Part shown: in pieces, positions 1 through 64,000 of the stretch | How the letters are laid out: each line of letters begins with the position of its first letter | How positions within the stretch are numbered: the first letter of the stretch is position 1 | Assembly (NCBI RefSeq): GCF_001669775.1 | Contig: NZ_LXWK01000015.1 | Span: forward strand, 310,001 to 374,000 | Source: Rheinheimera sp. SA_1 | Lineage (GTDB): Bacteria; Pseudomonadota; Gammaproteobacteria; Enterobacterales; Alteromonadaceae | Length of the DNA stretch: 64,000 bases | Direction of reading: 5' to 3' | Program-made: the position numbers and the translations under genes | Notes under the pieces: generated by a model | The model's input: only the letters and a program-made list of their open reading frames with translations | The model's database searches: none | Told to the model about the DNA's origin: nothing

Positions 1-2
1 AA

Positions 3-665
3 ATCAGCCCTTTTGTCGATTGTATTGATGTGATCACCGAACCTGGTGACATTTTATACATTCCACCAGGATGCCCGCACGAAGGTATTTCGGTTGACGC
101 CAGCCTGAATTATTCAGTTGGATTTCGGGCTCCAGCGCAAAAAGATTTATTAACCGGCCTGGCCGATTATCTGATCGAAAACGAAATTCAGGGCGAACGT
201 TATACCGACGCCGGCCGCACTGTCGCCACCAACATTGGTGAAATCACCTCCGCTGATTTGGCCTCAGTGCAGCAGATGCTGCAAGGCCTGATTAACGATC
301 CAAAACTGCTGGCGCAATATTTTGGCAGTTATATCACCCATGCCAAACATGAGCTGGACGCAACCGAGCCTGATCCACATTACCATCTGGATGAAATTGC
401 TGAATATTTACTGGAAGGTTCGGTACTGGCGAGACTCGGTGGTTTACGTTGTTGTTATATTCAGGCAAATGCTGAAGATGATATTTCGCTGTTTATTAAT
501 GGCCATACCATTACAGTACCAGCCACTGAATTGTCGACAGTCAAAGAGCTTTGTGAGCAAATTCAACTGGATGCCGAGACCTGTATCCGCTTTGCTGAAG
601 ATCCGGCCAAGCTAAAATTACTGACAATGCTGATCAATCAAGGATATTGGTATTTTGTCGAATAA
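3..665 (+). CDS. roxA: 50S ribosomal protein L16 3-hydroxylase RoxA-like (cupin), C-terminal part
   Basis: The reading frame is open from the first bases of the window, so the N-terminus lies upstream. RoxA (YcfD) is a JmjC-type Fe(II)/2-oxoglutarate oxygenase that hydroxylates an arginine of ribosomal protein L16. Seen here is the end of the cupin barrel (EPGDILYIPPGCPHEG, including the distal metal-binding His), followed by the helical dimerisation region and the winged-helix-like C-terminal domain, ending in YWYFVE. About 220 of the usual ~370 residues are present. The identification rests on the cupin motif plus the C-terminal domain layout. A more general cupin protein is the alternative. 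A strong terminator follows. Confidence 0.8.
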   Translation: MSPFVDCIDVITEPGDILYIPPGCPHEGISVDASLNYSVGFRAPAQKDLLTGLADYLIENEIQGERYTDAGRTVATNIGEITSADLASVQQMLQGLINDPKLLAQYFGSYITHAKHELDATEPDPHYHLDEIAEYLLEGSVLARLGGLRCCYIQANAEDDISLFINGHTITVPATELSTVKELCEQIQLDAETCIRFAEDPAKLKLLTMLINQGYWYFVE

Positions 666-702
666 GCCGTTACCGGATTAACAGCTTTTTAGCTCCTGAC
701 AT

Positions 703-730
703 AAAAAAACCGGCATTGCCGGTTTTTTTT
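703..730. terminator. Bidirectional rho-independent terminator
   Basis: The stem ACCGGC/GCCGGT with a short ATT loop is flanked by A7 on the left and T8 on the right. It lies between the convergent roxA-like and DUF4826 genes and can serve both. Confidence 0.85.
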
Positions 731-743
731 ACAGCTAAACATT

Positions 744-1187
744 TTAAGCATTTGAGGTATTGGCTTTCGCCCAAAACTGCTCATTTTCAAACAAATCGTA
801 CAGGGAATGGGCTCTGGAAATCAGTAAGTTGACATAGTCTGCTGACGTTTGATCCTGCACACCGGCATCGATCAACTGCTGAGCTTTCATTTGCCATCTA
901 AACGAAAAGGCACGTAGTGCCTCACGGGCATCAGCGGCAGCCGTCAATGCCAGGTGATCTGTGGGTAAATCACCGGAAATCACCCAGTAACTTTGCCGGT
1001 CCAAACCGTTAATTTTCCAGACCGCCACCAGCGGTGGTAAATAACGCGAATCCTGCACGGCTACGCTATCCATCAGGATGCCTTTTTCCGCCAGAAAAAG
1101 GTTGGCTTTTTGAAACTGGGCGCGGACCCATTCGCTGATTTGTGCTGCGTCTAAAGTGGCCGCAGGCTGTTGGTTAGTGGATTCCAT
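744..1187 (-). CDS. DUF4826 family protein
   Basis: A soluble protein of 147 residues with no signal peptide or membrane segment. The sequence (ISEWVRAQFQKAN near the N-terminus, then LPPLVAVWKI and YWVISGDLPTDHL) resembles the DUF4826 family found in Alteromonadales-type genomes. The function of that family is unknown to me. The C-terminal half is helical (residues ~85-140). It is monocistronic, sharing a bidirectional terminator with the convergent roxA-like gene. The start ATG at 1187 follows AGAGCAGT, a weak ribosome site. Confidence 0.7.
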   Translation of the reverse strand: MESTNQQPAATLDAAQISEWVRAQFQKANLFLAEKGILMDSVAVQDSRYLPPLVAVWKINGLDRQSYWVISGDLPTDHLALTAAADAREALRAFSFRWQMKAQQLIDAGVQDQTSADYVNLLISRAHSLYDLFENEQFWAKANTSNA

Positions 1188-1448
1188 GATACTGCTCTTT
1201 CATTCAGGTCAAAAATGACACTCTAAGCCAGCAGCTGCCTGATGACAAGTCACACGATAAATTGTCGACAATCCACTGGACTGACCAGCGGATATTTTTG
1301 CAGATCCATAGCGAAAATTCAGCCGAAGTGATACATTCCGCCGCGAAAAACCGGACCGAAGGCGCAGCTGTACCCTACCCCTCAGCGCGCTATTATTCGT
1401 TGCTGTACTTACCCAACGCAGCACGCTTCACTCAACGGAGAACCAGAC

Positions 1449-2492
1449 GTGGCAGTATTTAACCACCCAGAATTTGATAACCATGAACAAGTGGTATTTT
1501 GTAGTGATAAAGAAACTGGCCTCAAAGCCATTATCGCCATTCACAGCACCAAACTCGGCCCGTCCGTTGGTGGCTGCCGGATGTGGGACTACGTCGCCGA
1601 TGAAGATGCGCTGGTTGATGTATTGCGTTTATCACGGGGTATGACTTACAAAAATGCCATGGCCGGTTTACCGATTGGTGGTGGCAAATCAGTCATTATC
1701 GGTAATGCCAAAACCATCAAATCTGAAGCTTTGTTCCGTAAATTTGGTCAGTATGTGCATTCATTAAGCGGCCGTTATATCAGTGCCGAAGACGTCAACA
1801 TTACCACTGCCGATATTTCGATTGTGCATAAAGAAACACCTTATGTCGCTGGTTTAGAAGGGAAAAGTGGCAATCCGGGTCCTTTTACTGCTCTTGGAAC
1901 TTATCAGGGCTTAAAAGCAGCAGCGCTGCACAAATTTGGTTCCGCCTCACTGCAGGGTTTAACCGTTGCCGTGCAAGGTCTTGGCAGTGTTGGTTTTTAT
2001 CTGTGTGAATATCTGCACAAAGAAGGCGCCAAACTGATTGTGACCGATATCAACCCGGATGCTATCAGCCGCGCTGTCGCGCAATTCGATGCCACTGCTG
2101 TGGGTCTTGATGAAATTTACAGCCAGCAATGTGATATTTATGCACCATGTGCACTGGGTGCAACCATTAACGATCACAGCATTGAACAGTTCAAATGCAA
2201 AATTATCGCCGGTTGTGCCAATAACCAACTAAAAGAAGCGCGCCATGGTGAAGTGTTGCGGCAAAAAGGCATTTTGTACGCGCCGGATTATGTGATTAAC
2301 GCTGGCGGTATTATCAACGTCTATTCAGAAATGAGCCCACAAGGCTACGATGAAGCCTGGTCGACGACCAAAGTGATGGAAATCTACAACACCCTGCTGA
2401 ATATTTTTAAGCGCGCCGATGCTGAACAGCAACCAACCAATGCGGTAGCAGATTTAATGGCGCAGGAAATTATTGCCCGCGGCAAAAAGTAA
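1449..2492 (+). CDS. Leucine/Glu-Leu-Phe-Val dehydrogenase
   Basis: NAD-dependent oxidative deamination of branched-chain amino acids (leucine dehydrogenase type) is the likely reaction. The protein is 347 residues, the normal length for this subfamily and shorter than glutamate dehydrogenases. The substrate-binding half carries GGCRMW and the catalytic lysine region LPIGGGKSV (Lys80), with another Lys at 68. The Rossmann half has the dinucleotide motif GLGSVG (177-182). The start is GTG, supported by GGAG about 9 bases upstream; no in-frame ATG fits better. The gene ends in a terminator. Exact substrate preference (Leu, Val or Phe) cannot be read from the sequence. Confidence 0.88.
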   Translation: MAVFNHPEFDNHEQVVFCSDKETGLKAIIAIHSTKLGPSVGGCRMWDYVADEDALVDVLRLSRGMTYKNAMAGLPIGGGKSVIIGNAKTIKSEALFRKFGQYVHSLSGRYISAEDVNITTADISIVHKETPYVAGLEGKSGNPGPFTALGTYQGLKAAALHKFGSASLQGLTVAVQGLGSVGFYLCEYLHKEGAKLIVTDINPDAISRAVAQFDATAVGLDEIYSQQCDIYAPCALGATINDHSIEQFKCKIIAGCANNQLKEARHGEVLRQKGILYAPDYVINAGGIINVYSEMSPQGYDEAWSTTKVMEIYNTLLNIFKRADAEQQPTNAVADLMAQEIIARGKK

Positions 2493-2512
2493 TTTTCGAC
2501 CCGCACCAAAGC

Positions 2513-2539
2513 AAAAACCGCCGTTATGGGCGGTTTTTT
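2513..2539. terminator. Bidirectional terminator after the dehydrogenase gene
   Basis: The stem AACCGCC/GGCGGTT is followed by T6 on the plus strand and by T5 on the minus strand. It overlaps the stop codon of the convergent DUF218 gene. Confidence 0.8.
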
Positions 2540-3267
2540 GTTTCTGAGGTTTTGTACCAGTTCAGCCAGCCTTTGGTCATGGCATACACATAATAGCTAC
2601 TCATCTCTGCCGTTAACTTGGCAAACAAATCATAATTCGACAAATTCACCGTCAGAAAACACACCGCACCGCAGTTCACCTGGCGGAATGTTGAACTGGG
2701 TGACGCAAATACTTTGGCATTAAATAAATACTGATCTGCCAACTTTTTCACCCGAAAGGCGTGATAGTCACTGCTGACAAACACCAGCGGATGTTGTCGA
2801 TCTAACCGATCCGCCAACTGATAAAATTCGTGGTATGTGGTTGCACCACCATAAAAACAATCCAGCTCGACACCAGCCGGTATTTTTGGCCGCAGATAAT
2901 CCAGATAGGGTTGGCAAAATAACGTTGTGATATGCACTGTCGGTTGATCAGTACGCGCTGAAATAATGCTGCTGAGTTGATCCAATCGGCTGCGGGCGCA
3001 ATCCGGGATTGTCGTCGCTGTGCCGCCACAGCCCAGCACGACGTAATTGCCGCTAAAATCAGCAGCCACAGTATCGGTACTGATCACGCTGTTGTACCAG
3101 CTGCGAACCTGATTGGCAGCATAACCATTGCCAAAAGCATAAAACCACACGAACAACAGCAACAAACCGGTTTTGCGATAACGGAGTACGGCAAAGAGCA
3201 GCCCCCATAAAAAAATATTATGCGGGTACAAAAAGGGTTCAATTAAGTCTTTCACAGCAGACTCCAT
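2524..3267 (-). CDS. DUF218/YdcF-like membrane protein
   Basis: 247 residues. The N-terminus holds one or two hydrophobic segments (about residues 12-50), followed by an extracytoplasmic or soluble domain with NYVVLGCGGT and VFVSSDYHAFRVKKL, which match the start and the SS-x-H-x-x-R signature of the DUF218 family (SanA, ElyC, YdcF). ElyC and SanA relatives affect cell-envelope integrity and lipid-carrier use in E. coli; whether this one does so is inference from family and from its position beside the polysaccharide locus. Several cysteines lie in the second half (CARSR, FCQPY, DCFYGG, NCGAVCFL), which would fit disulfides in the periplasm. It is a divergent member. Confidence 0.6.
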   Translation of the reverse strand: MESAVKDLIEPFLYPHNIFLWGLLFAVLRYRKTGLLLLFVWFYAFGNGYAANQVRSWYNSVISTDTVAADFSGNYVVLGCGGTATTIPDCARSRLDQLSSIISARTDQPTVHITTLFCQPYLDYLRPKIPAGVELDCFYGGATTYHEFYQLADRLDRQHPLVFVSSDYHAFRVKKLADQYLFNAKVFASPSSTFRQVNCGAVCFLTVNLSNYDLFAKLTAEMSSYYVYAMTKGWLNWYKTSETKNRP

Positions 3268-3451
3268 GACAACAAAGATACAAGCGCATCATGACAGTTT
3301 GCCGCAGCTACTGCCAGTAGCCGGGCGCACAGCATAAATATTTTTGCAGCAACCTATTCGCTAATGCTTATAAAACATTGAGCTGTGGTAAGATCTGGCG
3401 CAAAATCTGCGCACCAACCAGCGTGAAATAGCAAGCAATCGGAGTGAAGCT

Positions 3452-4669
3452 ATGTTGAAGACAGTCTCAGTGATCGGTTTAGGTTATATCGGCTTACCCA
3501 CAGCCGCCATGTTGGCATCACGCAAGCTGCGGGTCATCGGCGTCGATGTGAACCAGCACGCAGTCGATACCATTAATCAGGGTAAAATTCATATCGTTGA
3601 ACCAGAGCTGGATTTACTGGTTCACGCTGCTGTGACCGGTGGTTATTTATCAGCGCAAACCAAAGCGGCCGCCGCTGACGCTTTTATGATTGCAGTACCA
3701 ACGCCTTTTTTTGATGATCTATCCCCGGATCTTTCGTATGTAGAAGCCGCAGTTAAATCTATTGCACCTGTGCTAACGAAAGGCAATCTGATTGTACTGG
3801 AATCAACCAGCCCGGTTGGCACCACCGAACTGATGTGCAAATGGATCAAAGAAATCCGCCCGGATTTAACTTTACCAACAGATTCAAACACGCCGGATTT
3901 ACATGTTGCTTATTGTCCAGAGCGCGTGCTGCCAGGCAAAGTGGTGCATGAACTGATTTCAAATGACCGGATCATCGGTGGTTTAACAGCCGCATGTTCA
4001 GAAATGGCCAAAGCACTGTACAGCACTTTTGTTGCCGGTGAATTGCTGGTGACTGATGCCCGTACCGCTGAAATGTCAAAACTGACTGAAAATGCGTTCC
4101 GCGACGTCAACATCGCTTTTGCCAACGAGCTGTCGCTGATTTGTGACAAGCTGAACATCAACGTCTGGGAATTGATCCGGATGGCAAACCGCCACCCGCG
4201 GGTCAATATCCTGACACCTGGTGCTGGTGTGGGTGGCCATTGTATCGCAGTTGACCCATGGTTTATCGTGCATTCAGCGCCGGAACAAGCCAAGCTTATT
4301 CGCACCTCGCGTGAAGTGAACGACTTCAAACCTGAGTGGGTATTACAGAAAATCCTGTCAACGGTTGCCAATCACAGCCTGAACAAACCATCTGTGGCTT
4401 GTTTTGGTCTGGCATTTAAACCGGATATCGACGATTTACGTGAAAGCCCGGCGTTACACATTGTGAATAAACTGGCCGCAGCTTATAACGGCAAAGTGCT
4501 GGCGGTTGAGCCAAACATTCACAGCACCAATAAACTGCATGCTAACGCTGAACTTGTTAGCATCGAGCAAGGTTTAGCAGCCGATATCATCGTGATCCTG
4601 GTGAAACACAAAGCGTTTAACGCTTGTGATTTTAAAGGCAAAACGCTGATTAATGTCGTTGGCGAGTAA
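3452..4669 (+). CDS. wecC: UDP-N-acetyl-D-mannosamine dehydrogenase WecC
   Basis: Oxidises UDP-ManNAc to UDP-ManNAcA using two NAD+. Length is 405 residues; E. coli WecC is about 420. The N-terminal Rossmann motif GLGYIGLP begins at residue 9. The central domain has the conserved Lys210 and Asn214 (SKLTENAFRDVN). The catalytic cysteine is Cys264 in GVGGHCIAVDP. The C-terminal UDP-binding domain has FGLAFKPDIDDLRESPA. The product is the donor for the WecG transferase encoded at 9243-9968. The epimerase WecB that supplies UDP-ManNAc is not in this window. The gene is monocistronic and ends in its own terminator, convergent with the flippase gene. Confidence 0.92.
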   Translation: MLKTVSVIGLGYIGLPTAAMLASRKLRVIGVDVNQHAVDTINQGKIHIVEPELDLLVHAAVTGGYLSAQTKAAAADAFMIAVPTPFFDDLSPDLSYVEAAVKSIAPVLTKGNLIVLESTSPVGTTELMCKWIKEIRPDLTLPTDSNTPDLHVAYCPERVLPGKVVHELISNDRIIGGLTAACSEMAKALYSTFVAGELLVTDARTAEMSKLTENAFRDVNIAFANELSLICDKLNINVWELIRMANRHPRVNILTPGAGVGGHCIAVDPWFIVHSAPEQAKLIRTSREVNDFKPEWVLQKILSTVANHSLNKPSVACFGLAFKPDIDDLRESPALHIVNKLAAAYNGKVLAVEPNIHSTNKLHANAELVSIEQGLAADIIVILVKHKAFNACDFKGKTLINVVGE

Positions 4670-4684
4670 TAACTGTTTTGATTG

Positions 4685-4714
4685 AAAAAGCGCCGGTTTT
4701 TGGCGCTTTTTTTT
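4685..4714 (+). terminator. Terminator after wecC
   Basis: The stem AAAGCGCC/GGCGCTTT with loop GGTTTTT is followed by a run of T. It overlaps the stop codon of the convergent flippase gene. Confidence 0.85.
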
Positions 4715-5972
4715 ATGGCTGTTGACCCGACTTTGCTTTTAACTGCCGATACGACCAGCCGCAAATCAGCTGCAATAACACCACGGCCGCCAAATTAGAC
4801 AACACAAAAATCCAGGCAGCAGCTGCTGGATCCAGCTCGGAATTCAGCCAGATATAGGCCAACGAGCTTAATATCGCGACGACCGTCACATTTGCAGCGC
4901 GTAAATCGGTACGCCCCACCGCCGTAATCCAGACTTCAAAATAGGTTTTAAGCAGCGTCAGCCACAACGTAATCACCACCAACATTGTGACCAGTTCAGA
5001 CTCCGGCGTCAGTTGTTCATTCAGCAGCCATGGATACAACCAGGGGTAAAACACAAGCAACAACACATAAGGCAATGATAATAGGGGAAAGGTTAGTAAA
5101 AAACTGCGCCGGAACAGCACAACCTTATCGGCGAGTAACGTTTTATGCGACAGCTTCGACAATAACACCTGCGAAAACACCACGGGCAACAGCGTCACCG
5201 GCATAAACAAAATAAAGGCTTTGCGGAACTGGCCAAGTGCGGTCAGGCTGCTGAAAATTGCCAGGAAGATAAATGGAATATTAGTCAGGTAAATGGCAAA
5301 AACGTCGTGCCAGGCGTAACTAAGCCGGGCGCGCCAAACCGATTTTTGCCATAAATCGCGCCAAAGTTTGCTCAGTTGCAAATTTTGTAACTGCAGCTCA
5401 GGCCAGATGGCGCGCACACCAACTGCCAGCGGAGCCAGACTTAACAGCAAAATACACCAAAGCACAGTGGCTGTTTCGTCGATAGTTTCGAACCACACGG
5501 CTACCACCAGCAATAACATCAGACAACCACCAAGCAACTGACTTTTCACTTCAATCGCAAACTGCTGTGCGCCTTTGAGATAACAAAACAGCGCCTGATG
5601 CAGCGCCCAGACCAGACCAATCGCCAGACTTAATAAATACAGCTGATAATCCAGCGCCTGTTGATCCCACACCGCATAACCCAGCAATAACAGACTGAAT
5701 AATGTAAACATCAACAAGCTGATGGTGATACTGCTGACGAGGTCGCTGACTTGCCGGAACGTCGCCGCCTGATGAATTAAATAAAAATTCGCCCCAAAGG
5801 CAATGGCCGGAAAAAACAAATTCGCCAGCATATAAACAAAGCTGAACACGCCAAATTCAACTTCCAGAAAGTGCCGTGCCAGCGCCAGATTTAATAGCCA
5901 ACGCGAGCCGAAGTTCAGACCTTGCGCCACGCTGTTGCTCATCATCTTACGGGCGAAATCACTGCGGATCAT
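4713..5972 (-). CDS. Oligosaccharide flippase (Wzx-like)
   Basis: An integral membrane protein of 419 residues with about twelve hydrophobic segments, of the MOP/polysaccharide-export type, expected to flip undecaprenyl-linked oligosaccharide across the inner membrane. The start chosen is the ATG at 5972, which overlaps the TGA of the upstream polymerase gene as ATGA; the frame is open for 82 codons further upstream, but that part is antisense to nothing and simply overlaps the polymerase gene. The N-terminal region (SNSVAQGLNFGSRWLLNLALARHFL, split here as two stretches) is typical of the family's first helices. It is the last gene of the minus-strand polysaccharide operon. A second, different flippase is encoded at 12408-13724. 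Confidence 0.75.
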   Translation of the reverse strand: MIRSDFARKMMSNSVAQGLNFGSRWLLNLALARHFLEVEFGVFSFVYMLANLFFPAIAFGANFYLIHQAATFRQVSDLVSSITISLLMFTLFSLLLLGYAVWDQQALDYQLYLLSLAIGLVWALHQALFCYLKGAQQFAIEVKSQLLGGCLMLLLVVAVWFETIDETATVLWCILLLSLAPLAVGVRAIWPELQLQNLQLSKLWRDLWQKSVWRARLSYAWHDVFAIYLTNIPFIFLAIFSSLTALGQFRKAFILFMPVTLLPVVFSQVLLSKLSHKTLLADKVVLFRRSFLLTFPLLSLPYVLLLVFYPWLYPWLLNEQLTPESELVTMLVVITLWLTLLKTYFEVWITAVGRTDLRAANVTVVAILSSLAYIWLNSELDPAAAAWIFVLSNLAAVVLLQLICGWSYRQLKAKSGQQP

Positions 5973-7264
5973 GATACTTGCTCCGGCGTCTGCTGCAGCC
6001 ATAACAGATAAGCGCCATTGAGCATGCCCCATGGGATCCATAACATACCGGACGTCAGCACATGCCCTGCCATGCAGGCCACCAACAACAGCACCGCATT
6101 GACCGTCAGTACTCCAGCCATCATGCTGGCAGGATGTTTTTGGTAACTGCGATAACTTTGACTCAGTACAAAACCAAACCACAACACGAAAAATCCGAGG
6201 CCAAAACCGCCGTACCAAATGAACAAATCAACCGGATCCAGCTCCGCCAGCGGTTTTGAGGTATAAAGTTCCAGTCCGGTCACGCCGATGCCCGCCAGCA
6301 GATGCCAATGCTGAAAATAGGCTGCGGCAAGCTGCCAGTTTTGTACTGCATATTGGTCGCGCGACGATAAAATAACCCCAAGCAAACCCTGTTGCTGATA
6401 AACCCAAAGTAGTTTCTGCCCAATGCCCAGCGTCTCCAGAATCACTGGCAATTGCCACAGCAGCAATATTGCAAATAAGGTCAGCAGCAACGCCGACACA
6501 GCAATGGCACGACTATAGCGTTGCCAATATTGCTTGCTTTGCAACAACGGAATCAATACAGCCAACAATAACACGCCGCCAATACCAGTTTTGGTCAACA
6601 TTGAACTGGCGCAAAACAGACTTAATCCCAGCACCAGTGCGAATTTCAACTTCGCTTGTGGCCAGTAACTGGCAAACAAATAACCTGACAGCACCAACAG
6701 CAAGGCCGACAATTCATTGGTGGCTTTGAAAAAACCTTTGGTGCCTAAATTCTGATCCGGCAAATAATCGTTTGGCAAATAGGCTTCAAAGCCATAACCG
6801 AGTCGCCCCAGCAGCAGGTTCAACAATAAAATACCAAAACTGAACACCATGATTTGATGCAGGGCATGTCTGGCCTGAATAGGATCACGTTGCACCAGAT
6901 TATAAAAGTAGAGTGCAGCCAATAACGGTGACATTATTTTCAGCAACATCCCGGCATCATAACTAAAGCCGGCACTGTTGCCCGATTGCAGCAAACTGTA
7001 AAACGGCCCCAGCAGCATCAATAGCAATAACAGCAGCGGCAGGATCAACCCACGCACCTGATGCCATAACAAGGCGCCAGTGATCAGCAGCAATAATAAA
7101 CTTTTATAGGCCGCAGACATCGGCACACTTTGCCCAAACAGCTGCAACAAAACGCCATTGCCGGCATCAACCAGCAAGTACCATTTGGCCATGAATAAAA
7201 TCAATAAATCCAGCACCGCAGCAGTGTTGTAGGGCTTAGTGGTGGTCAGATATTGGCTGATCAT
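5969..7264 (-). CDS. O-antigen polymerase/ligase-like membrane protein (Wzy/WaaL type)
   Basis: 431 residues with about eleven to twelve hydrophobic segments and a large loop near residues 270-340, the layout of O-antigen ligases and Wzy polymerases. There is no strongly diagnostic motif, as usual for the family. It would join repeat units or attach the glycan to an acceptor on the periplasmic side. Its ATG overlaps the stop of the upstream chain-length gene (ATGA), and its own stop overlaps the start of the flippase gene, so these three are likely translationally coupled. Polymerase versus ligase cannot be separated by sequence reading. Confidence 0.65.
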   Translation of the reverse strand: MISQYLTTTKPYNTAAVLDLLILFMAKWYLLVDAGNGVLLQLFGQSVPMSAAYKSLLLLLITGALLWHQVRGLILPLLLLLLMLLGPFYSLLQSGNSAGFSYDAGMLLKIMSPLLAALYFYNLVQRDPIQARHALHQIMVFSFGILLLNLLLGRLGYGFEAYLPNDYLPDQNLGTKGFFKATNELSALLLVLSGYLFASYWPQAKLKFALVLGLSLFCASSMLTKTGIGGVLLLAVLIPLLQSKQYWQRYSRAIAVSALLLTLFAILLLWQLPVILETLGIGQKLLWVYQQQGLLGVILSSRDQYAVQNWQLAAAYFQHWHLLAGIGVTGLELYTSKPLAELDPVDLFIWYGGFGLGFFVLWFGFVLSQSYRSYQKHPASMMAGVLTVNAVLLLVACMAGHVLTSGMLWIPWGMLNGAYLLWLQQTPEQVS

Positions 7265-8073
7265 CGACGGGCAAAAACCAGTGCCAATAACATGGCCAGC
7301 AAGGCTGCAAGTAGTGCTCCAACCAATGCACTAAACAGTAGCGGTCTGGATTTGGCCGCTTGCACTTGCAGCGGCAACAGCGGATGCAGTACTTGCTGCG
7401 CTCCTTGTTGCCATAAATGCATGTCGGCGAGTACCGGGTCCAGCCGACGGCTTAGTTCGGTACGTTCACCAATGGAATTAAGTGTTGCCAGCGCACTTTG
7501 TAACGCGTCCCGCTGTTGCGTCAGCTGCTGTAATCGTTGCTGCTGATACTGCAAAGTGGCGCTTTGTACTAAAGCGTTCAGTAACAGACCGGCATTTTTG
7601 GCATCCGCATGACGCCACTGCACACTGAGTACATTACCACGACGTTTGTGTTCAAATTGAAATCCACTGCGCCAGCTTTGTGTTTGCGCCTTGGCTTTTT
7701 CAGGATCATTGACCGCGCAAAAATCAGTGACTGGCTGACATAACAACGGTGTTGACCACAGTTGTTGCCACACTTGCGGATGCTGCAGCAGCAAACTAAA
7801 ACGCGACAATTCATCAATTTCCAGCGCGCCCAGCATCAACTGGGTATTGGCAGGCAAGCTGGTGTAAACAGTTGCAAGCTCCTGCACTCTGGCATCGGCG
7901 AGGGTGAAACTGGCTTTAGCAATACCGGTTTTTGGCAGATATTTCAGCGCCACCACAGTACCTAAAGCCCCTGCCAGCGCAAATACGCCAATCCACAATT
8001 TAAATTGCCACAGCGCCTGTAACAACAGATTTGCCAGATCCCGTTCCTGACTCAGCATTGAAGATTGATTCAT
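7261..8073 (-). CDS. Wzz-like polysaccharide co-polymerase (chain-length determinant)
   Basis: 270 residues with a hydrophobic segment near residues 25-45, a periplasmic region rich in helices and glutamine (QYQQQRLQQLTQQRDALQ, likely coiled coil), and a second membrane segment at the extreme C-terminus ending in FARR. This two-TM topology is that of Wzz/PCP proteins, which set polysaccharide chain length together with Wzy. The start at 8073 overlaps the TGA of the GT2 gene (ATGA); the longer frame reaching 8100 is not needed. No kinase (BY-kinase) domain is attached. Sequence identity to known Wzz looks low, so the call rests mainly on topology and context. Confidence 0.6.
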   Translation of the reverse strand: MNQSSMLSQERDLANLLLQALWQFKLWIGVFALAGALGTVVALKYLPKTGIAKASFTLADARVQELATVYTSLPANTQLMLGALEIDELSRFSLLLQHPQVWQQLWSTPLLCQPVTDFCAVNDPEKAKAQTQSWRSGFQFEHKRRGNVLSVQWRHADAKNAGLLLNALVQSATLQYQQQRLQQLTQQRDALQSALATLNSIGERTELSRRLDPVLADMHLWQQGAQQVLHPLLPLQVQAAKSRPLLFSALVGALLAALLAMLLALVFARR

Positions 8074-9044
8074 TTGTGTCCGAACAGTCCCTTTATCCAC
8101 AACTTAAGGCCTTTGTTTAAAATCTCTTTTCGAAGCTTAATCGCCCACTGCATTTTATATTTGAAATAATAACGGACTTTAATTTCCACCAATCCATAAC
8201 GAACCGATGACAATAATTCGGTAAATGACATTGGCAGCTGTTGCATGGTGCGCCGGTAAAAGGCCTGATTATGCAAATTGCGTTCGTTCATCAACCCCTG
8301 ATGTTTATCGACAAATTGCGCTTGTGCGTCCAGACGTTTGGGCGAATGGGTGATACGGCCTAATTCATGACCAACATGCACCACATAAGTTGCGTCAGAT
8401 AACCGCAGCGCCGGGCCATAAGCCGCGACCATCCGCAACCACATATCGTAATCCTGAAAAGCGGCCAGCGTTTCGTCAAATCCACCTTGTGCCAACATCC
8501 GGCTTTTACGCACTAAGGCCTGATTTGATAAGCAATGCACATCCAGTAATTCTGGTAAGCGAACAATTTTTTCTTCCGGGTAAAGTTGCTTTCGAATCGT
8601 GCCGTAGTCCCAGAAATAACTGGAACAAACACAGGAATATTGATCGTCATAGGCATTCATCAAGCTTGATAGCCGATTGGGCAAAAACTCATCGTCATCA
8701 TCAAGGCCGGTAACAAAGTCGCCGGCAGCGGCTTTAATCGCCAGATTTCGCGCAGCACAGGCGCCCTGACCCTTTTCCTGACGGAACAAGCGGATTTTTG
8801 GGTTGTCGCCATACAATTGATTCAGCACTTCCCAGGTATCATCTTTCGAGCAATCGTCGACGATCAGCAGCTCGTAATGGGGGTAATCCTGTGCCAATAC
8901 CGAGGCTATCGCCCGCTGCACCATCTGGCTGCGGTTGTAGGTGGGCATATACACGCTAATAAGTGGTGGCGAAACCACGGTCGCACTGACTGAATGTTGA
9001 TCTGACAAAGCTGTAGTCTCTTGAATAATTGTTATACCCGTCAT
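8070..9044 (-). CDS. Family 2 glycosyltransferase
   Basis: A cytoplasmic GT-A transferase. The N-terminal domain has LISVYMPTYNR, the nucleotide-binding LLIVDDCSKDDT and the metal-binding DDDDEF. The probable start is the ATG at 9044 (324 residues). The frame stays open to 9191, but that extension is encoded by an ERIC-like repeat (9033-9206) and is not protein-like. The chosen ATG itself lies just inside the repeat end, in the context AAGGATGACGGG. Downstream starts (TTG or GTG just before the conserved domain) are possible. The C-terminus ends in basic amphipathic stretches that could touch the membrane. Stop overlaps the start of the chain-length gene. Sugar donor unknown. Confidence 0.8.
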   Translation of the reverse strand: MTGITIIQETTALSDQHSVSATVVSPPLISVYMPTYNRSQMVQRAIASVLAQDYPHYELLIVDDCSKDDTWEVLNQLYGDNPKIRLFRQEKGQGACAARNLAIKAAAGDFVTGLDDDDEFLPNRLSSLMNAYDDQYSCVCSSYFWDYGTIRKQLYPEEKIVRLPELLDVHCLSNQALVRKSRMLAQGGFDETLAAFQDYDMWLRMVAAYGPALRLSDATYVVHVGHELGRITHSPKRLDAQAQFVDKHQGLMNERNLHNQAFYRRTMQQLPMSFTELLSSVRYGLVEIKVRYYFKYKMQWAIKLRKEILNKGLKLWIKGLFGHK

Positions 9045-9206
9045 CCTTGAAGATTCGGGGTTGTTGCCTTCGTTCGATCGCTGAAGCGTCAGTCCGACCC
9101 AGTCACATAGAACAGCTATGCTCTGGGTCGGACTGGCGCTCCAGACTGCCTTACTTGTCGCGGTTCCACCGTGGCCATCCCGCATCTTCAATGATTTTCG
9201 GTATAT
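9033..9206. repeat. ERIC/IRU-like palindromic element, copy 1 (174 bp, extended form)
   Basis: Ends TATACCC...GGTATA form an outer inverted repeat (TCATCCTTGAAGATTCGGGG at one end, complement of CATTGAAGATGCGGG at the other). The centre has the ERIC core pair ACATAG...CTATG inside a long stem built from CAGTCCGACC and GGTCGGACTG. The left arm is extended compared with the 128-bp copy at 36300. The element separates wecG from the GT2 gene inside one operon and supplies the likely GT2 start codon. ERIC elements are known from enterobacteria and vibrios as MITE-like repeats that are transcribed with their host genes. Confidence 0.85.
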
Positions 9207-9242
9207 ATGAAAACCGATTTTAACAACACTGTACCTGGGGCA

Positions 9243-9968
9243 CTATAACTTACCGCGCAGATACAACCATAAATATTCCACCAGGTTCCATTGGCGTTTG
9301 ATTCTTGATGGTTGGTCGATTAGGCGATAAGCCCATTCCAAATTCAATTTGCACCAAAACTCCGGTGCTCTTTTTACATTGCCGGTAAACACATCATAAG
9401 TACCGCCAACCCCCATAAAATAGGCATGCGGCAGGCTTTGTTTGGCCAGGGCAATAAATTGCTCTTGCTTGGGTGATCCCATCGCGACGGTGACAATTTT
9501 GGCGCCACTTTGGACGACTTGTTCGATAAGCGCCGACGCATCTTTAAAATAGCCATCAACGGCACCGACGACCGGCACACCATTGGCTTCCAGTTTCTGT
9601 TTAGTTTGCGCCAACACTTCTGGTTTGGCACCAATTAAAAATACCGGTACATTTTTGCTGGCTGCCCGCGCCATAATCGCTTCCCAGGTTTCACAACCCG
9701 GTACCCGCTGCACCGCTTTTCCCAGTTTTTGCCGCATCACTTTCACCACACCCATGCCATCGGCATAACGCAGTTCGGCGTTGTTCAGCATTGTTTTGAT
9801 TGCCGGATCCTGGCGTGCTTTCATCACTTTTTCCGGATTTATCGCGACAGCAGCACCGGCAAATACAGTGCCATCGTCATGCACTATAAAATTGACCAGT
9901 TGTTGCATACTTTCGAATGCCATCACTTCGACACCGCCGACGTTGACCACTTCCGGTTGAAAAGACAT
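9243..9968 (-). CDS. wecG: WecG/TagA/CpsF family glycosyltransferase (ManNAcA transferase)
   Basis: 241 residues, the normal length for the family (GT26). The conserved features are seen in order: NAELRYADGMGVV near residue 65, VPVFLIGAKPEV, VGAVDGYF, VTVAMGSPKQEQFI, MGVGGTYDVFTG with RAPEFWCKLNLEWAYRL near the C-terminus. WecG transfers ManNAcA from UDP-ManNAcA onto undecaprenyl-PP-GlcNAc, giving lipid II of enterobacterial common antigen. Presence of wecC and wecA in the same locus supports this over a teichoic-acid TagA role. The basic C-terminal tail is the membrane-association segment of this family. It lies in the minus-strand operon between GT4 and GT2, with an ERIC-like element after it. 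Confidence 0.87.
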   Translation of the reverse strand: MSFQPEVVNVGGVEVMAFESMQQLVNFIVHDDGTVFAGAAVAINPEKVMKARQDPAIKTMLNNAELRYADGMGVVKVMRQKLGKAVQRVPGCETWEAIMARAASKNVPVFLIGAKPEVLAQTKQKLEANGVPVVGAVDGYFKDASALIEQVVQSGAKIVTVAMGSPKQEQFIALAKQSLPHAYFMGVGGTYDVFTGNVKRAPEFWCKLNLEWAYRLIDQPSRIKRQWNLVEYLWLYLRGKL

Positions 9969-10030
9969 AGTTTATTCCTGTTACAAATGACGACCACGAT
10001 TGAACGTAAAAGGCTCAACAGAGCTTGGTA

Positions 10031-11092
10031 TTATTCAACATCCAATAATGATTGATATAGACGTTGCAACTGGCCAGCCACCTGGCTGACCAGGTATTGT
10101 TCGGCGTTTTGTCGGCCCGCCAGCTGCAACTGTTGGTAATCTGCGGCTGGCATGGTTAATAGCAGCTGAATTGAATTTAGCAGCTGTTGCTGCAATTCCG
10201 TTTCATCCTGCTGTGACAAAATATATCCGGTGACGCCATGATTGATTTGCGCCTGCGAGCCATCGGTGGCTGTTGCAATCACCGGAGTGTAGCAGGCCAT
10301 CGCTTCGGTCATCACCAATCCAAAGGATTCATTGCGCGACAAGCTTAAAAAACAGCGGCTGTCTTGATAATAATACTGTAATTCTGCCGGGCTTTTTGGG
10401 CTGAATAATTGCAGCCCTGGATATTGCAAAGCGGCGGCAACAAGCTGCGGACGATAACTGCCCTGCCCAACCAGCGCAATTTTCAATGCCGGCGCAGCAG
10501 CGAACAGCGCCGGTAACAACGCTAATAGCCGGTCCATACCTTTGTTGTGATCCAGGCTGCCGACATACAACAGGTCGAATGTTTTTTCATCCCGGGATTT
10601 CAGCAGAGCCTTACCAAACACCGGGTGAATGCCGGCCGGTAACACGGTACTGGCAACCTGCTGATTAAAAAAGCGGGCTTTAAGCTGGGCGCTGGTAAAA
10701 ATCCAATAATCGACCGCTTTGGCGGCGAACTTATATAACGCCGATTCCGGCTGATATAAATAGATATCACTGCCATGACAAGTGACGACGATTTTAACTT
10801 TGGGATTTCGTAACCAGCGATACGTTAACGCCAGCCAAATGGTGGGATAAAAATAATGAACATGAATTAAGTCAAAGGTGGAGCGACTCAGCACGAAGCG
10901 ACCAAAAAACTGCAACCATAGCACCGGATATTTCAGCAAACGATTGACCAGCGAATCATTATGCCAACGCATATAAAAATAGGCTGGATTGAGATCTGCT
11001 AACGCATCAACCTGATTTTTGACAAACTGCCCCTGAAACGGCGCCGAAAGCTTTGGGCCCATGTTGGTTACAATCAGGATCTTCTTATTCAT
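10031..11092 (-). CDS. Family 4 glycosyltransferase
   Basis: 353 residues with GT-B layout. The N-terminal Rossmann domain begins with KKILIVTNMGP and carries LIHVHYFYPT and VVTCHGSD. The C-terminal domain has LLYVGSLDHNKGMDRLL and the retaining-transferase E-x7-E region in SLSRNESFGLVMTEAMA. It is the first gene of the minus-strand operon that continues through wecG, GT2, chain-length regulator, polymerase/ligase and flippase. It probably adds a later sugar of the repeat unit to the lipid carrier; donor and linkage are unknown. Start ATG at 11092. Confidence 0.85.
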   Translation of the reverse strand: MNKKILIVTNMGPKLSAPFQGQFVKNQVDALADLNPAYFYMRWHNDSLVNRLLKYPVLWLQFFGRFVLSRSTFDLIHVHYFYPTIWLALTYRWLRNPKVKIVVTCHGSDIYLYQPESALYKFAAKAVDYWIFTSAQLKARFFNQQVASTVLPAGIHPVFGKALLKSRDEKTFDLLYVGSLDHNKGMDRLLALLPALFAAAPALKIALVGQGSYRPQLVAAALQYPGLQLFSPKSPAELQYYYQDSRCFLSLSRNESFGLVMTEAMACYTPVIATATDGSQAQINHGVTGYILSQQDETELQQQLLNSIQLLLTMPAADYQQLQLAGRQNAEQYLVSQVAGQLQRLYQSLLDVE

Positions 11093-11347
11093 ACCGGCAT
11101 CAATTAGAGCGTAATTTGCTGATCATACTGCGGAAGCTCTGTCGACAACAACTGCCACTCATACAAATGTCAGTCGTTATACTGCGAATTATCGCGTGCT
11201 TGCACCGAACGGGCAAAATTCAGGCAATCCACGTCCGGCTTTCGTCACAGCCGGATAGTAAGTCCGGATAACTTCACCTATAATCGGCGTTACAGAGGTC
11301 TTCAGACCTGCAATAACAACAAAAATCAATTCTTTAGCGGACTTTCT

Positions 11348-12427
11348 ATGCGCGAACACTTTGTGTTGTTTTCGACCACCTTCGTCCTCACCTTGCTTGC
11401 CATCTTTATTCTAATCCCACTGGCCCATAAAATTGGCCTGGTCGATAAGCCGCATGGCCGCAAACAACATGTCGGTTCTATTCCATTAATTGGTGGTATT
11501 TCAATTTTTAGTGGTGTGGCCGTGACCTTACTGATATTCGGCCTGCCACAAGACAACCACTGGTACTACTTACTTTGCGGTGGCAGCATCGTGCTGCTGG
11601 GCGTGTTTGATGATTTCCTCGATTTAAGTGTAAAACTACGGTTGTGCGCGCAACTGGTTATTGGCGCGGTGATGATTTACGGCCTGCAACTGTACCTTGC
11701 CAATCTTGGCGATTTAGTTGGCCTTGGCGATGTCAAACTCGGTTATATCGGTATTCCACTGACGCTGATTGCGGTGATTGCTGCTATTAACGCTTTTAAT
11801 ATGATCGACGGTATCGACGGCCTGGCCGGGATGCTGAGCGGCGTCAGCTTTGTCTCGCTGACGTTGATGATGGGCATTGGCGGTCAACTGGAACATGCGT
11901 TACTGCCAATGGTGCTGGTGTTTGCACTGATCCCCTACCTGCTGTTTAACCTGGATTTGATTGGCAAAGGGAAAGGCAAAATCTTTATGGGTGATGCTGG
12001 CAGTATGCTGATTGGCCTGTCAGTGATTTGGCTGCTGATCATTGGTAGTCAAAGCAGCACCGCCAGTTTCCGCCCCGTGACCGCACTGTGGGTGATCGCC
12101 GTGCCGCTGATGGATATGGTGGCGATTATGATCCGCCGCATGCGTAAAGGTCAGTCGCCTTTTATGGCCGACCGCGAGCACTTACATCATATTTTCCTGC
12201 GCCTGGGTTTAACTTCACGCCAGTCACTGGTGTTGATTACCAGCCTGGCCAGTATGCTGGCAACGATCGGCATTGTCGGCGAATACCTGATGGTGCCGGA
12301 CCTGGTGATGCTATTGCTGTTTTTATTGATGTTCAGTCTTTATTCACTGTCACTGCAATATATCTGGCGTATCACTCGTTTCATAAAACGCTACAAAGCG
12401 AAAAATCGTGCTAAAAACCATTCATAA
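11348..12427 (+). CDS. wecA: Undecaprenyl-phosphate GlcNAc-1-phosphate transferase WecA
   Basis: Starts glycan assembly by moving GlcNAc-1-P from UDP-GlcNAc to undecaprenyl phosphate. 359 residues and about eleven membrane segments, as in E. coli WecA (367). Diagnostic cytoplasmic motifs are present: VFDDFLD (Asp88, Asp89), NAFNMIDGIDGLAG (Asp154, Asp157) and the substrate-recognition REHLHH (His278, His280, His281). GKGKIFMGDAGS is also as expected. The gene is divergent from the GT4 gene and heads a plus-strand operon; the following flippase gene overlaps its end by 20 bases. A small hairpin (AGGTC-TTCA-GACCT, 11296-11309) lies in the leader. Confidence 0.92.
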   Translation: MREHFVLFSTTFVLTLLAIFILIPLAHKIGLVDKPHGRKQHVGSIPLIGGISIFSGVAVTLLIFGLPQDNHWYYLLCGGSIVLLGVFDDFLDLSVKLRLCAQLVIGAVMIYGLQLYLANLGDLVGLGDVKLGYIGIPLTLIAVIAAINAFNMIDGIDGLAGMLSGVSFVSLTLMMGIGGQLEHALLPMVLVFALIPYLLFNLDLIGKGKGKIFMGDAGSMLIGLSVIWLLIIGSQSSTASFRPVTALWVIAVPLMDMVAIMIRRMRKGQSPFMADREHLHHIFLRLGLTSRQSLVLITSLASMLATIGIVGEYLMVPDLVMLLLFLLMFSLYSLSLQYIWRITRFIKRYKAKNRAKNHS

Positions 12428-13724
12428 ACTGCTGCAAGCGCGCGCCATCATTATGTTGATGGAGCGTTTTTTCCGCTTAGGTGCCGGTGCTATTGCAACC
12501 TTTATGGTGGCCCGGATGCTCGGTGCTGAAGCACTGGGTACCTATGGTGTAGTGATGGTTTGGGCAGCGTTTTTAGCACCACTCTCCAGCATGGGTCTTA
12601 ATAATCTGGTGCAGAAAATGGCCAGTGCGCAGACAAGTCCGGAACAAGCCCGGGTCTACCTGCAAACTGCCTTATGGCTCAGGTTATTAGCTGGGCTCGT
12701 GTTTGGTTTGTTGATGATTCTAGGTTTTGCCCTGTTCTACCCGCATTATTTCAAAACCGGCCCCTGGCAAATTAGCAGCTTGTTTATCCTGCAAGCATTC
12801 AGTGCCATGATGCTCTGCGAATATGAACAAAATTATCGTGGTCATTTTCGCGCCGTAGCCTTGTCAAAAGTGGTTGTTTCCATTTTGACACTCAGCGCCC
12901 GGATCTTTGCTCTGCTGTACGGTGCCAGCATCGACATGCTGTTTCTGGTGGTCGGCATTGAATTATTCCTGACCGGTGCGGTGCAATATTACTGGTACCG
13001 CCGCTATGCGCCAAGCGAACCAGGTCTGCAATGGCGATGGTTAGAATGGTCGGCCGCCAAAGCGATGCTACAACGCTCGAGCTGGTTGTGGTTGTCGGCT
13101 ATTGTGTCGGTGATTTACCTGAAAATCGATACCATTATGATTGAACAGATGATTGGTATTGCCGCGACCGGTCAATATACTGCGGTTGCGCGATTATCAG
13201 AGCTTTGGTACGTGATCCCGGTGACGTTGGCGGCTCGTTATTATCCAGATCTGCTCAAAGCCTATAACAACAACTGGGACAGTTATTTATTAATCCTGAA
13301 AAAACGTAGTATCCAGTTTTTTGCATTGGCGGTGGTGATTGCCATCGCCATGACGCTGACCGCCAAGTGGATCATGTTGCTGGCCTACGGTGAGAAGTTT
13401 GTGGAATCGGCCACCGTACTGCAAATCCACGTTTGGGCCGGTTGTTTTATTTTTGTGCGGGCGCTGATTAGCCAGCATCTGATCATTACCGGCAATGAAC
13501 CCTTAAGTTTATTAAGCCACGGTGTAGGTGCCATTTTGAATGTGCTGCTGAATATGTGGCTTATTCCAATTTACGGCATCGAAGGTGCCGCCTGGGCGAC
13601 GCTGATTTCCTATGCTTATGCCTCGTTTTTCTTTTTATTGTTTGCCAAAAGTACCAGGCAGCATTTGTGGCAGCTTTGCAAAGTCAAAGCCAAGCCCAAA
13701 GTGCCTGCAGTGACTCCGGAGTAA
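12408..13724 (+). CDS. Second oligosaccharide flippase (Wzx/MOP family)
   Basis: 438 residues with about fourteen hydrophobic segments. The N-terminal sequence (MERFFRLGAGAIATFMVARMLG) and the mid-protein helix ISVIYLKIDTIMIEQMIG, split here, are typical of polysaccharide MOP flippases, including the charged residues in the first helix. It starts inside the 3' end of wecA, so the two are translationally coupled. The locus thus holds two flippases of different sequence. One may serve an ECA-like lipid-linked unit and the other a distinct repeat unit, but this cannot be decided here. Start ATG or TTG choices nearby: the ATG at 12456 (MLMERFF) is a possible alternative that would remove the overlap. 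Confidence 0.78.
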   Translation: MLKTIHKLLQARAIIMLMERFFRLGAGAIATFMVARMLGAEALGTYGVVMVWAAFLAPLSSMGLNNLVQKMASAQTSPEQARVYLQTALWLRLLAGLVFGLLMILGFALFYPHYFKTGPWQISSLFILQAFSAMMLCEYEQNYRGHFRAVALSKVVVSILTLSARIFALLYGASIDMLFLVVGIELFLTGAVQYYWYRRYAPSEPGLQWRWLEWSAAKAMLQRSSWLWLSAIVSVIYLKIDTIMIEQMIGIAATGQYTAVARLSELWYVIPVTLAARYYPDLLKAYNNNWDSYLLILKKRSIQFFALAVVIAIAMTLTAKWIMLLAYGEKFVESATVLQIHVWAGCFIFVRALISQHLIITGNEPLSLLSHGVGAILNVLLNMWLIPIYGIEGAAWATLISYAYASFFFLLFAKSTRQHLWQLCKVKAKPKVPAVTPE

Positions 13725-13733
13725 GAATTTGTG

Positions 13734-14792
13734 ATGAAGAAGCTAATACATCGTTTGTACGCCCGACTGGATTTGATGTTGCTGCCGCTGGCTGCTCGTA
13801 ACCGTAAATTCGCCGGCGTGTATTACGCATTTTTCAACCCGCATTTTCGCCGCGAAATGCATGCCACCGCCGCCGGTCGCCAGCACTACCGTTTACACGA
13901 AGAAAGCTCGACCATCGCCACGGTGATTATCCGCCGCAATATCCACCGGCTGGAAAAAGGTTTAAGTATGGTGCCGCGTAAAAGCTTGTTTGCGCTGGAC
14001 TATATCGACGAAACCTTAACCGCCCTTGGTAACTTGTTGCAGGACGACAAGCCTGATCTGATCCTGCTGAAATACGCCCACGATGTGTTGGAAAGTTATT
14101 TTGCTGTGACCCAGTGGCCGGAAACAGCCAGCCAACCTGGGTTATATCAGCAATTAAGCCTGCAGATTAAACCGAAATTGGCTGCTCAGCTGGCAACGAG
14201 TTGCCAGCAACAGCGGTTAGCCGCACCAGCGCCATACCAGACCCGTCCACGGGCAGCCATTTCTTATGACGAATTTTTAGTCCTTTGTCAGCAGCGTTGT
14301 TCGGTGCGGACTTTCTTGCCAAAACCGGTGCCTAAAGAAGTACTGGCGCAAGCGGTCGCTGCTGCCAGCCAGGCGCCGAGTGCCTGTAACCGCCAGCCAT
14401 TTCGATATGTGGCAGCGATGGAGCAACCCGTGCTGAACAAGCTGGCGAATTTGCCAATGGGCACCGCTGGTTATGCTGATGGTTTACCTTGTGTGCTGGC
14501 AGTGGTTGGTGATTTAAGTGCCTATCCGTTTGAACGCGACCGCCATGTGATTTACATTGATGCCAGCCTTGCCAATATGCAATTGATGCTGGCTTTGGAA
14601 ACTTTAGGCTTGGCTTCGTGCTCTATTAACTGGCCGGACATTGAAAACTACGAAATTAAAATTGCCAAGTTGCTGAAACTGCAGCCTTTTGAACGAGTGG
14701 TAATGCTCATCGCGGTCGGATATCCGGACCCGGATGCGCTAATTCCACATTCTGAAAAGAAATCTCCTGATGGATTACTCAGTTATGTCTGA
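13734..14792 (+). CDS. Nitroreductase-family protein in the polysaccharide cluster
   Basis: About 352 residues. The N-terminal ~180 residues are an extension without a family signature (basic, LHEESSTIATVIIRRNIHRLEKGLSM in two parts). The C-terminal half is a flavin nitroreductase-type fold: SVRTFLPKPV with the FMN-phosphate Arg, AAASQAPSACNRQPFRYV, and ASLANMQLMLALETLGLASC, which matches the conserved second FMN region. The start could be GTG 13731 or ATG 13734; GGAG sits 9-12 bases upstream. It lies between a flippase and a pyruvyltransferase gene with almost no spacing, so it should act with them. A redox step on a sugar or carrier is conceivable but not shown by the sequence. Confidence 0.75.
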   Translation: MKKLIHRLYARLDLMLLPLAARNRKFAGVYYAFFNPHFRREMHATAAGRQHYRLHEESSTIATVIIRRNIHRLEKGLSMVPRKSLFALDYIDETLTALGNLLQDDKPDLILLKYAHDVLESYFAVTQWPETASQPGLYQQLSLQIKPKLAAQLATSCQQQRLAAPAPYQTRPRAAISYDEFLVLCQQRCSVRTFLPKPVPKEVLAQAVAAASQAPSACNRQPFRYVAAMEQPVLNKLANLPMGTAGYADGLPCVLAVVGDLSAYPFERDRHVIYIDASLANMQLMLALETLGLASCSINWPDIENYEIKIAKLLKLQPFERVVMLIAVGYPDPDALIPHSEKKSPDGLLSYV

Positions 14793-15951
14793 TGCAAAAA
14801 CATTAAAAATTGAAGTCAAAGGCGTGCAATTTCGTAATAAAGGCGCTTATCTGATGCTGCTGGGTTGCTTGCAGGGTTTACAGCAATTAGGCCGGCCATT
14901 TGAGCTGGTGTTATCGCCTGGCCCAAACCTGCCCTATCGCGAACGCGCGCAGCTTGGCGCCTGGCAAAAATTGTCGTTCCGGCGTAAAAGCATCGATTTA
15001 ACGCCGTGGTTTGGCAAGTTGCCAGCGGCTATCCGCAATACCTTTGCCCGTTATGGCATTGTGACCGAGCGTGATGTGGATGTGATTTTAGAAGCCTCTG
15101 GTTTTGCCTATGGCGATCAGTGGCCACTGCAATTTTTGCAAAATACCGCCCGTGAAGTGAAACGCTTTGGTGAAGCTGGCAAGCCTTTTATCTTTATGCC
15201 ACAAGCCTTTGGACCATTTCAGTCGGCAGAAAGCAAAGCAGCAATGCGCGATATCATTACTCATGCCCGACTGGTGTTTGTGCGCGACCCGGTGTCGTTA
15301 GAGCATGTGAAATCCTGTATTGATGTGCTGCCGGACTCAGTGGTGTTAACTCCAGATTTTACCGTGGGCCTCAAAGGCAATACAGCTGCGGAGCTGCCTG
15401 CCATCGATGGCCCGTTTGCTGCGCTGATCCCCAACAATAAAGTCATCTCAAAATTTAACCACGCTAATGCCGAAGCCCAGCGCACCCGCTATGTGGAAGC
15501 TTTTGCCGCAGCGGCTAATCAGCTGACTGAGCTTGGTATGCAAGTGGTGTTGGTGAATCACGAAGGCAAAGAAGATGATTTGCTCTGCAAAGAGATCGCC
15601 CTGCTGGCGCCATGCCAAATCATTGCTATTGAAGATCCACTCGCAGTAAAAGCCTTTATTGGTAAAGCCGAACTAGCGGTCAGCTCACGTTTTCACGGCG
15701 CTATTAATGCGCTAAGCCAGGGTGTGCCTTGTATCGCCACCAGCTGGAGCCACAAATATCACGCGATGATGACCGACTTTGGCATGGCTGATTATTGTAT
15801 CGAGCAGTTATCCGCTTTAACCTTGACACAGAAAATCTCTGAGCTGATGGCGAATAAAGCACAAATTCAACCGGTACTGGCCGAAAACTCAGCTGCGCTG
15901 AAAGCGAAAAATCAGCTGATGTGGCAGAAGCTTTGGGCTGAACTGAAGTAG
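14785..15951 (+). CDS. Polysaccharide pyruvyl transferase family protein
   Basis: About 388 residues (or 393 from the ATG at 14770). The family transfers pyruvate from PEP to sugars of exopolysaccharides as ketals, or has related roles. Seen are the N-terminal RNKGAYLMLLGCLQGL, IFMPQAFGPF, VRDPVSLEHV, the C-terminal AVSSRFHGAINALSQGVPCIATSW (the conserved SxRxHG region, shown in part) and YHAMMTDFG. The 14785 ATG overlaps the TGA of the nitroreductase gene by eight bases. It ends the plus-strand polysaccharide operon, before a terminator. A pyruvate substituent would add negative charge to the glycan. Activity and acceptor are not evident. Confidence 0.83.
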   Translation: MSDAKTLKIEVKGVQFRNKGAYLMLLGCLQGLQQLGRPFELVLSPGPNLPYRERAQLGAWQKLSFRRKSIDLTPWFGKLPAAIRNTFARYGIVTERDVDVILEASGFAYGDQWPLQFLQNTAREVKRFGEAGKPFIFMPQAFGPFQSAESKAAMRDIITHARLVFVRDPVSLEHVKSCIDVLPDSVVLTPDFTVGLKGNTAAELPAIDGPFAALIPNNKVISKFNHANAEAQRTRYVEAFAAAANQLTELGMQVVLVNHEGKEDDLLCKEIALLAPCQIIAIEDPLAVKAFIGKAELAVSSRFHGAINALSQGVPCIATSWSHKYHAMMTDFGMADYCIEQLSALTLTQKISELMANKAQIQPVLAENSAALKAKNQLMWQKLWAELK

Positions 15952-16008
15952 TTTTGCTTGTTTTATGCGTGAATTGGGCTTTGTCTGGTTCATTGAATTG
16001 CATGAAGG

Positions 16009-16042
16009 AAGTCGGCGACTTATGTTAGCCGACTTTTTTATT
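16009..16042 (+). terminator. Terminator after the pyruvyltransferase gene
   Basis: The stem AAGTCGGC/GCCGACTT encloses an 11-base loop and is followed by TTTTATTTTA. It closes the polysaccharide operon. Confidence 0.85.
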
Positions 16043-16120
16043 TTATGGCAAGCGATGTTGGTAAGCTTTTGATTCACTGAACCAAATACGGGTTTTGTGA
16101 ATTCTCCGGATATTGAAACC

Positions 16121-16150
16121 GTAGGTCGGATAAGCAAAGCGCCATCCGAC
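16121..16150. repeat. REP-like palindrome
   Basis: GTAGGTCGGAT followed by ATCCGAC around a short AAGCAAAGCGCC centre. This is the widespread gammaproteobacterial 'GTCGGAT...ATCCGAC' repetitive palindrome type. Only one clear copy is seen in the window. Confidence 0.6.
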
Positions 16151-16216
16151 ATTCCGCCGTTAAACATGTAATGCAATCCGCTCCGAAACTGCCTTTCGCA
16201 CGATGATCACCAAAAT

Positions 16217-16307
16217 GAACCAACCACAGGCAACTACGCCGTTCGCCCGTTCACGCCTCCGGCGCTCACTGTTGAATGCTCACTCTGTAGTTCCCGATGT
16301 TTGGTTC
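16217..16307. repeat. Long imperfect hairpin with 21-base arms
   Basis: Arm one (16217-16237, beginning GAACCAA, ending CAACTAC) is complementary to arm two (16287-16307, beginning GTAGTT, ending TTGGTTC) at 17 of 21 positions. The 49-base loop is GC-rich and contains an inner GCC/GGC stem and two direct GCTCACT copies. It could be a mobile-element remnant, an attC-like site or a structured RNA. None of these is established. Confidence 0.5.
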
Positions 16308-16425
16308 TTGTTGCGGCGCTATAACGCAGACTGGACGGACTGGAGGATTTGATTGAATAACAGACATCAAGACCTGTCGCCACAAAGCCCAAACATCATG
16401 TTTCCGGAACGAAGTTAAGCAACTT

Positions 16426-16761
16426 TTATAAAACGTTTACGAGTTGAACCATTTTTTTGATTTTTATCAAATCAAGTTCCCCGACCAGCTCAGGATTTGC
16501 CAAAGCGTAAATATAGTCTTCGATTTCTTCATAATTAAGATCGTCCCGGCATTCGATGAAATTGGCCCACATTTCGAGATCATCAGCCGAAATTTCATTT
16601 ACCAGAAACTTATTGAGCACGAGTGTTAAGTCCAATTTACTGACTTCGAGCAATTCAACATCGCTGTCGAACGGAAAACTCGCCAGTGCCACGTATGCAA
16701 GATCTCTATTTTCTCCAAATCTGACTATTTGCCTAAGGGCTTCAGTTCGGCTTATATGCAT
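16426..16761 (-). CDS. Hypothetical small acidic protein
   Basis: 111 residues, strongly acidic, no signal peptide or membrane segment, and mostly helical in appearance. The pattern of the C-terminal half (EISADDLEMWANFIECRDDL, then YIYALANPELVGEL) is one I have seen in small orphan or immunity-like proteins, but I cannot name a family. Base composition is more AT-rich than the surrounding core genes. It lies alone in a gene-poor stretch beside a long hairpin. No toxin partner is visible on either side. The ribosome site before the ATG at 16761 is weak. Confidence 0.55.
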   Translation of the reverse strand: MHISRTEALRQIVRFGENRDLAYVALASFPFDSDVELLEVSKLDLTLVLNKFLVNEISADDLEMWANFIECRDDLNYEEIEDYIYALANPELVGELDLIKIKKMVQLVNVL

Positions 16762-16868
16762 ACTTCAAGACGCCTCGCATATATGCTCAAAATTTCGAGC
16801 AGCGCAAAGGAGACTCTGGCGACCAAACAAATAAGCAACAGGCAATCAATGGCTCCCACATTTTTTGT

Positions 16869-17111
16869 TCAACGAAACGCGATACAAAATAATATTCCAT
16901 TGAAAATAATTGCACCGACGAATGCCCACTTTAATCGTTCGTCAAAGCTCAGTTGTTTTGACATGCACTGTTCATGGTAGTGATTCATTGCGCTTCGTCC
17001 TTTGAACACTAAAAGAACAACCATTACAGACCATACCCACACAGTTAATGCAATTGCGGCAAACATGTTCGGTATAAACATCAATATTTTAAGCAGCTTA
17101 CTCACCAACAT
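16869..17111 (-). CDS. Hypothetical small membrane protein
   Basis: 80 residues with two hydrophobic segments (about residues 8-36 and 63-78) separated by a charged loop containing NHYHEQCMSKQLSFDERLKW. No family recognised. It is in the same AT-rich orphan stretch as the 16426-16761 gene and on the same strand, about 107 bases upstream of it, so the two could be cotranscribed. Start ATG at 17111, with AAGGGAGTCG a few bases upstream as a good ribosome site, which supports it being a real gene. Confidence 0.5.
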   Translation of the reverse strand: MLVSKLLKILMFIPNMFAAIALTVWVWSVMVVLLVFKGRSAMNHYHEQCMSKQLSFDERLKWAFVGAIIFNGILFCIAFR

Positions 17112-17448
17112 CGACTCCCTTTTGAATTCCCAAACGCGAGAACTTGAGTATTTTTATACAGCTAAGAACTCGTAAGTTGCTGCCGTCTTTCAAGAAAGTG
17201 AATATCTCAAACTAGCCGCTTGTGGAACCAACTTCAACAATATGAAAAATTAAGTTTTTATTCAAGGGACAAGAAGGCAGGTTTTAAGCCCGCAAGAATC
17301 GGAAAAATAGTGCATTGTTGATAGCCCGCGAATTTCAATTCAACAAAAAAATAAAAAAACCCGGCATCAAGCCAAGTTCTTTAAATCCAACAAATCAACC
17401 TTTGCCGGCAAGCATCTACAGCTTTCAGGCAAAACCCAAAGCAACCAA
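17112..17448. other. Gene-free AT-rich stretch of 337 bases
   Basis: No coding frame of substance. The only element seen is the terminator-like stem at 17345-17377, downstream of uppP on the minus strand. The rest has no recognised feature. Confidence 0.6.
17345..17377 (-). terminator. Probable terminator downstream of uppP
   Basis: Read on the minus strand: stem ACTTGGC/GCCGGGT (two G-T pairs), loop TTGAT, then T7 and a further T-rich run. It is about 70 bases past the uppP stop. Confidence 0.6.
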
Positions 17449-18276
17449 TCAGAAAGCCGCAGTCGCCCAATCGATCCAGCCCAGCTGCCAGCTCAGGAGG
17501 ATAAATCCGCCAAAGGCGATGCGGTACCAGGCGAACACTTCGTAGCTGTGCTTGCTGACAAACTTCACTAAGGTGCGCACTGCAAGCCAGGCTGCAAAAA
17601 ATGCGGTGATAAAGCCGACCGCAAACATCGGGATATCTTCTGAACCCAGCAAATCGCGGTGTTTAAATAAGTCGTAAAAAGTGGCGGCGAACATGGTGGG
17701 TACGGCGAGGAAAAACGAAAACTCGGCGGCGACTTTGCGATCCAGCCCAATAAACAAACCGCCGATGATAGTGGCGCCGGAACGGGAAGTACCAGGGATC
17801 ATCGAGACGACCTGGGCAAAACCGATTTTTAAGGCGTCTTTCCAGCTGATGTCATCGACATCCACTACCCGCACCTGATGGGCGCGGCGTTCGGCCCATA
17901 AAATCACCAAACCACCCAGCACCAGCATCACGGCGACGGTAATTGGGTTAAATAAATATTGTTTAATCAAAGAGATAAACATCAAACCGATCACCGCAGC
18001 AGGTAGAAATGCGATAAACAGGTTCAGTATAAATTTTTGCGCTTTGCTGTCGCTGAACATGCCGGTGGCGACACTGGTGAAGCGCTGCCGGTATTCAACC
18101 ACGATGGCTAAAATGGCGCCAAACTGGATGGCAATTTCAAAGACCCGGCCGTCATTTTGGAATCCGATTAAATCGGCGACGACGATCAAGTGTCCGGTAC
18201 TGGACACCGGTAAGAACTCTGTTAAGCCTTCGACTATACCCAAAATAAAGGCCTGAATTAACAACCACCAATCCAT
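17449..18276 (-). CDS. uppP: Undecaprenyl-diphosphatase UppP (BacA)
   Basis: Recycles undecaprenyl pyrophosphate to the monophosphate carrier used by peptidoglycan and by WecA-started glycans; overproduction is known to give bacitracin resistance. 275 residues, eight or so membrane segments, as usual. The two active-site motifs are present: [15 protein letters not shown] (residues 16-30, with Glu16, Glu20, His29) and PGTSRSG (161-167, Arg165). It is adjacent to, but oriented against, the polysaccharide locus. Single gene with a probable terminator. Confidence 0.95.
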
Positions 18277-18404
18277 GTTTGCTCCGTTCGCTGACAGGTA
18301 AGGCGGCTATTATCAAGGCTTTTGCCAAACAGGCAAGTAAATTGTCGATGACAACACCGGCGTTGCCGTGGAAAAGCCATCAGGCAACGCCAGTCTCGAG
18401 CTCG

Positions 18405-19625
18405 TTAAACTTTATTGAGACCAAAAGGATCGTCGACGCTGTACGCAGGTTCGGTAAACCAACGCGGGCCTTGTTCGGTCATGTAAAAATGATCTTCCAG
18501 GCGCACGCCAAATTCGCCTTCTAAGCAAATCATCGGTTCATTGCTAAAACACATGCCGGGCAATAACGGCTGGGTATTGCCGCGCACCAGATAAGGCCAT
18601 TCGTGAATATCAAGACCGATACCATGACCGGTGCGGTGTGGCAGGCCAGGCAAGTCGTAATCTTTGCTTAAACCACCAGCAGCTAATACCGCGCGGGCTG
18701 CGGTATCGACTTCACCACAAGCAACACCAATTTGCGCTTTGGCGAAAGCCGCTGCCTGAGCTGCTTTTTCCAGTTGCCAGATTTCACGCTGGCGCGCTGA
18801 TGGTTCGCCAAACACATAGGTGCGGGTGATGTCGGAAATATAATCATGCAGTTTACAGCCGGTGTCGATCAGCACGGTATCGCCGTTTTTCAGCACTTGT
18901 GGCTCTTTCACGCCATGCGGAAATGCCGTGGCCGGTCCAAATAGTACGATGACAAAAAACGAACCAGGCGCGCCGACTTTGCGGTGCGCTTCAGCAATAA
19001 ATGCCTCTACTTCACGAGTGCTGATGCCTTCATATAACATACTGGCGGTGGCGCGATGTACTGCGAGTGTCATATCCATCGCCTGTTGCATCAACGCCAG
19101 TTCTGCCGCGGATTTTTGCTGGCGACAACCAGCGGTCACTGCTTTGGCGCTGGTCCAGCGCTGCGCTGGTGCGGCCTGACGCAGGCCATCAACAATAAAA
19201 AATGCGGTACTTTCATCAAGACCGACCGCCGCATCAGGTGCAATTCCAAGCTGCTGCAACACTTTGGCCACCAGCTGATACGGGCTTTCATCTTCCTGCC
19301 AGCCGTGTAACTGCCCTTCGATCACCCAGTAATCCCGCAAGGTGCCAAGCTCAAACACCGGCGCAATGTAATGCAGCTCGCCGCTTGCGGTTAAAATAGC
19401 GCCGACCAGTCTTTCACTGGCGTACCAAGCGGTGCCGGTGAAATACTTTAAATTGGTGCCGGCATTTAAATACACCGCCGCCAATTGCTGACTTTGCATC
19501 AGCGCACAGGCTTTGTTAATTCGCGCCTGATATTCATCCCGGCCAATCGGCGTTGCGCCGCCGGTCATATTGTGCAAACTGGCTAACGCCGTCTCTTTAC
19601 TGGTTCCACCCACGCCTAAGGTCAT
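18405..19625 (-). CDS. M24 family aminopeptidase (Xaa-Pro peptidase type)
   Basis: 406 residues from the ATG at 19625, which has GGAG eight bases upstream; the frame extends 16 codons further without a ribosome site. The N-terminal creatinase-like domain is followed by the pita-bread catalytic domain. The metal ligands are recognisable: LIDTGCKLHDYISDITRTY (two Asp), HRTGHGIGLDIHE (His), SNEPMICLEG (Glu) and GVRLEDHF (Glu). It probably removes N-terminal residues before proline from peptides, or is a related M24B enzyme. It is transcribed divergently from a LysR regulator gene that may control it. Confidence 0.85.
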   Translation of the reverse strand: MTLGVGGTSKETALASLHNMTGGATPIGRDEYQARINKACALMQSQQLAAVYLNAGTNLKYFTGTAWYASERLVGAILTASGELHYIAPVFELGTLRDYWVIEGQLHGWQEDESPYQLVAKVLQQLGIAPDAAVGLDESTAFFIVDGLRQAAPAQRWTSAKAVTAGCRQQKSAAELALMQQAMDMTLAVHRATASMLYEGISTREVEAFIAEAHRKVGAPGSFFVIVLFGPATAFPHGVKEPQVLKNGDTVLIDTGCKLHDYISDITRTYVFGEPSARQREIWQLEKAAQAAAFAKAQIGVACGEVDTAARAVLAAGGLSKDYDLPGLPHRTGHGIGLDIHEWPYLVRGNTQPLLPGMCFSNEPMICLEGEFGVRLEDHFYMTEQGPRWFTEPAYSVDDPFGLNKV

Positions 19626-19790
19626 ACTTTGCTCCGGGATTATTTTTTTCGAGGATGCATTCAGTATCACCATGCAGGCTTATGAATAAAAATGATATGA
19701 ATTCAGCCTGGTATGAATTAGATTCACGCTGTAGCTGCAAATGAACGAACAGCAAACCAACGAACAGTAAAAAAACTAAAGGCACAGACT

Positions 19791-20708
19791 ATGTTTCCGT
19801 CGCGTTTACCGCCCCTTAAAGCATTACAAGCATTTGAAGCCACCGCCCGCTTAAAAAGTTTCAGTAAAGCTGCCGACGAACTTTGTGTCAGTCAAAGTGC
19901 CATCAGCCATCAAATCAGAAGCTTAGAAGATTTTATCGGTTGTAGTTTGTTGCTGCGACAAGCCAAACCACTGCAGCTGACCGAAGCTGGCGCCACTTTA
20001 TATACGGTGGTTGGTGACTGTTTTTTCCGGCTACATTCGGTCAGTCACCATCTGACCAAAAGCAAAAGCCAGCCGCTTAGGATTGTCGCGCAAACTTCAA
20101 TCGCGGTGGAATGGCTGGCGCCACGCTTGCCGCTGTTTCAGCAACAGTATCCGGACATCGCCACTTTACTCCATATGGAATCGAGCGCCGACAGCCTGCA
20201 ACCGGCGCAAGCTGATGTGATCATCGGCACCTGGCCAACACCTGAAGGTTTTGTCGCCAAACGCCTACGCACTGAATGGTGGTTTCCGGTCTGTGCGCCA
20301 GCACAATTTAAAAAACTCGATTTAACCAAGCCAGAGTCGGTGTTTGAGTTTCCGCTGTATAGCTCGGAGCAAGGCGAAGACTGGCAACTGTGGCGGCAAC
20401 AACTGCAATTACGCGAGCCCGCCAATAGCCAGATGTTTCAGGTGAGTTTAGCGCTGCTCGCTACCAAAGCGGTCAGTTCTGGCAGCGGCTTGGCACTCAG
20501 TAACAGTTTTATCGCCGGTGACGCCATTCGGCAGGGTTTATTGCACGCCATTACCGACTGGCGATATTTGCTGCCCTGGGGCCAGTATCAAATCCATTTT
20601 CGTCAGGACAGTTTGCAACGTCAGGCGATTGGTGTATTCACCGATTGGCTGGAACAACAGGCGGCCAGCTCGTTATTGCCGGAGCTGGCGCTGTTATCAA
20701 AGGCTTGA
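19791..20708 (+). CDS. LysR family transcriptional regulator (GcvA/AmpR-like)
   Basis: 305 residues. The winged helix-turn-helix lies at residues ~8-65 (LKALQAFEATARLKSFSKAA, then VSQSAISHQIRSLEDFIG), with the N-terminal PPLKALQAFEA typical of the GcvA/AmpR subgroup. The remaining ~215 residues form the effector-binding domain. It is divergent from the M24 peptidase gene across a 165-base spacer, the usual arrangement for LysR regulators and their targets, so that gene is the first candidate target. Effector unknown. An ERIC-like element follows 20 bases after the stop. Confidence 0.85.
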   Translation: MFPSRLPPLKALQAFEATARLKSFSKAADELCVSQSAISHQIRSLEDFIGCSLLLRQAKPLQLTEAGATLYTVVGDCFFRLHSVSHHLTKSKSQPLRIVAQTSIAVEWLAPRLPLFQQQYPDIATLLHMESSADSLQPAQADVIIGTWPTPEGFVAKRLRTEWWFPVCAPAQFKKLDLTKPESVFEFPLYSSEQGEDWQLWRQQLQLREPANSQMFQVSLALLATKAVSSGSGLALSNSFIAGDAIRQGLLHAITDWRYLLPWGQYQIHFRQDSLQRQAIGVFTDWLEQQAASSLLPELALLSKA

Positions 20709-20728
20709 CACTGTTGATCTCGGCTTAA

Positions 20729-20870
20729 TATACCCAAAATCATTGAAGATTCGGGTAGGCGACGAGTAAGCGAGACCCCAGGAGCATAGCTGTCTATGTG
20801 ACGGGTCGGACTGACGCTTCAGCGAGAGAGCGAAGGCAACAACCCCGAACCTTCAAGGATGACGGGTATA
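20729..20870. repeat. ERIC/IRU-like element, copy 2 (142 bp)
   Basis: Begins TATACCCAAAATCATTGAAG and ends GGATGACGGGTATA, with a central CAGGAGCATAG...CTATGTGAC stem. It fills the gap between convergent lysR and recD. Its last base directly precedes (on the plus strand) the complement of the recD stop, so on the minus strand recD reads TGA followed at once by TATACCC. It may serve as a convergent terminator. Confidence 0.88.
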
Positions 20871-23021
20871 TCAAGACGACAAGCGCAAGCCGCCACTACG
20901 TTCGGTACGCTGAAGCACTGCTTGTTGCAGCACATTGCCATCGGCACATAATAAACTGAATTGCCGGGCAGCCCGGGTGATGCCGGTGTAAATCAGCTCA
21001 CGGTTTAACAAACTGCTGCCCTGCTCCGGTAATACCAACACCACATGACCAAATTCCGATCCTTGGGATTTATGCACTGTCATCGCATAGACGGTTTCTA
21101 CTTGCGGCAAGCGGCTTGGCAGCAGCCAGCGCACCGGCGTTTTCGCATCGGCCGAGACAAACACCACCCGTAGCTGTGGCTCGCCAGCTGCCGTTTCTGC
21201 GCGTGGCAGGCAAATGCCCACATCGCCATTCATCAGCCCGGTGCTGTAGTCATTTTGCACCACCATCACCGGCCGCCCCGGGTACCAGCCTTCGGTGCGC
21301 GGGATCAATTGCTGCCTCGCCAAAATAGCGGCGATCCGTAAATTTAGCTGCTCAACACCAAACTTACCTTGCCGCACCGCCGCCAGCACCTGAAAACTTG
21401 CGAATTTTTGCAGCACCGCCAGCGCCCAGCGATCAAAATCAGCGGCGGTCGCCGTTGCCGCCGGTGGATTTTTAACCAAGGCTAAATAACCTGCAAATCC
21501 CTCGGCCAGCGCTTGATCTGGTGAACCGTGTTGCACTAAAAAGCTAAAATCAGCGCTTTCCGGGCTGAATTGTAACCAGCGCAAGTCCGCAGGCGGTTGC
21601 TGTAAAATTTTAAGCGCTGTTACATCGTCACCAAGATTGACTGCAGTCGCCAGCTGCCCAATGCCACTGTCGGCGCCAAAACGATGACTGGTGCGCAGCA
21701 TCACCAGTTGTTGCTCCAGCAATTGTGGCGCTGCGCTGATAAATTGAGCCGGCAGCTGTTGGCCGGTTAGCTGCGCCAACCAGTCGGCAGTGTGCTGGCT
21801 GTAACCGCCCTGCTGCGCGTCACGGCACAGTTCCGCCATCACCGCGCCTGCTTCTACTGAAGCTAGTTGGTCTTTATCACCCAGTAAAATTAACCGCGCT
21901 GAGGTAGGCAGTGCTTGAAGCATGGCCGCAAACATCGTCACATCGACCATCGAAGCTTCATCGACCACCAGCACATCCAGCGGCAATGGAAAATCACGAT
22001 GATAACGAAATTGCGCCCGATCCGGGCCGCTGCCCAATAACCGGTGCAGCGTTTGTGCTTCAGTGGGAATACTGATGGTGACCGCGGGGTCCCAGCCCAG
22101 ATCTGGTGTGAGTTTTTGTAGCGCCTGCGTTACCGACAAACTAAGCCGCGCTGCTGCTTTGCCGGTTGGCGCGGCTAAGCGGATGGTGAGTGGCCGGGAG
22201 ACCTGATGCAAAGCGTTTTGCACTTGCTGCAACAACAATAGTAACTTCACCACAGTCGTAGTTTTACCGGTGCCGGGGCCGCCGGTAATCACCGCAAATC
22301 TGCTGCTGACCGCCATCGCGCAAGCGAGTTGCTGCCAATCGGTGTGCGGCTGTGCAGATTTGCCAGCTGCCGGAAACAGCTGGGCCAGCCAGTTTTGCAC
22401 CTGGCTCGCCGGGAATTGTTGCCGCATTTGCTGCGTCAGCTGGCTGCTTTGTTGAATAAAATCAGCGATATGTTGTTCATACTGCCAATAACGGCGCAGA
22501 TATAACCGTTCGCCGCTGAGCACAAAAGGTGTGGTTAACGGCAGTTTTGCCGATTCGTTACTCGCTGCGGCGTGGATAGCTGTGCTGGAACTAGCTGCAC
22601 CGTTGCAGACTTCAACCCAAGGATGCCCCTGACTGAATAACTCCAGCACTTTTGGCAATTGTTGCTTGCGGACAAAAGCATGTAGTTCAGCACTACCGGC
22701 TTTGGCAAACTGACTGGCACTTTGTAAGCAATCGGGCTTTAAAAAGGCCTGGGTCAAATCGAGACAAAGATGGCCTTGTGCCAATTGGCTGCTGCCAAGG
22801 GCCAGCCATAACCAAAATTCGTCCGGCATTTCATTCGTTGCAACCGCTGTTGGCTGCGCTGACGCTTGATTTTGTAACGAAGTGCTTTGTAACATTGTGC
22901 TCTGTAACATCTGCACCAACACCACATCCAGCGGCCGCAATAAACCAAGCTGCTGCCAGCGTTGTAGTTTCGGCCTGAGGGTTGCTGTTTCTGTAATAGG
23001 ATATGTCGCTACACTCGTCAT
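20871..23021 (-). CDS. recD: Exodeoxyribonuclease V subunit alpha RecD
   Basis: The 5'-3' helicase subunit of RecBCD. 716 residues (E. coli 608; many relatives 650-720). Walker A is GGPGTGKTT at residues 247-255, Walker B is VLVVDEASMVD, and the C-terminal helicase motif is TVHKSQGSEF with GITRA. The N-terminal region carries a Q/S/T-rich insert around residues 37-62 with MLQST repeated, probably a flexible linker. The ATG overlaps the recB stop as ATGA, so translation is coupled. The stop codon abuts an ERIC-like element. Confidence 0.95.
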   Translation of the reverse strand: MTSVATYPITETATLRPKLQRWQQLGLLRPLDVVLVQMLQSTMLQSTSLQNQASAQPTAVATNEMPDEFWLWLALGSSQLAQGHLCLDLTQAFLKPDCLQSASQFAKAGSAELHAFVRKQQLPKVLELFSQGHPWVEVCNGAASSSTAIHAAASNESAKLPLTTPFVLSGERLYLRRYWQYEQHIADFIQQSSQLTQQMRQQFPASQVQNWLAQLFPAAGKSAQPHTDWQQLACAMAVSSRFAVITGGPGTGKTTTVVKLLLLLQQVQNALHQVSRPLTIRLAAPTGKAAARLSLSVTQALQKLTPDLGWDPAVTISIPTEAQTLHRLLGSGPDRAQFRYHRDFPLPLDVLVVDEASMVDVTMFAAMLQALPTSARLILLGDKDQLASVEAGAVMAELCRDAQQGGYSQHTADWLAQLTGQQLPAQFISAAPQLLEQQLVMLRTSHRFGADSGIGQLATAVNLGDDVTALKILQQPPADLRWLQFSPESADFSFLVQHGSPDQALAEGFAGYLALVKNPPAATATAADFDRWALAVLQKFASFQVLAAVRQGKFGVEQLNLRIAAILARQQLIPRTEGWYPGRPVMVVQNDYSTGLMNGDVGICLPRAETAAGEPQLRVVFVSADAKTPVRWLLPSRLPQVETVYAMTVHKSQGSEFGHVVLVLPEQGSSLLNRELIYTGITRAARQFSLLCADGNVLQQAVLQRTERSGGLRLSS

Positions 23022-26000
23022 TCGACCTCCGCCAGCGGTTTGATTTTACAACCAGCAAATAACGCATCCAGCGCCAGCACTAGCTGTGGCGGAATTTCCA
23101 GTTGCAGCATACCCTGCGTTGCTTGGTCTGCGGTTGCTGCAACCGATGCTGCTGCCGTTGCTTCAAGCGGACAACCGCGCACAAACCAATACCAGGCACT
23201 GCCCAGATGTTGGCTGATATCATAATCCGGTAAACGGCTGCGTAATAACCGGTGTAAAGCCAGCGCGTATAAAGCGGCTTGTAAATCGTAACGTTTTTCC
23301 AGCATGATCAGTCGCATATTATCGGCGCTATATTGGCCACTTTCGATAAAGTTACTTTTATAATCAAGCACATGATAACGACCATCTTGCGCAAAGGTTA
23401 AATCGATAAACCCCTTCAGCATACCGTTGACGGTGCGTGGTTGTAAGGCTGGGCGTGGCTCGGCTGGCCATAACCATTGCTGCAACAAGGCATCAATAGC
23501 GCGGGTTGGCACCTCACTGGCGGCAAACCAGAATTCCAGTTCGGCTTTATACAACGTCAGACTGCTCAACGACGTTGGCTTGTCGCTGCAAAGCCACTGA
23601 CTTTGCAGCAGCACCAACAACCATTGGTACAAAGGTTCGATCGCTTGTTCGGCCGTGTCGAAGCTGGTGAGATCGGTGGCGTCGCTCACCAATAACCGCC
23701 GTTGCCAGCGATTTGTTCCAGGCTCCAGCCACAACCAATGTTGTTGCTGGCAATGCTGTAGCAAGTACTTTTGCAGCAGCAATGGATCAGCCAACACCGT
23801 AGTAAAACCCTGTTCCGCCGCCCATTCTAGCGTGTCATGTAAAAAGGTACCGGCTTTAGCGCCACGCAGATACAGCTGGCTGAAATCTGTTGCGTCAGTT
23901 CGGCTCGGCAAAGTGGTAGCGACGACTGCAATGCTGGCAACATCAGTCATCTGCTGGCTACCAGGCTCCGCCTGTAGCGTTTTCTCAGCTTTAAGCTCCT
24001 GATAGAGCTCGGCATTTTTAACTAAATCAACGCCAGACCACTCCCCGCCCGGCGCCAGCGGCTGAGTTGCCGAGGTTTTGGATTCACCGGCGCCTTCAGC
24101 CAAAGCGCTGTAGCTGGCCGCCCACCATTGATACCGTGGGCGCTGTGGCATGATTGCATAGCTACGTAACGGCGGCTGAATTTCGAACTGGGGATCCGGC
24201 ACAGTTGCCAAGTTTGGCGATTCTGGAAGCTGCCAGGGCCGGATCAAAAGTGCAGCATGTGGATCCGGCTGTTGCAATAACGCCAATCGTGCCGCCAGTC
24301 CGGTAGGTTCCAACAAACCGCTGTCACTTAATAAATAACCAATGGCGGAACGTTCTTTTAGTGCTGCCAAACCCAGGTAGCAATAATGCCGCGAGCGGGT
24401 TAACGCCACATATAATTTGCGCAAATCTTCGCCGAGTTGCTCGAATTCAGCTTGCGCAAAAATCTGTTCATCCTGTTGATAACAAAGCTGTAATTGCTGT
24501 TGTTCGTCGTGATAACGATACGGCAACTGCTTTGGATCCAGCGATCGAGCCGCCGTGATAAATGGCAAAAACACCAGCGGATATTCCAGCCCTTTCGATT
24601 TGTGAATGGTCACCACCCGTACCAGCGCTTCGTCACTTTCCAGCCGTAGTTTTAGCTGATCGGCATCCAGTTGCTGCTCGCCGGCTAAATGCTCTTTAAA
24701 ATAACGTAACAGCGCCAGCTCACCTTCTAAGGTGCGGCTAACTTGCTGTAATAACTCGGCTAAATGCAGTAAATCGGTCAGTTGCCGCTCGCCATCGGCT
24801 TGCGCTGCAAAAGTCTGTACCAGTTGGAATTCCAGCAATAACTGCCGCACCAACGGCAGTACCCCTTGCTGTTGCCATAGCTGCGAAAAATGGCTAAAAC
24901 GGGCTAACCAGTGTTCGAAAAACCACTCGTCCTGCTGTAACCGGGCAAGTTCAGCATAGCTCCAGCCCAGGCTTTGACTGGCCAGCGCCGAACGCACTTT
25001 TTGTTCATGCAAAGGATCGGCGCAGGCTTCCAGCCATAACAATAAATCGTGGGCGATGGCGGTGGTAAACACCGAACCGCGATCGGATAAATACACCGAA
25101 CGCACGCCAACCCGCGCCAGCGCGCTGCGGATCGCCGATGCTTCCTGCTGATTATTCACCAGCACTGCAATATCGGCCGGTTGCAACGGGCTAAAACTAC
25201 TGCTGCCATCTGCGGCGGTTTTGCAAAAACCGGTTTGCTGCAACTGCCCTTCCTGCAACAACTGGCTGATTTGTCCGGCGCAGTGCCTGGCCATGGCGTC
25301 AAAATAAGCGGCTTTGCTGAGCACTTTGTCAGAGCTGTCGAGATACACCAAATCCAGCGCCGGTAGCGGTTCGCCGTTTTGCACCAATTGCTCGTCGCGG
25401 CCTTTGGCTTTGACGGGCTCAAACTGCACCAGATTTTGTTGCTGGCGAAATAAAAAGGCGCCACAGCCGCTGTCACGCTGCTCGGCCTTTAAGAACAATA
25501 AATTCACCGTTTCGACCATCGCGCTGGTGGAACGAAAATTGGTATCCAGCGAATAATGCCGTGGCGCTGTCGCTTGTTTTGCCTGCAAATAGGTATAAAT
25601 ATCGGCGCCACGAAAGGCGTAAATCGCTTGTTTGGGGTCGCCAATCAGCAATAAACCACAATCGGTACGTGGCGTCGCCAGCGGGTAAATCTGTTGGAAA
25701 ATGCCGTATTGTGTTGGGTCGGTGTCCTGAAATTCGTCAATCAATGCCAGCGGAAATTGCGCGCGAATTCGTTCGGCCAAAGCCGCGCCCCGTTCACTTT
25801 TAAGCGCCTGATGCAGCCGGTCCAGCATGTCATCAAAGCCAAAACAACCCAGCTGGCGCTGGGTATTTTCAAAACGCTGCTGACACCAGGCCAGGGCGTG
25901 CTGACGTAAATCTTCAGTGCAATCCGGTAGTTGCTGCAGCGCTTCGACTAAAGCAGCCATCGCGGCAAAAGCCGGATGCTGCAAGGGTTCACCTTTACAG

Positions 26001-26896
26001 GCATCAGCGATACCTTCCGGTGTTAACCGGCTGCTGCCGCTACCAATATCCAGCGAATCTGCCGCCGGATCATTGGCGAACTTTAAAATGCCATCCAGCC
26101 ACTTTTGCACATAATCGGCACGCATTTTGGTGCCGTTCAGCCTTTTTTCACTGCGCGCTTGTTCAATCAGTACCGCGAGCTCCGGCACCCAGGCTGGCCA
26201 TGGTTTTTTGAGGGCAATAAGCTGTTGTTGCCTCAGCTGTTGTTCGGTACTGATTAACACCTTGGGCTCATTGCTGACCGGCAACGGCTGCTCCCGCCAC
26301 ACCGCGTATAGCGCTTTTTGCAGCGAAGCCGGGTTTTGGAAACTGCGTTGCCAGCGTAATAACGCTTCGGTGGATAGCGGATATACAAAACAGCGCCAAT
26401 AATCTTCGACCACCTGAGTCATCAGCTCGGATTGGTCGGTACTGAGTTCTTCTTCAAAGCGACTGCCGCTATCAAAGGCATGTTCGGACAACATCCGGTT
26501 GCACCAGCCGTGGATGGTAGAAATCGCCGCTTCATCCATCCACTGCGCCGCCAGCTCCAGTTGCATGGCGCAATGTGGCCACTGCCCTGGCGGGTAAGAT
26601 GCCGCCAACTGTTGCAGCACCGGATCGGCGTCCGGCAGCTCGCCGCGAAAATAGCGCGCCGCGCCATTCAGTCGCTGGCGGATCCGCTCGGTTAATTCGC
26701 CGGTGGCGGCTTCGGTGAAAGTCACCACTAAAATTTCTGGTGGTAACAATGGCCGCTGCTCGCCATGTCCGCCGCTATGACCAAGCACGGCTCGCAAATA
26801 CAAAGCGGCAATGGTGTAAGTTTTACCGGTACCGGCACTCGCTTCAATCAGCGCATTGCCGACCAGCGGTAATTTTAGTAAATCTAGTTTTTGCAT
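23018..26896 (-). CDS. recB: Exodeoxyribonuclease V subunit beta RecB
   Basis: 3'-5' SF1 helicase and nuclease subunit of RecBCD, which processes double-strand breaks and degrades linear foreign DNA. 1292 residues (E. coli 1180). Walker A is ASAGTGKT near residue 19; the DEFQDTDP Walker B and the VVTIHKSKGLEYP helicase motif are present. The C-terminal nuclease domain is intact, with GFIDL and VLDYKSN (the metal-binding Asp and catalytic Lys). Extra length is in Q-rich loops. Start ATG at 26896, 27 bases after the recC stop. The subunit order recC-recB-recD lacks the ptrA gene that separates recC and recB in E. coli. Confidence 0.96.
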   Translation of the reverse strand: MQKLDLLKLPLVGNALIEASAGTGKTYTIAALYLRAVLGHSGGHGEQRPLLPPEILVVTFTEAATGELTERIRQRLNGAARYFRGELPDADPVLQQLAASYPPGQWPHCAMQLELAAQWMDEAAISTIHGWCNRMLSEHAFDSGSRFEEELSTDQSELMTQVVEDYWRCFVYPLSTEALLRWQRSFQNPASLQKALYAVWREQPLPVSNEPKVLISTEQQLRQQQLIALKKPWPAWVPELAVLIEQARSEKRLNGTKMRADYVQKWLDGILKFANDPAADSLDIGSGSSRLTPEGIADACKGEPLQHPAFAAMAALVEALQQLPDCTEDLRQHALAWCQQRFENTQRQLGCFGFDDMLDRLHQALKSERGAALAERIRAQFPLALIDEFQDTDPTQYGIFQQIYPLATPRTDCGLLLIGDPKQAIYAFRGADIYTYLQAKQATAPRHYSLDTNFRSTSAMVETVNLLFLKAEQRDSGCGAFLFRQQQNLVQFEPVKAKGRDEQLVQNGEPLPALDLVYLDSSDKVLSKAAYFDAMARHCAGQISQLLQEGQLQQTGFCKTAADGSSSFSPLQPADIAVLVNNQQEASAIRSALARVGVRSVYLSDRGSVFTTAIAHDLLLWLEACADPLHEQKVRSALASQSLGWSYAELARLQQDEWFFEHWLARFSHFSQLWQQQGVLPLVRQLLLEFQLVQTFAAQADGERQLTDLLHLAELLQQVSRTLEGELALLRYFKEHLAGEQQLDADQLKLRLESDEALVRVVTIHKSKGLEYPLVFLPFITAARSLDPKQLPYRYHDEQQQLQLCYQQDEQIFAQAEFEQLGEDLRKLYVALTRSRHYCYLGLAALKERSAIGYLLSDSGLLEPTGLAARLALLQQPDPHAALLIRPWQLPESPNLATVPDPQFEIQPPLRSYAIMPQRPRYQWWAASYSALAEGAGESKTSATQPLAPGGEWSGVDLVKNAELYQELKAEKTLQAEPGSQQMTDVASIAVVATTLPSRTDATDFSQLYLRGAKAGTFLHDTLEWAAEQGFTTVLADPLLLQKYLLQHCQQQHWLWLEPGTNRWQRRLLVSDATDLTSFDTAEQAIEPLYQWLLVLLQSQWLCSDKPTSLSSLTLYKAELEFWFAASEVPTRAIDALLQQWLWPAEPRPALQPRTVNGMLKGFIDLTFAQDGRYHVLDYKSNFIESGQYSADNMRLIMLEKRYDLQAALYALALHRLLRSRLPDYDISQHLGSAWYWFVRGCPLEATAAASVAATADQATQGMLQLEIPPQLVLALDALFAGCKIKPLAEVE

Positions 26897-26923
26897 AAAA
26901 AGTGGCTCCAGCCCTGGCGCATC

Positions 26924-29900
26924 TTATTGCCGCTCCGCAATACCGGCTTTTGCCAGATAATCACGCAGCCCCTGATACAGCGCCATCGATACCGGCACCA
27001 GTTCGCCATCCGCCCATAAGGCAGCAAAGTCCGGAAAAGCCCGCGCCAGATATGGGTTACGCGCCAGCACGCCAGCGTTAAATCCATCGCCCTGATAACG
27101 CTTTTCCAGCTGATTTAGTAACTTGTCATCCGGTGCAGTACCCACTGCCAGTTCAGCCTGCAATACCAGCCGGGCACAACCTAATTCTACTGGCAGTGGT
27201 CGGCATAAACTCTGATTGAGCCAGCCAAATAGTTGTTGTAACTGCGTTTTTGCTTGCACAGCCTGATATGCCGGTAAACTAATCACCGCATCGACCGCCA
27301 CAATGTCAGTTTGCAGCGCTACGCCACTGGCTGCCGCCAGTAGTTGTTGCAACCATGGCTTTAATAGCTGCTTATAATCCAGTTGTTTATCTTTATATAA
27401 AGCACCGACTAACCAATGCAGCTGGACAAAGTTTGCCATCGGCTGCTGTGGATCTGTTGCATGCAAAGCGGATACTGATAACGGCCGCAGCTCCCGCAAG
27501 CAGTCACCGGCTTGTTGGCCGTCCGCTGCAAACTCACACCAGTTTGGCTGCGGCAAAGGTGCGCCATAGCGGCTGACTAACTGCTGTAATTGCTCGGCTT
27601 GCGGCGATAACAATTGTATAAATTGCTCCGCCAGTAAAGTGGCCGCTGACGCCACCGGTAATAAACCTTCGGCGCCGATCAGTGCTAATTCCTGGGTTAA
27701 CGCGCTCTGCCAAGGTGCGCCAGCGGTAATGGCTTTGCTGATTTTCTGCTGTAATCGCTGTTGTAGTTGCCAACGTTCCAGGCCATCAAGCCCAAAATTT
27801 TCGGTGTTTTGCTGGCTGAGATTGTCAGTTTCAAAACTAACTTTCAGCCGCTGGCGGAAGAAAAACTTCACCGGATCTTTTAGCCAGCCGCTGAGCCGGT
27901 CAAGATCCCACACCAGCACTTGGTCTGGTGCGCTCAGTAGGTTATTGGCAGGAGCAACGTCTGTGCTTGTCGCTGACTGATGCAGCGCCAGCCATTCATG
28001 CTGATAACTTACAAGTGTTGAATCTGCCGCCAGATAACGCCGGCTAAATGGTTGTAACGGGTGATGCACGGTGATGGCATCAAGCACAGCTTCACCTTGC
28101 TGCACCTGGCTTGCACCAGCGTCAACCCGCCACACCGCGGCCAGATGATCTCTTAGCTGCCCCACCAATACCGACGGCGCACGTTCGCTATTATCATGCA
28201 CACTATAACCAACCCAGCTGATCCGCAGCCGCTGTCTGGCAGATAGCAGCGCTTCGAGGAATAAATAGCGATCATCATCGCGGCGCGAGCGATCGCCCGG
28301 CCGATAATTCAGCGCCATCAAATCAAAATCCTGTTTGATCATTTGCCGTGGGAAATCGCCGTCGTTCATGCCGAGCAAATGAATTTGGGCAAAAGGGATA
28401 GCCCGCATTGGCATTAAAGTGGCGAAATTCACCGCGCCGGCCAAAAAGCGCTGTGCCAGCCCTTGCGCCGAAAAACCTTCCAGCCAGGCCACGCTGACCA
28501 CACTGAGTTCCAGCTCATCAGTAAGATCCGCCTGCTGACATTGCTCCAGCCACTCTGTCAGTGCCAGTTGCAATTTATCCAACAAGCTTTGTTGCGGCTC
28601 GTCGTCGGCTTCGAAAAAATCGATCAACAGCTGTTGCAGCCAAGCCGCCCATTGCTGCGGTGAGCGTTTTATCGCACTTTGCTGCCAGGCTTGTTGTAAT
28701 TTATCCAGTAACTGCGCCAGTTGCCCGGCCAATGCTGCCGACAGCCCCCCGACTTGCGCGCAAGGGGCAATGCCCTGCCAGGGTTCACTTTGGCCAATGG
28801 CATACCCCAATAACATCCGCTGTAAGCCGCTATGCCAGCTGTTCTGAGCAAAACCTTCCGGCAAGCCCAGACTTTCGCGCTGAGCGGCATTTAAGCCCCA
28901 ACGAATATTGGCTGCTTCAATCCAGCTTTTTAGTAGTTGAATATCAGTTTCGGTAAAACCAAACCGCAGTTGCAGTGCTGGTAGTTGCAATAAATCCAGT
29001 ACGGTACTGGCGGTAAAACGCTCGGTGCGTAGTTGCAGCAATAATTGCAGCGCCTGTAATAACGGCTCTTGCTGCACGGCGCTTTGGTCGGCAATGGTAA
29101 AAGGAATATAACGGGGATCGTCTTTGCTGATCCGGCCAAACACCGCGCTAATGGCGGCGGCATACAAATGAATATCCGGCACCATCACCATCACATCAGC
29201 CGGTTTCAATTGCGGATCAACAGAAAATTGCGCCAATAAATCATCATGCAGAATTTCCACTTCCCGCATTGCACTATGCGCCGTGGCAAAACACAAACTT
29301 TGCGCCTGCGCCGGCCTTAATGCTGGCCAATGTGCGGCACTTTCCGCCGCTGGACGCAGCTCCAGAATATCGTTTTGCAGCTGTGCCAATAGATGCGTTG
29401 GTGGGTTGGCGCTAAATAAATCAATCCGCTGACCGCGGAATAAATCAAGATGAGCCTGGGTGTCATCAAATTGATCCAGCAACCGGATGTAATCCCGGCC
29501 TTGTTTACCCCAGGCTGCCAGCAATGGCTGGGCATGATTGTGCAGTTGCTCTGGCGCTAAACTCTCCGGCACTAATTGCTCAGCAGCAAGGCCTTGCGTC
29601 GCCAATGTCTCAGGCAGCGGCGTTTTACGACTCTGCCGTTGTTGCTGGGTTTTCAGTAAATCTTTGTCGGCAATAATATCAGCCCAATAATGCTGACAAG
29701 GGTTATGCACCGCCAGCAGCACCTGGGTATAAGGCGCGATAGCTGCCAGCGCTTCCAACACCTGTTGTGGCAAACTGGAAATGCCAAACACAATCACCCG
29801 CCGTGGTAAACCGGCAGGTCGGTTATCCATGCTGTACTTTTTCGCGGCTTGCAGAAAATTCCGGTGCAACATCGCCCGGCTAAATTGCTGCTCGGCGCTT

Positions 29901-30520
29901 GGCACATCAGCAATAATGGCGCGCCATAATGCCGCTTGCCAGCGCTGATCTGCGGTTAACGGCGTTGCTTGACCCTGGTGATCCAACAGCACATCTTTGC
30001 CTTGTTGCCAGGCCGCCAGCCAGTCCGCCCGATACACCTGATACTGGTCAAATAAATCGGCCAGCTTAAACGCCAGTTGCTGCTGTTTGCGCTGCCCTTC
30101 ATCTGCCGCCAGATAACTTTGCAGCACCGAAAATTCTTCCTGCGATGCAAGCACTGGCAACAACCGAAACAAGCGCCAGCGCAGCTGATTTTTATCAAAT
30201 CCGGATTGTTCCGGAATTTCAGAAGCAGGTAATAACCAGCGGTACAGATGCCAGATAAAACGGCCAGGCATTTGCAGACTCAGGTTGCTGGCAATCCCGG
30301 CACCACCTTCGGTTGGGTCGTTTAAATCAGGATCAGCCGCCAGCGCCAGTTTTAACCACTGCGCTATACCATTACTTTGCACCAGCACAGTTTCGGTTTC
30401 GAGCACCGCCAACGGGTACGCTTTGGTCCAGGAAACGACCAAAGCACGCAATTGTTCGGGCAAATTGGCATGAACCACTAAAAAACCGGGGGTCAGTGCA
30501 GTCAGGTGGGGGTTAAACAA
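26924..30520 (-). CDS. recC: Exodeoxyribonuclease V subunit gamma RecC
   Basis: Chi-recognition and scaffold subunit of RecBCD. 1198 residues (E. coli 1122). The helicase-like fold is inactive, as usual. Conserved stretches are LVQSNGIAQWLKL, the NPCQHYWAD region, DVMVMVPDI, HLLGMNDGDFPR and DDRYLFLEALLSAR. The start appears to be TTG at 30520, with AGGA nine bases upstream on the minus strand; there is no ATG before the conserved N-terminus (FLVVHANLPEQL). It is the first gene of recC-recB-recD. A weak TTG start may limit synthesis of the subunit. Confidence 0.95.
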   Translation of the reverse strand: MFNPHLTALTPGFLVVHANLPEQLRALVVSWTKAYPLAVLETETVLVQSNGIAQWLKLALAADPDLNDPTEGGAGIASNLSLQMPGRFIWHLYRWLLPASEIPEQSGFDKNQLRWRLFRLLPVLASQEEFSVLQSYLAADEGQRKQQQLAFKLADLFDQYQVYRADWLAAWQQGKDVLLDHQGQATPLTADQRWQAALWRAIIADVPSAEQQFSRAMLHRNFLQAAKKYSMDNRPAGLPRRVIVFGISSLPQQVLEALAAIAPYTQVLLAVHNPCQHYWADIIADKDLLKTQQQRQSRKTPLPETLATQGLAAEQLVPESLAPEQLHNHAQPLLAAWGKQGRDYIRLLDQFDDTQAHLDLFRGQRIDLFSANPPTHLLAQLQNDILELRPAAESAAHWPALRPAQAQSLCFATAHSAMREVEILHDDLLAQFSVDPQLKPADVMVMVPDIHLYAAAISAVFGRISKDDPRYIPFTIADQSAVQQEPLLQALQLLLQLRTERFTASTVLDLLQLPALQLRFGFTETDIQLLKSWIEAANIRWGLNAAQRESLGLPEGFAQNSWHSGLQRMLLGYAIGQSEPWQGIAPCAQVGGLSAALAGQLAQLLDKLQQAWQQSAIKRSPQQWAAWLQQLLIDFFEADDEPQQSLLDKLQLALTEWLEQCQQADLTDELELSVVSVAWLEGFSAQGLAQRFLAGAVNFATLMPMRAIPFAQIHLLGMNDGDFPRQMIKQDFDLMALNYRPGDRSRRDDDRYLFLEALLSARQRLRISWVGYSVHDNSERAPSVLVGQLRDHLAAVWRVDAGASQVQQGEAVLDAITVHHPLQPFSRRYLAADSTLVSYQHEWLALHQSATSTDVAPANNLLSAPDQVLVWDLDRLSGWLKDPVKFFFRQRLKVSFETDNLSQQNTENFGLDGLERWQLQQRLQQKISKAITAGAPWQSALTQELALIGAEGLLPVASAATLLAEQFIQLLSPQAEQLQQLVSRYGAPLPQPNWCEFAADGQQAGDCLRELRPLSVSALHATDPQQPMANFVQLHWLVGALYKDKQLDYKQLLKPWLQQLLAAASGVALQTDIVAVDAVISLPAYQAVQAKTQLQQLFGWLNQSLCRPLPVELGCARLVLQAELAVGTAPDDKLLNQLEKRYQGDGFNAGVLARNPYLARAFPDFAALWADGELVPVSMALYQGLRDYLAKAGIAERQ

Positions 30521-30579
30521 CCAGTAAGTCCTTTTTGATAGAAGTTGTCAGACAGGGCAACAGTTCAGGCGAAAACAAC

Positions 30580-32526
30580 TCAGGCTGAAACTACTTTGTT
30601 ACGGCCTAATGATTTAGCCTGATACAGCGCAGCATCGGCGCGGCTCATGGCTTCACGTACATCTTCGTGTCGACCCGCTTCAGCCACGCCAACACTGACG
30701 GTAATTTTAACTTCGCCATAAGGTGCAAAGGTCAGTTGCGCGACGACCTGACGCAATCGTTCGGCAATGGCAGTTGCAGCGTGAAGATCCAAATCTGGCA
30801 ATACCAGCAAAAATTCTTCACCACCAGTGCGACCAACCCGGTCGGAGTTTCGAAGCAAACTTTTCATCGCCGCCGCGGTTTGCACCAACACCTGGTCACC
30901 GGCATCATGACCAAAACTATCATTACACTGTTTAAAATAATCGATATCAATCAACAATAAACACCAAGTTTGTTGTTGATTGATGGCTTTAAGCCGGGTT
31001 TGTTCCGCAAACCACAAGATGCTGCGACGGTTTGCAACCTGCGTCAGTTCGTCGGTCATCGCCAAACGATGTAATTGGCGGTTGCGCTGGATTTGCGATA
31101 TCGCATAAAACAACGCGATCAGCGCCAGAATAATAAACAAGCCTATCGCAATATATTGCCAACGTTGTGCCGATTCAAGTACCAAAACCTGCTGCGCCGA
31201 CAGCTGATTTTCCGCTTTCAGCTGATTATTTTTTTCATCCTGTAGCGCCGTATCAAACTGATAACGCAACAACGACTCACGCTGCTGTTTGGACTGTGAA
31301 TTCAGTTCGTCCTGCAATTGATTTGCCTGCAGCAGCCGCTGATAAGCCTGATCATGCATACCAGCATCAGCCAGCGCCTTTGACCAGGCACGCAGCAGCC
31401 ACAACATGTAACGCGGATTATTCAACGCGCCAATCACTTGATTCGCTTGTTCAAATTGCTGCAATGCCTGCGGCAACTTACCGGTTCCCGCCAGAGCTTC
31501 AGCACGGTACAGCTGAAATAATCCCTGGTTGACCACTTGTTGACCTTCGCCTTGTTGCTGATAAATCGCAAGCTGCGCGCTGACTTTATCTGCGAGTTCC
31601 AGACTTTCGCTGTAGCGTTGCTCCATATTGGCAATCCACATCAGGTCGATGTCGGTCGCCGTTACAAAAGCTGGTTCTTCAATTTGCTGATAAATTTGCC
31701 GGACCCGGCTAAACAACTGTTTGGCGATGGCAGGTTTACCCAGTTCACCATAGACAAATGCTTTTTGCTGCAGTAAAAATCCAAGACGGTATTGGTCACC
31801 TGGTGCCGCAAATTCTTTTTCACTGAGATCTAAATATTCAATGGCTTTTTCATATTCGCCCATTCGCCGAAAAGCGGTGGCAATATTTTCAACGCTAAAA
31901 CCAATGCCATAACGATGACCCAGTCTTTTATATAAATCATGTGCTTTGAATAACAACACCAATGAATCAGCGTGTTGGCCGCGCGCGGAGTACATTTCAG
32001 CATTGCCTGACAACATCAGTGCCTGAGACAGCGCGTCTTCACTGCGGTTTGCCAGTTCCAGCGCTTTGGTTAAATCTTGCTCCTGCTCTTGGTTGCGGTT
32101 CTGGCTGGCATAATGTTGCGCCCGGCACAGATAAAAGTGGCTTAAATTCACCACTTCCTGTTTTTCTGCCAATTCTCCAATAAATTTGTTTGCAAAAACA
32201 ATACCTTGCTCTGGTTTGTCCAGGTAATCACCAAAACAAAGTTCGCGATTTAACCGCAGCACACGAGCCGGATCATCAACCGGTACCATCGCTTTTAACT
32301 GTTGGGTAAACGCATCCAGCTCGGTACGATTGGTGAAAATGATTTCACCTTGTTCAAGTTGCAAAATTAACTGATCGAATTTCGTACTGTCGCCGGCCCA
32401 CGACAAACCGGAGTAACTCAGTAAGCTGGCGAATGCCCATCCGACACAGTACCTCTCAGCCAACTGACGCCATGTTTGGCGTTGTGTCTGAAAATATTTT
32501 AACTGTGTTGGATTCGGATCAGACAA
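30580..32526 (-). CDS. Diguanylate cyclase with periplasmic TPR-type sensor region
   Basis: 648 residues. A signal-peptide-like stretch ends around residue 44 (SGLSWA), after a longish N-region. Residues ~50-410 are repeated helical pairs of the TPR type (for example FRRMGEYEKAIEYLDLSE). A membrane helix spans 457-476. The C-terminal GGDEF domain has the active motif GGEEF at 568-572 and the inhibitory RxxD site (RNSD, 559-562), so it should make cyclic di-GMP and be feedback-inhibited. The layout is that of a receptor reading a periplasmic signal through TPRs. Ligand unknown. It lies alone between recC and galE. Confidence 0.88.
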   Translation of the reverse strand: MSDPNPTQLKYFQTQRQTWRQLAERYCVGWAFASLLSYSGLSWAGDSTKFDQLILQLEQGEIIFTNRTELDAFTQQLKAMVPVDDPARVLRLNRELCFGDYLDKPEQGIVFANKFIGELAEKQEVVNLSHFYLCRAQHYASQNRNQEQEQDLTKALELANRSEDALSQALMLSGNAEMYSARGQHADSLVLLFKAHDLYKRLGHRYGIGFSVENIATAFRRMGEYEKAIEYLDLSEKEFAAPGDQYRLGFLLQQKAFVYGELGKPAIAKQLFSRVRQIYQQIEEPAFVTATDIDLMWIANMEQRYSESLELADKVSAQLAIYQQQGEGQQVVNQGLFQLYRAEALAGTGKLPQALQQFEQANQVIGALNNPRYMLWLLRAWSKALADAGMHDQAYQRLLQANQLQDELNSQSKQQRESLLRYQFDTALQDEKNNQLKAENQLSAQQVLVLESAQRWQYIAIGLFIILALIALFYAISQIQRNRQLHRLAMTDELTQVANRRSILWFAEQTRLKAINQQQTWCLLLIDIDYFKQCNDSFGHDAGDQVLVQTAAAMKSLLRNSDRVGRTGGEEFLLVLPDLDLHAATAIAERLRQVVAQLTFAPYGEVKITVSVGVAEAGRHEDVREAMSRADAALYQAKSLGRNKVVSA

Positions 32527-32574
32527 CCATCAGCTCCTTATTATTTATCGCCGCGACTGCAATAGCGCTGCGGA

Positions 32575-33597
32575 TTACCCTGCAGCCGGATAACCATCCG
32601 GATTTTGTTGTTGCCAGCGCCAGGCATCGCGCACCATATCGGTCAGACTACGCTGCGCCTGCCAGCCTAACAAAGCGGTGGCATAAGCCGGATCGGCATA
32701 ACAAACCGCGATATCACCGGGCCGGCGAGCAACCACCTGATAAGGCACCGCCACATCATTCACTTCGCTGAACGCCTTGACCATCTGCAGTACGCTGTAG
32801 CCTTGGCCAGTGCCTAGATTGACTGCAACAAAGCCCTGATTTTGCTGTAAATATTGCAGCGCTTTCACATGACCGTCGGCTAAATCCATCACATGAATAT
32901 AGTCGCGGACACCGGTGCCATCAATAGTCGGATAATCAGCCCCAAACACCGATAATTGCGCACGTTTGCCAACCGCCACCTGGCTGATAAACGGCATCAG
33001 ATTATTTGGCGGACCGTTTGGATCCTCACCAATCAGGCCGCTGCTGTGCGCGCCGACCGGATTAAAATATCGAAGTACTGCTATGCGCCAGGTTGGATCT
33101 GATACCTGTAAATCAGCCAGAATATATTCCAGCATCAACTTACTCTGGCCATATGGGTTGGTGGCTGAACGAGGTGCATCTTCGCGAATAGGCATCACTT
33201 TGGCGTCACCATAGACGGTTGCCGAAGAACTGAACACCAGCTGTTTCACGCCATGCGCGGCCATCACCCGACACAAAGTGACGGTGCCAGCGACGTTGTT
33301 ATCATAATAAGCCAAAGGTTTTTCGGTTGATTCTCCGACTGCTTTTAACCCGGCAAAATGCACCACTGCATCGATGTGATGACTGCTAAACAACTGAGTA
33401 AGCGCCGCTTCGTCGCGAATATCACCCGCGATGAGTTTTACCTGACGACCGCTGATCTGCTCCACTCTTCGCACCGATTCGGCCGAAGAGTTGGAGAAAT
33501 TATCCAGTGCTATCACCTCAAAACCAGCCTCAAGCAGGCAAATTGCAGTGTGGCTGGCAATATAGCCGGCACCGCCGGTCAATAAAATTGTCGACAT
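32575..33597 (-). CDS. galE: UDP-glucose 4-epimerase GalE
   Basis: Interconverts UDP-glucose and UDP-galactose (or N-acetyl forms), supplying sugars for surface glycans. 340 residues from the ATG at 33597, preceded by AAGGAAG. NAD-binding motif TGGAGYIASHT has Ala where many relatives have a third Gly. Catalytic Ser124 (FSSSATVYG), Tyr149 and Lys153 (NPYGQSK) are in place. RYFNPVGAH and GTGVRDYIHVMDLADGH are standard. The yciI gene ends 11 bases upstream, so the two are likely cotranscribed. The longer frame to 33702 is a read-back into yciI. Confidence 0.93.
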   Translation of the reverse strand: MSTILLTGGAGYIASHTAICLLEAGFEVIALDNFSNSSAESVRRVEQISGRQVKLIAGDIRDEAALTQLFSSHHIDAVVHFAGLKAVGESTEKPLAYYDNNVAGTVTLCRVMAAHGVKQLVFSSSATVYGDAKVMPIREDAPRSATNPYGQSKLMLEYILADLQVSDPTWRIAVLRYFNPVGAHSSGLIGEDPNGPPNNLMPFISQVAVGKRAQLSVFGADYPTIDGTGVRDYIHVMDLADGHVKALQYLQQNQGFVAVNLGTGQGYSVLQMVKAFSEVNDVAVPYQVVARRPGDIAVCYADPAYATALLGWQAQRSLTDMVRDAWRWQQQNPDGYPAAG

Positions 33598-33608
33598 CCT
33601 GGTCTTCC

Positions 33609-33920
33609 TTATGGCAAAACTGTTGGTAAAACCTTGCGAAATGGTTTGACGGTGCTGCGCGCATATACACCAGCGGCAAGGTACGGATCGGCTGCCGCCC
33701 ACTGCTCGGCTTCAGCTAGTGAATCAAATTGCGCCACCACCAGTGATCCGGTGAATCCGGCATCTTGTGGATCTTCGGCATCGATTGCCGGTAATGGCCC
33801 GGCCAGTAACAACCGCTCTGCAGCAGCAAGTAGTTGCAAACGCTCCAGATGCGCCGGACGCGTTAATTTGCGTTGGGCAAGGCTATTGGCAACATCTTCA
33901 GAATAGATCATGTAATACAT
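33609..33920 (-). CDS. YciI family protein
   Basis: 103 residues from the ATG at 33920, with GGGAG seven bases upstream; the frame extends 31 codons further without support. The YciI fold is a small ferredoxin-like alpha/beta dimer. The N-terminal [10 protein letters not shown], the conserved AHLERLQ (His) and [19 protein letters not shown] with DPYLAAGVY are family marks. It may act in a hydrolase- or dehydrogenase-like reaction, but no activity is firmly known for this family. It precedes galE at 11 bases. Confidence 0.88.
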
Positions 33921-34149
33921 ATCGGCTCCCTTTGCGCTTTGTTCGAAGATACCAGATAGCCACCGCATTTTCCAATTGACTGCGTTAAACGACTGGTTGC
34001 TTTTGCCAGTCACTTCAAAGATAAAATATTGATTTAAAGGTATAAGCTAAGACTGCAGTGAGCTTGCTGATCAGGCAGATTACCTAACATTGCGTGGACA
34101 ATAGTCGAATGGGGACAGAGTGCTCTATGGATAATAACGCGGGAACATC

Positions 34150-34183
34150 AGTAAAAAAGACTGCCTGCGTAGCGCAGGCAGTG
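34150..34183 (-). terminator. Terminator of the DUF3581 gene
   Basis: Read on the minus strand: ACTGCCTGCG, loop CTA-type, CGCAGGCAGT, then CTTTTTTAC. It is a near-perfect stem 10 bases past the stop. Confidence 0.9.
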
Positions 34184-34192
34184 GGTGTTGGC

Positions 34193-34903
34193 TTAACTGG
34201 CAATCGCTAAAGTTGCTTTTCGCTCATTATAAAGATCAACTAAACCCTGCATGAGCACGGCATCGTAGGGCACCAGATTACTTAAGATCATCCGTTTTTC
34301 ACCAGCGCCAATCACTTCGTCACCATCCAGCAATTGAAACTCCAACAGCACATTGCCACGTTTACCTTCAATTTGCAGACTAGAACCAGACAATTGCAAT
34401 TGCGGACAGTTGTCACTGAATCGGAAAAAGTGCAAAGCCATACTTTGGTAAATCACCAACGGCCGTTGCGGGTGGATCATGACCTGATGTTGTTCCATCA
34501 AAGGTTGCAAAATATGCGGGAAATTCTGACCGGAAAAACGCACGTAATCGCGGATCAACGCTTCAATAAACTGACAGCTATGATGAACCTGCCCACTTTG
34601 CGTCAAGCTCAGATAAGATTTGTCATTCTGATCAAGAATTTGCACTGTGTCGCCTTGCTGCTGGCAATGCAACTGCACATCGGAACCAACCATGCCGTTA
34701 AAACTGCAACTCAACTGCTCAGAAAGACCATATTTGTGCAGTAAAAAGGCGAATAACAGATCACCGGGCACACAAAATCTCTTACTGTCTTCATCGTGGA
34801 TCGGATTAAAATCCGTCGCCACCTGCTTGGCAAACTGACTGGCCTGCTGCCGGCTGAACCAGAATAGTTCACCCTGCTGCTGCACAAAATTCTGTAACAA
34901 CAT
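34193..34903 (-). CDS. DUF3581 family protein
   Basis: 236 residues. The N-terminal FSRQQASQFAKQVATDFNPI followed by HDEDSKRFCVPGDLLFA is the clear mark of DUF3581, common in Shewanella, Vibrio and related genera. The HDEDSKRFCVPGDL region resembles hotdog-fold (MaoC-like) dehydratase or thioesterase motifs, so acyl-CoA or acyl-ACP chemistry is a reasonable guess, but no activity is known to me. No membrane segments. Monocistronic, with its own terminator. Upstream, on the opposite strand, lies the sulA promoter region. Confidence 0.85.
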   Translation of the reverse strand: MLLQNFVQQQGELFWFSRQQASQFAKQVATDFNPIHDEDSKRFCVPGDLLFAFLLHKYGLSEQLSCSFNGMVGSDVQLHCQQQGDTVQILDQNDKSYLSLTQSGQVHHSCQFIEALIRDYVRFSGQNFPHILQPLMEQHQVMIHPQRPLVIYQSMALHFFRFSDNCPQLQLSGSSLQIEGKRGNVLLEFQLLDGDEVIGAGEKRMILSNLVPYDAVLMQGLVDLYNERKATLAIAS

Positions 34904-35095
34904 TTTTTATCTCTTCCTCAACTTCAGCCGGGAAGTTTACCTCAGCCGGCTGCGGTAAATGGTTTAACCAGTATCTGACCAAACACTTCGTTATACCCAA
35001 GCTAACCGAAGTTGCGAGCAAAATCCACTAAGCTACTGATCTGACGTAAAATAATCTCAAACAGTTTTCACATACAGTACTTTGGTGAAATAACA

Positions 35096-35111
35096 CTGTA
35101 TATTTAAACAG
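35096..35111 (+). promoter_or_regulatory. LexA box 1 upstream of sulA
   Basis: CTGTATATTTAAACAG fits the CTGT-N8-ACAG LexA consensus exactly. It lies about 90 bases before the sulA start codon. Confidence 0.85.
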
Positions 35112-35143
35112 TTCATGCTTGCTTTTTATACCGACCTTGATTA

Positions 35144-35174
35144 CTGTATATACATCCACTGTATAAATGCACAG
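35144..35174 (+). promoter_or_regulatory. Adjacent LexA boxes 2 and 3 at the sulA promoter
   Basis: Box 2 is CTGTATATACATCCAC (35144-35159), with one deviation from the ACAG half. Box 3 is CTGTATAAATGCACAG (35159-35174), an exact CTGT-N8-ACAG. They share one base, so LexA binding would be side by side. This predicts tight SOS repression. Confidence 0.85.
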
Positions 35175-35199
35175 TTTCATATCAAGGGCGGAGCAGCAC

Positions 35200-35646
35200 A
35201 TGTTAATCAGTCAGAACCATCAGTTTCAAAGTGGTACTTTCGTCAACCCGTTACTGGGCCGCTCATCTGCCGGACAGTTTGACTCCGGCAGCAATCAGGT
35301 CGACACCGCGGATCTGTTACAGCTTATTGGTGCTCTCGCCGCGCAAACCGATACCCAACAAGGTTGGTTGTTGGTGATTGCCCCACCGCAACCACTGACT
35401 AAATCAATACTCGGACAGCTGAATATCAACAGCAATCGCATATTAGTCATTCAACAACGTCAAATTAGCCATTTTGATAATCTGATGCGGGACGCGCTAA
35501 CCTGTTCCACTTGTTGCGCCGTCGTCAGCTTTTTAGCTGCAAAACACCCACAACTGGAAGACTATCAGTATCTTTCTGCCAAATATGGTACCGCTTTAGT
35601 CAATGTAAATACCAACAACCAACATACAGTCACCACCACACACTGA
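35200..35646 (+). CDS. sulA: SOS cell-division inhibitor SulA-like
   Basis: Blocks FtsZ polymerisation after DNA damage. 148 residues from the ATG at 35200, with GGCGGAG seven bases upstream (E. coli SulA is 169). The earlier in-frame ATG at 35167 lies inside a LexA box and is rejected. The central RecA-like fold is recognisable in LLQLIGALAAQT, QGWLLVIAPPQPLTK and ILVIQQRQ, corresponding to the SulA region that binds FtsZ. Three LexA boxes in the promoter agree with the SOS role. The C-terminus (NTNNQHTVTTTH) is unlike E. coli. No Lon-degradation tag can be asserted. Confidence 0.85.
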   Translation: MLISQNHQFQSGTFVNPLLGRSSAGQFDSGSNQVDTADLLQLIGALAAQTDTQQGWLLVIAPPQPLTKSILGQLNINSNRILVIQQRQISHFDNLMRDALTCSTCCAVVSFLAAKHPQLEDYQYLSAKYGTALVNVNTNNQHTVTTTH

Positions 35647-35722
35647 GTGATATAGCCAGAGCATTTGGGCAACCATGGATAAACACAGTACACTGCCGCA
35701 GATCAAATGTTGGGAGTGAAAA

Positions 35723-36271
35723 ATGAATTGTTATTGCCAATCAGGCCGGGATTTTGATGACTGTTGTCAGCTGTTTATTCAGGGGCAACAGCTACCAGCA
35801 ACAGCCGAACAATTGATGCGTTCTCGTTTTAGTGCTTATTGCGATGGATCTGATGTCGCGATGCAGTATGTTGCGAATAGCTATCATCCGCTGTCGCAAG
35901 TAGACAATCCGGTGGATGAGATTACCGCTTTTTCCAAAGCCGCACATTTTATTGGTCTTCAAGTGATTGATGTCAGTGATGAATTATTATTGCCGGAAAG
36001 TCTGCAACAGCGACTCCTGGATGGCGCTGCTGGCGACACCCTCAGCTACGGTACTGTGCATTTTAAAGTGCAATTTATCATGCAAGATAAACTGCATTTG
36101 TTGGAAGAGACATCAAGGTTTATCAAAACCAATCTATGTTGGTCTTATCTGGATGGAACCCTTTGGGATCATCCAGCGCAGAAGTTAAGCCGGAACGACA
36201 GCTGCCCCTGCCAAAGTGGCAAAAAATATAAAAATTGCCGGCCACATCGTATTGCCGGGCAAGATCTATAA
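35723..36271 (+). CDS. YchJ family SEC-C metal-binding protein
   Basis: 182 residues with a zinc-type SEC-C motif at each end: CYCQSGRDFDDCC at residues 3-15 and CPCQSGKKYKNCRPH near the C-terminus. The middle is a YchJ-type NTF2-like domain with LMRSRFSAYCDGSDVAMQYV, which is the family mark. E. coli YchJ has the same layout but its function is not established. It starts with GGGAG nine bases before the ATG. It is followed by an ERIC-like element beginning 28 bases after the stop. Confidence 0.88.
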   Translation: MNCYCQSGRDFDDCCQLFIQGQQLPATAEQLMRSRFSAYCDGSDVAMQYVANSYHPLSQVDNPVDEITAFSKAAHFIGLQVIDVSDELLLPESLQQRLLDGAAGDTLSYGTVHFKVQFIMQDKLHLLEETSRFIKTNLCWSYLDGTLWDHPAQKLSRNDSCPCQSGKKYKNCRPHRIAGQDL

Positions 36272-36299
36272 TAAGCTGGTTTTAGTTTAATCGTTTAAA

Positions 36300-36427
36300 T
36301 ATACCCAAAATCATTGAAGATGCGGGTAGGCGGCAACTGAGTGAATCCCCAGGAGCATAGTTGTCCTATGTGACTGGGGTGAGTGAAGGCGGCCAACACC
36401 CCCGAATCTTCAAGGATGACGGGTATA
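36300..36427. repeat. ERIC/IRU-like element, copy 3 (128 bp, canonical length)
   Basis: The closest copy to the classic 127-bp ERIC. It starts TATACCCAAAATCATTGAAG and ends GGATGACGGGTATA. The core contains GTGAATCCCCAGGAGC and CTATGTGACTGGGGTGAG, which match, apart from few bases, the core that defines the enterobacterial ERIC primer sites as I know them. It lies between the convergent ychJ-type gene and the 36428-36898 gene; the latter's TAA stop abuts TATACCC directly. Confidence 0.9.
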
Positions 36428-36898
36428 TTAGTTCATCGCCGACATATGCTGCAGCATGTCATACATCAAAGTGGGATCGGCCGTCGGCATGCTCAGTGGG
36501 GTTGCTGACAACCGCCGTTTGGTATGAAAACTAAGACTCTCGCTGACATCGGCTGACAATTTTTTCGGATCATGCCGCACCACCACTGCATTTGGATTCA
36601 ACAGCGACATCAAACGCCATTGGGCGTAGCCATCTGCCACCAATGCCTGATGCTGCGCATCAAATAATGCAACATCATCTTCCTGCATCGCGTAATCACG
36701 CTGTGGATTGACGCCGAGTTGCTGATACAAGGTCGGTTTTTTGGGTTCGTCAGCTAAAGGTGTCGGGAAAAACTGCGCCATTTCCTCAACGGCTGGGGAT
36801 AACATCGCCAACCATAACGAAAAATCAGCCCGATGATGGGTTTGTAACGCCTGATTTAATTGGCTCTGAAGTTGCCATTCATTGACCAGTGGGATCAT
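36428..36898 (-). CDS. Hypothetical protein
   Basis: 156 residues, soluble, helical in the first half (NEWQLQSQLNQALQTHHRAD, then FSLWLAMLSPAVEEMAQFF) and less ordered in the second. Ends in DMLQHMSAMN. I do not recognise a named family; it looks like a conserved hypothetical of Alteromonadales-type genomes. Codon use matches the neighbours. It ends directly at an ERIC-like element and starts about 100 bases from the tRNA-Tyr gene, which is on the other strand. No partner gene in an operon. Confidence 0.7.
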   Translation of the reverse strand: MIPLVNEWQLQSQLNQALQTHHRADFSLWLAMLSPAVEEMAQFFPTPLADEPKKPTLYQQLGVNPQRDYAMQEDDVALFDAQHQALVADGYAQWRLMSLLNPNAVVVRHDPKKLSADVSESLSFHTKRRLSATPLSMPTADPTLMYDMLQHMSAMN

Positions 36899-36965
36899 TT
36901 TGATATCTTTAAGCAGGAATGTGCTGACTTTATCGGCAATCAGTTCAGTTTCTGCAGTTTATTTC

Positions 36966-36993
36966 TTTACAACAGCCAATGATTTGATAAGAT
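36966..36993 (+). promoter_or_regulatory. Promoter of tRNA-Tyr
   Basis: -35 TTTACA and -10 TAAGAT with a 16-base spacer, then the GC-rich discriminator GCCGGCC, typical of stringently controlled stable-RNA promoters. Transcription would start just before the tRNA 5' end. Confidence 0.7.
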
Positions 36994-37004
36994 GCCGGCC
37001 ACGT

Positions 37005-37089
<85 letters not shown>

Positions 37090-37292
37090 TTTCAACTGCC
37101 ACTTCTGCTTTTGTTCGCTCGAAATGTCCAAACTAAACTACAAAAAAATCATAACGCTCTGAATAGACAAAACAATGAATTGTCTTTGCCCTAACAATAT
37201 CGCCTCTGTTAGTCTCAATTTTTACTCCAGCTTGCTTAATCGCTAAACGTTTCCCACACTGAAGCAACATAATTGCAATCTGGTATTGTTGC

Positions 37293-38930
37293 ATGCTTAA
37301 ACTACAGCTATCTGGTTTAATGGTGTTGGTCGTCGACGATCAGCGGCCGTTTCAGGTGATGCTTAAAGGGATTTTAAATAGTTTGGGAATAGCCCACATT
37401 CATTTTGCCAATCATGGTGAACAAGCACTGCAACGTTGCAGTCAGAATGAATACGATTTGTTGTTTGTTGATTACAACCTTGGCCCCGGCAAAAACGGTC
37501 GGCAATTATTAGCTGATTTACGTCAGAAACAACTGCTCAAAGCCAGTAGCATTTTTATTATTGTGACAGGCGAAAATACCGTGACTATGGTGATGAGCGC
37601 GGTTGAACTGGAACCCGACGACTATCTGATTAAACCCTTTTCCCAAAGTTTATTAAAAAGCCGTTTGCAAAAACTGGCAGAAAAAAAGCAGCAACTGGCA
37701 GCTTTGTATCAGGCGTTATTGCAACAACAACCGGAACAGATTATTCAGCTTTGCCGTCAGGAAATTGCCTCAGCCGGCCGTTATGAGCAATTTTGCCGGC
37801 GGGTGCTGGCCGAAACTTTATTTGAACAACAATGCTTCGACGAACTTGAACTGTTACTGTCCGACAGCATGAGTCAACGCCGGCCTAGCTGGGCTTTGCT
37901 GCTGGAAGCCAAATTCCGCTTACAACAACAGGATTACCCGCGTTGTCTGGAAATATGTCAGGAATCTATTGAAATCAACCGGCTATGCGCGCAGGCCTAC
38001 GATTTACAGGCCAGCTGCCAATTGGCGCAAGGCGACCTTGAAGCCGCAATGACGAGCATCAATCAGGCTCTCGCTATCGCACCTTATCATTTACCACGGC
38101 AATATCTGACACTGAAAGTCGCCCGTGCTGCCGGGCAAATTCCGGAAATGGTCTCGGCCAGTAAGCAAATTTTTGATTTAACCAGAAAAACCAGCCAGCA
38201 GGATATCAGCCACCTGTTTAATTACATTCGAACCATGCTTGATGCGATTGGCAACACCACCGACGCCAGTAAACGCAATCGGTTACAGCAAGAAACCTTA
38301 TTGACGTTACATCGTAGCCAAAACGACGAGCAGCTGATCCGCGATACCAATTTTGACCGATTTGAACAAATTTGTGTCGCGCGGCTGGAGGCGTTGGATG
38401 GCAGATTTCAGCCAGCCAAAAAGACTGCTGCCACACTGAGCCCGCAAATGGCGTTACAGGATCCGGATATTCCGGATCTGGCCATGTTGCTACTAAGTAT
38501 CGGCGAATTTGAAGATGCCAGTCAGTTTATTGCGCAGCTTTCAGACACCGAACAAAATGATCCGATCCTGAGTGACTTACTCGAACATCAACAGCAGAAA
38601 TTTGCAGGTGCAGCAGAGCAACTGGCCGAATTAAACCGTACCGGCATGCAGTTGTATCAGGAAGGGAAGTTTCAGGAGGCAATCGTCATCTTCGATCAAG
38701 CGCTCAACATCGCGCCAAGCAATACTGGCGCGGCATTAAACCTAATTCAATCGTTGCTGCAGGTTCTTGAATCACAACAAAAAAACAAGTCATTGGCGAT
38801 TTATCAGCGCTGCCGGCAAACTTTTAAACTGATCGAACATGCCCATTTGCCCGAACGGCACCAGCTGCGTTACGCTGAACTGCAAAACCAATATCAGCAA
38901 TACCGGCAAGAGCTGAAACAAAGCAGTTAA
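37293..38930 (+). CDS. Response regulator with C-terminal TPR repeats
   Basis: 545 residues. The N-terminal receiver domain (1-125) has the acidic pair Asp15-Asp16, the phospho-acceptor Asp60 in LLFVDYNLGPG, Thr92 and Lys114 in DYLIKPF, so it should be phosphorylated. The rest is helical repeats of TPR type (LEICQESIEIN, SINQALAIAP, AIVIFDQALNIAPSN). There is no DNA-binding or enzymatic output domain, which implies protein-protein output. Proteins of this layout are common in Vibrio and Shewanella. The partner kinase is not nearby. Its stop shares a TTAA palindrome with the convergent deoC stop. Confidence 0.88.
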   Translation: MLKLQLSGLMVLVVDDQRPFQVMLKGILNSLGIAHIHFANHGEQALQRCSQNEYDLLFVDYNLGPGKNGRQLLADLRQKQLLKASSIFIIVTGENTVTMVMSAVELEPDDYLIKPFSQSLLKSRLQKLAEKKQQLAALYQALLQQQPEQIIQLCRQEIASAGRYEQFCRRVLAETLFEQQCFDELELLLSDSMSQRRPSWALLLEAKFRLQQQDYPRCLEICQESIEINRLCAQAYDLQASCQLAQGDLEAAMTSINQALAIAPYHLPRQYLTLKVARAAGQIPEMVSASKQIFDLTRKTSQQDISHLFNYIRTMLDAIGNTTDASKRNRLQQETLLTLHRSQNDEQLIRDTNFDRFEQICVARLEALDGRFQPAKKTAATLSPQMALQDPDIPDLAMLLLSIGEFEDASQFIAQLSDTEQNDPILSDLLEHQQQKFAGAAEQLAELNRTGMQLYQEGKFQEAIVIFDQALNIAPSNTGAALNLIQSLLQVLESQQKNKSLAIYQRCRQTFKLIEHAHLPERHQLRYAELQNQYQQYRQELKQSS

Positions 38931-39667
38931 GCTTTTGTCGCAGCCAACAACTGATTAATCTCACCAAATAAGGTACTGGCTCCGATCCGCATCAGTTCTG
39001 GTTTCGCCAGTTGACCAGTGATTTCTTCATACATTCTCACCAGTTCCAGTGCCTGCGCCACAGTCCGAACCCCGCCAGAAGCTTTAAAACCAACCGGGCG
39101 ACCTGCCGCTGCGATGACCGTTAACATGATTCGGGCCGCTTCGTTGGTAATGCCAATCGGAACTTTGCCGGTGGAAGATTTTACAAAATCGGCGCCACTG
39201 TCGATGACGAGTTCGGTTGCTTTGCAAATTTGCTGCGGCGTGCTGAGTTCGCCGGATTCAATAATTACTTTTAAACACTGATCGCGACAGGACTGGCGCA
39301 CCAGTACCAAAAAGTCCTTTACCTGAGCACAATGCCCGGCCAGTAAAGTCCGGTATGGCAGCACACAATCAATTTCATCGGCGCCTTGTGCCAGTGCCGC
39401 TTGCACTTCGGCAACCACCAAGTCAGCAGCCAAATCACCGGAAGGAAAATTGACCACTGTAGCCAATTTTGACGGCCAAACTTGTTGCTGGATAAATAGT
39501 CTGGTCTGCCCTAAAAATTGCGGGTAGACACAAAACGCTGCCGGGCTGAATGGCGCATCAGCTTGTTGTTGCAACCATTCGTCCATCGCGCCCGCATGGT
39601 CATTGTCACTTAAACGAGTTAAATCCAACAATTTGATCAGCTGTTGTAATTTAAGTTGATTGGTCAT
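38927..39667 (-). CDS. deoC: Deoxyribose-phosphate aldolase DeoC
   Basis: Splits 2-deoxyribose-5-phosphate into glyceraldehyde-3-phosphate and acetaldehyde in deoxynucleoside catabolism. 246 residues. Schiff-base Lys163 is in FVKSSTGK, Asp100 in DEIDCVLPYR, and the second Lys in VGFKASGGVRT; all match the class I active site. It stands alone here; deoA, deoB and deoD are not in the window. Its 3' end overlaps the response-regulator 3' end by four bases. Confidence 0.95.
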   Translation of the reverse strand: MTNQLKLQQLIKLLDLTRLSDNDHAGAMDEWLQQQADAPFSPAAFCVYPQFLGQTRLFIQQQVWPSKLATVVNFPSGDLAADLVVAEVQAALAQGADEIDCVLPYRTLLAGHCAQVKDFLVLVRQSCRDQCLKVIIESGELSTPQQICKATELVIDSGADFVKSSTGKVPIGITNEAARIMLTVIAAAGRPVGFKASGGVRTVAQALELVRMYEEITGQLAKPELMRIGASTLFGEINQLLAATKA

Positions 39668-39840
39668 TGTCCTGGTCCTGTCGAAGTTCCGGTCTTTCCC
39701 AGCAAAACATAGGGTACTGTCTTTCGTGGGGATAACCGGTTTATCAATTATTTTGTGGCTGGATTAAAACAGAATTTAGGCAGAAAATTAAGTGGCATGC
39801 GGCGATTAACCGGATGATCTCAGATTTTAATCATCTGCTG

Positions 39841-40560
39841 TTAGTCTTGTGAATCGAGTACCAGTAGCTGCTGATGCTGTAAAAACCAGGTTCGCGCCTC
39901 TTTTTCCCGTGGATAATAACTGCTCAGAAATTGCCAAAATGCCGGTGAGTGATCCATATGCCGACGATGCGCCAGTTCGTGTACCACCACGTAATCGGCA
40001 ATCCACGAAGGTGCCAGCATCAGCCGCCAGTTAAAACTCACTACACCGCTGGCACTGCAGGTGCCCCATTTTTGTTTCCAGTTCTTAATTTCAACCGCCG
40101 TCACACTGACAGCCATCTGCTGCTGCCAATAGACCACCCGCTCCATAAACCAGCTTTGAGCCTGAAGTTGATACCAACTCTGTAACAGCTGCAGGGTTTT
40201 GGCGCGGTGATTTTCGGTTTTAACCCGTTTTGATAATTGCACCCAGAGCTGCATGCCCTCGCGGCACACCGCGTTGTGACTATCCGGCACAATTTTTAAC
40301 TGCAGTTGTTCATCAAGCAGTGGCAATTGTTGCAGAGCCAGATAATCAGGGACTGCGGCGACTGTCGCCTGACGTTGCAGGTGATGCTGGATCCACTGCC
40401 GCTTTTGCGCCACAAACTGATCAATGTGAAACTTATCAACATAATCAGGCGCTAACACCGCTAGTTGCCCCTGACGAATTTGCAACGCCACACTACGCCG
40501 GCGACTGGAGCGTTTTAGCTGATAACGGATGGCACTGAACTGGCAAATTTCCAACGGCAA
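39841..40560 (-). CDS. YgjP-type (DUF45) zinc metallopeptidase
   Basis: 239 residues. The C-terminal half carries the zinc motif VVHELAHRRHMDHSPAFW (HExxH with the downstream His), preceded by KWGTCSASGVVSFNWRLM, the marks of the M48-related YgjP/DUF45 family. The N-terminal region (RRRSVALQIRQGQLAV) is the usual small domain of these proteins. No signal peptide or membrane segment. Substrate unknown. Single gene on the minus strand. Confidence 0.87.
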   Translation of the reverse strand: MPLEICQFSAIRYQLKRSSRRRSVALQIRQGQLAVLAPDYVDKFHIDQFVAQKRQWIQHHLQRQATVAAVPDYLALQQLPLLDEQLQLKIVPDSHNAVCREGMQLWVQLSKRVKTENHRAKTLQLLQSWYQLQAQSWFMERVVYWQQQMAVSVTAVEIKNWKQKWGTCSASGVVSFNWRLMLAPSWIADYVVVHELAHRRHMDHSPAFWQFLSSYYPREKEARTWFLQHQQLLVLDSQD

Positions 40561-40722
40561 CTCACACTCTCTGAGGTTTGGCGATAGGTGGCAGCTTAAC
40601 TGAGCAGCGGGGCTTTGGGCAAGCCAGCGCTTCGCAAGGCGGAATAGTTAGTGCTATCATCGTGGCATCCGGCAATCGCCACTTTCAACACGATTAGCAC
40701 TTCTGGCAGGTTTAGTTCAACT

Positions 40723-41532
40723 ATGAAAATCATCTCTTTTAACATTAATGGCTTGCGTGCCAGACCTCATCAACTGCAGGCGTTGGTCGAACAACATCAG
40801 CCCGACTTTCTTGGCCTGCAGGAAATTAAAGTCCATGACGACGAATTCCCGATGGCTGACGTGCAACCACTGGGTTATCAGGTGTACCATTTTGGTCAGA
40901 AAGGTCATTACGGCGTGGCTATTTTAAGTAAAACACCAGCCGATTCGATGCTCTATGGCTTCCCGACCGATGCAGAGGATGCACAACGCCGGATGTTAAT
41001 TGGTCGCTGGACCCTGGCCGATGGTCGGAAATTTACCTTGCTCAACGGATATTTTCCACAAGGTGAAAGCCGTGACCACGAATTCAAATTTCCGGCTAAA
41101 TTGAAGTTTTATGCTGATTTAATGACTTATCTTGAACAAAATCATCAACCTGATGAACTGATTGCTGTGATTGGCGATATCAATATTTCGCCGTTGGATG
41201 TCGATATTGGCATTGGTGAAGCAAATCGTAAACGTTGGTTAAAAGAAGGCAAATGTTCATTTTTGCCGGAAGAGCGTGACATCCTGCAGCGGTTAAAGGA
41301 CTGGGGTTTAATTGACACCTTCCGCGCTCTGCACCCTGATCGCACCGAGCGTTACAGCTGGTTTGATTATCGCTCTAAAGGATTTGATGATAACCGCGGC
41401 TTACGCATTGACGTGGTGATGGCGACCCAACCTTTGGCCGATTTGTGTATCGCTTCTGATGTGGATTATGAGCTACGATCGATGGAACGACCTTCAGACC
41501 ATGCCCCGGTTTGGTCGGAGTTTAAACTCTGA
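40723..41532 (+). CDS. xthA: Exodeoxyribonuclease III XthA
   Basis: AP endonuclease and 3'-5' exonuclease of base excision repair. 269 residues from the ATG at 40723 (E. coli 268). The first residues [14 protein letters not shown], Glu34 in [15 protein letters not shown], and the C-terminal SDHAPVW are the active-site elements. The longer frame reaching 40651 has no support. A strong terminator follows. Confidence 0.95.
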
Positions 41533-41554
41533 GCCTCTTTGGCAATTACCACAG

Positions 41555-41582
41555 ATGGCCGCATAGAGCGGCCATTTTTTAT
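41555..41582 (+). terminator. Terminator after xthA
   Basis: Stem ATGGCCGC/GCGGCCAT with loop ATAGA, followed by TTTTTTATT. Confidence 0.88.
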
Positions 41583-41658
41583 TGGGAAGTATGTTGATTG
41601 AGAAAGATTTTCTCGAGCAAGTAACACAAAAATCTGTACCGGGAAATCCAACTATTGG

Positions 41659-42105
41659 TTACAACCACTGCCGGATAAAAGTTTTATCCAGTTGATTCAC
41701 CGCCACATTCAACACGCCAGCCAAATCCTGATAACAAGGCTTGTTCGCAGCAACCGGCAGCGCCACACCGTTTTGTTTGAGTTTGTCGCTAATTTCCAAA
41801 TACCAGCGCAAAATAGCTGGCGGCAACGGCGACGCGGCGCGCGCACCTAACCAGTACCAACCTTGCAATGGCAGCGATAATAGGAAAAACGCCGATGCCA
41901 GTGCTTGCGCCAGGTAATTCTGCCCCAGCCATTGCAACTGCACCACCACTGACAAAATACTCAGCGCCGGCAGAACCTGCTGGCCGAATCGGGTTAGACG
42001 GATCACCTGATTTTCCGGAAATACCGAATTTAATTCGTTCACCAACGGCCAGACTTTGCTGTATTGCACCCCTTGTTGCAGGGTCATCATTAAACTACTT
42101 TGCAT
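41659..42105 (-). CDS. yfbV: UPF0208 membrane protein YfbV
   Basis: 148 residues with two membrane helices (about 45-90). QYSKVWPL near the N-terminus, VIRLTRF, PLPPAILRWYLEI and the C-terminal NQLDKTFI correspond closely to E. coli YfbV, which is reported to limit spread of Ter macrodomain organisation together with MatP. Start ATG at 42105 preceded by GAGGGG; the longer frame to 42207 is not needed. In E. coli yfbV precedes ackA-pta; those genes are not seen here. Confidence 0.85.
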   Translation of the reverse strand: MQSSLMMTLQQGVQYSKVWPLVNELNSVFPENQVIRLTRFGQQVLPALSILSVVVQLQWLGQNYLAQALASAFFLLSLPLQGWYWLGARAASPLPPAILRWYLEISDKLKQNGVALPVAANKPCYQDLAGVLNVAVNQLDKTFIRQWL

Positions 42106-42732
42106 TTTGAACCCCTCAGGTTGCCTGCAGCGACCATACCCTTTTACCATAGCATAGTTCTGATCCGGGCTCACGGCTCCTGCATCACACCTAAAGTCAA
42201 TCAGCACTCGTCTGCATGAAAACTAACCAGACACTTTTTCATTCTATCTGGTTATATCCCCTCGTTTTGGCTGTTTCCGCACCGGGAAACAACATTGTCA
42301 GCTGTTGAACAGATCCAATTTGGCTTTTTTTAAGCTCTTCAGACAACATTCAGAAAATCCAGAAATAACAAAAAATATGCCATTACATATTTCCTATACA
42401 TTTCATGATGATAACAACTATAAACAGAGAAGTGCACAAAGTTACCCACAGAATCTGTGGACAACTTTTTTCAGATAAACTGCAGCTTCCAGCTAGATGC
42501 CGGTAAATTTGATAGTTACAAATAGCAACTTCATGACAATTTAATGTCGAAACGGATAAAATTCCATGTCACTGTTAAACTGCTTTTTCAGAAACACAGG
42601 ACCCTGCTGTATCGGCAAGCCATAGCGCTGAAAATTTCTGTGGAAAAAAATCAACTTTCTCCACCCAAAACCGGAATAATTGGGTACTATCAAAGCTCTG
42701 CATCATCAGCTACCAGCCGGAGAAATATTGGC
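42106..42732. other. Long divergent intergenic region (627 bases) between yfbV and the EIIA gene
   Basis: No coding frame of its own; open frames here run into neighbouring genes. It contains an AT-rich part (42310-42420) and a DnaA-box-like palindrome (42441-42465), with TGTGGAAAA further down (42638-42646). It must hold the promoters of yfbV and the EIIA operon. Confidence 0.6.
42441..42465. promoter_or_regulatory. Inverted DnaA-box-like pair
   Basis: TTACCCACA and, inverted, TTGTCCACA are each one base from the DnaA consensus TTATNCACA and form one palindrome centred near 42453. It could be bound by DnaA or another palindrome-binding regulator. Not supported beyond sequence. Confidence 0.35.
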
Positions 42733-43257
42733 ATGCCTGCCCCCTTTGGCAATTTGCATCTGGTTCACAGTCTGCCAGCCCAGCATGGAATATCCGTTGC
42801 CAGCCCGCTGAGCGGTTTAATTTTGCCGCTACATCAGGCAAACGAAGCATTGGTTGCGGCCGGCCTTTGCGGTGAAGGTGTACTTATCCAGCTCCAGGGC
42901 AATCGATTGCTCGCGCCTTTTGACGGTAGTTGCCAACGACTGGATCAGGCCGGCCAGCACATTATTTTGCGCCAACACAATGGTTTACGATTAGACATTC
43001 ACTTTCCACCACAATGCCTCGAGCATCACGGCAAAGGTTTTGATTGGCAAATTCCGGAACAAACCACAATGAATAAAGGGCAATGCCTGCTGCAATTTGA
43101 TTTGGCATTGTTCTCAAACTGGCTGGACGCGCCTTATTGCATGATAACCCTGCCCCAATATAACAAATTCAATCGGATCTGGAGTCGTCCTTGTTACCAT
43201 CAGGCGCTCGTTGATCCGCTGTTTTTAATTGAACCCAAAACCGCCGAACCCGGTTAA
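42733..43257 (+). CDS. Stand-alone EIIA-Glc-like PTS protein
   Basis: 174 residues from the ATG at 42733, with GGAG about ten bases upstream. The single domain is the glucose-family EIIA: SVASPLSGLI, NRLLAPFDGSC, and the two active-site histidines at 76 (GQHIIL) and 90 (LDIHF), at the spacing of E. coli EIIA-Glc, followed by GKGFDW. So phosphotransfer may be possible. No ptsH or ptsI is adjacent. The C-terminal part (after ~120) diverges from Crr. It heads a tightly packed operon with yffB, dapE, an M15 peptidase and a DUF2897 gene, an unusual place for a PTS protein. It may be regulatory rather than a sugar transporter component. Confidence 0.8.
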   Translation: MPAPFGNLHLVHSLPAQHGISVASPLSGLILPLHQANEALVAAGLCGEGVLIQLQGNRLLAPFDGSCQRLDQAGQHIILRQHNGLRLDIHFPPQCLEHHGKGFDWQIPEQTTMNKGQCLLQFDLALFSNWLDAPYCMITLPQYNKFNRIWSRPCYHQALVDPLFLIEPKTAEPG

Positions 43258-43282
43258 CCCAACTTCTGAAAAGTCACTGCTT

Positions 43283-43636
43283 ATGATTAAAATTTACGGT
43301 ATAAAAAACTGCGATACGATGAAAAAAGCCCGGCTGTTTTTAACAGAACATCAGCTTGCGCATCAATTTATCGATTATCGTGTTGATGGTCTGGACGCGG
43401 CATTAATAAACCATTTTTGCCAGCAGCTCGACTGGCAATTGTTACTGAATACTCGTGGCACCACCTTTCGCACCTTGCCGGATGAGGCAAAAGCTAATCT
43501 TGACCAAGAAAAAGCCATTGCGCTGATGTTGGCCCAGCCCGCCATCATCAAAAGGCCGGTACTGGACATCGACGGCCAGCTTCACCTTGGTTTTAGCCAG
43601 GATCAATATCAGCAGTTATTTAAGAGTGCCGTATGA
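43283..43636 (+). CDS. yffB: ArsC-family reductase YffB
   Basis: 117 residues, thioredoxin-like ArsC/Spx fold. [13 protein letters not shown] places a single cysteine at residue 10 and [10 protein letters not shown] follows at the expected distance; Spx-type CxxC is absent. E. coli YffB is likewise next to dapE. Its biochemical role is not settled. The ATG of dapE overlaps its stop (ATGA), so the pair is coupled. The longer frame reaching 43229 overlaps the EIIA gene and is not used. Confidence 0.9.
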
Positions 43637-44814
43637 ATCAGTTTAGCGCCCCCCACCACACGAACGGTCATGCCACCCCGTCAGAACTAAGCCCGGTCGT
43701 TGAATTGACTCAGCAATTAATCCGCCGCGCTTCAGTGACTCCAGCCGATGAAGGCTGTCAGCAACTGATGGCCGAGCGTTTGGCCAAACTCGGTTTTAAC
43801 ATTGAATCGATGTTTTTCGAAGATACGTTAAACCTGTGGGCGCGCCGTGGTCAGGGTAAACCGTTGTTTTGTTTTGCTGGTCACACCGATGTGGTACCCA
43901 CTGGTCCGGTTGAACAGTGGCACACTCCGCCGTTTGAACCGGCCATTATCGACGGCATGATTTATGGCCGCGGTACTGCCGATATGAAAGGCTCACTGGC
44001 GGCGATGATTATCGCCACCGAACGCTTTTTGGCGAAAAACCCCGAACTTAGCGGTGATATCGCGTTTTTAATTACTTCGGATGAAGAAGGGCCGTTTATT
44101 AATGGCACCAAAAGAGTGATTGAAGTACTGGAAGCACGGCAGGAAAAAATCCACTGGTGCTTAGTCGGCGAGCCTTCCAGCACCGCAGAAGTCGGTGATG
44201 TGATTAAAAACGGCCGCCGTGGCTCGTTAACCGGTTATTTGACGGTGAAAGGTGTGCAGGGTCATGTGGCTTACCCACATTTAGTGGTCAACCCAATTCA
44301 TCGCGCAGCACCGGCTTTGGCAGCGCTGAGTCAGGAAGTGTGGGATCACGGTAATGAGTTTTTTCCTGCCACCAGTTTTCAGATTTCTAACATCCATGCA
44401 GGCACTGGCGCCACTAATGTGGTGCCCGGCGAGCTGACCTTAACCTTTAATTTTCGCTATAGCACCGAAGTCACTGCCGAGCAATTACAACAACGGGTGT
44501 TGGCGATTTTGGATCAGCATCAGTTGCAGTATCAGCTCGACTGGATCCTGAACGGTTTGCCATTTTTAACTGACAGCGGTTCGTTAGTGGCGGCCGCAGT
44601 CAAAGCGGTTGAACAAAGCCGAGGTTTTACCCCATCGCTGGAAACAACCGGCGGCACCTCAGATGGTCGGTTTATTGCGCCAACCGGCGCTCAGGTACTG
44701 GAACTCGGGCCTTGCAATGGCACCATTCATAAAATTAATGAATGTGTCAAAGTGGCTGATTTAGAGCTGTTAACCGATATGTACGAGTCCATTCTGGAAC
44801 AGATGCTGACCTGA
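43633..44814 (+). CDS. dapE: Succinyl-diaminopimelate desuccinylase DapE
   Basis: Converts N-succinyl-L,L-diaminopimelate to L,L-DAP for lysine and peptidoglycan. 393 residues, about 18 longer than E. coli because of an N-terminal extension (residues 1-18). The di-zinc ligands are present: His84 (FAGHTDVVP), Asp117 ([10 protein letters not shown]), Glu151/Glu152 (TSDEEGP), and a C-terminal His in NGTIHKINE. The ATG overlaps the yffB stop and the stop shares a base with the next ATG. Confidence 0.96.
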
Positions 44815-45491
44815 TGGACCATTCCTTGCTGCTAACCGGCCGCGAGCCGCCAGATCTGGTTGACATTGGCACTTTGCAACTGGAGCGCCAAACCGCTGCG
44901 GCCTTTACACAAATGCAATATGCCGCAGCGCAGGATGGTTTTGATCTGCAGCTGGTATCGGGCTATCGCAGTTTTGATCGGCAAGCAGCAATTTGGCGCG
45001 CCAAACTGACAGGCTTAAGGCCGGTATTTGATGCCCGGCAGCAAAAACTTGATCTCGCTACCTTGCAAGGTTTTGCCAAACTGGAAGCAGTATTGCTGTA
45101 TTCGGCTTTGCCGGGCGCCAGCCGTCACCATTGGGGCACCGATTTTGATTTGTATGACGCTGCTGCGGTTGACCGTGACTATCAGGTGCAATTGTTGGAA
45201 CATGAGTATCACGCAGGTGGCCCGTTCGCGCCGATGTGCGAATGGCTCGCGGTGCATGCCTTTGAATTTGGGTTCTTTTTACCTTATCGCCAGTATCGTG
45301 GGGGCGTGGCGGCTGAACCCTGGCATTTAAGTTATTTGCCCTTGTCCGGGCCTTATTTGCAACGTTTTTCACTTCAAATGCTGCAACAAGCAGTTGAGAA
45401 TGCCGATTTACCTGAACAAACCTTGATCCTGCAACAGTTACCGGTCATCTTTGAGCGATATGTCTCCACTATTTGTGATGCACTTGCATGA
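44814..45491 (+). CDS. M15-family D-Ala-D-Ala carboxypeptidase (VanY-like)
   Basis: 225 residues with no obvious signal peptide. The zinc site is seen in SRHHWGTDFDLY (His and Asp) and EPWHLSY (His), with LQLVSGYRSFDRQ upstream as in VanY-type enzymes. It may trim peptidoglycan peptides; the missing export signal leaves cellular location uncertain. Position next to dapE fits a cell-wall link. It starts one base inside the dapE stop, and its own end overlaps the DUF2897 gene by four bases. Confidence 0.85.
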   Translation: MDHSLLLTGREPPDLVDIGTLQLERQTAAAFTQMQYAAAQDGFDLQLVSGYRSFDRQAAIWRAKLTGLRPVFDARQQKLDLATLQGFAKLEAVLLYSALPGASRHHWGTDFDLYDAAAVDRDYQVQLLEHEYHAGGPFAPMCEWLAVHAFEFGFFLPYRQYRGGVAAEPWHLSYLPLSGPYLQRFSLQMLQQAVENADLPEQTLILQQLPVIFERYVSTICDALA

Positions 45492-45757
45492 GCCTGACTT
45501 TTATTCTGATTTTACTACTGGTGATTGGCATCGTGTTTGCCAATATTGCCTTGCTGCGTTTTGGTAGTAAACCGATGCCGGTAAAGGACAAAAAACCGCA
45601 CACAGCTTCAGACACTGCAGCGCCCGGAAAAACCCAAGCCGCCACGACCAGCGCAATGCCATTAACAACTACGCCGACTGAACCCGGTAAAAACACGATT
45701 GAAAGTAATAAAACCAGTCCCGCGGATAGTAACGACAGCGGCTCCGGCGGTGACTAA
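45488..45757 (+). CDS. DUF2897-like small membrane protein
   Basis: 89 residues. One N-terminal membrane helix (residues 3-23, LTFILILLLVIGIVFANIAL) followed by FGSKP and a low-complexity tail rich in Thr, Ser, Pro and Ala. The N-terminal part resembles DUF2897 proteins of Alteromonadales; the long tail is probably disordered. The ATG overlaps the stop of the M15 gene. Last gene of the EIIA-yffB-dapE operon. No function known. Confidence 0.65.
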   Translation: MSLTFILILLLVIGIVFANIALLRFGSKPMPVKDKKPHTASDTAAPGKTQAATTSAMPLTTTPTEPGKNTIESNKTSPADSNDSGSGGD

Positions 45758-45864
45758 CCGCCAGGCGGCTATGCGTGTTAGCTGCGTCCGATCCAGATGA
45801 TGCAGATACAGATGGTTAACTTACAACTGATTGAGCGACAAGTGCTGCTGGTCAAATCTTGTCA

Positions 45865-46908
45865 CTAGCTGTTGTCATTATTGCGATCAAAACTGGAATA
45901 ACCGCGAATAAATTTTTGTAGCTGGTCGCGCAGGTTTGGCGGAGTACCTTTGATCACCAGAATATCGCGCTCGGCATCGTATTGCACCCGATCGCCCAAT
46001 AACTTCTGTTCAAAACTCAAACTCAACCCGGCGCCGGCACCAGAGAATTTCACCAGCGTTTTTAACTCTTTCACATCAACCGGGAACTGCTCAGCAACCG
46101 GCATTTCACGCTCAGCACAATAACGGGCAAAGGCGTTGTCGTCGGAGCTATCGACTGTGGCTGAAAGCTCGCTTAGCATCACATCCTGGCCTTGTTTGGC
46201 GCGCTCCTCGCAGTATTGATAGACTTGTTTGCGCACATCATGTTTTTCGGCCGCATCATACTGACCTTCGGCCAGATATTCTTCAACCGAAGCCAACACC
46301 ATTTTACTGCTGGCTTTGGGGTCTATCCCTTCTTCACAGCCTAAAAAATCCAGGAAAAAGTCGGCGACTTTGCGTCCGGCGCGGCCACGGATAAAGCTGA
46401 TGTATTTGCCCTGTTCGCTCGCCATCTGATATTCGGTCAGGTCGATGCGCGCCGCTAACTGCATCCGCGCGATATCCAGATGTTTGGCGCTGGTCAGTTG
46501 TAAATCAGAGGAGACTGAAAAGTGTTCTTTGCTGCCGAGCAGTGCAATCAGCAAATATTCGTTGGCCAGATAGCGATAATGACACAACATAAAATAACCG
46601 GTTTCCGGAATTTGATGTTTGGTCAGCTCTACCACCAACTGACCGGTAGCGAGCTCAGCCAGGCTGACAAAATTTAAATCCTGCGCTTGCCAGTTGGCGA
46701 TAGCGTCGCAAAAATCCGGGCTTTTTGCCGGACTGAACGCGGCATAACCTTTGGCCGGTTTGCCGTTATAGGCAAGGTGCAACTGTTCAATCAGTTCAGC
46801 GACCTGAGCGCTGACCGGAACCAGCTCCTGTCGAAAATGGGCGGTTAATTGAGCAGATTCATTGGCTTCGATAAAGTTTATCGCCAGCAGATGCACGTCG
46901 ACAGACAT
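45865..46908 (-). CDS. yejK: Nucleoid-associated protein YejK
   Basis: 347 residues (E. coli 335). The NdpA/YejK family is nucleoid-associated. Family marks are GYFMLCHYRYL, KYISFIRGRAGRKVADFFLDFLGC (shown in part), and FVKFSG-like KTLVKFSGAGAGLSLSF. It is divergent from yejL-yejM, the same order as in E. coli, which supports the name. Start ATG at 46908. No terminator seen. Confidence 0.93.
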   Translation of the reverse strand: MSVDVHLLAINFIEANESAQLTAHFRQELVPVSAQVAELIEQLHLAYNGKPAKGYAAFSPAKSPDFCDAIANWQAQDLNFVSLAELATGQLVVELTKHQIPETGYFMLCHYRYLANEYLLIALLGSKEHFSVSSDLQLTSAKHLDIARMQLAARIDLTEYQMASEQGKYISFIRGRAGRKVADFFLDFLGCEEGIDPKASSKMVLASVEEYLAEGQYDAAEKHDVRKQVYQYCEERAKQGQDVMLSELSATVDSSDDNAFARYCAEREMPVAEQFPVDVKELKTLVKFSGAGAGLSLSFEQKLLGDRVQYDAERDILVIKGTPPNLRDQLQKFIRGYSSFDRNNDNS

Positions 46909-46978
46909 AAGTTTTCCTGTTTAAATGGATTTCTGTTAATATTCTACCTGTTTCATTCAGTTAATTTCAGAGTAATTC

Positions 46979-47203
46979 ATGCCGATCCAATCCAAGTATT
47001 CCAACCAGCAAATCGAAACCCTCGTCAACATTCTGTTGGAAACTTTACGGCAGCAAAACGCTACCACCGAACTTAGTCTGATGTGTCTGGGCAATACCAT
47101 CAGCCATATCATCAAAACCAATGTCCCCGCCGCGCAACAGGCAGAAGTAACCAAACACTTCAGTCAGGCGTTACAAGACGCCGTCAACAGCAAGGCCCAC
47201 TAA
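46979..47203 (+). CDS. yejL: UPF0352 protein YejL
   Basis: 74 residues, matching E. coli YejL (75) in length and in YSNQQIETLVNILLETLRQQ (shown in part) and DLALMCLGN-like ELSLMCLGNTI. A small helical dimer of unknown role. It ends seven bases before yejM, divergent from yejK. Confidence 0.92.
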   Translation: MPIQSKYSNQQIETLVNILLETLRQQNATTELSLMCLGNTISHIIKTNVPAAQQAEVTKHFSQALQDAVNSKAH

Positions 47204-47209
47204 AACCTT

Positions 47210-48739
47210 ATGGTGCTCGAGCAAAACCTGTCACTCGTCAATAAAATTGACCGGTTATTACGCTGGGGCCACTGGTTTACCTTCTTTAATGTGTTATTGG
47301 CGTTGCTGGTGACCGGTAGCTATTTTCTGGCTGATCCGCTGCCAGCATCAGTCATGGGCTGGAGTTATCTGCTGCTGAACTGGCTCGGCCATACCGCATT
47401 TTTGTGTTTTCTGTTTTTTATCATCACCATTTTTCCGATCAGTCTGATTTTCCCCTACCAGCGCCATGTCCGTGGTATGGCGGCAATTTTGGCGACTTGT
47501 GGTTTGGTCGCGCTGATTTTTGACGCCTACGTCTATCACAGCCTGGGTTATCACGCCGGTAGTGCTTCTTACGAACAAACTTTGGATTTATTACGCCAGC
47601 AAGTAGTGACGAATTTGCGCAATTTTGTGCTGATCACTACCGCTGTTGCCGTATTGCTGGTCACTATTCAATTGGTAATTAGTAATTATTGCTGGAAAAA
47701 GATTGCCAGGCTCAGTCACTCCGGGGTTGGAAAACCTGCGATGGTGATTTTACTGGGTAGCTTTATGTGTAGCCACCTGTTGCATATCTGGGGCGATGCC
47801 AGCCAACATCAGGACATTATCCGCCAAGACAATGTGTTGCCACTGACCTATCCGGCAACTGCGCGTACCATGCTGGTCCGCTACAAATTGTTAGATCCGG
47901 CGCAGTTAGCCCAACCCTTGTCCGAACAACGCAGCCCTGACTGGCTGCAGGCGAAATCAACCAAAGCCGCCAGCATTGAATTACAGTGCCCGGCGGCCGC
48001 GAACAGCCAGGCGGTACATTTGTGGGTTGTGACCGCAGCAGACGGTTCACTGGCGGCGCAACTGCCCAATGATGGCTGGCGGCGATTGCCACAACATATG
48101 GCGCCGGTGTCGCCGCAAAGTGCCGTGTTGAATTTGTTATATGCCGATGTTGCCGCGCTTGATCAACAGCAGCCGCCGGTTTGGCTCAGCCAGTTACCGG
48201 CCAGCTATTTTGGCATCAGTGCATCTTCGAGTTGGCAGCAACAACTGCCTTGGTTAACACAGCAGGCAGAAAACAGTCTGGCTGCGGTGCAATTGCATTT
48301 ACTCGACGACGCCAATGCACTGCGCACCGCACTGCTGGCGTTGCCTGATGCTTATCATCTGGTCGTGCAGCTAAACGCCGGTGCGGGCCAGTTTGCATTG
48401 GGGCAAACTGCAGTCTGGTATCGCTGGCCGGAATTGCACCAACAACGGATCAATGATGTGACACAACACCTGGATATACTGCCGACGATTCTGGCCGGTG
48501 CCGGTTGTGTCAATCAACAACCCTGGATTGGCGATAACCTACTGCGGCCAGTGACCCAAGCCAAATTAAATTTACTGAATAATCAGCTGTATAGCTTCCG
48601 TAAAGACAAGATGCTGGTCGTAAATGAAGATGGCAGTTATAGCGTTTGGTCGGCTGGTACCTTAGTCCGCCTGGAACAACGGCTTGATTTGCCAATGCTG
48701 ACCGATGCATTACAACGCCTGCCGGACACCAACGAATAA
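47210..48739 (+). CDS. yejM: DUF3413 inner-membrane protein YejM-like (LapC/PbgA)
   Basis: 509 residues, against 586 in E. coli. The N-terminal DUF3413 domain has five membrane helices (about 16-36, 47-75, 85-105, 130-155, 175-192) and the conserved RLLRWGHWFTFFN. The periplasmic part should be a sulfatase-like fold, but it is short and lacks clear metal-binding motifs; the QHLDILPTIL segment is recognisable. In E. coli YejM senses lipopolysaccharide and restrains LapB-FtsH degradation of LpxC. The mostly conserved membrane part suggests that role is kept. An ERIC-like element follows five bases after the stop. Confidence 0.88.
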   Translation: MVLEQNLSLVNKIDRLLRWGHWFTFFNVLLALLVTGSYFLADPLPASVMGWSYLLLNWLGHTAFLCFLFFIITIFPISLIFPYQRHVRGMAAILATCGLVALIFDAYVYHSLGYHAGSASYEQTLDLLRQQVVTNLRNFVLITTAVAVLLVTIQLVISNYCWKKIARLSHSGVGKPAMVILLGSFMCSHLLHIWGDASQHQDIIRQDNVLPLTYPATARTMLVRYKLLDPAQLAQPLSEQRSPDWLQAKSTKAASIELQCPAAANSQAVHLWVVTAADGSLAAQLPNDGWRRLPQHMAPVSPQSAVLNLLYADVAALDQQQPPVWLSQLPASYFGISASSSWQQQLPWLTQQAENSLAAVQLHLLDDANALRTALLALPDAYHLVVQLNAGAGQFALGQTAVWYRWPELHQQRINDVTQHLDILPTILAGAGCVNQQPWIGDNLLRPVTQAKLNLLNNQLYSFRKDKMLVVNEDGSYSVWSAGTLVRLEQRLDLPMLTDALQRLPDTNE

Positions 48740-48744
48740 CAGCT

Positions 48745-48887
48745 TATACCCTTCATCCTTGAAGATGCGGGGTTGTTGTCTTCAGTCGCTCGCCCCAGTC
48801 ACATAGGACTACTATGCTCCGGGCCGGGCTGGCGCTCCAGTCTCGCTCCTTCGTCGCCTACCCGAATCTTCAATGATTTTGGGTATA
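48745..48887. repeat. ERIC/IRU-like element, copy 4 (143 bp)
   Basis: Begins TATACCCTTCATCCTTGAAG and ends CAATGATTTTGGGTATA. The core pair CAGTCACATAG and CTATGCTCCGG is present, and the outer arms include CCCCAGTCAC. It fills the gap between the convergent yejM and 48891-49190 genes, five bases past the yejM stop and three bases before the stop of the other. Confidence 0.88.
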
Positions 48888-48890
48888 GAT

Positions 48891-49190
48891 TTATTGCACT
48901 GTTTTATTCGGCTTTATTTTTAATCCCCGTCTGCCCTGCAATTCCAACTCTGCTAAATGAAATAAATTGGTAAAGACGATAGCCGGTGCGTTTTGCTCAA
49001 ATTTCTCCAGATAAGCAATACTGGCCTGTGCGATCAGCTGAGCAGCTAACCGGTCATACTGACTATCGCCATCATAAGACAATGGCTCATCCAACGCCGC
49101 CAGGCCAACTTCCTGCTGCCGTCGCATAAACCAGTTCATCAAAAACACATACTGTTTTACGTCCAGAAAATCTCGACAATCCATACTCAT
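48891..49190 (-). CDS. Hypothetical protein
   Basis: 99 residues, soluble, helical, no motif recognised (starts MSMDCRDFLDVKQYVFLMNW, shown as a short segment). A GGGG-type ribosome site precedes the ATG at 49190. The second Met at residue 3 is an alternative start. It is flanked by an ERIC-like element at its 3' end. Codon use looks like the chromosomal background. Confidence 0.6.
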   Translation of the reverse strand: MSMDCRDFLDVKQYVFLMNWFMRRQQEVGLAALDEPLSYDGDSQYDRLAAQLIAQASIAYLEKFEQNAPAIVFTNLFHLAELELQGRRGLKIKPNKTVQ

Positions 49191-49417
49191 TAAAAGCCCC
49201 GCTATTGCTTTAGTTTTAAGTCGTTATAGCTATTCAGCATACGGCATTCACAGCGTTTTGGTGCAATCAATCTAGTCAACTGCTGGCAATTTATGCTAAA
49301 TCGGCCAGGTTGCTGCCGTTTCGTTTTTTCCGATGAGTATTGCCATTTTATTCCATTATCTTTGATAAATGCGAATCGCTATTATTTACTGCATCAACCG
49401 CCACCGGAATGACCACC

Positions 49418-49636
49418 ATGTTAAAAACCATCAGCTTTGCCATTATGCATTTTTGTGTTGCCTTTACTGTCGCCTACCTGTTGACCGGCGATTGGGTAGT
49501 CGGCGGCCTGTTAGCGGTGGTGGAACCGGCCGTGAATACGGTAGCTTATTTTTTCCACGAGAAGTTCTGGCAGCGTCGTGGTCTTCGTCTTGGGCATTCT
49601 CTACAGCAGAGTTCAGCGTTGTCGGTATCGACCTAA
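49418..49636 (+). CDS. DUF2061 small membrane protein
   Basis: 72 residues from the ATG at 49418, preceded by CCGGAA about nine bases upstream; an ATG at 49409 is the alternative. Two hydrophobic segments (about residues 4-24 and 27-43) separated by TGDW, then VAYFFHEKFWQR, which matches DUF2061 (conserved His-Glu and Trp after the second helix). Function unknown. It precedes yaeQ by about 125 bases. Confidence 0.75.
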   Translation: MLKTISFAIMHFCVAFTVAYLLTGDWVVGGLLAVVEPAVNTVAYFFHEKFWQRRGLRLGHSLQQSSALSVST

Positions 49637-49761
49637 AGTTGTTGGCTAAATGCCGCCAAAACACAGAGCAATATCACCGCCTGCAAAAAACAGTTACACT
49701 AGCGCCCTTTTCGCAGCATGTGCGCCAGTTCCGGCGCTCTTAGCAGGACTCCAAGGCGGCT

Positions 49762-50328
49762 ATGGCCCTTAAAGCAACCATCTACAAAGCAGAACTCGCA
49801 ATCGCTGATATGACCCGGCATTATTATCAGACCCACAGCCTGACGCTGGCGCAGCATCCATCGGAAACACTGGAGCGGATGATGTTACGGCTGGTCGCTT
49901 TTGCCTTATGTGCCGACGAACGGCTGCTGTTTGGCAAAGGAATTTCCGAAGACAGCGAACCAGATCTGTGGCAACACAGCCTTGCTGGCGAGATTGAACT
50001 CTGGGTGGAGCTGGGTTTGCCGGAAGACAAACTGATCCGCCGTGCCAGCCACCGCGCCAAACAAGGCATGATCTTGGCTTATGGCGGAACCGTCGTCGAT
50101 AAATGGTGGGCCAATCAACAAAAAATTGCCAAAGAATTGGATAATCTAACCGTGGTCGCAATTAAGGCTGACGAATCACAAGCCTTAACTAAACTCTGTC
50201 AGCGCACCATGCAATTACAATGCACCATCCAGGAAGGACAAATGTGGTTTGCTGACAACGAGCAATCGGTCGTTATCAATCCTGTTTTATTAAAAGTCGC
50301 AACTAACCCACTATTTACGCTGGAGTAA
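49762..50328 (+). CDS. yaeQ: YaeQ family protein
   Basis: 188 residues (E. coli YaeQ 181). ALKATIYKAELAIADMTRHY (shown in part), AQHPSETLERMMLRL, DLWQHSLAGEIELWVELG and the WW motif in DKWWANQ are the family marks. It is related to PD-(D/E)XK nuclease folds; YaeQ is reported to suppress RfaH mutants, but the mechanism is unclear. Two bases separate it from cvfB, so the two are likely cotranscribed. Confidence 0.92.
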   Translation: MALKATIYKAELAIADMTRHYYQTHSLTLAQHPSETLERMMLRLVAFALCADERLLFGKGISEDSEPDLWQHSLAGEIELWVELGLPEDKLIRRASHRAKQGMILAYGGTVVDKWWANQQKIAKELDNLTVVAIKADESQALTKLCQRTMQLQCTIQEGQMWFADNEQSVVINPVLLKVATNPLFTLE

Positions 50329-50330
50329 TT

Positions 50331-51161
50331 ATGTTCTTAGGCCAATTAAATACCTTAGTTGTGAAGAAAAAAGTCGAATTTGGCGTCTACCTTGACGGCT
50401 TGCATTGGGGTGACATTTTACTGCCGCGCCGTTATGTACCACTCGATGCCGAAGTTGGTAGCTCTGTTAGTGTATTTTTGTACCTGGATTCCGAAGACCA
50501 GCTGATCGCGACCACCGAAAAACCATTGGTGATGGTCGGTCAAGTGGCTCAGCTTAAAGTCGTTGCTTCGACCAAAGTCGGCGCTTTCTTAAACTGGGGT
50601 CTGAAAAAAGACTTACTGGTGCCCTTTTCCGAACAGCATTTGCCGATGCAACTGGATTACAGCTACTTAGTTTATTGTTATGTCGACCGCAGCAACCGCA
50701 TTGTCGCTTCCAGCAAACTGGACAAATTTATTGGTAAAACCACCCCGTCTTACCAACCGGGCGATGAAGTCCACATTATGGTCACCGAGCCGACTGAGCT
50801 GGGCTATAAAGCCGTGGTTGATCACCAGCACTGGGGCGTTTTGTATAAAGATCAGGTCTTTAAGCCACTACGCCGTGGTTACACCACCAAAGCTTTTATC
50901 AATAAAGTCCGTGCCGATGGCAAAATTGATTTGTTGTTGGAAAAACCTGGTTATCAGAAAACACTCTCGATTGCCGATCAAATTCTGCAAAAACTGAACG
51001 CAGCCAACGGCGAATTGCCTTTGTCAGACAAAAGTGAACCGGAAGCCATTTACGCCGCTTTTGGTGTCAGCAAAAAAGTGTTTAAGCAAGCGATTGGCGG
51101 CCTGATGAAAGATGGCAAAATCAGCATTGAACCGCAAAAAATTGTGCTAAAACAAAGCTAA
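50331..51161 (+). CDS. CvfB/YitL-type S1 RNA-binding protein
   Basis: 276 residues. Three S1-like units followed by a winged-helix end. N-terminal GVYLDG-GDILLPRRYVP, middle KVGAFLNWGLKKDLLVPFSEQ and C-terminal DGKISIEPQKI are as in CvfB-type proteins, which bind RNA and affect virulence gene expression in Gram-positive bacteria. The role in this organism is unknown. It is in an operon with yaeQ, with a terminator behind. Confidence 0.85.
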   Translation: MFLGQLNTLVVKKKVEFGVYLDGLHWGDILLPRRYVPLDAEVGSSVSVFLYLDSEDQLIATTEKPLVMVGQVAQLKVVASTKVGAFLNWGLKKDLLVPFSEQHLPMQLDYSYLVYCYVDRSNRIVASSKLDKFIGKTTPSYQPGDEVHIMVTEPTELGYKAVVDHQHWGVLYKDQVFKPLRRGYTTKAFINKVRADGKIDLLLEKPGYQKTLSIADQILQKLNAANGELPLSDKSEPEAIYAAFGVSKKVFKQAIGGLMKDGKISIEPQKIVLKQS

Positions 51162-51184
51162 TAGCTACAGACTTGTAAAATGAC

Positions 51185-51209
51185 TAAAGCCCCGAATGCG
51201 GGGCTTTAT
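51185..51209. terminator. Terminator between convergent cvfB and the GGDEF-EAL gene
   Basis: Stem AAAGCCCCG/CGGGGCTTT with a four-base loop. The T-rich tail on the plus strand is short (TATGTTCTTC), so efficiency is uncertain. Confidence 0.65.
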
Positions 51210-51235
51210 GTTCTTCTCTCACAGGTAAATTGAGC

Positions 51236-53695
51236 TTATTTTAGCCACTCTACCGCTTCGCGCGCTGGCATTGGCCTGGCGAACCAATACCCCTGGCCAG
51301 CATCACAACCCAGCTCCGTCAACAATTTGCGCTGCAGACTGGTTTCAATACCTTCAGCAATCACCTTTAAGTGTAAGGTTTTGGCCAGGGTAATAATGGT
51401 GTTCACCACCGGGTTTTCCTGGATCCGCGGCCGGATCCCGGCAATAAAAGTGCGGTCAATTTTTAATACATCCAGTTGAAATTCATGCAGATAACTTAAG
51501 CTGGAATAACCAGTACCAAAATCATCCAACAGCACTTTCACCCCGGCATCGCGTAAATTATTGATACTAATTTTTGCCTGGCCGATTTTATCAATTAACG
51601 CCCGCTCGGTGATTTCTATCGCCAGATAACTTGCTGGCACTCCAAGTGTACTAAGCAACTCTAACACTTTGTCAGCAAAATCTATTTCCGAAAAACTCCG
51701 ACCTGAAATATTCACGCTGACATAAAATTCCGTGGCGTAATCAAAGCGCCAACGCTGGATTTGTTCAACCGCAGTGCGCACCACATACAAATCAATCTGA
51801 CTCATCAAACCCAGCTCTTCCGCCAACGGAATAAAATCGTTCGGGGCAATAAAACCACGGGATGGGTGATGCCAGCGGATCAAGGCTTCGAAACCGGCGG
51901 TATTTTCGGTCGCTAAATCAATAATAGGTTGATAATGCAATATAAATTGCTGCTGTTGCAGGGCGGTTTTTACTTCCTGTTCCAGCTGATAGTTTTTTGT
52001 GGTTTCTAAATCCATCTCGGTACAGAACAACCGCCATATACCCCGGCCATCTTGTTTGGCCTGATACATCGCGATATCGGCCTGACGGATCAATTCATCG
52101 GTATCAATATCTTCGGTCAGGCAATCTGCAAACGCGATACCGATACTGGTCGAAGTTTGCAGCCGATGTTGTTTCAGTTGCAGCGGAATTTGCAATTTCT
52201 CAGCAATGCGATCAGCTACTTCGGTAATATCCGCCAGCGTTTTCACGTCTTCCAGCAGCACCGCAAATTCATCCCCCCCCAGTCGCGCCAGGGTATCGTT
52301 TTGCCGTAGACAGCTTTTCAGCGCATTGCCCACGGCAATTAAAAATTCATCGCCAACCTGATGACCCAGGGTATCGTTGACCATTTTAAAACGGTCAAGA
52401 TCGAGGTACATCACGGCAACGACTTTATCCGGAAAACGTTTGCGGCGTTTAAAAGCGTGATTAACCCGATCGATAAATAAAATGCGGTTTGGCAGATTGG
52501 TCAGTGCATCGTGTAACGCCTGATGCAATAAGCGTTGCTGTACAAATACCCGTTCCAGTGCGCTGGAAATATGGTGCGACACGAAGGTCAGCAGCTCGAG
52601 ATCTTTTTGATCATAGGCCACGCTGGCTTCATAACTTTGTACCACCACCACGCCCCGTACCGCATCACCGGAGCGAAACGGTACTCCTAACCAACTTTCC
52701 GGCGGTGAGCCATAAGCGGTAATTTCTTTAGTCCGATCAAACTCTTCCAGCAACTGCCGATCTGCAAGCAGCGGTTTATCGCTGCGAAAGACATAACCGG
52801 TCAGGCTGTTGGATAAAATCTCCTTGGGGTAAATGGTTTCCGGACTGATGTGTTCAGTGGTGTCGGCAAAGTAGGGAAAATGCAGGATTTCTTCCTGATC
52901 ATCGTACAAAGCAATATAAAAGTTTGGCGCATAAATCAGCGAGTTCACATTGTGGTGAATTTGCTGATAAAAGGCATGAAAATTAGTGGCGTCGTAACTG
53001 AGCGAGGCAATATTAAACAACGCTTTTTGCACCAGCTCGGCATATTCCAGTTTTTTAATCGATTGTTCCAGCTGGGCTAAATCTTGCAGTTTGCGCAAGC
53101 GGCTGCTCAGGATCGACGCTACATGCTGCAGAATTTGCTGATGATGTTCATCAAAAAACCGCGCCTCCCACTGCTCACAATCGATCACTGCCAACAACCG
53201 GCCTTGATCCAAGACCGGTACTGCCAGCTCAGATAACCGCTCTGACACATCCAGCAGATAGTGTGGCGATTGCCGGGTATCGGCGACTAACACCGGCGCT
53301 TTGGTTCTGGCGCATAAGCCAACAATACCCTGACCGTATTTCAACTGACCAATGCCCTGATGCTCCGGCACATCACGCGATCCCACAGCTGCGACCCGCT
53401 GCAGCGTCTGTTCCTGCTCATTACAGCTAAAAATTGCACAATCTTCAAAACCCAGCGCAGCAGCAATTTGCTGAGCGACAAAGCGATAAATAGCCGCTTC
53501 GGTCATCAGCTCGTTCAGTTGCAAAGCCAGTTTATTGATCAGATGCAAAATGGTGGTTTCGCGTTGGAGCGCCAGATTTTGTTGCAGTAAAGCCAAACGT
53601 TGTTGTGACAACTGCAGGTTATCTGCCTGCAGTTGCTGAACCTTTTCTGCCTCGGCTGCAGTTGGCGTTGAATTACCGTCCTGGATGCTGGTCAT
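51236..53695 (-). CDS. GAF-GAF-GGDEF-EAL protein
   Basis: About 819 residues from the ATG at 53695. Residues 15-45 form a coiled coil. Two GAF-like domains cover about 65-200 and 235-385. The GGDEF domain has GGDEF at 473-477 and an I-site RxxD at 464-467. The EAL domain has EALIRW from residue 603 and DDFGTGYSS further on. Both active motifs look intact, so the protein could be a cyclic di-GMP synthase, phosphodiesterase, or both. The frame extends to 53773 inside an ERIC-like remnant; the ATG at 53695 has no strong ribosome site, so the start is uncertain. No membrane segment: a cytoplasmic sensor. Confidence 0.87.
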   Translation of the reverse strand: MTSIQDGNSTPTAAEAEKVQQLQADNLQLSQQRLALLQQNLALQRETTILHLINKLALQLNELMTEAAIYRFVAQQIAAALGFEDCAIFSCNEQEQTLQRVAAVGSRDVPEHQGIGQLKYGQGIVGLCARTKAPVLVADTRQSPHYLLDVSERLSELAVPVLDQGRLLAVIDCEQWEARFFDEHHQQILQHVASILSSRLRKLQDLAQLEQSIKKLEYAELVQKALFNIASLSYDATNFHAFYQQIHHNVNSLIYAPNFYIALYDDQEEILHFPYFADTTEHISPETIYPKEILSNSLTGYVFRSDKPLLADRQLLEEFDRTKEITAYGSPPESWLGVPFRSGDAVRGVVVVQSYEASVAYDQKDLELLTFVSHHISSALERVFVQQRLLHQALHDALTNLPNRILFIDRVNHAFKRRKRFPDKVVAVMYLDLDRFKMVNDTLGHQVGDEFLIAVGNALKSCLRQNDTLARLGGDEFAVLLEDVKTLADITEVADRIAEKLQIPLQLKQHRLQTSTSIGIAFADCLTEDIDTDELIRQADIAMYQAKQDGRGIWRLFCTEMDLETTKNYQLEQEVKTALQQQQFILHYQPIIDLATENTAGFEALIRWHHPSRGFIAPNDFIPLAEELGLMSQIDLYVVRTAVEQIQRWRFDYATEFYVSVNISGRSFSEIDFADKVLELLSTLGVPASYLAIEITERALIDKIGQAKISINNLRDAGVKVLLDDFGTGYSSLSYLHEFQLDVLKIDRTFIAGIRPRIQENPVVNTIITLAKTLHLKVIAEGIETSLQRKLLTELGCDAGQGYWFARPMPAREAVEWLK

Positions 53696-53762
53696 TGAAG
53701 CGGAATATCCGTTAACTTTTATCAAGTTATAACACAGTTCCGCCGCAATGGTAAATTGCCTC

Positions 53763-53890
53763 CCCTTCATCATTGAAGTTGCAGGGTTACTGCCACTTCG
53801 TGGTGACCTTGCTCTCTCGCTGGAACGCCAGTCTCGCTCACTTGTCGTGGTTCAAAGGTGGCTATTTGGCTACATCATTGATTTTGGGTA
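53763..53890. repeat. Degenerate ERIC/IRU-like element, copy 5
   Basis: Reads CCCTTCATCATTGAAGTTGC at one end and GATTTTGGGTA at the other, the same termini as the other copies, with an inner GCTGGAACGCCAGT-type stem but no GAGCATAG/CTATGTGAC core. It overlaps the 3' end of cfa by 16 bases and reaches the extended frame of the GGDEF-EAL gene. Confidence 0.7.
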
Positions 53891-55134
53891 GATCCCCAAG
53901 AGCGATTGCCCGGTTTGGTTAGCACCATATGTACGGCACTGGTGGCCCGTTCTAAAAATCCGCCTTCACAATAACAAAGGTAGAAGTGCCAGAGCCGCAC
54001 AAAGCGGTCGTCATAGCCCAGCTGATGCACCGCATCGCGTGCCGCCATAAAGTTACTGCACCAGTCAGCAAGAGTTTTGGCGTAATCAAATCCAATGTCC
54101 TGCACCTGCCGGATCACTAAATCGGTGTGGTTCGCCACGGCAGTCGCCATGCGTACCATGGAGGGTAAGCAGCCGCCTGGAAAAATAAACTTCTTAATGA
54201 AATCAACTTCTTTTCGGTAAAACTCATACCGCTGATCGGCAATAGTGATGGCCTGTAATACCATCAAGCCATTGTCCTTTAACAGGCTAGCGCATTTTTT
54301 AAAATAGCCCTCCAGGTATTCATGGCCAACCGCTTCGATCATTTCGATCGACACCAGCTTGTCATACTGTCCACTGAGTTCGCGGTAATCCTGAAACAAT
54401 AAGGTAATTTTATGTTGTAAACCTGCGGCTGCTATTTGCTCCGCGGCGTAGTCATGTTGTTCTTTCGAAATGGTGGTGGTGGTGACGCTACAGCCGTAAT
54501 TACGTGCGGCGAAAATCGCCATACTGCCCCAGCCGGTACCAATTTCCAGCAGGTGGTCTTGTTCGGTGAGCTGTAACTTTTCACAGATCTGCTGCAGTTT
54601 ATACTGCTGCGCTTCTGCCAGCGTGCTTTCAGGCGTCGGATAAACAGCACTGGAATACATCATGCTTTGATCCAGAAACAGCTGATACATGCTGTTGCCC
54701 AAGTCATAATGCGCAGAAATATTTTTCTTCGATTGCGATACCGTATTTCGATTACGCCAGTTCAGTAATTTCAATGCAGGTTTGCTTAAGCGCGCTAAAC
54801 CAGATTCCAATGCATCCAGTAACGCGGCGTTGCGGGCAAATAATTGCACCAAACCGGTCAGGTTGTCGCAGCGCCAATGGCCTTCGATATATGATTCTCC
54901 GGCGCCGACCGAACCGCCTAACACCAGCTTCTGATAAAAAGCGGCGTCAACCACAGTCAGTGTGACGCGCAGCGGCGCTTTGCTATCGCCAAGCAGTTGT
55001 TTGTCATGGTCTTCAACCAGCTCAATACACCCTTGCTGCAGCTTCCCCAGATAATCCAGCATCAATTTGCGGCAGATTTTGTCGAGCGTTCCCAGATCCG
55101 CAAGTACCGATGGCTGTGAGAGTGAAAATGTCAT
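53875..55134 (-). CDS. cfa: Cyclopropane-fatty-acyl-phospholipid synthase Cfa
   Basis: SAM-dependent methylation of unsaturated phospholipid acyl chains. 419 residues. SAM-binding motif is LLEIGTGWGSMAIFA (about residue 198); KNISAHYDLGN, QDYRELSG, EMIEAVGHEY and FIKKFIFPGGCLPS are the standard downstream motifs. It is the last gene of the ybgA-phr-NTF2-FAD-DUF1365-cfa operon, and its ATG overlaps the DUF1365 stop. The C-terminal residues (about GSTQNQ) and the TGA stop are encoded by an ERIC-like remnant, so the original end was probably different. Confidence 0.93.
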   Translation of the reverse strand: MTFSLSQPSVLADLGTLDKICRKLMLDYLGKLQQGCIELVEDHDKQLLGDSKAPLRVTLTVVDAAFYQKLVLGGSVGAGESYIEGHWRCDNLTGLVQLFARNAALLDALESGLARLSKPALKLLNWRNRNTVSQSKKNISAHYDLGNSMYQLFLDQSMMYSSAVYPTPESTLAEAQQYKLQQICEKLQLTEQDHLLEIGTGWGSMAIFAARNYGCSVTTTTISKEQHDYAAEQIAAAGLQHKITLLFQDYRELSGQYDKLVSIEMIEAVGHEYLEGYFKKCASLLKDNGLMVLQAITIADQRYEFYRKEVDFIKKFIFPGGCLPSMVRMATAVANHTDLVIRQVQDIGFDYAKTLADWCSNFMAARDAVHQLGYDDRFVRLWHFYLCYCEGGFLERATSAVHMVLTKPGNRSWGSTQNQ

Positions 55135-55889
55135 AAAGCAGGATCCTCAGGCTTTTTGTGGCCATACAGCGGAAGTCCTTTTAACAGTAACTTCAACGCA
55201 TGCCAATATATTCGAAACACCACTTGTACGCAGGGCCATGGGTTGTGGATCAATAACTGTTTTAGCGCCGGTGCGGACAAAAATTTACGTTCAAGCTTCA
55301 ACCAGGCGCTGAATATCTTCTGCTGCTGCCGCCAGTTGGTGATGCTCAGTTGCAGTTCAACGCCCGGCAGACCAACATGCCACTGATACAGCATATCAAG
55401 CGGATTAAAGGGCGATACATGAAAGTTTTTACGGTGGGTATATTCACTGACGGCAGTTTCTGTCGCTGTGACCGGAACCAGATAATAATGCCGTTCATTC
55501 CAGGGAGTATTACTGACTTCCGCCAATAAAGATTGCAAAGTTCCATGCGCAAAGCAGTAATAAAGCGTCAGCGGACTAAAATACAGCCCCCAATTGGCCA
55601 GTGGCGACAGCATAAACACCTGATCAACGTCACTGATGTCAGCGCCAAGGCGGCCAACTTTATCCAATACCGCTCTCTTCAGATCAGCATCACCAACCAA
55701 ATAATCGCGGCGCCGGTAGCTAAAGGCGCCGAACTTTTCATGTTTTAACAAAGAGCCATTGTGCTCGAGACTGGCTAACTGCGACAAATCCAGCCAGAAG
55801 AAACTGGTGTCATAGCCAAAACCATGGCCCTTGGGCAAATACCGTTGATGCCCGACCTGACCTTGATACCAGGCATGTCCTGCTTGCAT
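55131..55889 (-). CDS. DUF1365 family protein
   Basis: 252 residues. KGHGFGYDTSFFWLDL, DQVFMLSPLANWGLYFSP (shown in part), and the later YTHRKNFHVSPFNP with LDMLYQWHV are the DUF1365 marks. The family often lies with an FAD amine oxidase and a Cfa-like methylase, in clusters linked to photo-oxidative stress and modified fatty acids. Its function has not been settled to my knowledge. The ATG shares its first base with the preceding gene's stop, and its end overlaps cfa. Confidence 0.88.
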   Translation of the reverse strand: MQAGHAWYQGQVGHQRYLPKGHGFGYDTSFFWLDLSQLASLEHNGSLLKHEKFGAFSYRRRDYLVGDADLKRAVLDKVGRLGADISDVDQVFMLSPLANWGLYFSPLTLYYCFAHGTLQSLLAEVSNTPWNERHYYLVPVTATETAVSEYTHRKNFHVSPFNPLDMLYQWHVGLPGVELQLSITNWRQQQKIFSAWLKLERKFLSAPALKQLLIHNPWPCVQVVFRIYWHALKLLLKGLPLYGHKKPEDPAL

Positions 55890-57142
55890 CAGAACTGCAC
55901 TCCAAGCATGCCGGCGACATCCACCGCGCTTCTGACTCCATCTTCATGAAAACCGTTATACCAATAAGCACCACAATAAAAACTGCGGTTCACGCCATTA
56001 ATTTCGCCGCGGCGATGTTGTGACAGCATCGTCTGATGGTTATATACCGGATGGGCATAATGGAAAGTCCGCAGAATTTTTGCGGCTTCAAGGTTCTGAC
56101 TATCGTTGAGAGTCACCACAAAAGTGGGTGCATCAACCAAGCCCTGCAGAATACTCATGTTGTAACTTAAGGTCGCTCGCTCAGTACTACTGGCACCTAA
56201 TTGATAATTCCATGCCGCCCAGGCGGCTTTGCGCTTAGGTAAAATCCGGCTATCGGTATGCAGCACCACTTCGTTCTGCTGATAGCCAATGCCGCCCAGA
56301 ACTTGCTGTTCTTCCTGGCTGGCATCGGCCAGCATCGCCAGCGCCTGATCACTGTGACAGGCGAAAATCACCTGATCAAACAGCTCCACTGTGCCATCTG
56401 GCAAGGTGATTTCAACCCGATCAGCAAAACGATGCACCGATTGCACCTGGCTACTCAGCCGAATACCTTCGTCGCCACATTGTTCCAGCATTTTTTGCAC
56501 ATAACTGCGCGAACCACCTTTAATCACGGACCACTGCGGCCGATCGGTGATATTCAACAGTCCATGATTTTTAAAAAATTGCAGGAAAAATCGCAATGGA
56601 AATTCTGGCATTTCAGCCAGACCAGCCGACCAAATGGCCGCCCCCATCGGCAGCAAATAATTATCTCGCAGCTCTTTGCCAAAACGGTAACGAGTGAGAA
56701 AGTCGTCTATAGCTAAATCTAAATCCGGATGCTGCGCGGCCAATAATTCTTTGGCAATACGGTTAAAACGCACAATATCTCTGAGCATCCGCCAGAACGA
56801 AGGCCGCAACAAGTTACGTTTTTGCGCAAACAAGCTCCATAAGGTATTACCGTTGTACTCCAGATTTTGACTTGGTTTTTTCACCGAAAAGCTCATTTGC
56901 GTATGCTGCGACGCCACACCAAGTTGCGCTAAAAAACGGTTAAATAGCGGGTAGGTCCAGTTGTTAAACACAATAAAACCCGTATCAATCGCATACTGCT
57001 GACCATTGACCGTTACATCAACGGTTGCAGTGTGCCCGCCGAGATAATCATTGGCTTCAAACAACGTCACCTGGTGTTGCTGCCGCAACAAATACCAGCT
57101 CATCATGCCGGCAATACCACCACCTACTACTGCAATGCGCAT
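55889..57142 (-). CDS. FAD-dependent amine oxidase-type oxidoreductase
   Basis: 417 residues. The FAD-binding N-terminus is IAVVGGGIAGMMSWYLL (GxGxxG), with FEANDYLGGHT nearby and IDTGFIVFNN. The rest resembles amine oxidase/desaturase flavoproteins found with DUF1365 and Cfa. It probably acts on acyl chains or lipids together with Cfa, but the substrate is unknown. Three bases after the NTF2-like gene and overlapping the DUF1365 gene, so cotranslated. Confidence 0.87.
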   Translation of the reverse strand: MRIAVVGGGIAGMMSWYLLRQQHQVTLFEANDYLGGHTATVDVTVNGQQYAIDTGFIVFNNWTYPLFNRFLAQLGVASQHTQMSFSVKKPSQNLEYNGNTLWSLFAQKRNLLRPSFWRMLRDIVRFNRIAKELLAAQHPDLDLAIDDFLTRYRFGKELRDNYLLPMGAAIWSAGLAEMPEFPLRFFLQFFKNHGLLNITDRPQWSVIKGGSRSYVQKMLEQCGDEGIRLSSQVQSVHRFADRVEITLPDGTVELFDQVIFACHSDQALAMLADASQEEQQVLGGIGYQQNEVVLHTDSRILPKRKAAWAAWNYQLGASSTERATLSYNMSILQGLVDAPTFVVTLNDSQNLEAAKILRTFHYAHPVYNHQTMLSQHRRGEINGVNRSFYCGAYWYNGFHEDGVRSAVDVAGMLGVQF

Positions 57143-57145
57143 CCG

Positions 57146-57616
57146 TTATTCCTTTGCCATCTGTTGTTTTACTTTAGAGGTTAACCAGCCAATCACCGGT
57201 AGATGCTGATAAACCATCTGGGTTAAATCGTAATAGTCGCGGTGCGCGATAATCAGGCCATCTTCGTGCCAACGCAGTTCACTACAACCGTCGACCAGAA
57301 TTTCGTTGCCGTCGGCAATTGCCGGATGACGAATGCGCATTTGCCAGCTGACAAAACCGGTTTGCCCGTTAGCTGCCATCTGCTGCGCTTGAAAATGACT
57401 CTGGGTTAACCTGGCATAGGCATGCGCAAAATAATCATGGAGTGCCGGTAGACCTTCAATACGATGCACCGGATCGCTGAATACGACATCCTGGTGGTAA
57501 ACCTGTTTAAGAGTTCCGAGATTGTTGGCATTTAAACTATTGTAAAAACACACAAAATCTTCAATGCGGCTGATGCCTGGATCCTGAGCATATCCAACGA
57601 CGGCGTTATTGGTCAT
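57146..57616 (-). CDS. NTF2/SnoaL-like protein
   Basis: 156 residues with a single alpha+beta barrel domain: IEDFVCFYNSLNANNLGTLKQVYHQDVVFSDPVHRIEG (in part) and the conserved Trp and Arg-rich strands (SWQMRIRHPAI). Proteins of this type sit beside Cfa clusters in vibrios and relatives. Role unknown; it may bind a small hydrophobic ligand. It starts 11 bases inside the photolyase gene and lies next to the FAD oxidoreductase gene. Confidence 0.8.
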   Translation of the reverse strand: MTNNAVVGYAQDPGISRIEDFVCFYNSLNANNLGTLKQVYHQDVVFSDPVHRIEGLPALHDYFAHAYARLTQSHFQAQQMAANGQTGFVSWQMRIRHPAIADGNEILVDGCSELRWHEDGLIIAHRDYYDLTQMVYQHLPVIGWLTSKVKQQMAKE

Positions 57617-59093
57617 CCGGGACTCCTGTGCCTGGTTTCTTTACTGCGTTAAACATCTCCAGCGTGCGTAATCTGGCCTTGGCGTGGTCGACCACCGGTG
57701 TGGCGTACTGCACTGACATCGGTAATGGATGTGGCCAGTGAATATGTTTGTTGCTGATCCCGGCAAGTTCCGGCAAAAATTTGCGGATAAAATCACCATT
57801 CGGATCAAATCGTTCGCTTTGGGTCACCGGGTTAAAAATACGAAAATAAGGCGCGGCATCAGTACCGGTTGAAGCCGCCCACTGCCAGCCGCCATTATTC
57901 GCGGCAAATTCGCCATCAATCAGTTTTGCCATAAAATAGGCTTCACCCCAGCGCCAGTCGATTTGTAAATCCTTGACTAAAAAGCTCGCGACAATCATCC
58001 GCAGCCGATTGTGCATCCAGCCAGTTTGATTCAGCTGGCGCATTGCGGCATCAACAATTGGGTAGCCGGTCTGCCCATCACACCAGCGCTGAAACCATTG
58101 TTTGTTATTGCCCCAGACTATGGCCGCCGTATCTTTTTGAAAGGGTTGATGTTTAATCAGTTCCGGGTAGGCCACCAGAATATGTTTATAGAATTCACGC
58201 CAAATCAGTTCACTGAGCCACACTGCAGCGCCAGATTGCTCGTGCCAGAAACTATCGCCTGCTTCGAGCTGCAACCTCGCCATCGCTTGTTGCGCCGAAA
58301 TCACGCCGATTGCCAGATAAGCCGATAGACCTGAGGTACCGGGACGCGCCGGGAAATCTCGCGCCAGTTGATAATCCTGCACCCGCTCGCGGCAAAAACT
58401 CCGTAGCATATTCAGCACTTCAGCTTCTGCTACCGGATAGGCTTTGGAGCTGTCATCACCGGCTTGCATCGCCGGTAACCCTGACGGCAATTGCAGCAGA
58501 AATCCGCTTTGTGGTTTTGGTTTGGCAATACATTGCACACCCAGTTCACGGAATTTACCCAGCCAGGTTTTCTTAAATGGCGTAAAAATTTTATACACGT
58601 CGCCGGTTTTACTCAGTACCGAACCTGGCGCAAACCGGCATTGATTGTCGATAAAGTGGCAATCGACGCCAAGCCCGGCTAAAGCGCGAGCCACTGCCTG
58701 ATCACGCTGTAGTTCGCGCAGCTCGTACTCATGCTGGGCATACAGGGAAACAGCACCAAGTTTACAAATTTCGCGCAGCTGCTGTTGGCACTGAAGATAA
58801 TCTAAGCCTTCAATCAGCAGTAGCGGAATGCCAAACTCAGCCAGTTCCAGTTGCATTTGTTGCACCCGCCGGCGCAGAAAGTCCTGTTTTATCGACGCCA
58901 TCTGATGCTGCGCCCAGGTTATTGGCGTGGCAATATAAACCGCAACCACGGGCAAGCCGGTTTGCTGCGCTTCGAACAGCGCTGCGTTATCAAAACAACG
59001 TAAATCGTTACGCAACCACACCAGTGCAAAAGGTGACAAAGCTGAAGTCATTGTTGTTGCCGATAAAGGTGCCGCAGAGTGAACTAACGTCAT
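57606..59093 (-). CDS. phrB: Deoxyribodipyrimidine photolyase PhrB-type
   Basis: Repairs UV cyclobutane dimers using blue light, FAD and an antenna folate. 495 residues (E. coli 472). The N-terminal antenna domain begins FALVWLRNDLRCFDN. The FAD domain has FPARPGTSGLSAYLA, WRWGEAYFMAKLIDGEFAANNGGWQW (in part) and TGTDAAPYFRIFNP, which fit class I CPD photolyases. The ATG overlaps the ybgA stop (ATGA); an internal ATG at residue 15 is an alternative start. Second gene in the six-gene operon. Confidence 0.94.
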   Translation of the reverse strand: MTLVHSAAPLSATTMTSALSPFALVWLRNDLRCFDNAALFEAQQTGLPVVAVYIATPITWAQHQMASIKQDFLRRRVQQMQLELAEFGIPLLLIEGLDYLQCQQQLREICKLGAVSLYAQHEYELRELQRDQAVARALAGLGVDCHFIDNQCRFAPGSVLSKTGDVYKIFTPFKKTWLGKFRELGVQCIAKPKPQSGFLLQLPSGLPAMQAGDDSSKAYPVAEAEVLNMLRSFCRERVQDYQLARDFPARPGTSGLSAYLAIGVISAQQAMARLQLEAGDSFWHEQSGAAVWLSELIWREFYKHILVAYPELIKHQPFQKDTAAIVWGNNKQWFQRWCDGQTGYPIVDAAMRQLNQTGWMHNRLRMIVASFLVKDLQIDWRWGEAYFMAKLIDGEFAANNGGWQWAASTGTDAAPYFRIFNPVTQSERFDPNGDFIRKFLPELAGISNKHIHWPHPLPMSVQYATPVVDHAKARLRTLEMFNAVKKPGTGVPDDQ

Positions 59094-60031
59094 GCGCGAA
59101 GCCCCAATTCCACCGGATATGGCAATAAATAACGCTGCGCCGCCACATACTGATGTGGATGCAGACTTAAATGATGTTTAAGCAGCGTTAACGGTGCCAT
59201 CAACGGCGCATGTCCGAGCCGATACTGATGGATCAGACTCAAGAGTTCCTGTTTTGCCGTCGAACTTAACAGCTTTTTGAAAAAACCCTGCAAGTGCATC
59301 AACACATTGGCGTGTTGTTTACGCGTCGCCGGCTGTTTCAGCGCCCGCATAAAATCTAATAGATATCGCTCGGCTAAATCGTCAGCTTCAAACAACTTCG
59401 CATGAGCGACCAGCCGGCCGAGCTCGCGATAAGCCGTTGGATGATGCGCCATAATTAAAAATTTAAACTGGCTATGAAACTCCACCAACTTGCCCACCGA
59501 AAAACCACCGGCAATCAGCTGATGCCAGGCGCTTAACGCATACACCCGGGTGATAAAATTTTCTTTTAATTCAGAATCCAACAAGCGACCATCTTCTTCC
59601 ACCGGCAGCCACGGATATTTTTGCATGAGTCGCTGGGTAAATAAGCCTGTGCCGACTTTACCAAGCAACTCGCCTTTCTCATTAACCAGCCGTACCCGTT
59701 CCATCCCGCAGCTGGGCGATTTAGCACAAACGATATAACCAGATAGCTGTGCCAGCACCGGCATCTTCTGATCGGAGAATTGGAGCATTTTTTCAGTAAA
59801 ATCAATGCTGCTGTCTTTGCTATTGACTAAGCGAATGTCACCAGCATCAGTTTTTAGCAAACGGATCGCTGGTCGTGGGATCGGCATGCCAATTGCCTGC
59901 TCCGGGCAGATAGGCAGGTAGCGGACAAAAGATGCCAATACTGCACTGCAAAAAGGAGAATTTTTATGGCCGCCGTCATAACGGACTTTTTCGCCGAGCA
60001 CACAAGCGCTGATCCCAATATGGATTGTCAT
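59090..60031 (-). CDS. ybgA: YbgA-like protein: DUF523 (TudS-type) fused to DUF1722
   Basis: 313 residues. The N-terminal DUF523 domain has conserved cysteines at 10 (ISACVLGEKVRYDG), 42 (ICPEQ) and 108 (SPSCGMERV), which in TudS-type enzymes bind an iron-sulfur cluster that removes sulfur from thiouracil. The C-terminal DUF1722 domain (about 170-313) contains the helices LVEFHSQFKFLIMAHHP and HLQGFFKKLLS. E. coli ybgA is next to phr as well, so synteny supports the name. A thiouracil or RNA-sulfur role is inference from family. First gene of the operon behind an RpoE/ChrR-like promoter. Confidence 0.9.
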   Translation of the reverse strand: MTIHIGISACVLGEKVRYDGGHKNSPFCSAVLASFVRYLPICPEQAIGMPIPRPAIRLLKTDAGDIRLVNSKDSSIDFTEKMLQFSDQKMPVLAQLSGYIVCAKSPSCGMERVRLVNEKGELLGKVGTGLFTQRLMQKYPWLPVEEDGRLLDSELKENFITRVYALSAWHQLIAGGFSVGKLVEFHSQFKFLIMAHHPTAYRELGRLVAHAKLFEADDLAERYLLDFMRALKQPATRKQHANVLMHLQGFFKKLLSSTAKQELLSLIHQYRLGHAPLMAPLTLLKHHLSLHPHQYVAAQRYLLPYPVELGLRA

Positions 60032-60062
60032 AGGGTCTACTGATTACGGTCGTGGATACAAT

Positions 60063-60092
60063 GCTTTACAGTCTAACGGTTCATTCGGATCA
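60063..60092 (-). promoter_or_regulatory. Possible RpoE/ChrR-type (ECF) promoter for the ybgA-phr operon
   Basis: On the minus strand, -35 TGATCC (60092-60087) and an AT-rich -10 TAAAGC (60068-60063) stand 18 bases apart, ending about 30 bases before the ybgA ATG. TGATCC is the -35 I associate with singlet-oxygen sigma RpoE-ChrR promoters. The -10 match is weak, and the sigma factor gene is not in this window. Confidence 0.5.
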
Positions 60093-60220
60093 GCACTGGA
60101 TTAAATTTTTTAGCAAAAACTGGAAGTTTTCAACTGGCTGAAAGGAAGAGATGGTTGGCTAAAAATTGCAGGCGAGCGGTTTAACCGAGTGGCTACACCA
60201 TATCGATCAGTGCAAACAAC

Positions 60221-60256
60221 AAAAAAGGAGCGCCCTTAAAATAAGGGAGCTCCTTT
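60221..60256 (-). terminator. Terminator of ihfA
   Basis: Read on the minus strand: stem GGAGCTCCCTTA/TAAGGGCGCTCC with mismatch, T-rich loop, then TTTTTTG. It is about 34 bases past the ihfA stop. Confidence 0.8.
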
Positions 60257-60289
60257 TCATCAACAATAATCAAAATTGATTATTGAGAA

Positions 60290-60586
60290 TTATTTTTTTG
60301 CGGTACCGACTTCAACCCGGCTTTTTAACTTCTGGCCAGGCCGGAAAGTCACTACGCAGCGGGCTGAGATTGGAATATCTTCGCCAGTTTTTGGATTCCG
60401 TCCTGGGCGCTGATTTTTGACACGAAGGTCAAAATTACCAAAACCGGACAGTTTCACCTGGTCGCCAGCTTCCAAAGCCACTCGGATCTCTTCAAAAAAA
60501 GCTTCGACAATCATCTTAGCATCGCGTTTGCTGATGCCAAATTTGGTAAATAAACGTTCTGCTAAATCGGCTTTGGTAAGCGCCAT
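60290..60586 (-). CDS. ihfA: Integration host factor subunit alpha IhfA
   Basis: DNA-bending nucleoid protein that forms a heterodimer with IhfB. 98 residues from the ATG at 60586, with GAGGGA upstream; a TTG two codons earlier is not used. [24 protein letters not shown] and [14 protein letters not shown] (the proline arm that intercalates in the minor groove) are standard. It follows pheT by two bases, the usual pheST-ihfA order. Confidence 0.97.
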
Positions 60587-60588
60587 TC

Positions 60589-62976
60589 TCAATCCCTCAA
60601 CGTTGCGTTGAACTCTTCACCAAGCGTCTGAACTACTGAAGAAATGACTTGTTGGATGTCTTTATCTTCCAGTGTCCGCGCCTTGTCCTGCAAGGTCAGT
60701 GCTATTGCCAGCGACTTCATTCCGTCAGCAATACCCTGTCCTGTATACACATCAAACAACTTTAGGTCAACTAGTTGATTTCCGCCAACTTTTCTAATAG
60801 TAGCAAGGATATCTGAAAAACGCACATCAGATTTCACAACAATTGCAAGATCACGACGATTTGCCGGATATTTTGAGACTTCCTGAGCTAAAACAATGTG
60901 TTTTGCACCAAAGGCTGCCAGCTCAATTTCAAATAAATAAGCTTTTCCTTTAATACCCAGCTTACGCTCGGCTTCCGGATGCAGTGCACCGATAAAACCA
61001 ACCGGCTGACCATTACGGGTAATAGCTGCAGTCTGGCCCGGATGTAAGGCGCTGTGCTCACCTTTGGCAAAACCAAATTCACCGCTGGCAGACGTCATGG
61101 CAATGAGCGCTTCGACATCACCTTTTACATCATAAAAATCGACGTTGCGCTCAGCAATGGTCCAGTGTTCATTGGCAAAACTACCGATAATCACCCCGCC
61201 CAATACCGGCACTTGGCGCACACCGCCTTCAGCGGCTGCATCTGGAATAAACTTCAGACCATATTCAAATAACCGGATGCGGGTCTGCTGACGGTTCTGG
61301 TTGTATTGCACCGCTTGCATCAATCCTGGCCACAGATTTAACCGCATTGCCGACATATCAGCTGAAATTGGGTTCGGTAACACTAAAGCTTCAACGCCTG
61401 GGAACAATACCTGCTGCACTTTTGGATCAACAAAACTATAAGTAATCGCTTCCTGATAACCACGGCCTACCAGCACATCACGCAGGCTGTTGACCGAAAT
61501 CTCAGCTTCAGCATGGTCACGCATTTTTAAGCTGGCAACCGGCGCCACGTTTGGAATATTGTTGTAACCATAAACCCGTGCCACTTCTTCAATCAGATCT
61601 TCACTGATGCTGATATCAAAACGATAGGTTGGCACGCTGACTTGCCAGCTGTCGTTTTCTGCCGTGACCGCAAAACCCAGCCGCTGGAAAATTTCCGTGA
61701 CGGTTTCGGTGGCAATTGAGATACCCAGAATACGGTCCAGTTTGGCACGCGTCAGACTGATTTTTGCTGGTTTTGGCAGATGCTCCGCAGATTTTGCTTC
61801 AACCACCGGACCGGCTTCACCACCAACGATATCCAGCAGCAACCGTGTTGCACGCTCCATCGCGGTATGTTGCAATTCTGGATCCACGCCGCGTTCGTAA
61901 CGATGTGATGCGTCAGTATGCAAACCATATTGACGGGCTATACCGGCCATTTCGACTTTGGAGAAAAAGGCACTTTCCAGGAAAATGTCAGTGGTGTCTT
62001 TAGTCACGCCGCTATGCAAGCCGCCAAATACCCCGGCCATCGCCAGTGCTTTGTGCTCATCGGCAATCAGCAAGGTGTTGCTTTGCAGTTTGACTTCGGA
62101 CTCATCCAGCAACACCAGAGTCTCTCCAGCTTTCGCCTGACGCACCACAATGCCACCTTCAATTTTACTTAAATCAAAGGCATGCATTGGATGGCCCAAT
62201 TCCAACAGCACGAAGTTGGTTACATCAACCACCGGGTCAATCGAACGAATGCCGCTGCGACGCAGCTTTTCGACCATCCACAACGGCGTCACAGCGCCGG
62301 TGTTGATGTTTTTGATGACACGACCCAAATATCTTGGGCAAAGTTTTGGTGCCTGCAGCGTAATAGTTAACTGATCTTTGATAGTCGCAGCAACCGGGGC
62401 AATCACCGGCACCGTCACATCCAGTTGATTCAACACGCCGACTTCGCGCGCCAGGCCAATTAAGCCTAAACAGTCAGCGCGGTTTGGGGTCAAATCGACT
62501 TCAATTGCCTTGTCATCAAGCTGCAAAAAGACACGAATATCTGTGCCTAAAGGTGCATCTTGTGGCAATTCGATAATGCCTTCAGAACTTTCTGCCATGC
62601 CAAGTTCAGATAATGAACACAGCATGCCATTGGACGGCTGACCACGAAGTTTCGCCGCTTTAATTTTAAAATCGCCCGGCAGCACAGCACCGACTGTGGC
62701 CACGACAACTTTTAAGCCCTGCCGGCAGTTGGCTGCACCACAGACGATGTCGAGCAACTCGCCGCTGCCGATATCAATTTTGGTGACTTGTAACTTGTCG
62801 GCTTCCGGATGGCGGCCACATTCCACCACATGGCCAACAACCACGCCGCTAAATTCGCCGGCAATGGCTTCAATACCGTCAACTTCTAAACCGGCCATCG
62901 AAATCTGCTCGGCCAGATCGTTAGTTGATAATTGCGGGTTCACCCACTCGCGTAACCAGGATTCACTGAATTTCAT
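60589..62976 (-). CDS. pheT: Phenylalanyl-tRNA synthetase subunit beta PheT
   Basis: 795 residues, as in E. coli. N-terminal tRNA-binding domain (about 40-150, [20 protein letters not shown] in part), B3/B4 editing domain in the middle, B5, and a C-terminal FDX-ACB anticodon-binding domain ending in EFNATLRD. Forms the alpha2beta2 enzyme with PheS. Starts 15 bases after the pheS stop and ends two bases before ihfA. Confidence 0.97.
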
Positions 62977-62991
62977 TTTTTCACTCCCCGC

Positions 62992-63990
<999 letters not shown>

Positions 63991-64000
63991 CTAAAATGGA

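Follow-up and report, generated by a model that had tools for sequence, protein, structure and literature searches.

The cyclopropane-fatty-acid synthase gene cfa of this Rheinheimera genome ends in codons supplied by a mobile repeat. Very probably an ERIC element inserted at the cfa stop codon before the split between this species and Rheinheimera riviphila, adding five residues and a new stop while the old C-terminus was retained. The window, i.e. the whole stretch of DNA that was analysed (64,000 nucleotides), contains the following features:

53875..55134, minus strand: cfa, cyclopropane-fatty-acid synthase family protein, 419 aa (ORF translation and Pfam CMAS PF02353)
53878..53892, minus strand: C-terminal extension STQNQ, five ERIC-derived codons TCT ACC CAA AAT CAA, the first being residue 415, the stop position in 19/19 element-less congeners
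53875..53877, minus strand: TGA stop codon from the ERIC left end (TGA is codon 6 in 65/74 full-length copies)
53762..53892, minus strand: diverged ERIC element without the core hairpin, its left end within cfa (nhmmer profile; absent in 19/19 element-less congeners)
51236..53773, minus strand: downstream GAF-GGDEF-EAL gene; the longest ORF begins in ERIC, whereas relatives share a conserved start, the ATG at 53695
36300..36427, plus strand: canonical full-length ERIC copy used as reference (profile match; 78.9% identity over 128/128 bases to E. coli ERIC)
9033-9205, 20729-20870 and 48745-48887: ERIC copies elsewhere in the window (profile match)

On the minus strand the 3' end of cfa reads ...AAACCGGGCAATCGC TCT TGG GGA TCT ACC CAA AAT CAA TGA, giving a C-terminus KPGNR-SWG-STQNQ-stop, and the CMAS domain (PF02353, E 1.8e-84) covers residues 134-399 of the 419 and ends before the tail. 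As predicted from the reading frame, Cfa would be produced in the cell with the five additional residues. The sequence-only reading had assigned the end of Cfa, at 53875-53890, to an ERIC-like remnant termed copy 5. Positions and sequence were borne out, the TGA lying at 53875-53877 and the tail codons at 53892-53878 on the minus strand. Copy 5 is also a true member of the ERIC family: with a profile built from the genome's own copies, positions 2-125 of 128 align from end to end to 53891-53762 with an E of 6.7e-6 (nhmmer), an earlier profile from 30 copies having failed to recover it (E 1e-3). The word remnant is fair as well, since the ERIC core is gone, and the same core-less layout is found in R. 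riviphila. Furthermore, neither outer TA survives in copy 5, the right end being GGG-GAGGC and the left outer TA now TC. An Rfam search of the window returned only a tRNA and nothing ERIC-like, and a scan for promoters and terminators around the cfa element gave none above chance. For the downstream GAF-GGDEF-EAL gene, the longest ORF opens within the element (MMKGRQ...), while element-less relatives start it at 53695, and automatic annotation could assign this gene a false N-terminus from the repeat.

ERIC is an imperfect palindrome of ~ 127 bp forming one long stem-loop. The window copy at 36300-36427 matches a repeat of E. coli, which we take to be ERIC although the E. coli records annotate no feature at that place, with an E of 4e-20 and matches in 5375/5426 E. 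coli genomes. An intact 128-nt copy folds at -56.7 kcal/mol (z -6.70), i.e. into the long stem-loop of the family, unlike copy 5, whose fold is weak (z -1.67). Full copies begin with TATACCC and end with GGGTATA, the frequencies of the outer bases in 74 full copies being 0.92 for T and 0.96 for A at the left end, and 0.91 for T and 1.00 for A at the right end. Left-end matches number 139 in this genome against 1 in a reversed control. All 22 genus-group genomes contain such matches, with 139 here, 113 in R. riviphila and between 2 and 38 in each of the remaining 20, counts which depend on a pattern derived from this genome's subfamily; their unevenness suggests a recent burst. Two copies of the window, at 9033-9205 and 20729-20870, are long variants (142-173 bases) that contain additional palindromes, of the CTGGAGCGCCAG type in 9033-9205, and the added pieces resemble modular hairpins.

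Cfa was sought in 40 relatives and in all 22 genomes of the genus group, where it is present in 21. Among the 20 other cfa-bearing genomes, the element is found at cfa only in the closest relative, R. riviphila KYPC3 (G005), and is absent in 19. In each of these 19 the stop codon (TAA in 16, TGA in 3) aligns exactly with residue 415, the first element codon, and none carries STQNQ. The proposal that a repeat had been adopted as coding sequence hence stands, the comparison with element-less relatives having found the same C-terminal residues in 0/19. The R. riviphila protein ends KPGNR-ARV-STQNH-TAA, and its stop is followed by a core-less ERIC fused head to tail with a second ERIC (L002), compared with a single ERIC after cfa in this genome. 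Both species have in common the TCT codon, the core-less body and the right junction GGGGAGGC, which points to a single insertion predating their split; the tail is found in these two species only. The empty cfa site can be rebuilt only approximately, as the outer TAs are lost and TGA, the stop in 3/19 relatives, contains no TA.

ERIC targets TA, and the stop codons TAA and TAG contain this dinucleotide. After an insertion at the TA of such a codon, translation enters the element in one fixed frame that begins with TAT. From the left end this stop-codon frame is TAT ACC CAA AAT CAT TGA (YTQNH*) and from the right end TAT ACC CGT CAT CCT TGA (YTRHP*). Codon 6 is TGA from the left end in 65/74 full copies, and TGA or TAA from the right end in 71/74; early stops are rare in the remaining two frames, with at most 5 of 74 copies per frame.

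The same event is seen in other genes. We examined 101 distinct ERIC copies of this genome (110 loci and the window), and ORFs with at least 80 upstream codons enter an element in 18 cases, of which 8 follow the stop-codon frame. Seven of the 18, all real genes, were compared with relatives: Cfa, L055, L114, L129, L144, L116 and L132. Among the other 11, L119, L163 and one L153 case look like non-coding frames, and the stop precedes the element in L168 and in the second L153 case. Exact stop-codon insertions amount to four (Cfa, L055, L114 and L144). The zinc alcohol dehydrogenase L055 ends LER-DTRHP*, and its orthologues stop exactly at element codon 1 in 14/14 other genomes that have one, a count that leaves out a distant paralogue in G004 (L201). 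The GH1 glycosidase L114 ends SRS-YTRHP*; among 21 relatives, 20 have their stop within two codons of this point, and in the two closest the match is exact. The glycosyltransferase L144 ends LLE-YTQNH*, with an exact stop match in R. riviphila but not in three distant relatives. Joined by eye, the flanks of L114 give AGC TAG, against ACC TAA, and those of L144 give GAA TAA TCTGGAATT, against GAT TAA ACTGGAATT in R. riviphila. Both retain a single TA, as a TA target duplication leaves, the exception being L055, whose joined flanks do not restore TAA (outer bases GA...TC). These bases are complementary changes at the two ends of the L055 element, and L040 is similarly symmetric (TAATACCC...GGGTATTA); palindrome-templated change, or else a different target, may lie behind this. 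In three further genes the insertion lies upstream of the stop: the amidohydrolase L129 (VYSHHP*), the aromatic amino acid lyase L116 (LYPSSLKMRGC*) and the DUF192 protein L132 (tail of ~ 20 residues). After the lyase gene, the old 3' end that was displaced (GTATCAGGAATAA) can still be made out ~ 17 bases past the ERIC. A scan of R. riviphila covered 63 copies (60 stretches accounting for most of its listed places, together with L002) and gave 8 cases. One copy of the 63, L323, fits the pattern, with a predicted gene ending VV-YTQNH* and joined flanks GTA TAG, and in L308 and L339 the stop comes before the element.

Together with the filled and empty sites, the frame suggests how the cfa tail would have arisen. 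In the ancestor of this species and R. riviphila, an ERIC, a non-autonomous TA-targeting miniature element, would have landed in the cfa stop codon, and the ribosome would then have read past the displaced stop into the left end TAT ACC CAA AAT CAT TGA, adding five residues before stopping. Later, TAT would have become TCT in both species, and CAT-TGA would have changed to CAA-TGA here and to CAC-TAA in R. riviphila. As neither the catalytic domain nor the original C-terminus was damaged, the insertion would have been tolerated, and it was probably neutral. We infer transposition by an IS630-type transposase, with TA as the target at cfa. A PF13358 search of this genome found no intact IS630-type transposase and one broken DDE_3 reading frame, on C19.

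A more far-reaching view, and an unlikely one, is that both ERIC ends in this Rheinheimera lineage are soft-landing cassettes adapted to stop codons, with a built-in stop kept by selection. If so, an insertion into TAA or TAG in either orientation would add only five residues and gene-end insertions would be harmless. Two components of this view were considered separately. A selected built-in stop is not supported: in the congener G016 many copies lack the left-end stop (of 38 places counted by eye, 15 have TGA, 22 TGG and 1 TGC), and this stop sits within the terminal inverted-repeat stem. A special preference for stop codons is rejected for the present: 319,340 bases of the genome hold 159 stop codons with TA and a further 2784 TA where no gene was called, so that stop codons make up 159/2943 or ~ 5.4% of the TA sites at which an insertion would be tolerated, an expectation based on crude gene calls (at least 150 codons) that counts short genes as intergenic; the 4/101 exact insertions fit this TA content.

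It is very unlikely that the YTQNH-type tail, or ERIC RNA at the 3' end, was retained as helpful, for instance in protein stability or control of mRNA decay. Four of the five tail residues are identical in the two species and the stop position is kept, despite a cfa DNA identity of 86.6% (1088/1256 bases) and a rearranged sequence after the stop, but this comparison covers just 18 bases in two species. Likewise, a review (PMC10969869) describes a 3'-end ERIC in Yersinia enterocolitica that alters transcript levels via an RNase E site, but the structure of copy 5 is degraded (z -1.67 against -6.70), which makes a strong RNA role at cfa doubtful, and selection is unnecessary for the observed number of stop insertions.

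The sequence-only reading had further supposed that the insertion replaced the original C-terminus of Cfa. An element landing inside the coding region with loss of the old terminal residues is rendered highly improbable by the relatives. Indeed, the SWG preceding the tail is unlike that of all relatives, but these three positions are variable, with ARV in R. riviphila and endings HQV, QPV, QPL or NKI elsewhere, and the number of residues from KPGNR to the element equals that from KPGNR to the stop in 19/19 element-less relatives. The three residues after GNR thus persist and only the stop codon was displaced, the outcome being a five-residue extension. That the Cfa end resembles the repeat by chance, as the shortness of the match when limited to 15 bases could suggest, is next to impossible given that the profile aligns from end to end (E 6.7e-6) and that R. 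riviphila carries the same core-less element, and is ruled out by the filled versus empty orthologous sites.

An event of this kind is already known, fusions of ERIC to gene 3' ends having been published in 2007, and cfa is a well documented case, ordinary but instructive. In that work (Delihas 2007, PMC2759123), ERIC, IRU or RU-1 are joined to the 3' ends of genes that have lost their normal stop, as in the E. carotovora amidase ECA3499 and threonine dehydrogenase ECA0168. These cases are like cfa in having ERIC at the 3' end, a lost stop and a C-terminus longer than that of relatives; moreover, the ECA0168 tail as given there, YTRHTSS..., is in the frame that yields YTRHP* in Rheinheimera. 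However, the tails reported there are longer, with 13 to 34 ERIC residues, and ERIC of the E. coli type contains an open frame of 42 codons (PMC2759123), whereas in Rheinheimera both ends mostly close at codon 6 and leave a five-residue tail. According to two further papers, ERIC has TA ends and a target duplication (PMC2229807), and a Photorhabdus relative of ERIC is tied to IS630-type transposons of the CCC subtype with TA targets (PMC6267812). The latter elements, MITEPlu5 / MITEEc1, share the TA target and TA duplication but belong to a different genus, and the paper regards coding frames within them as mis-annotation (PMC6267812). In Coxiella burnetii Dugway, QMITE2 similarly provides the C-terminal residues of enhC from the 3' end of that gene, but is an unrelated element adding 33 residues (PMC5896051). 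The review PMC10969869 also cites Rickettsia palindromic elements, which occur in coding genes and serve as protein sequence but are of a different element family. Neither the fixed five-residue tail nor the Rheinheimera ERIC was found described in the literature searched, subscription papers excluded.

The cfa gene offers a clean filled-site and empty-site case of a mobile repeat turned into protein-coding sequence. A TA-targeting element that lands in a stop codon leaves a predictable tail, here YTQNH or YTRHP. This frame rule accounts for clade-specific C-terminal tails, calls for caution among annotators, and can be put to the test wherever a genome carries many copies of ERIC or of another element that targets TA.
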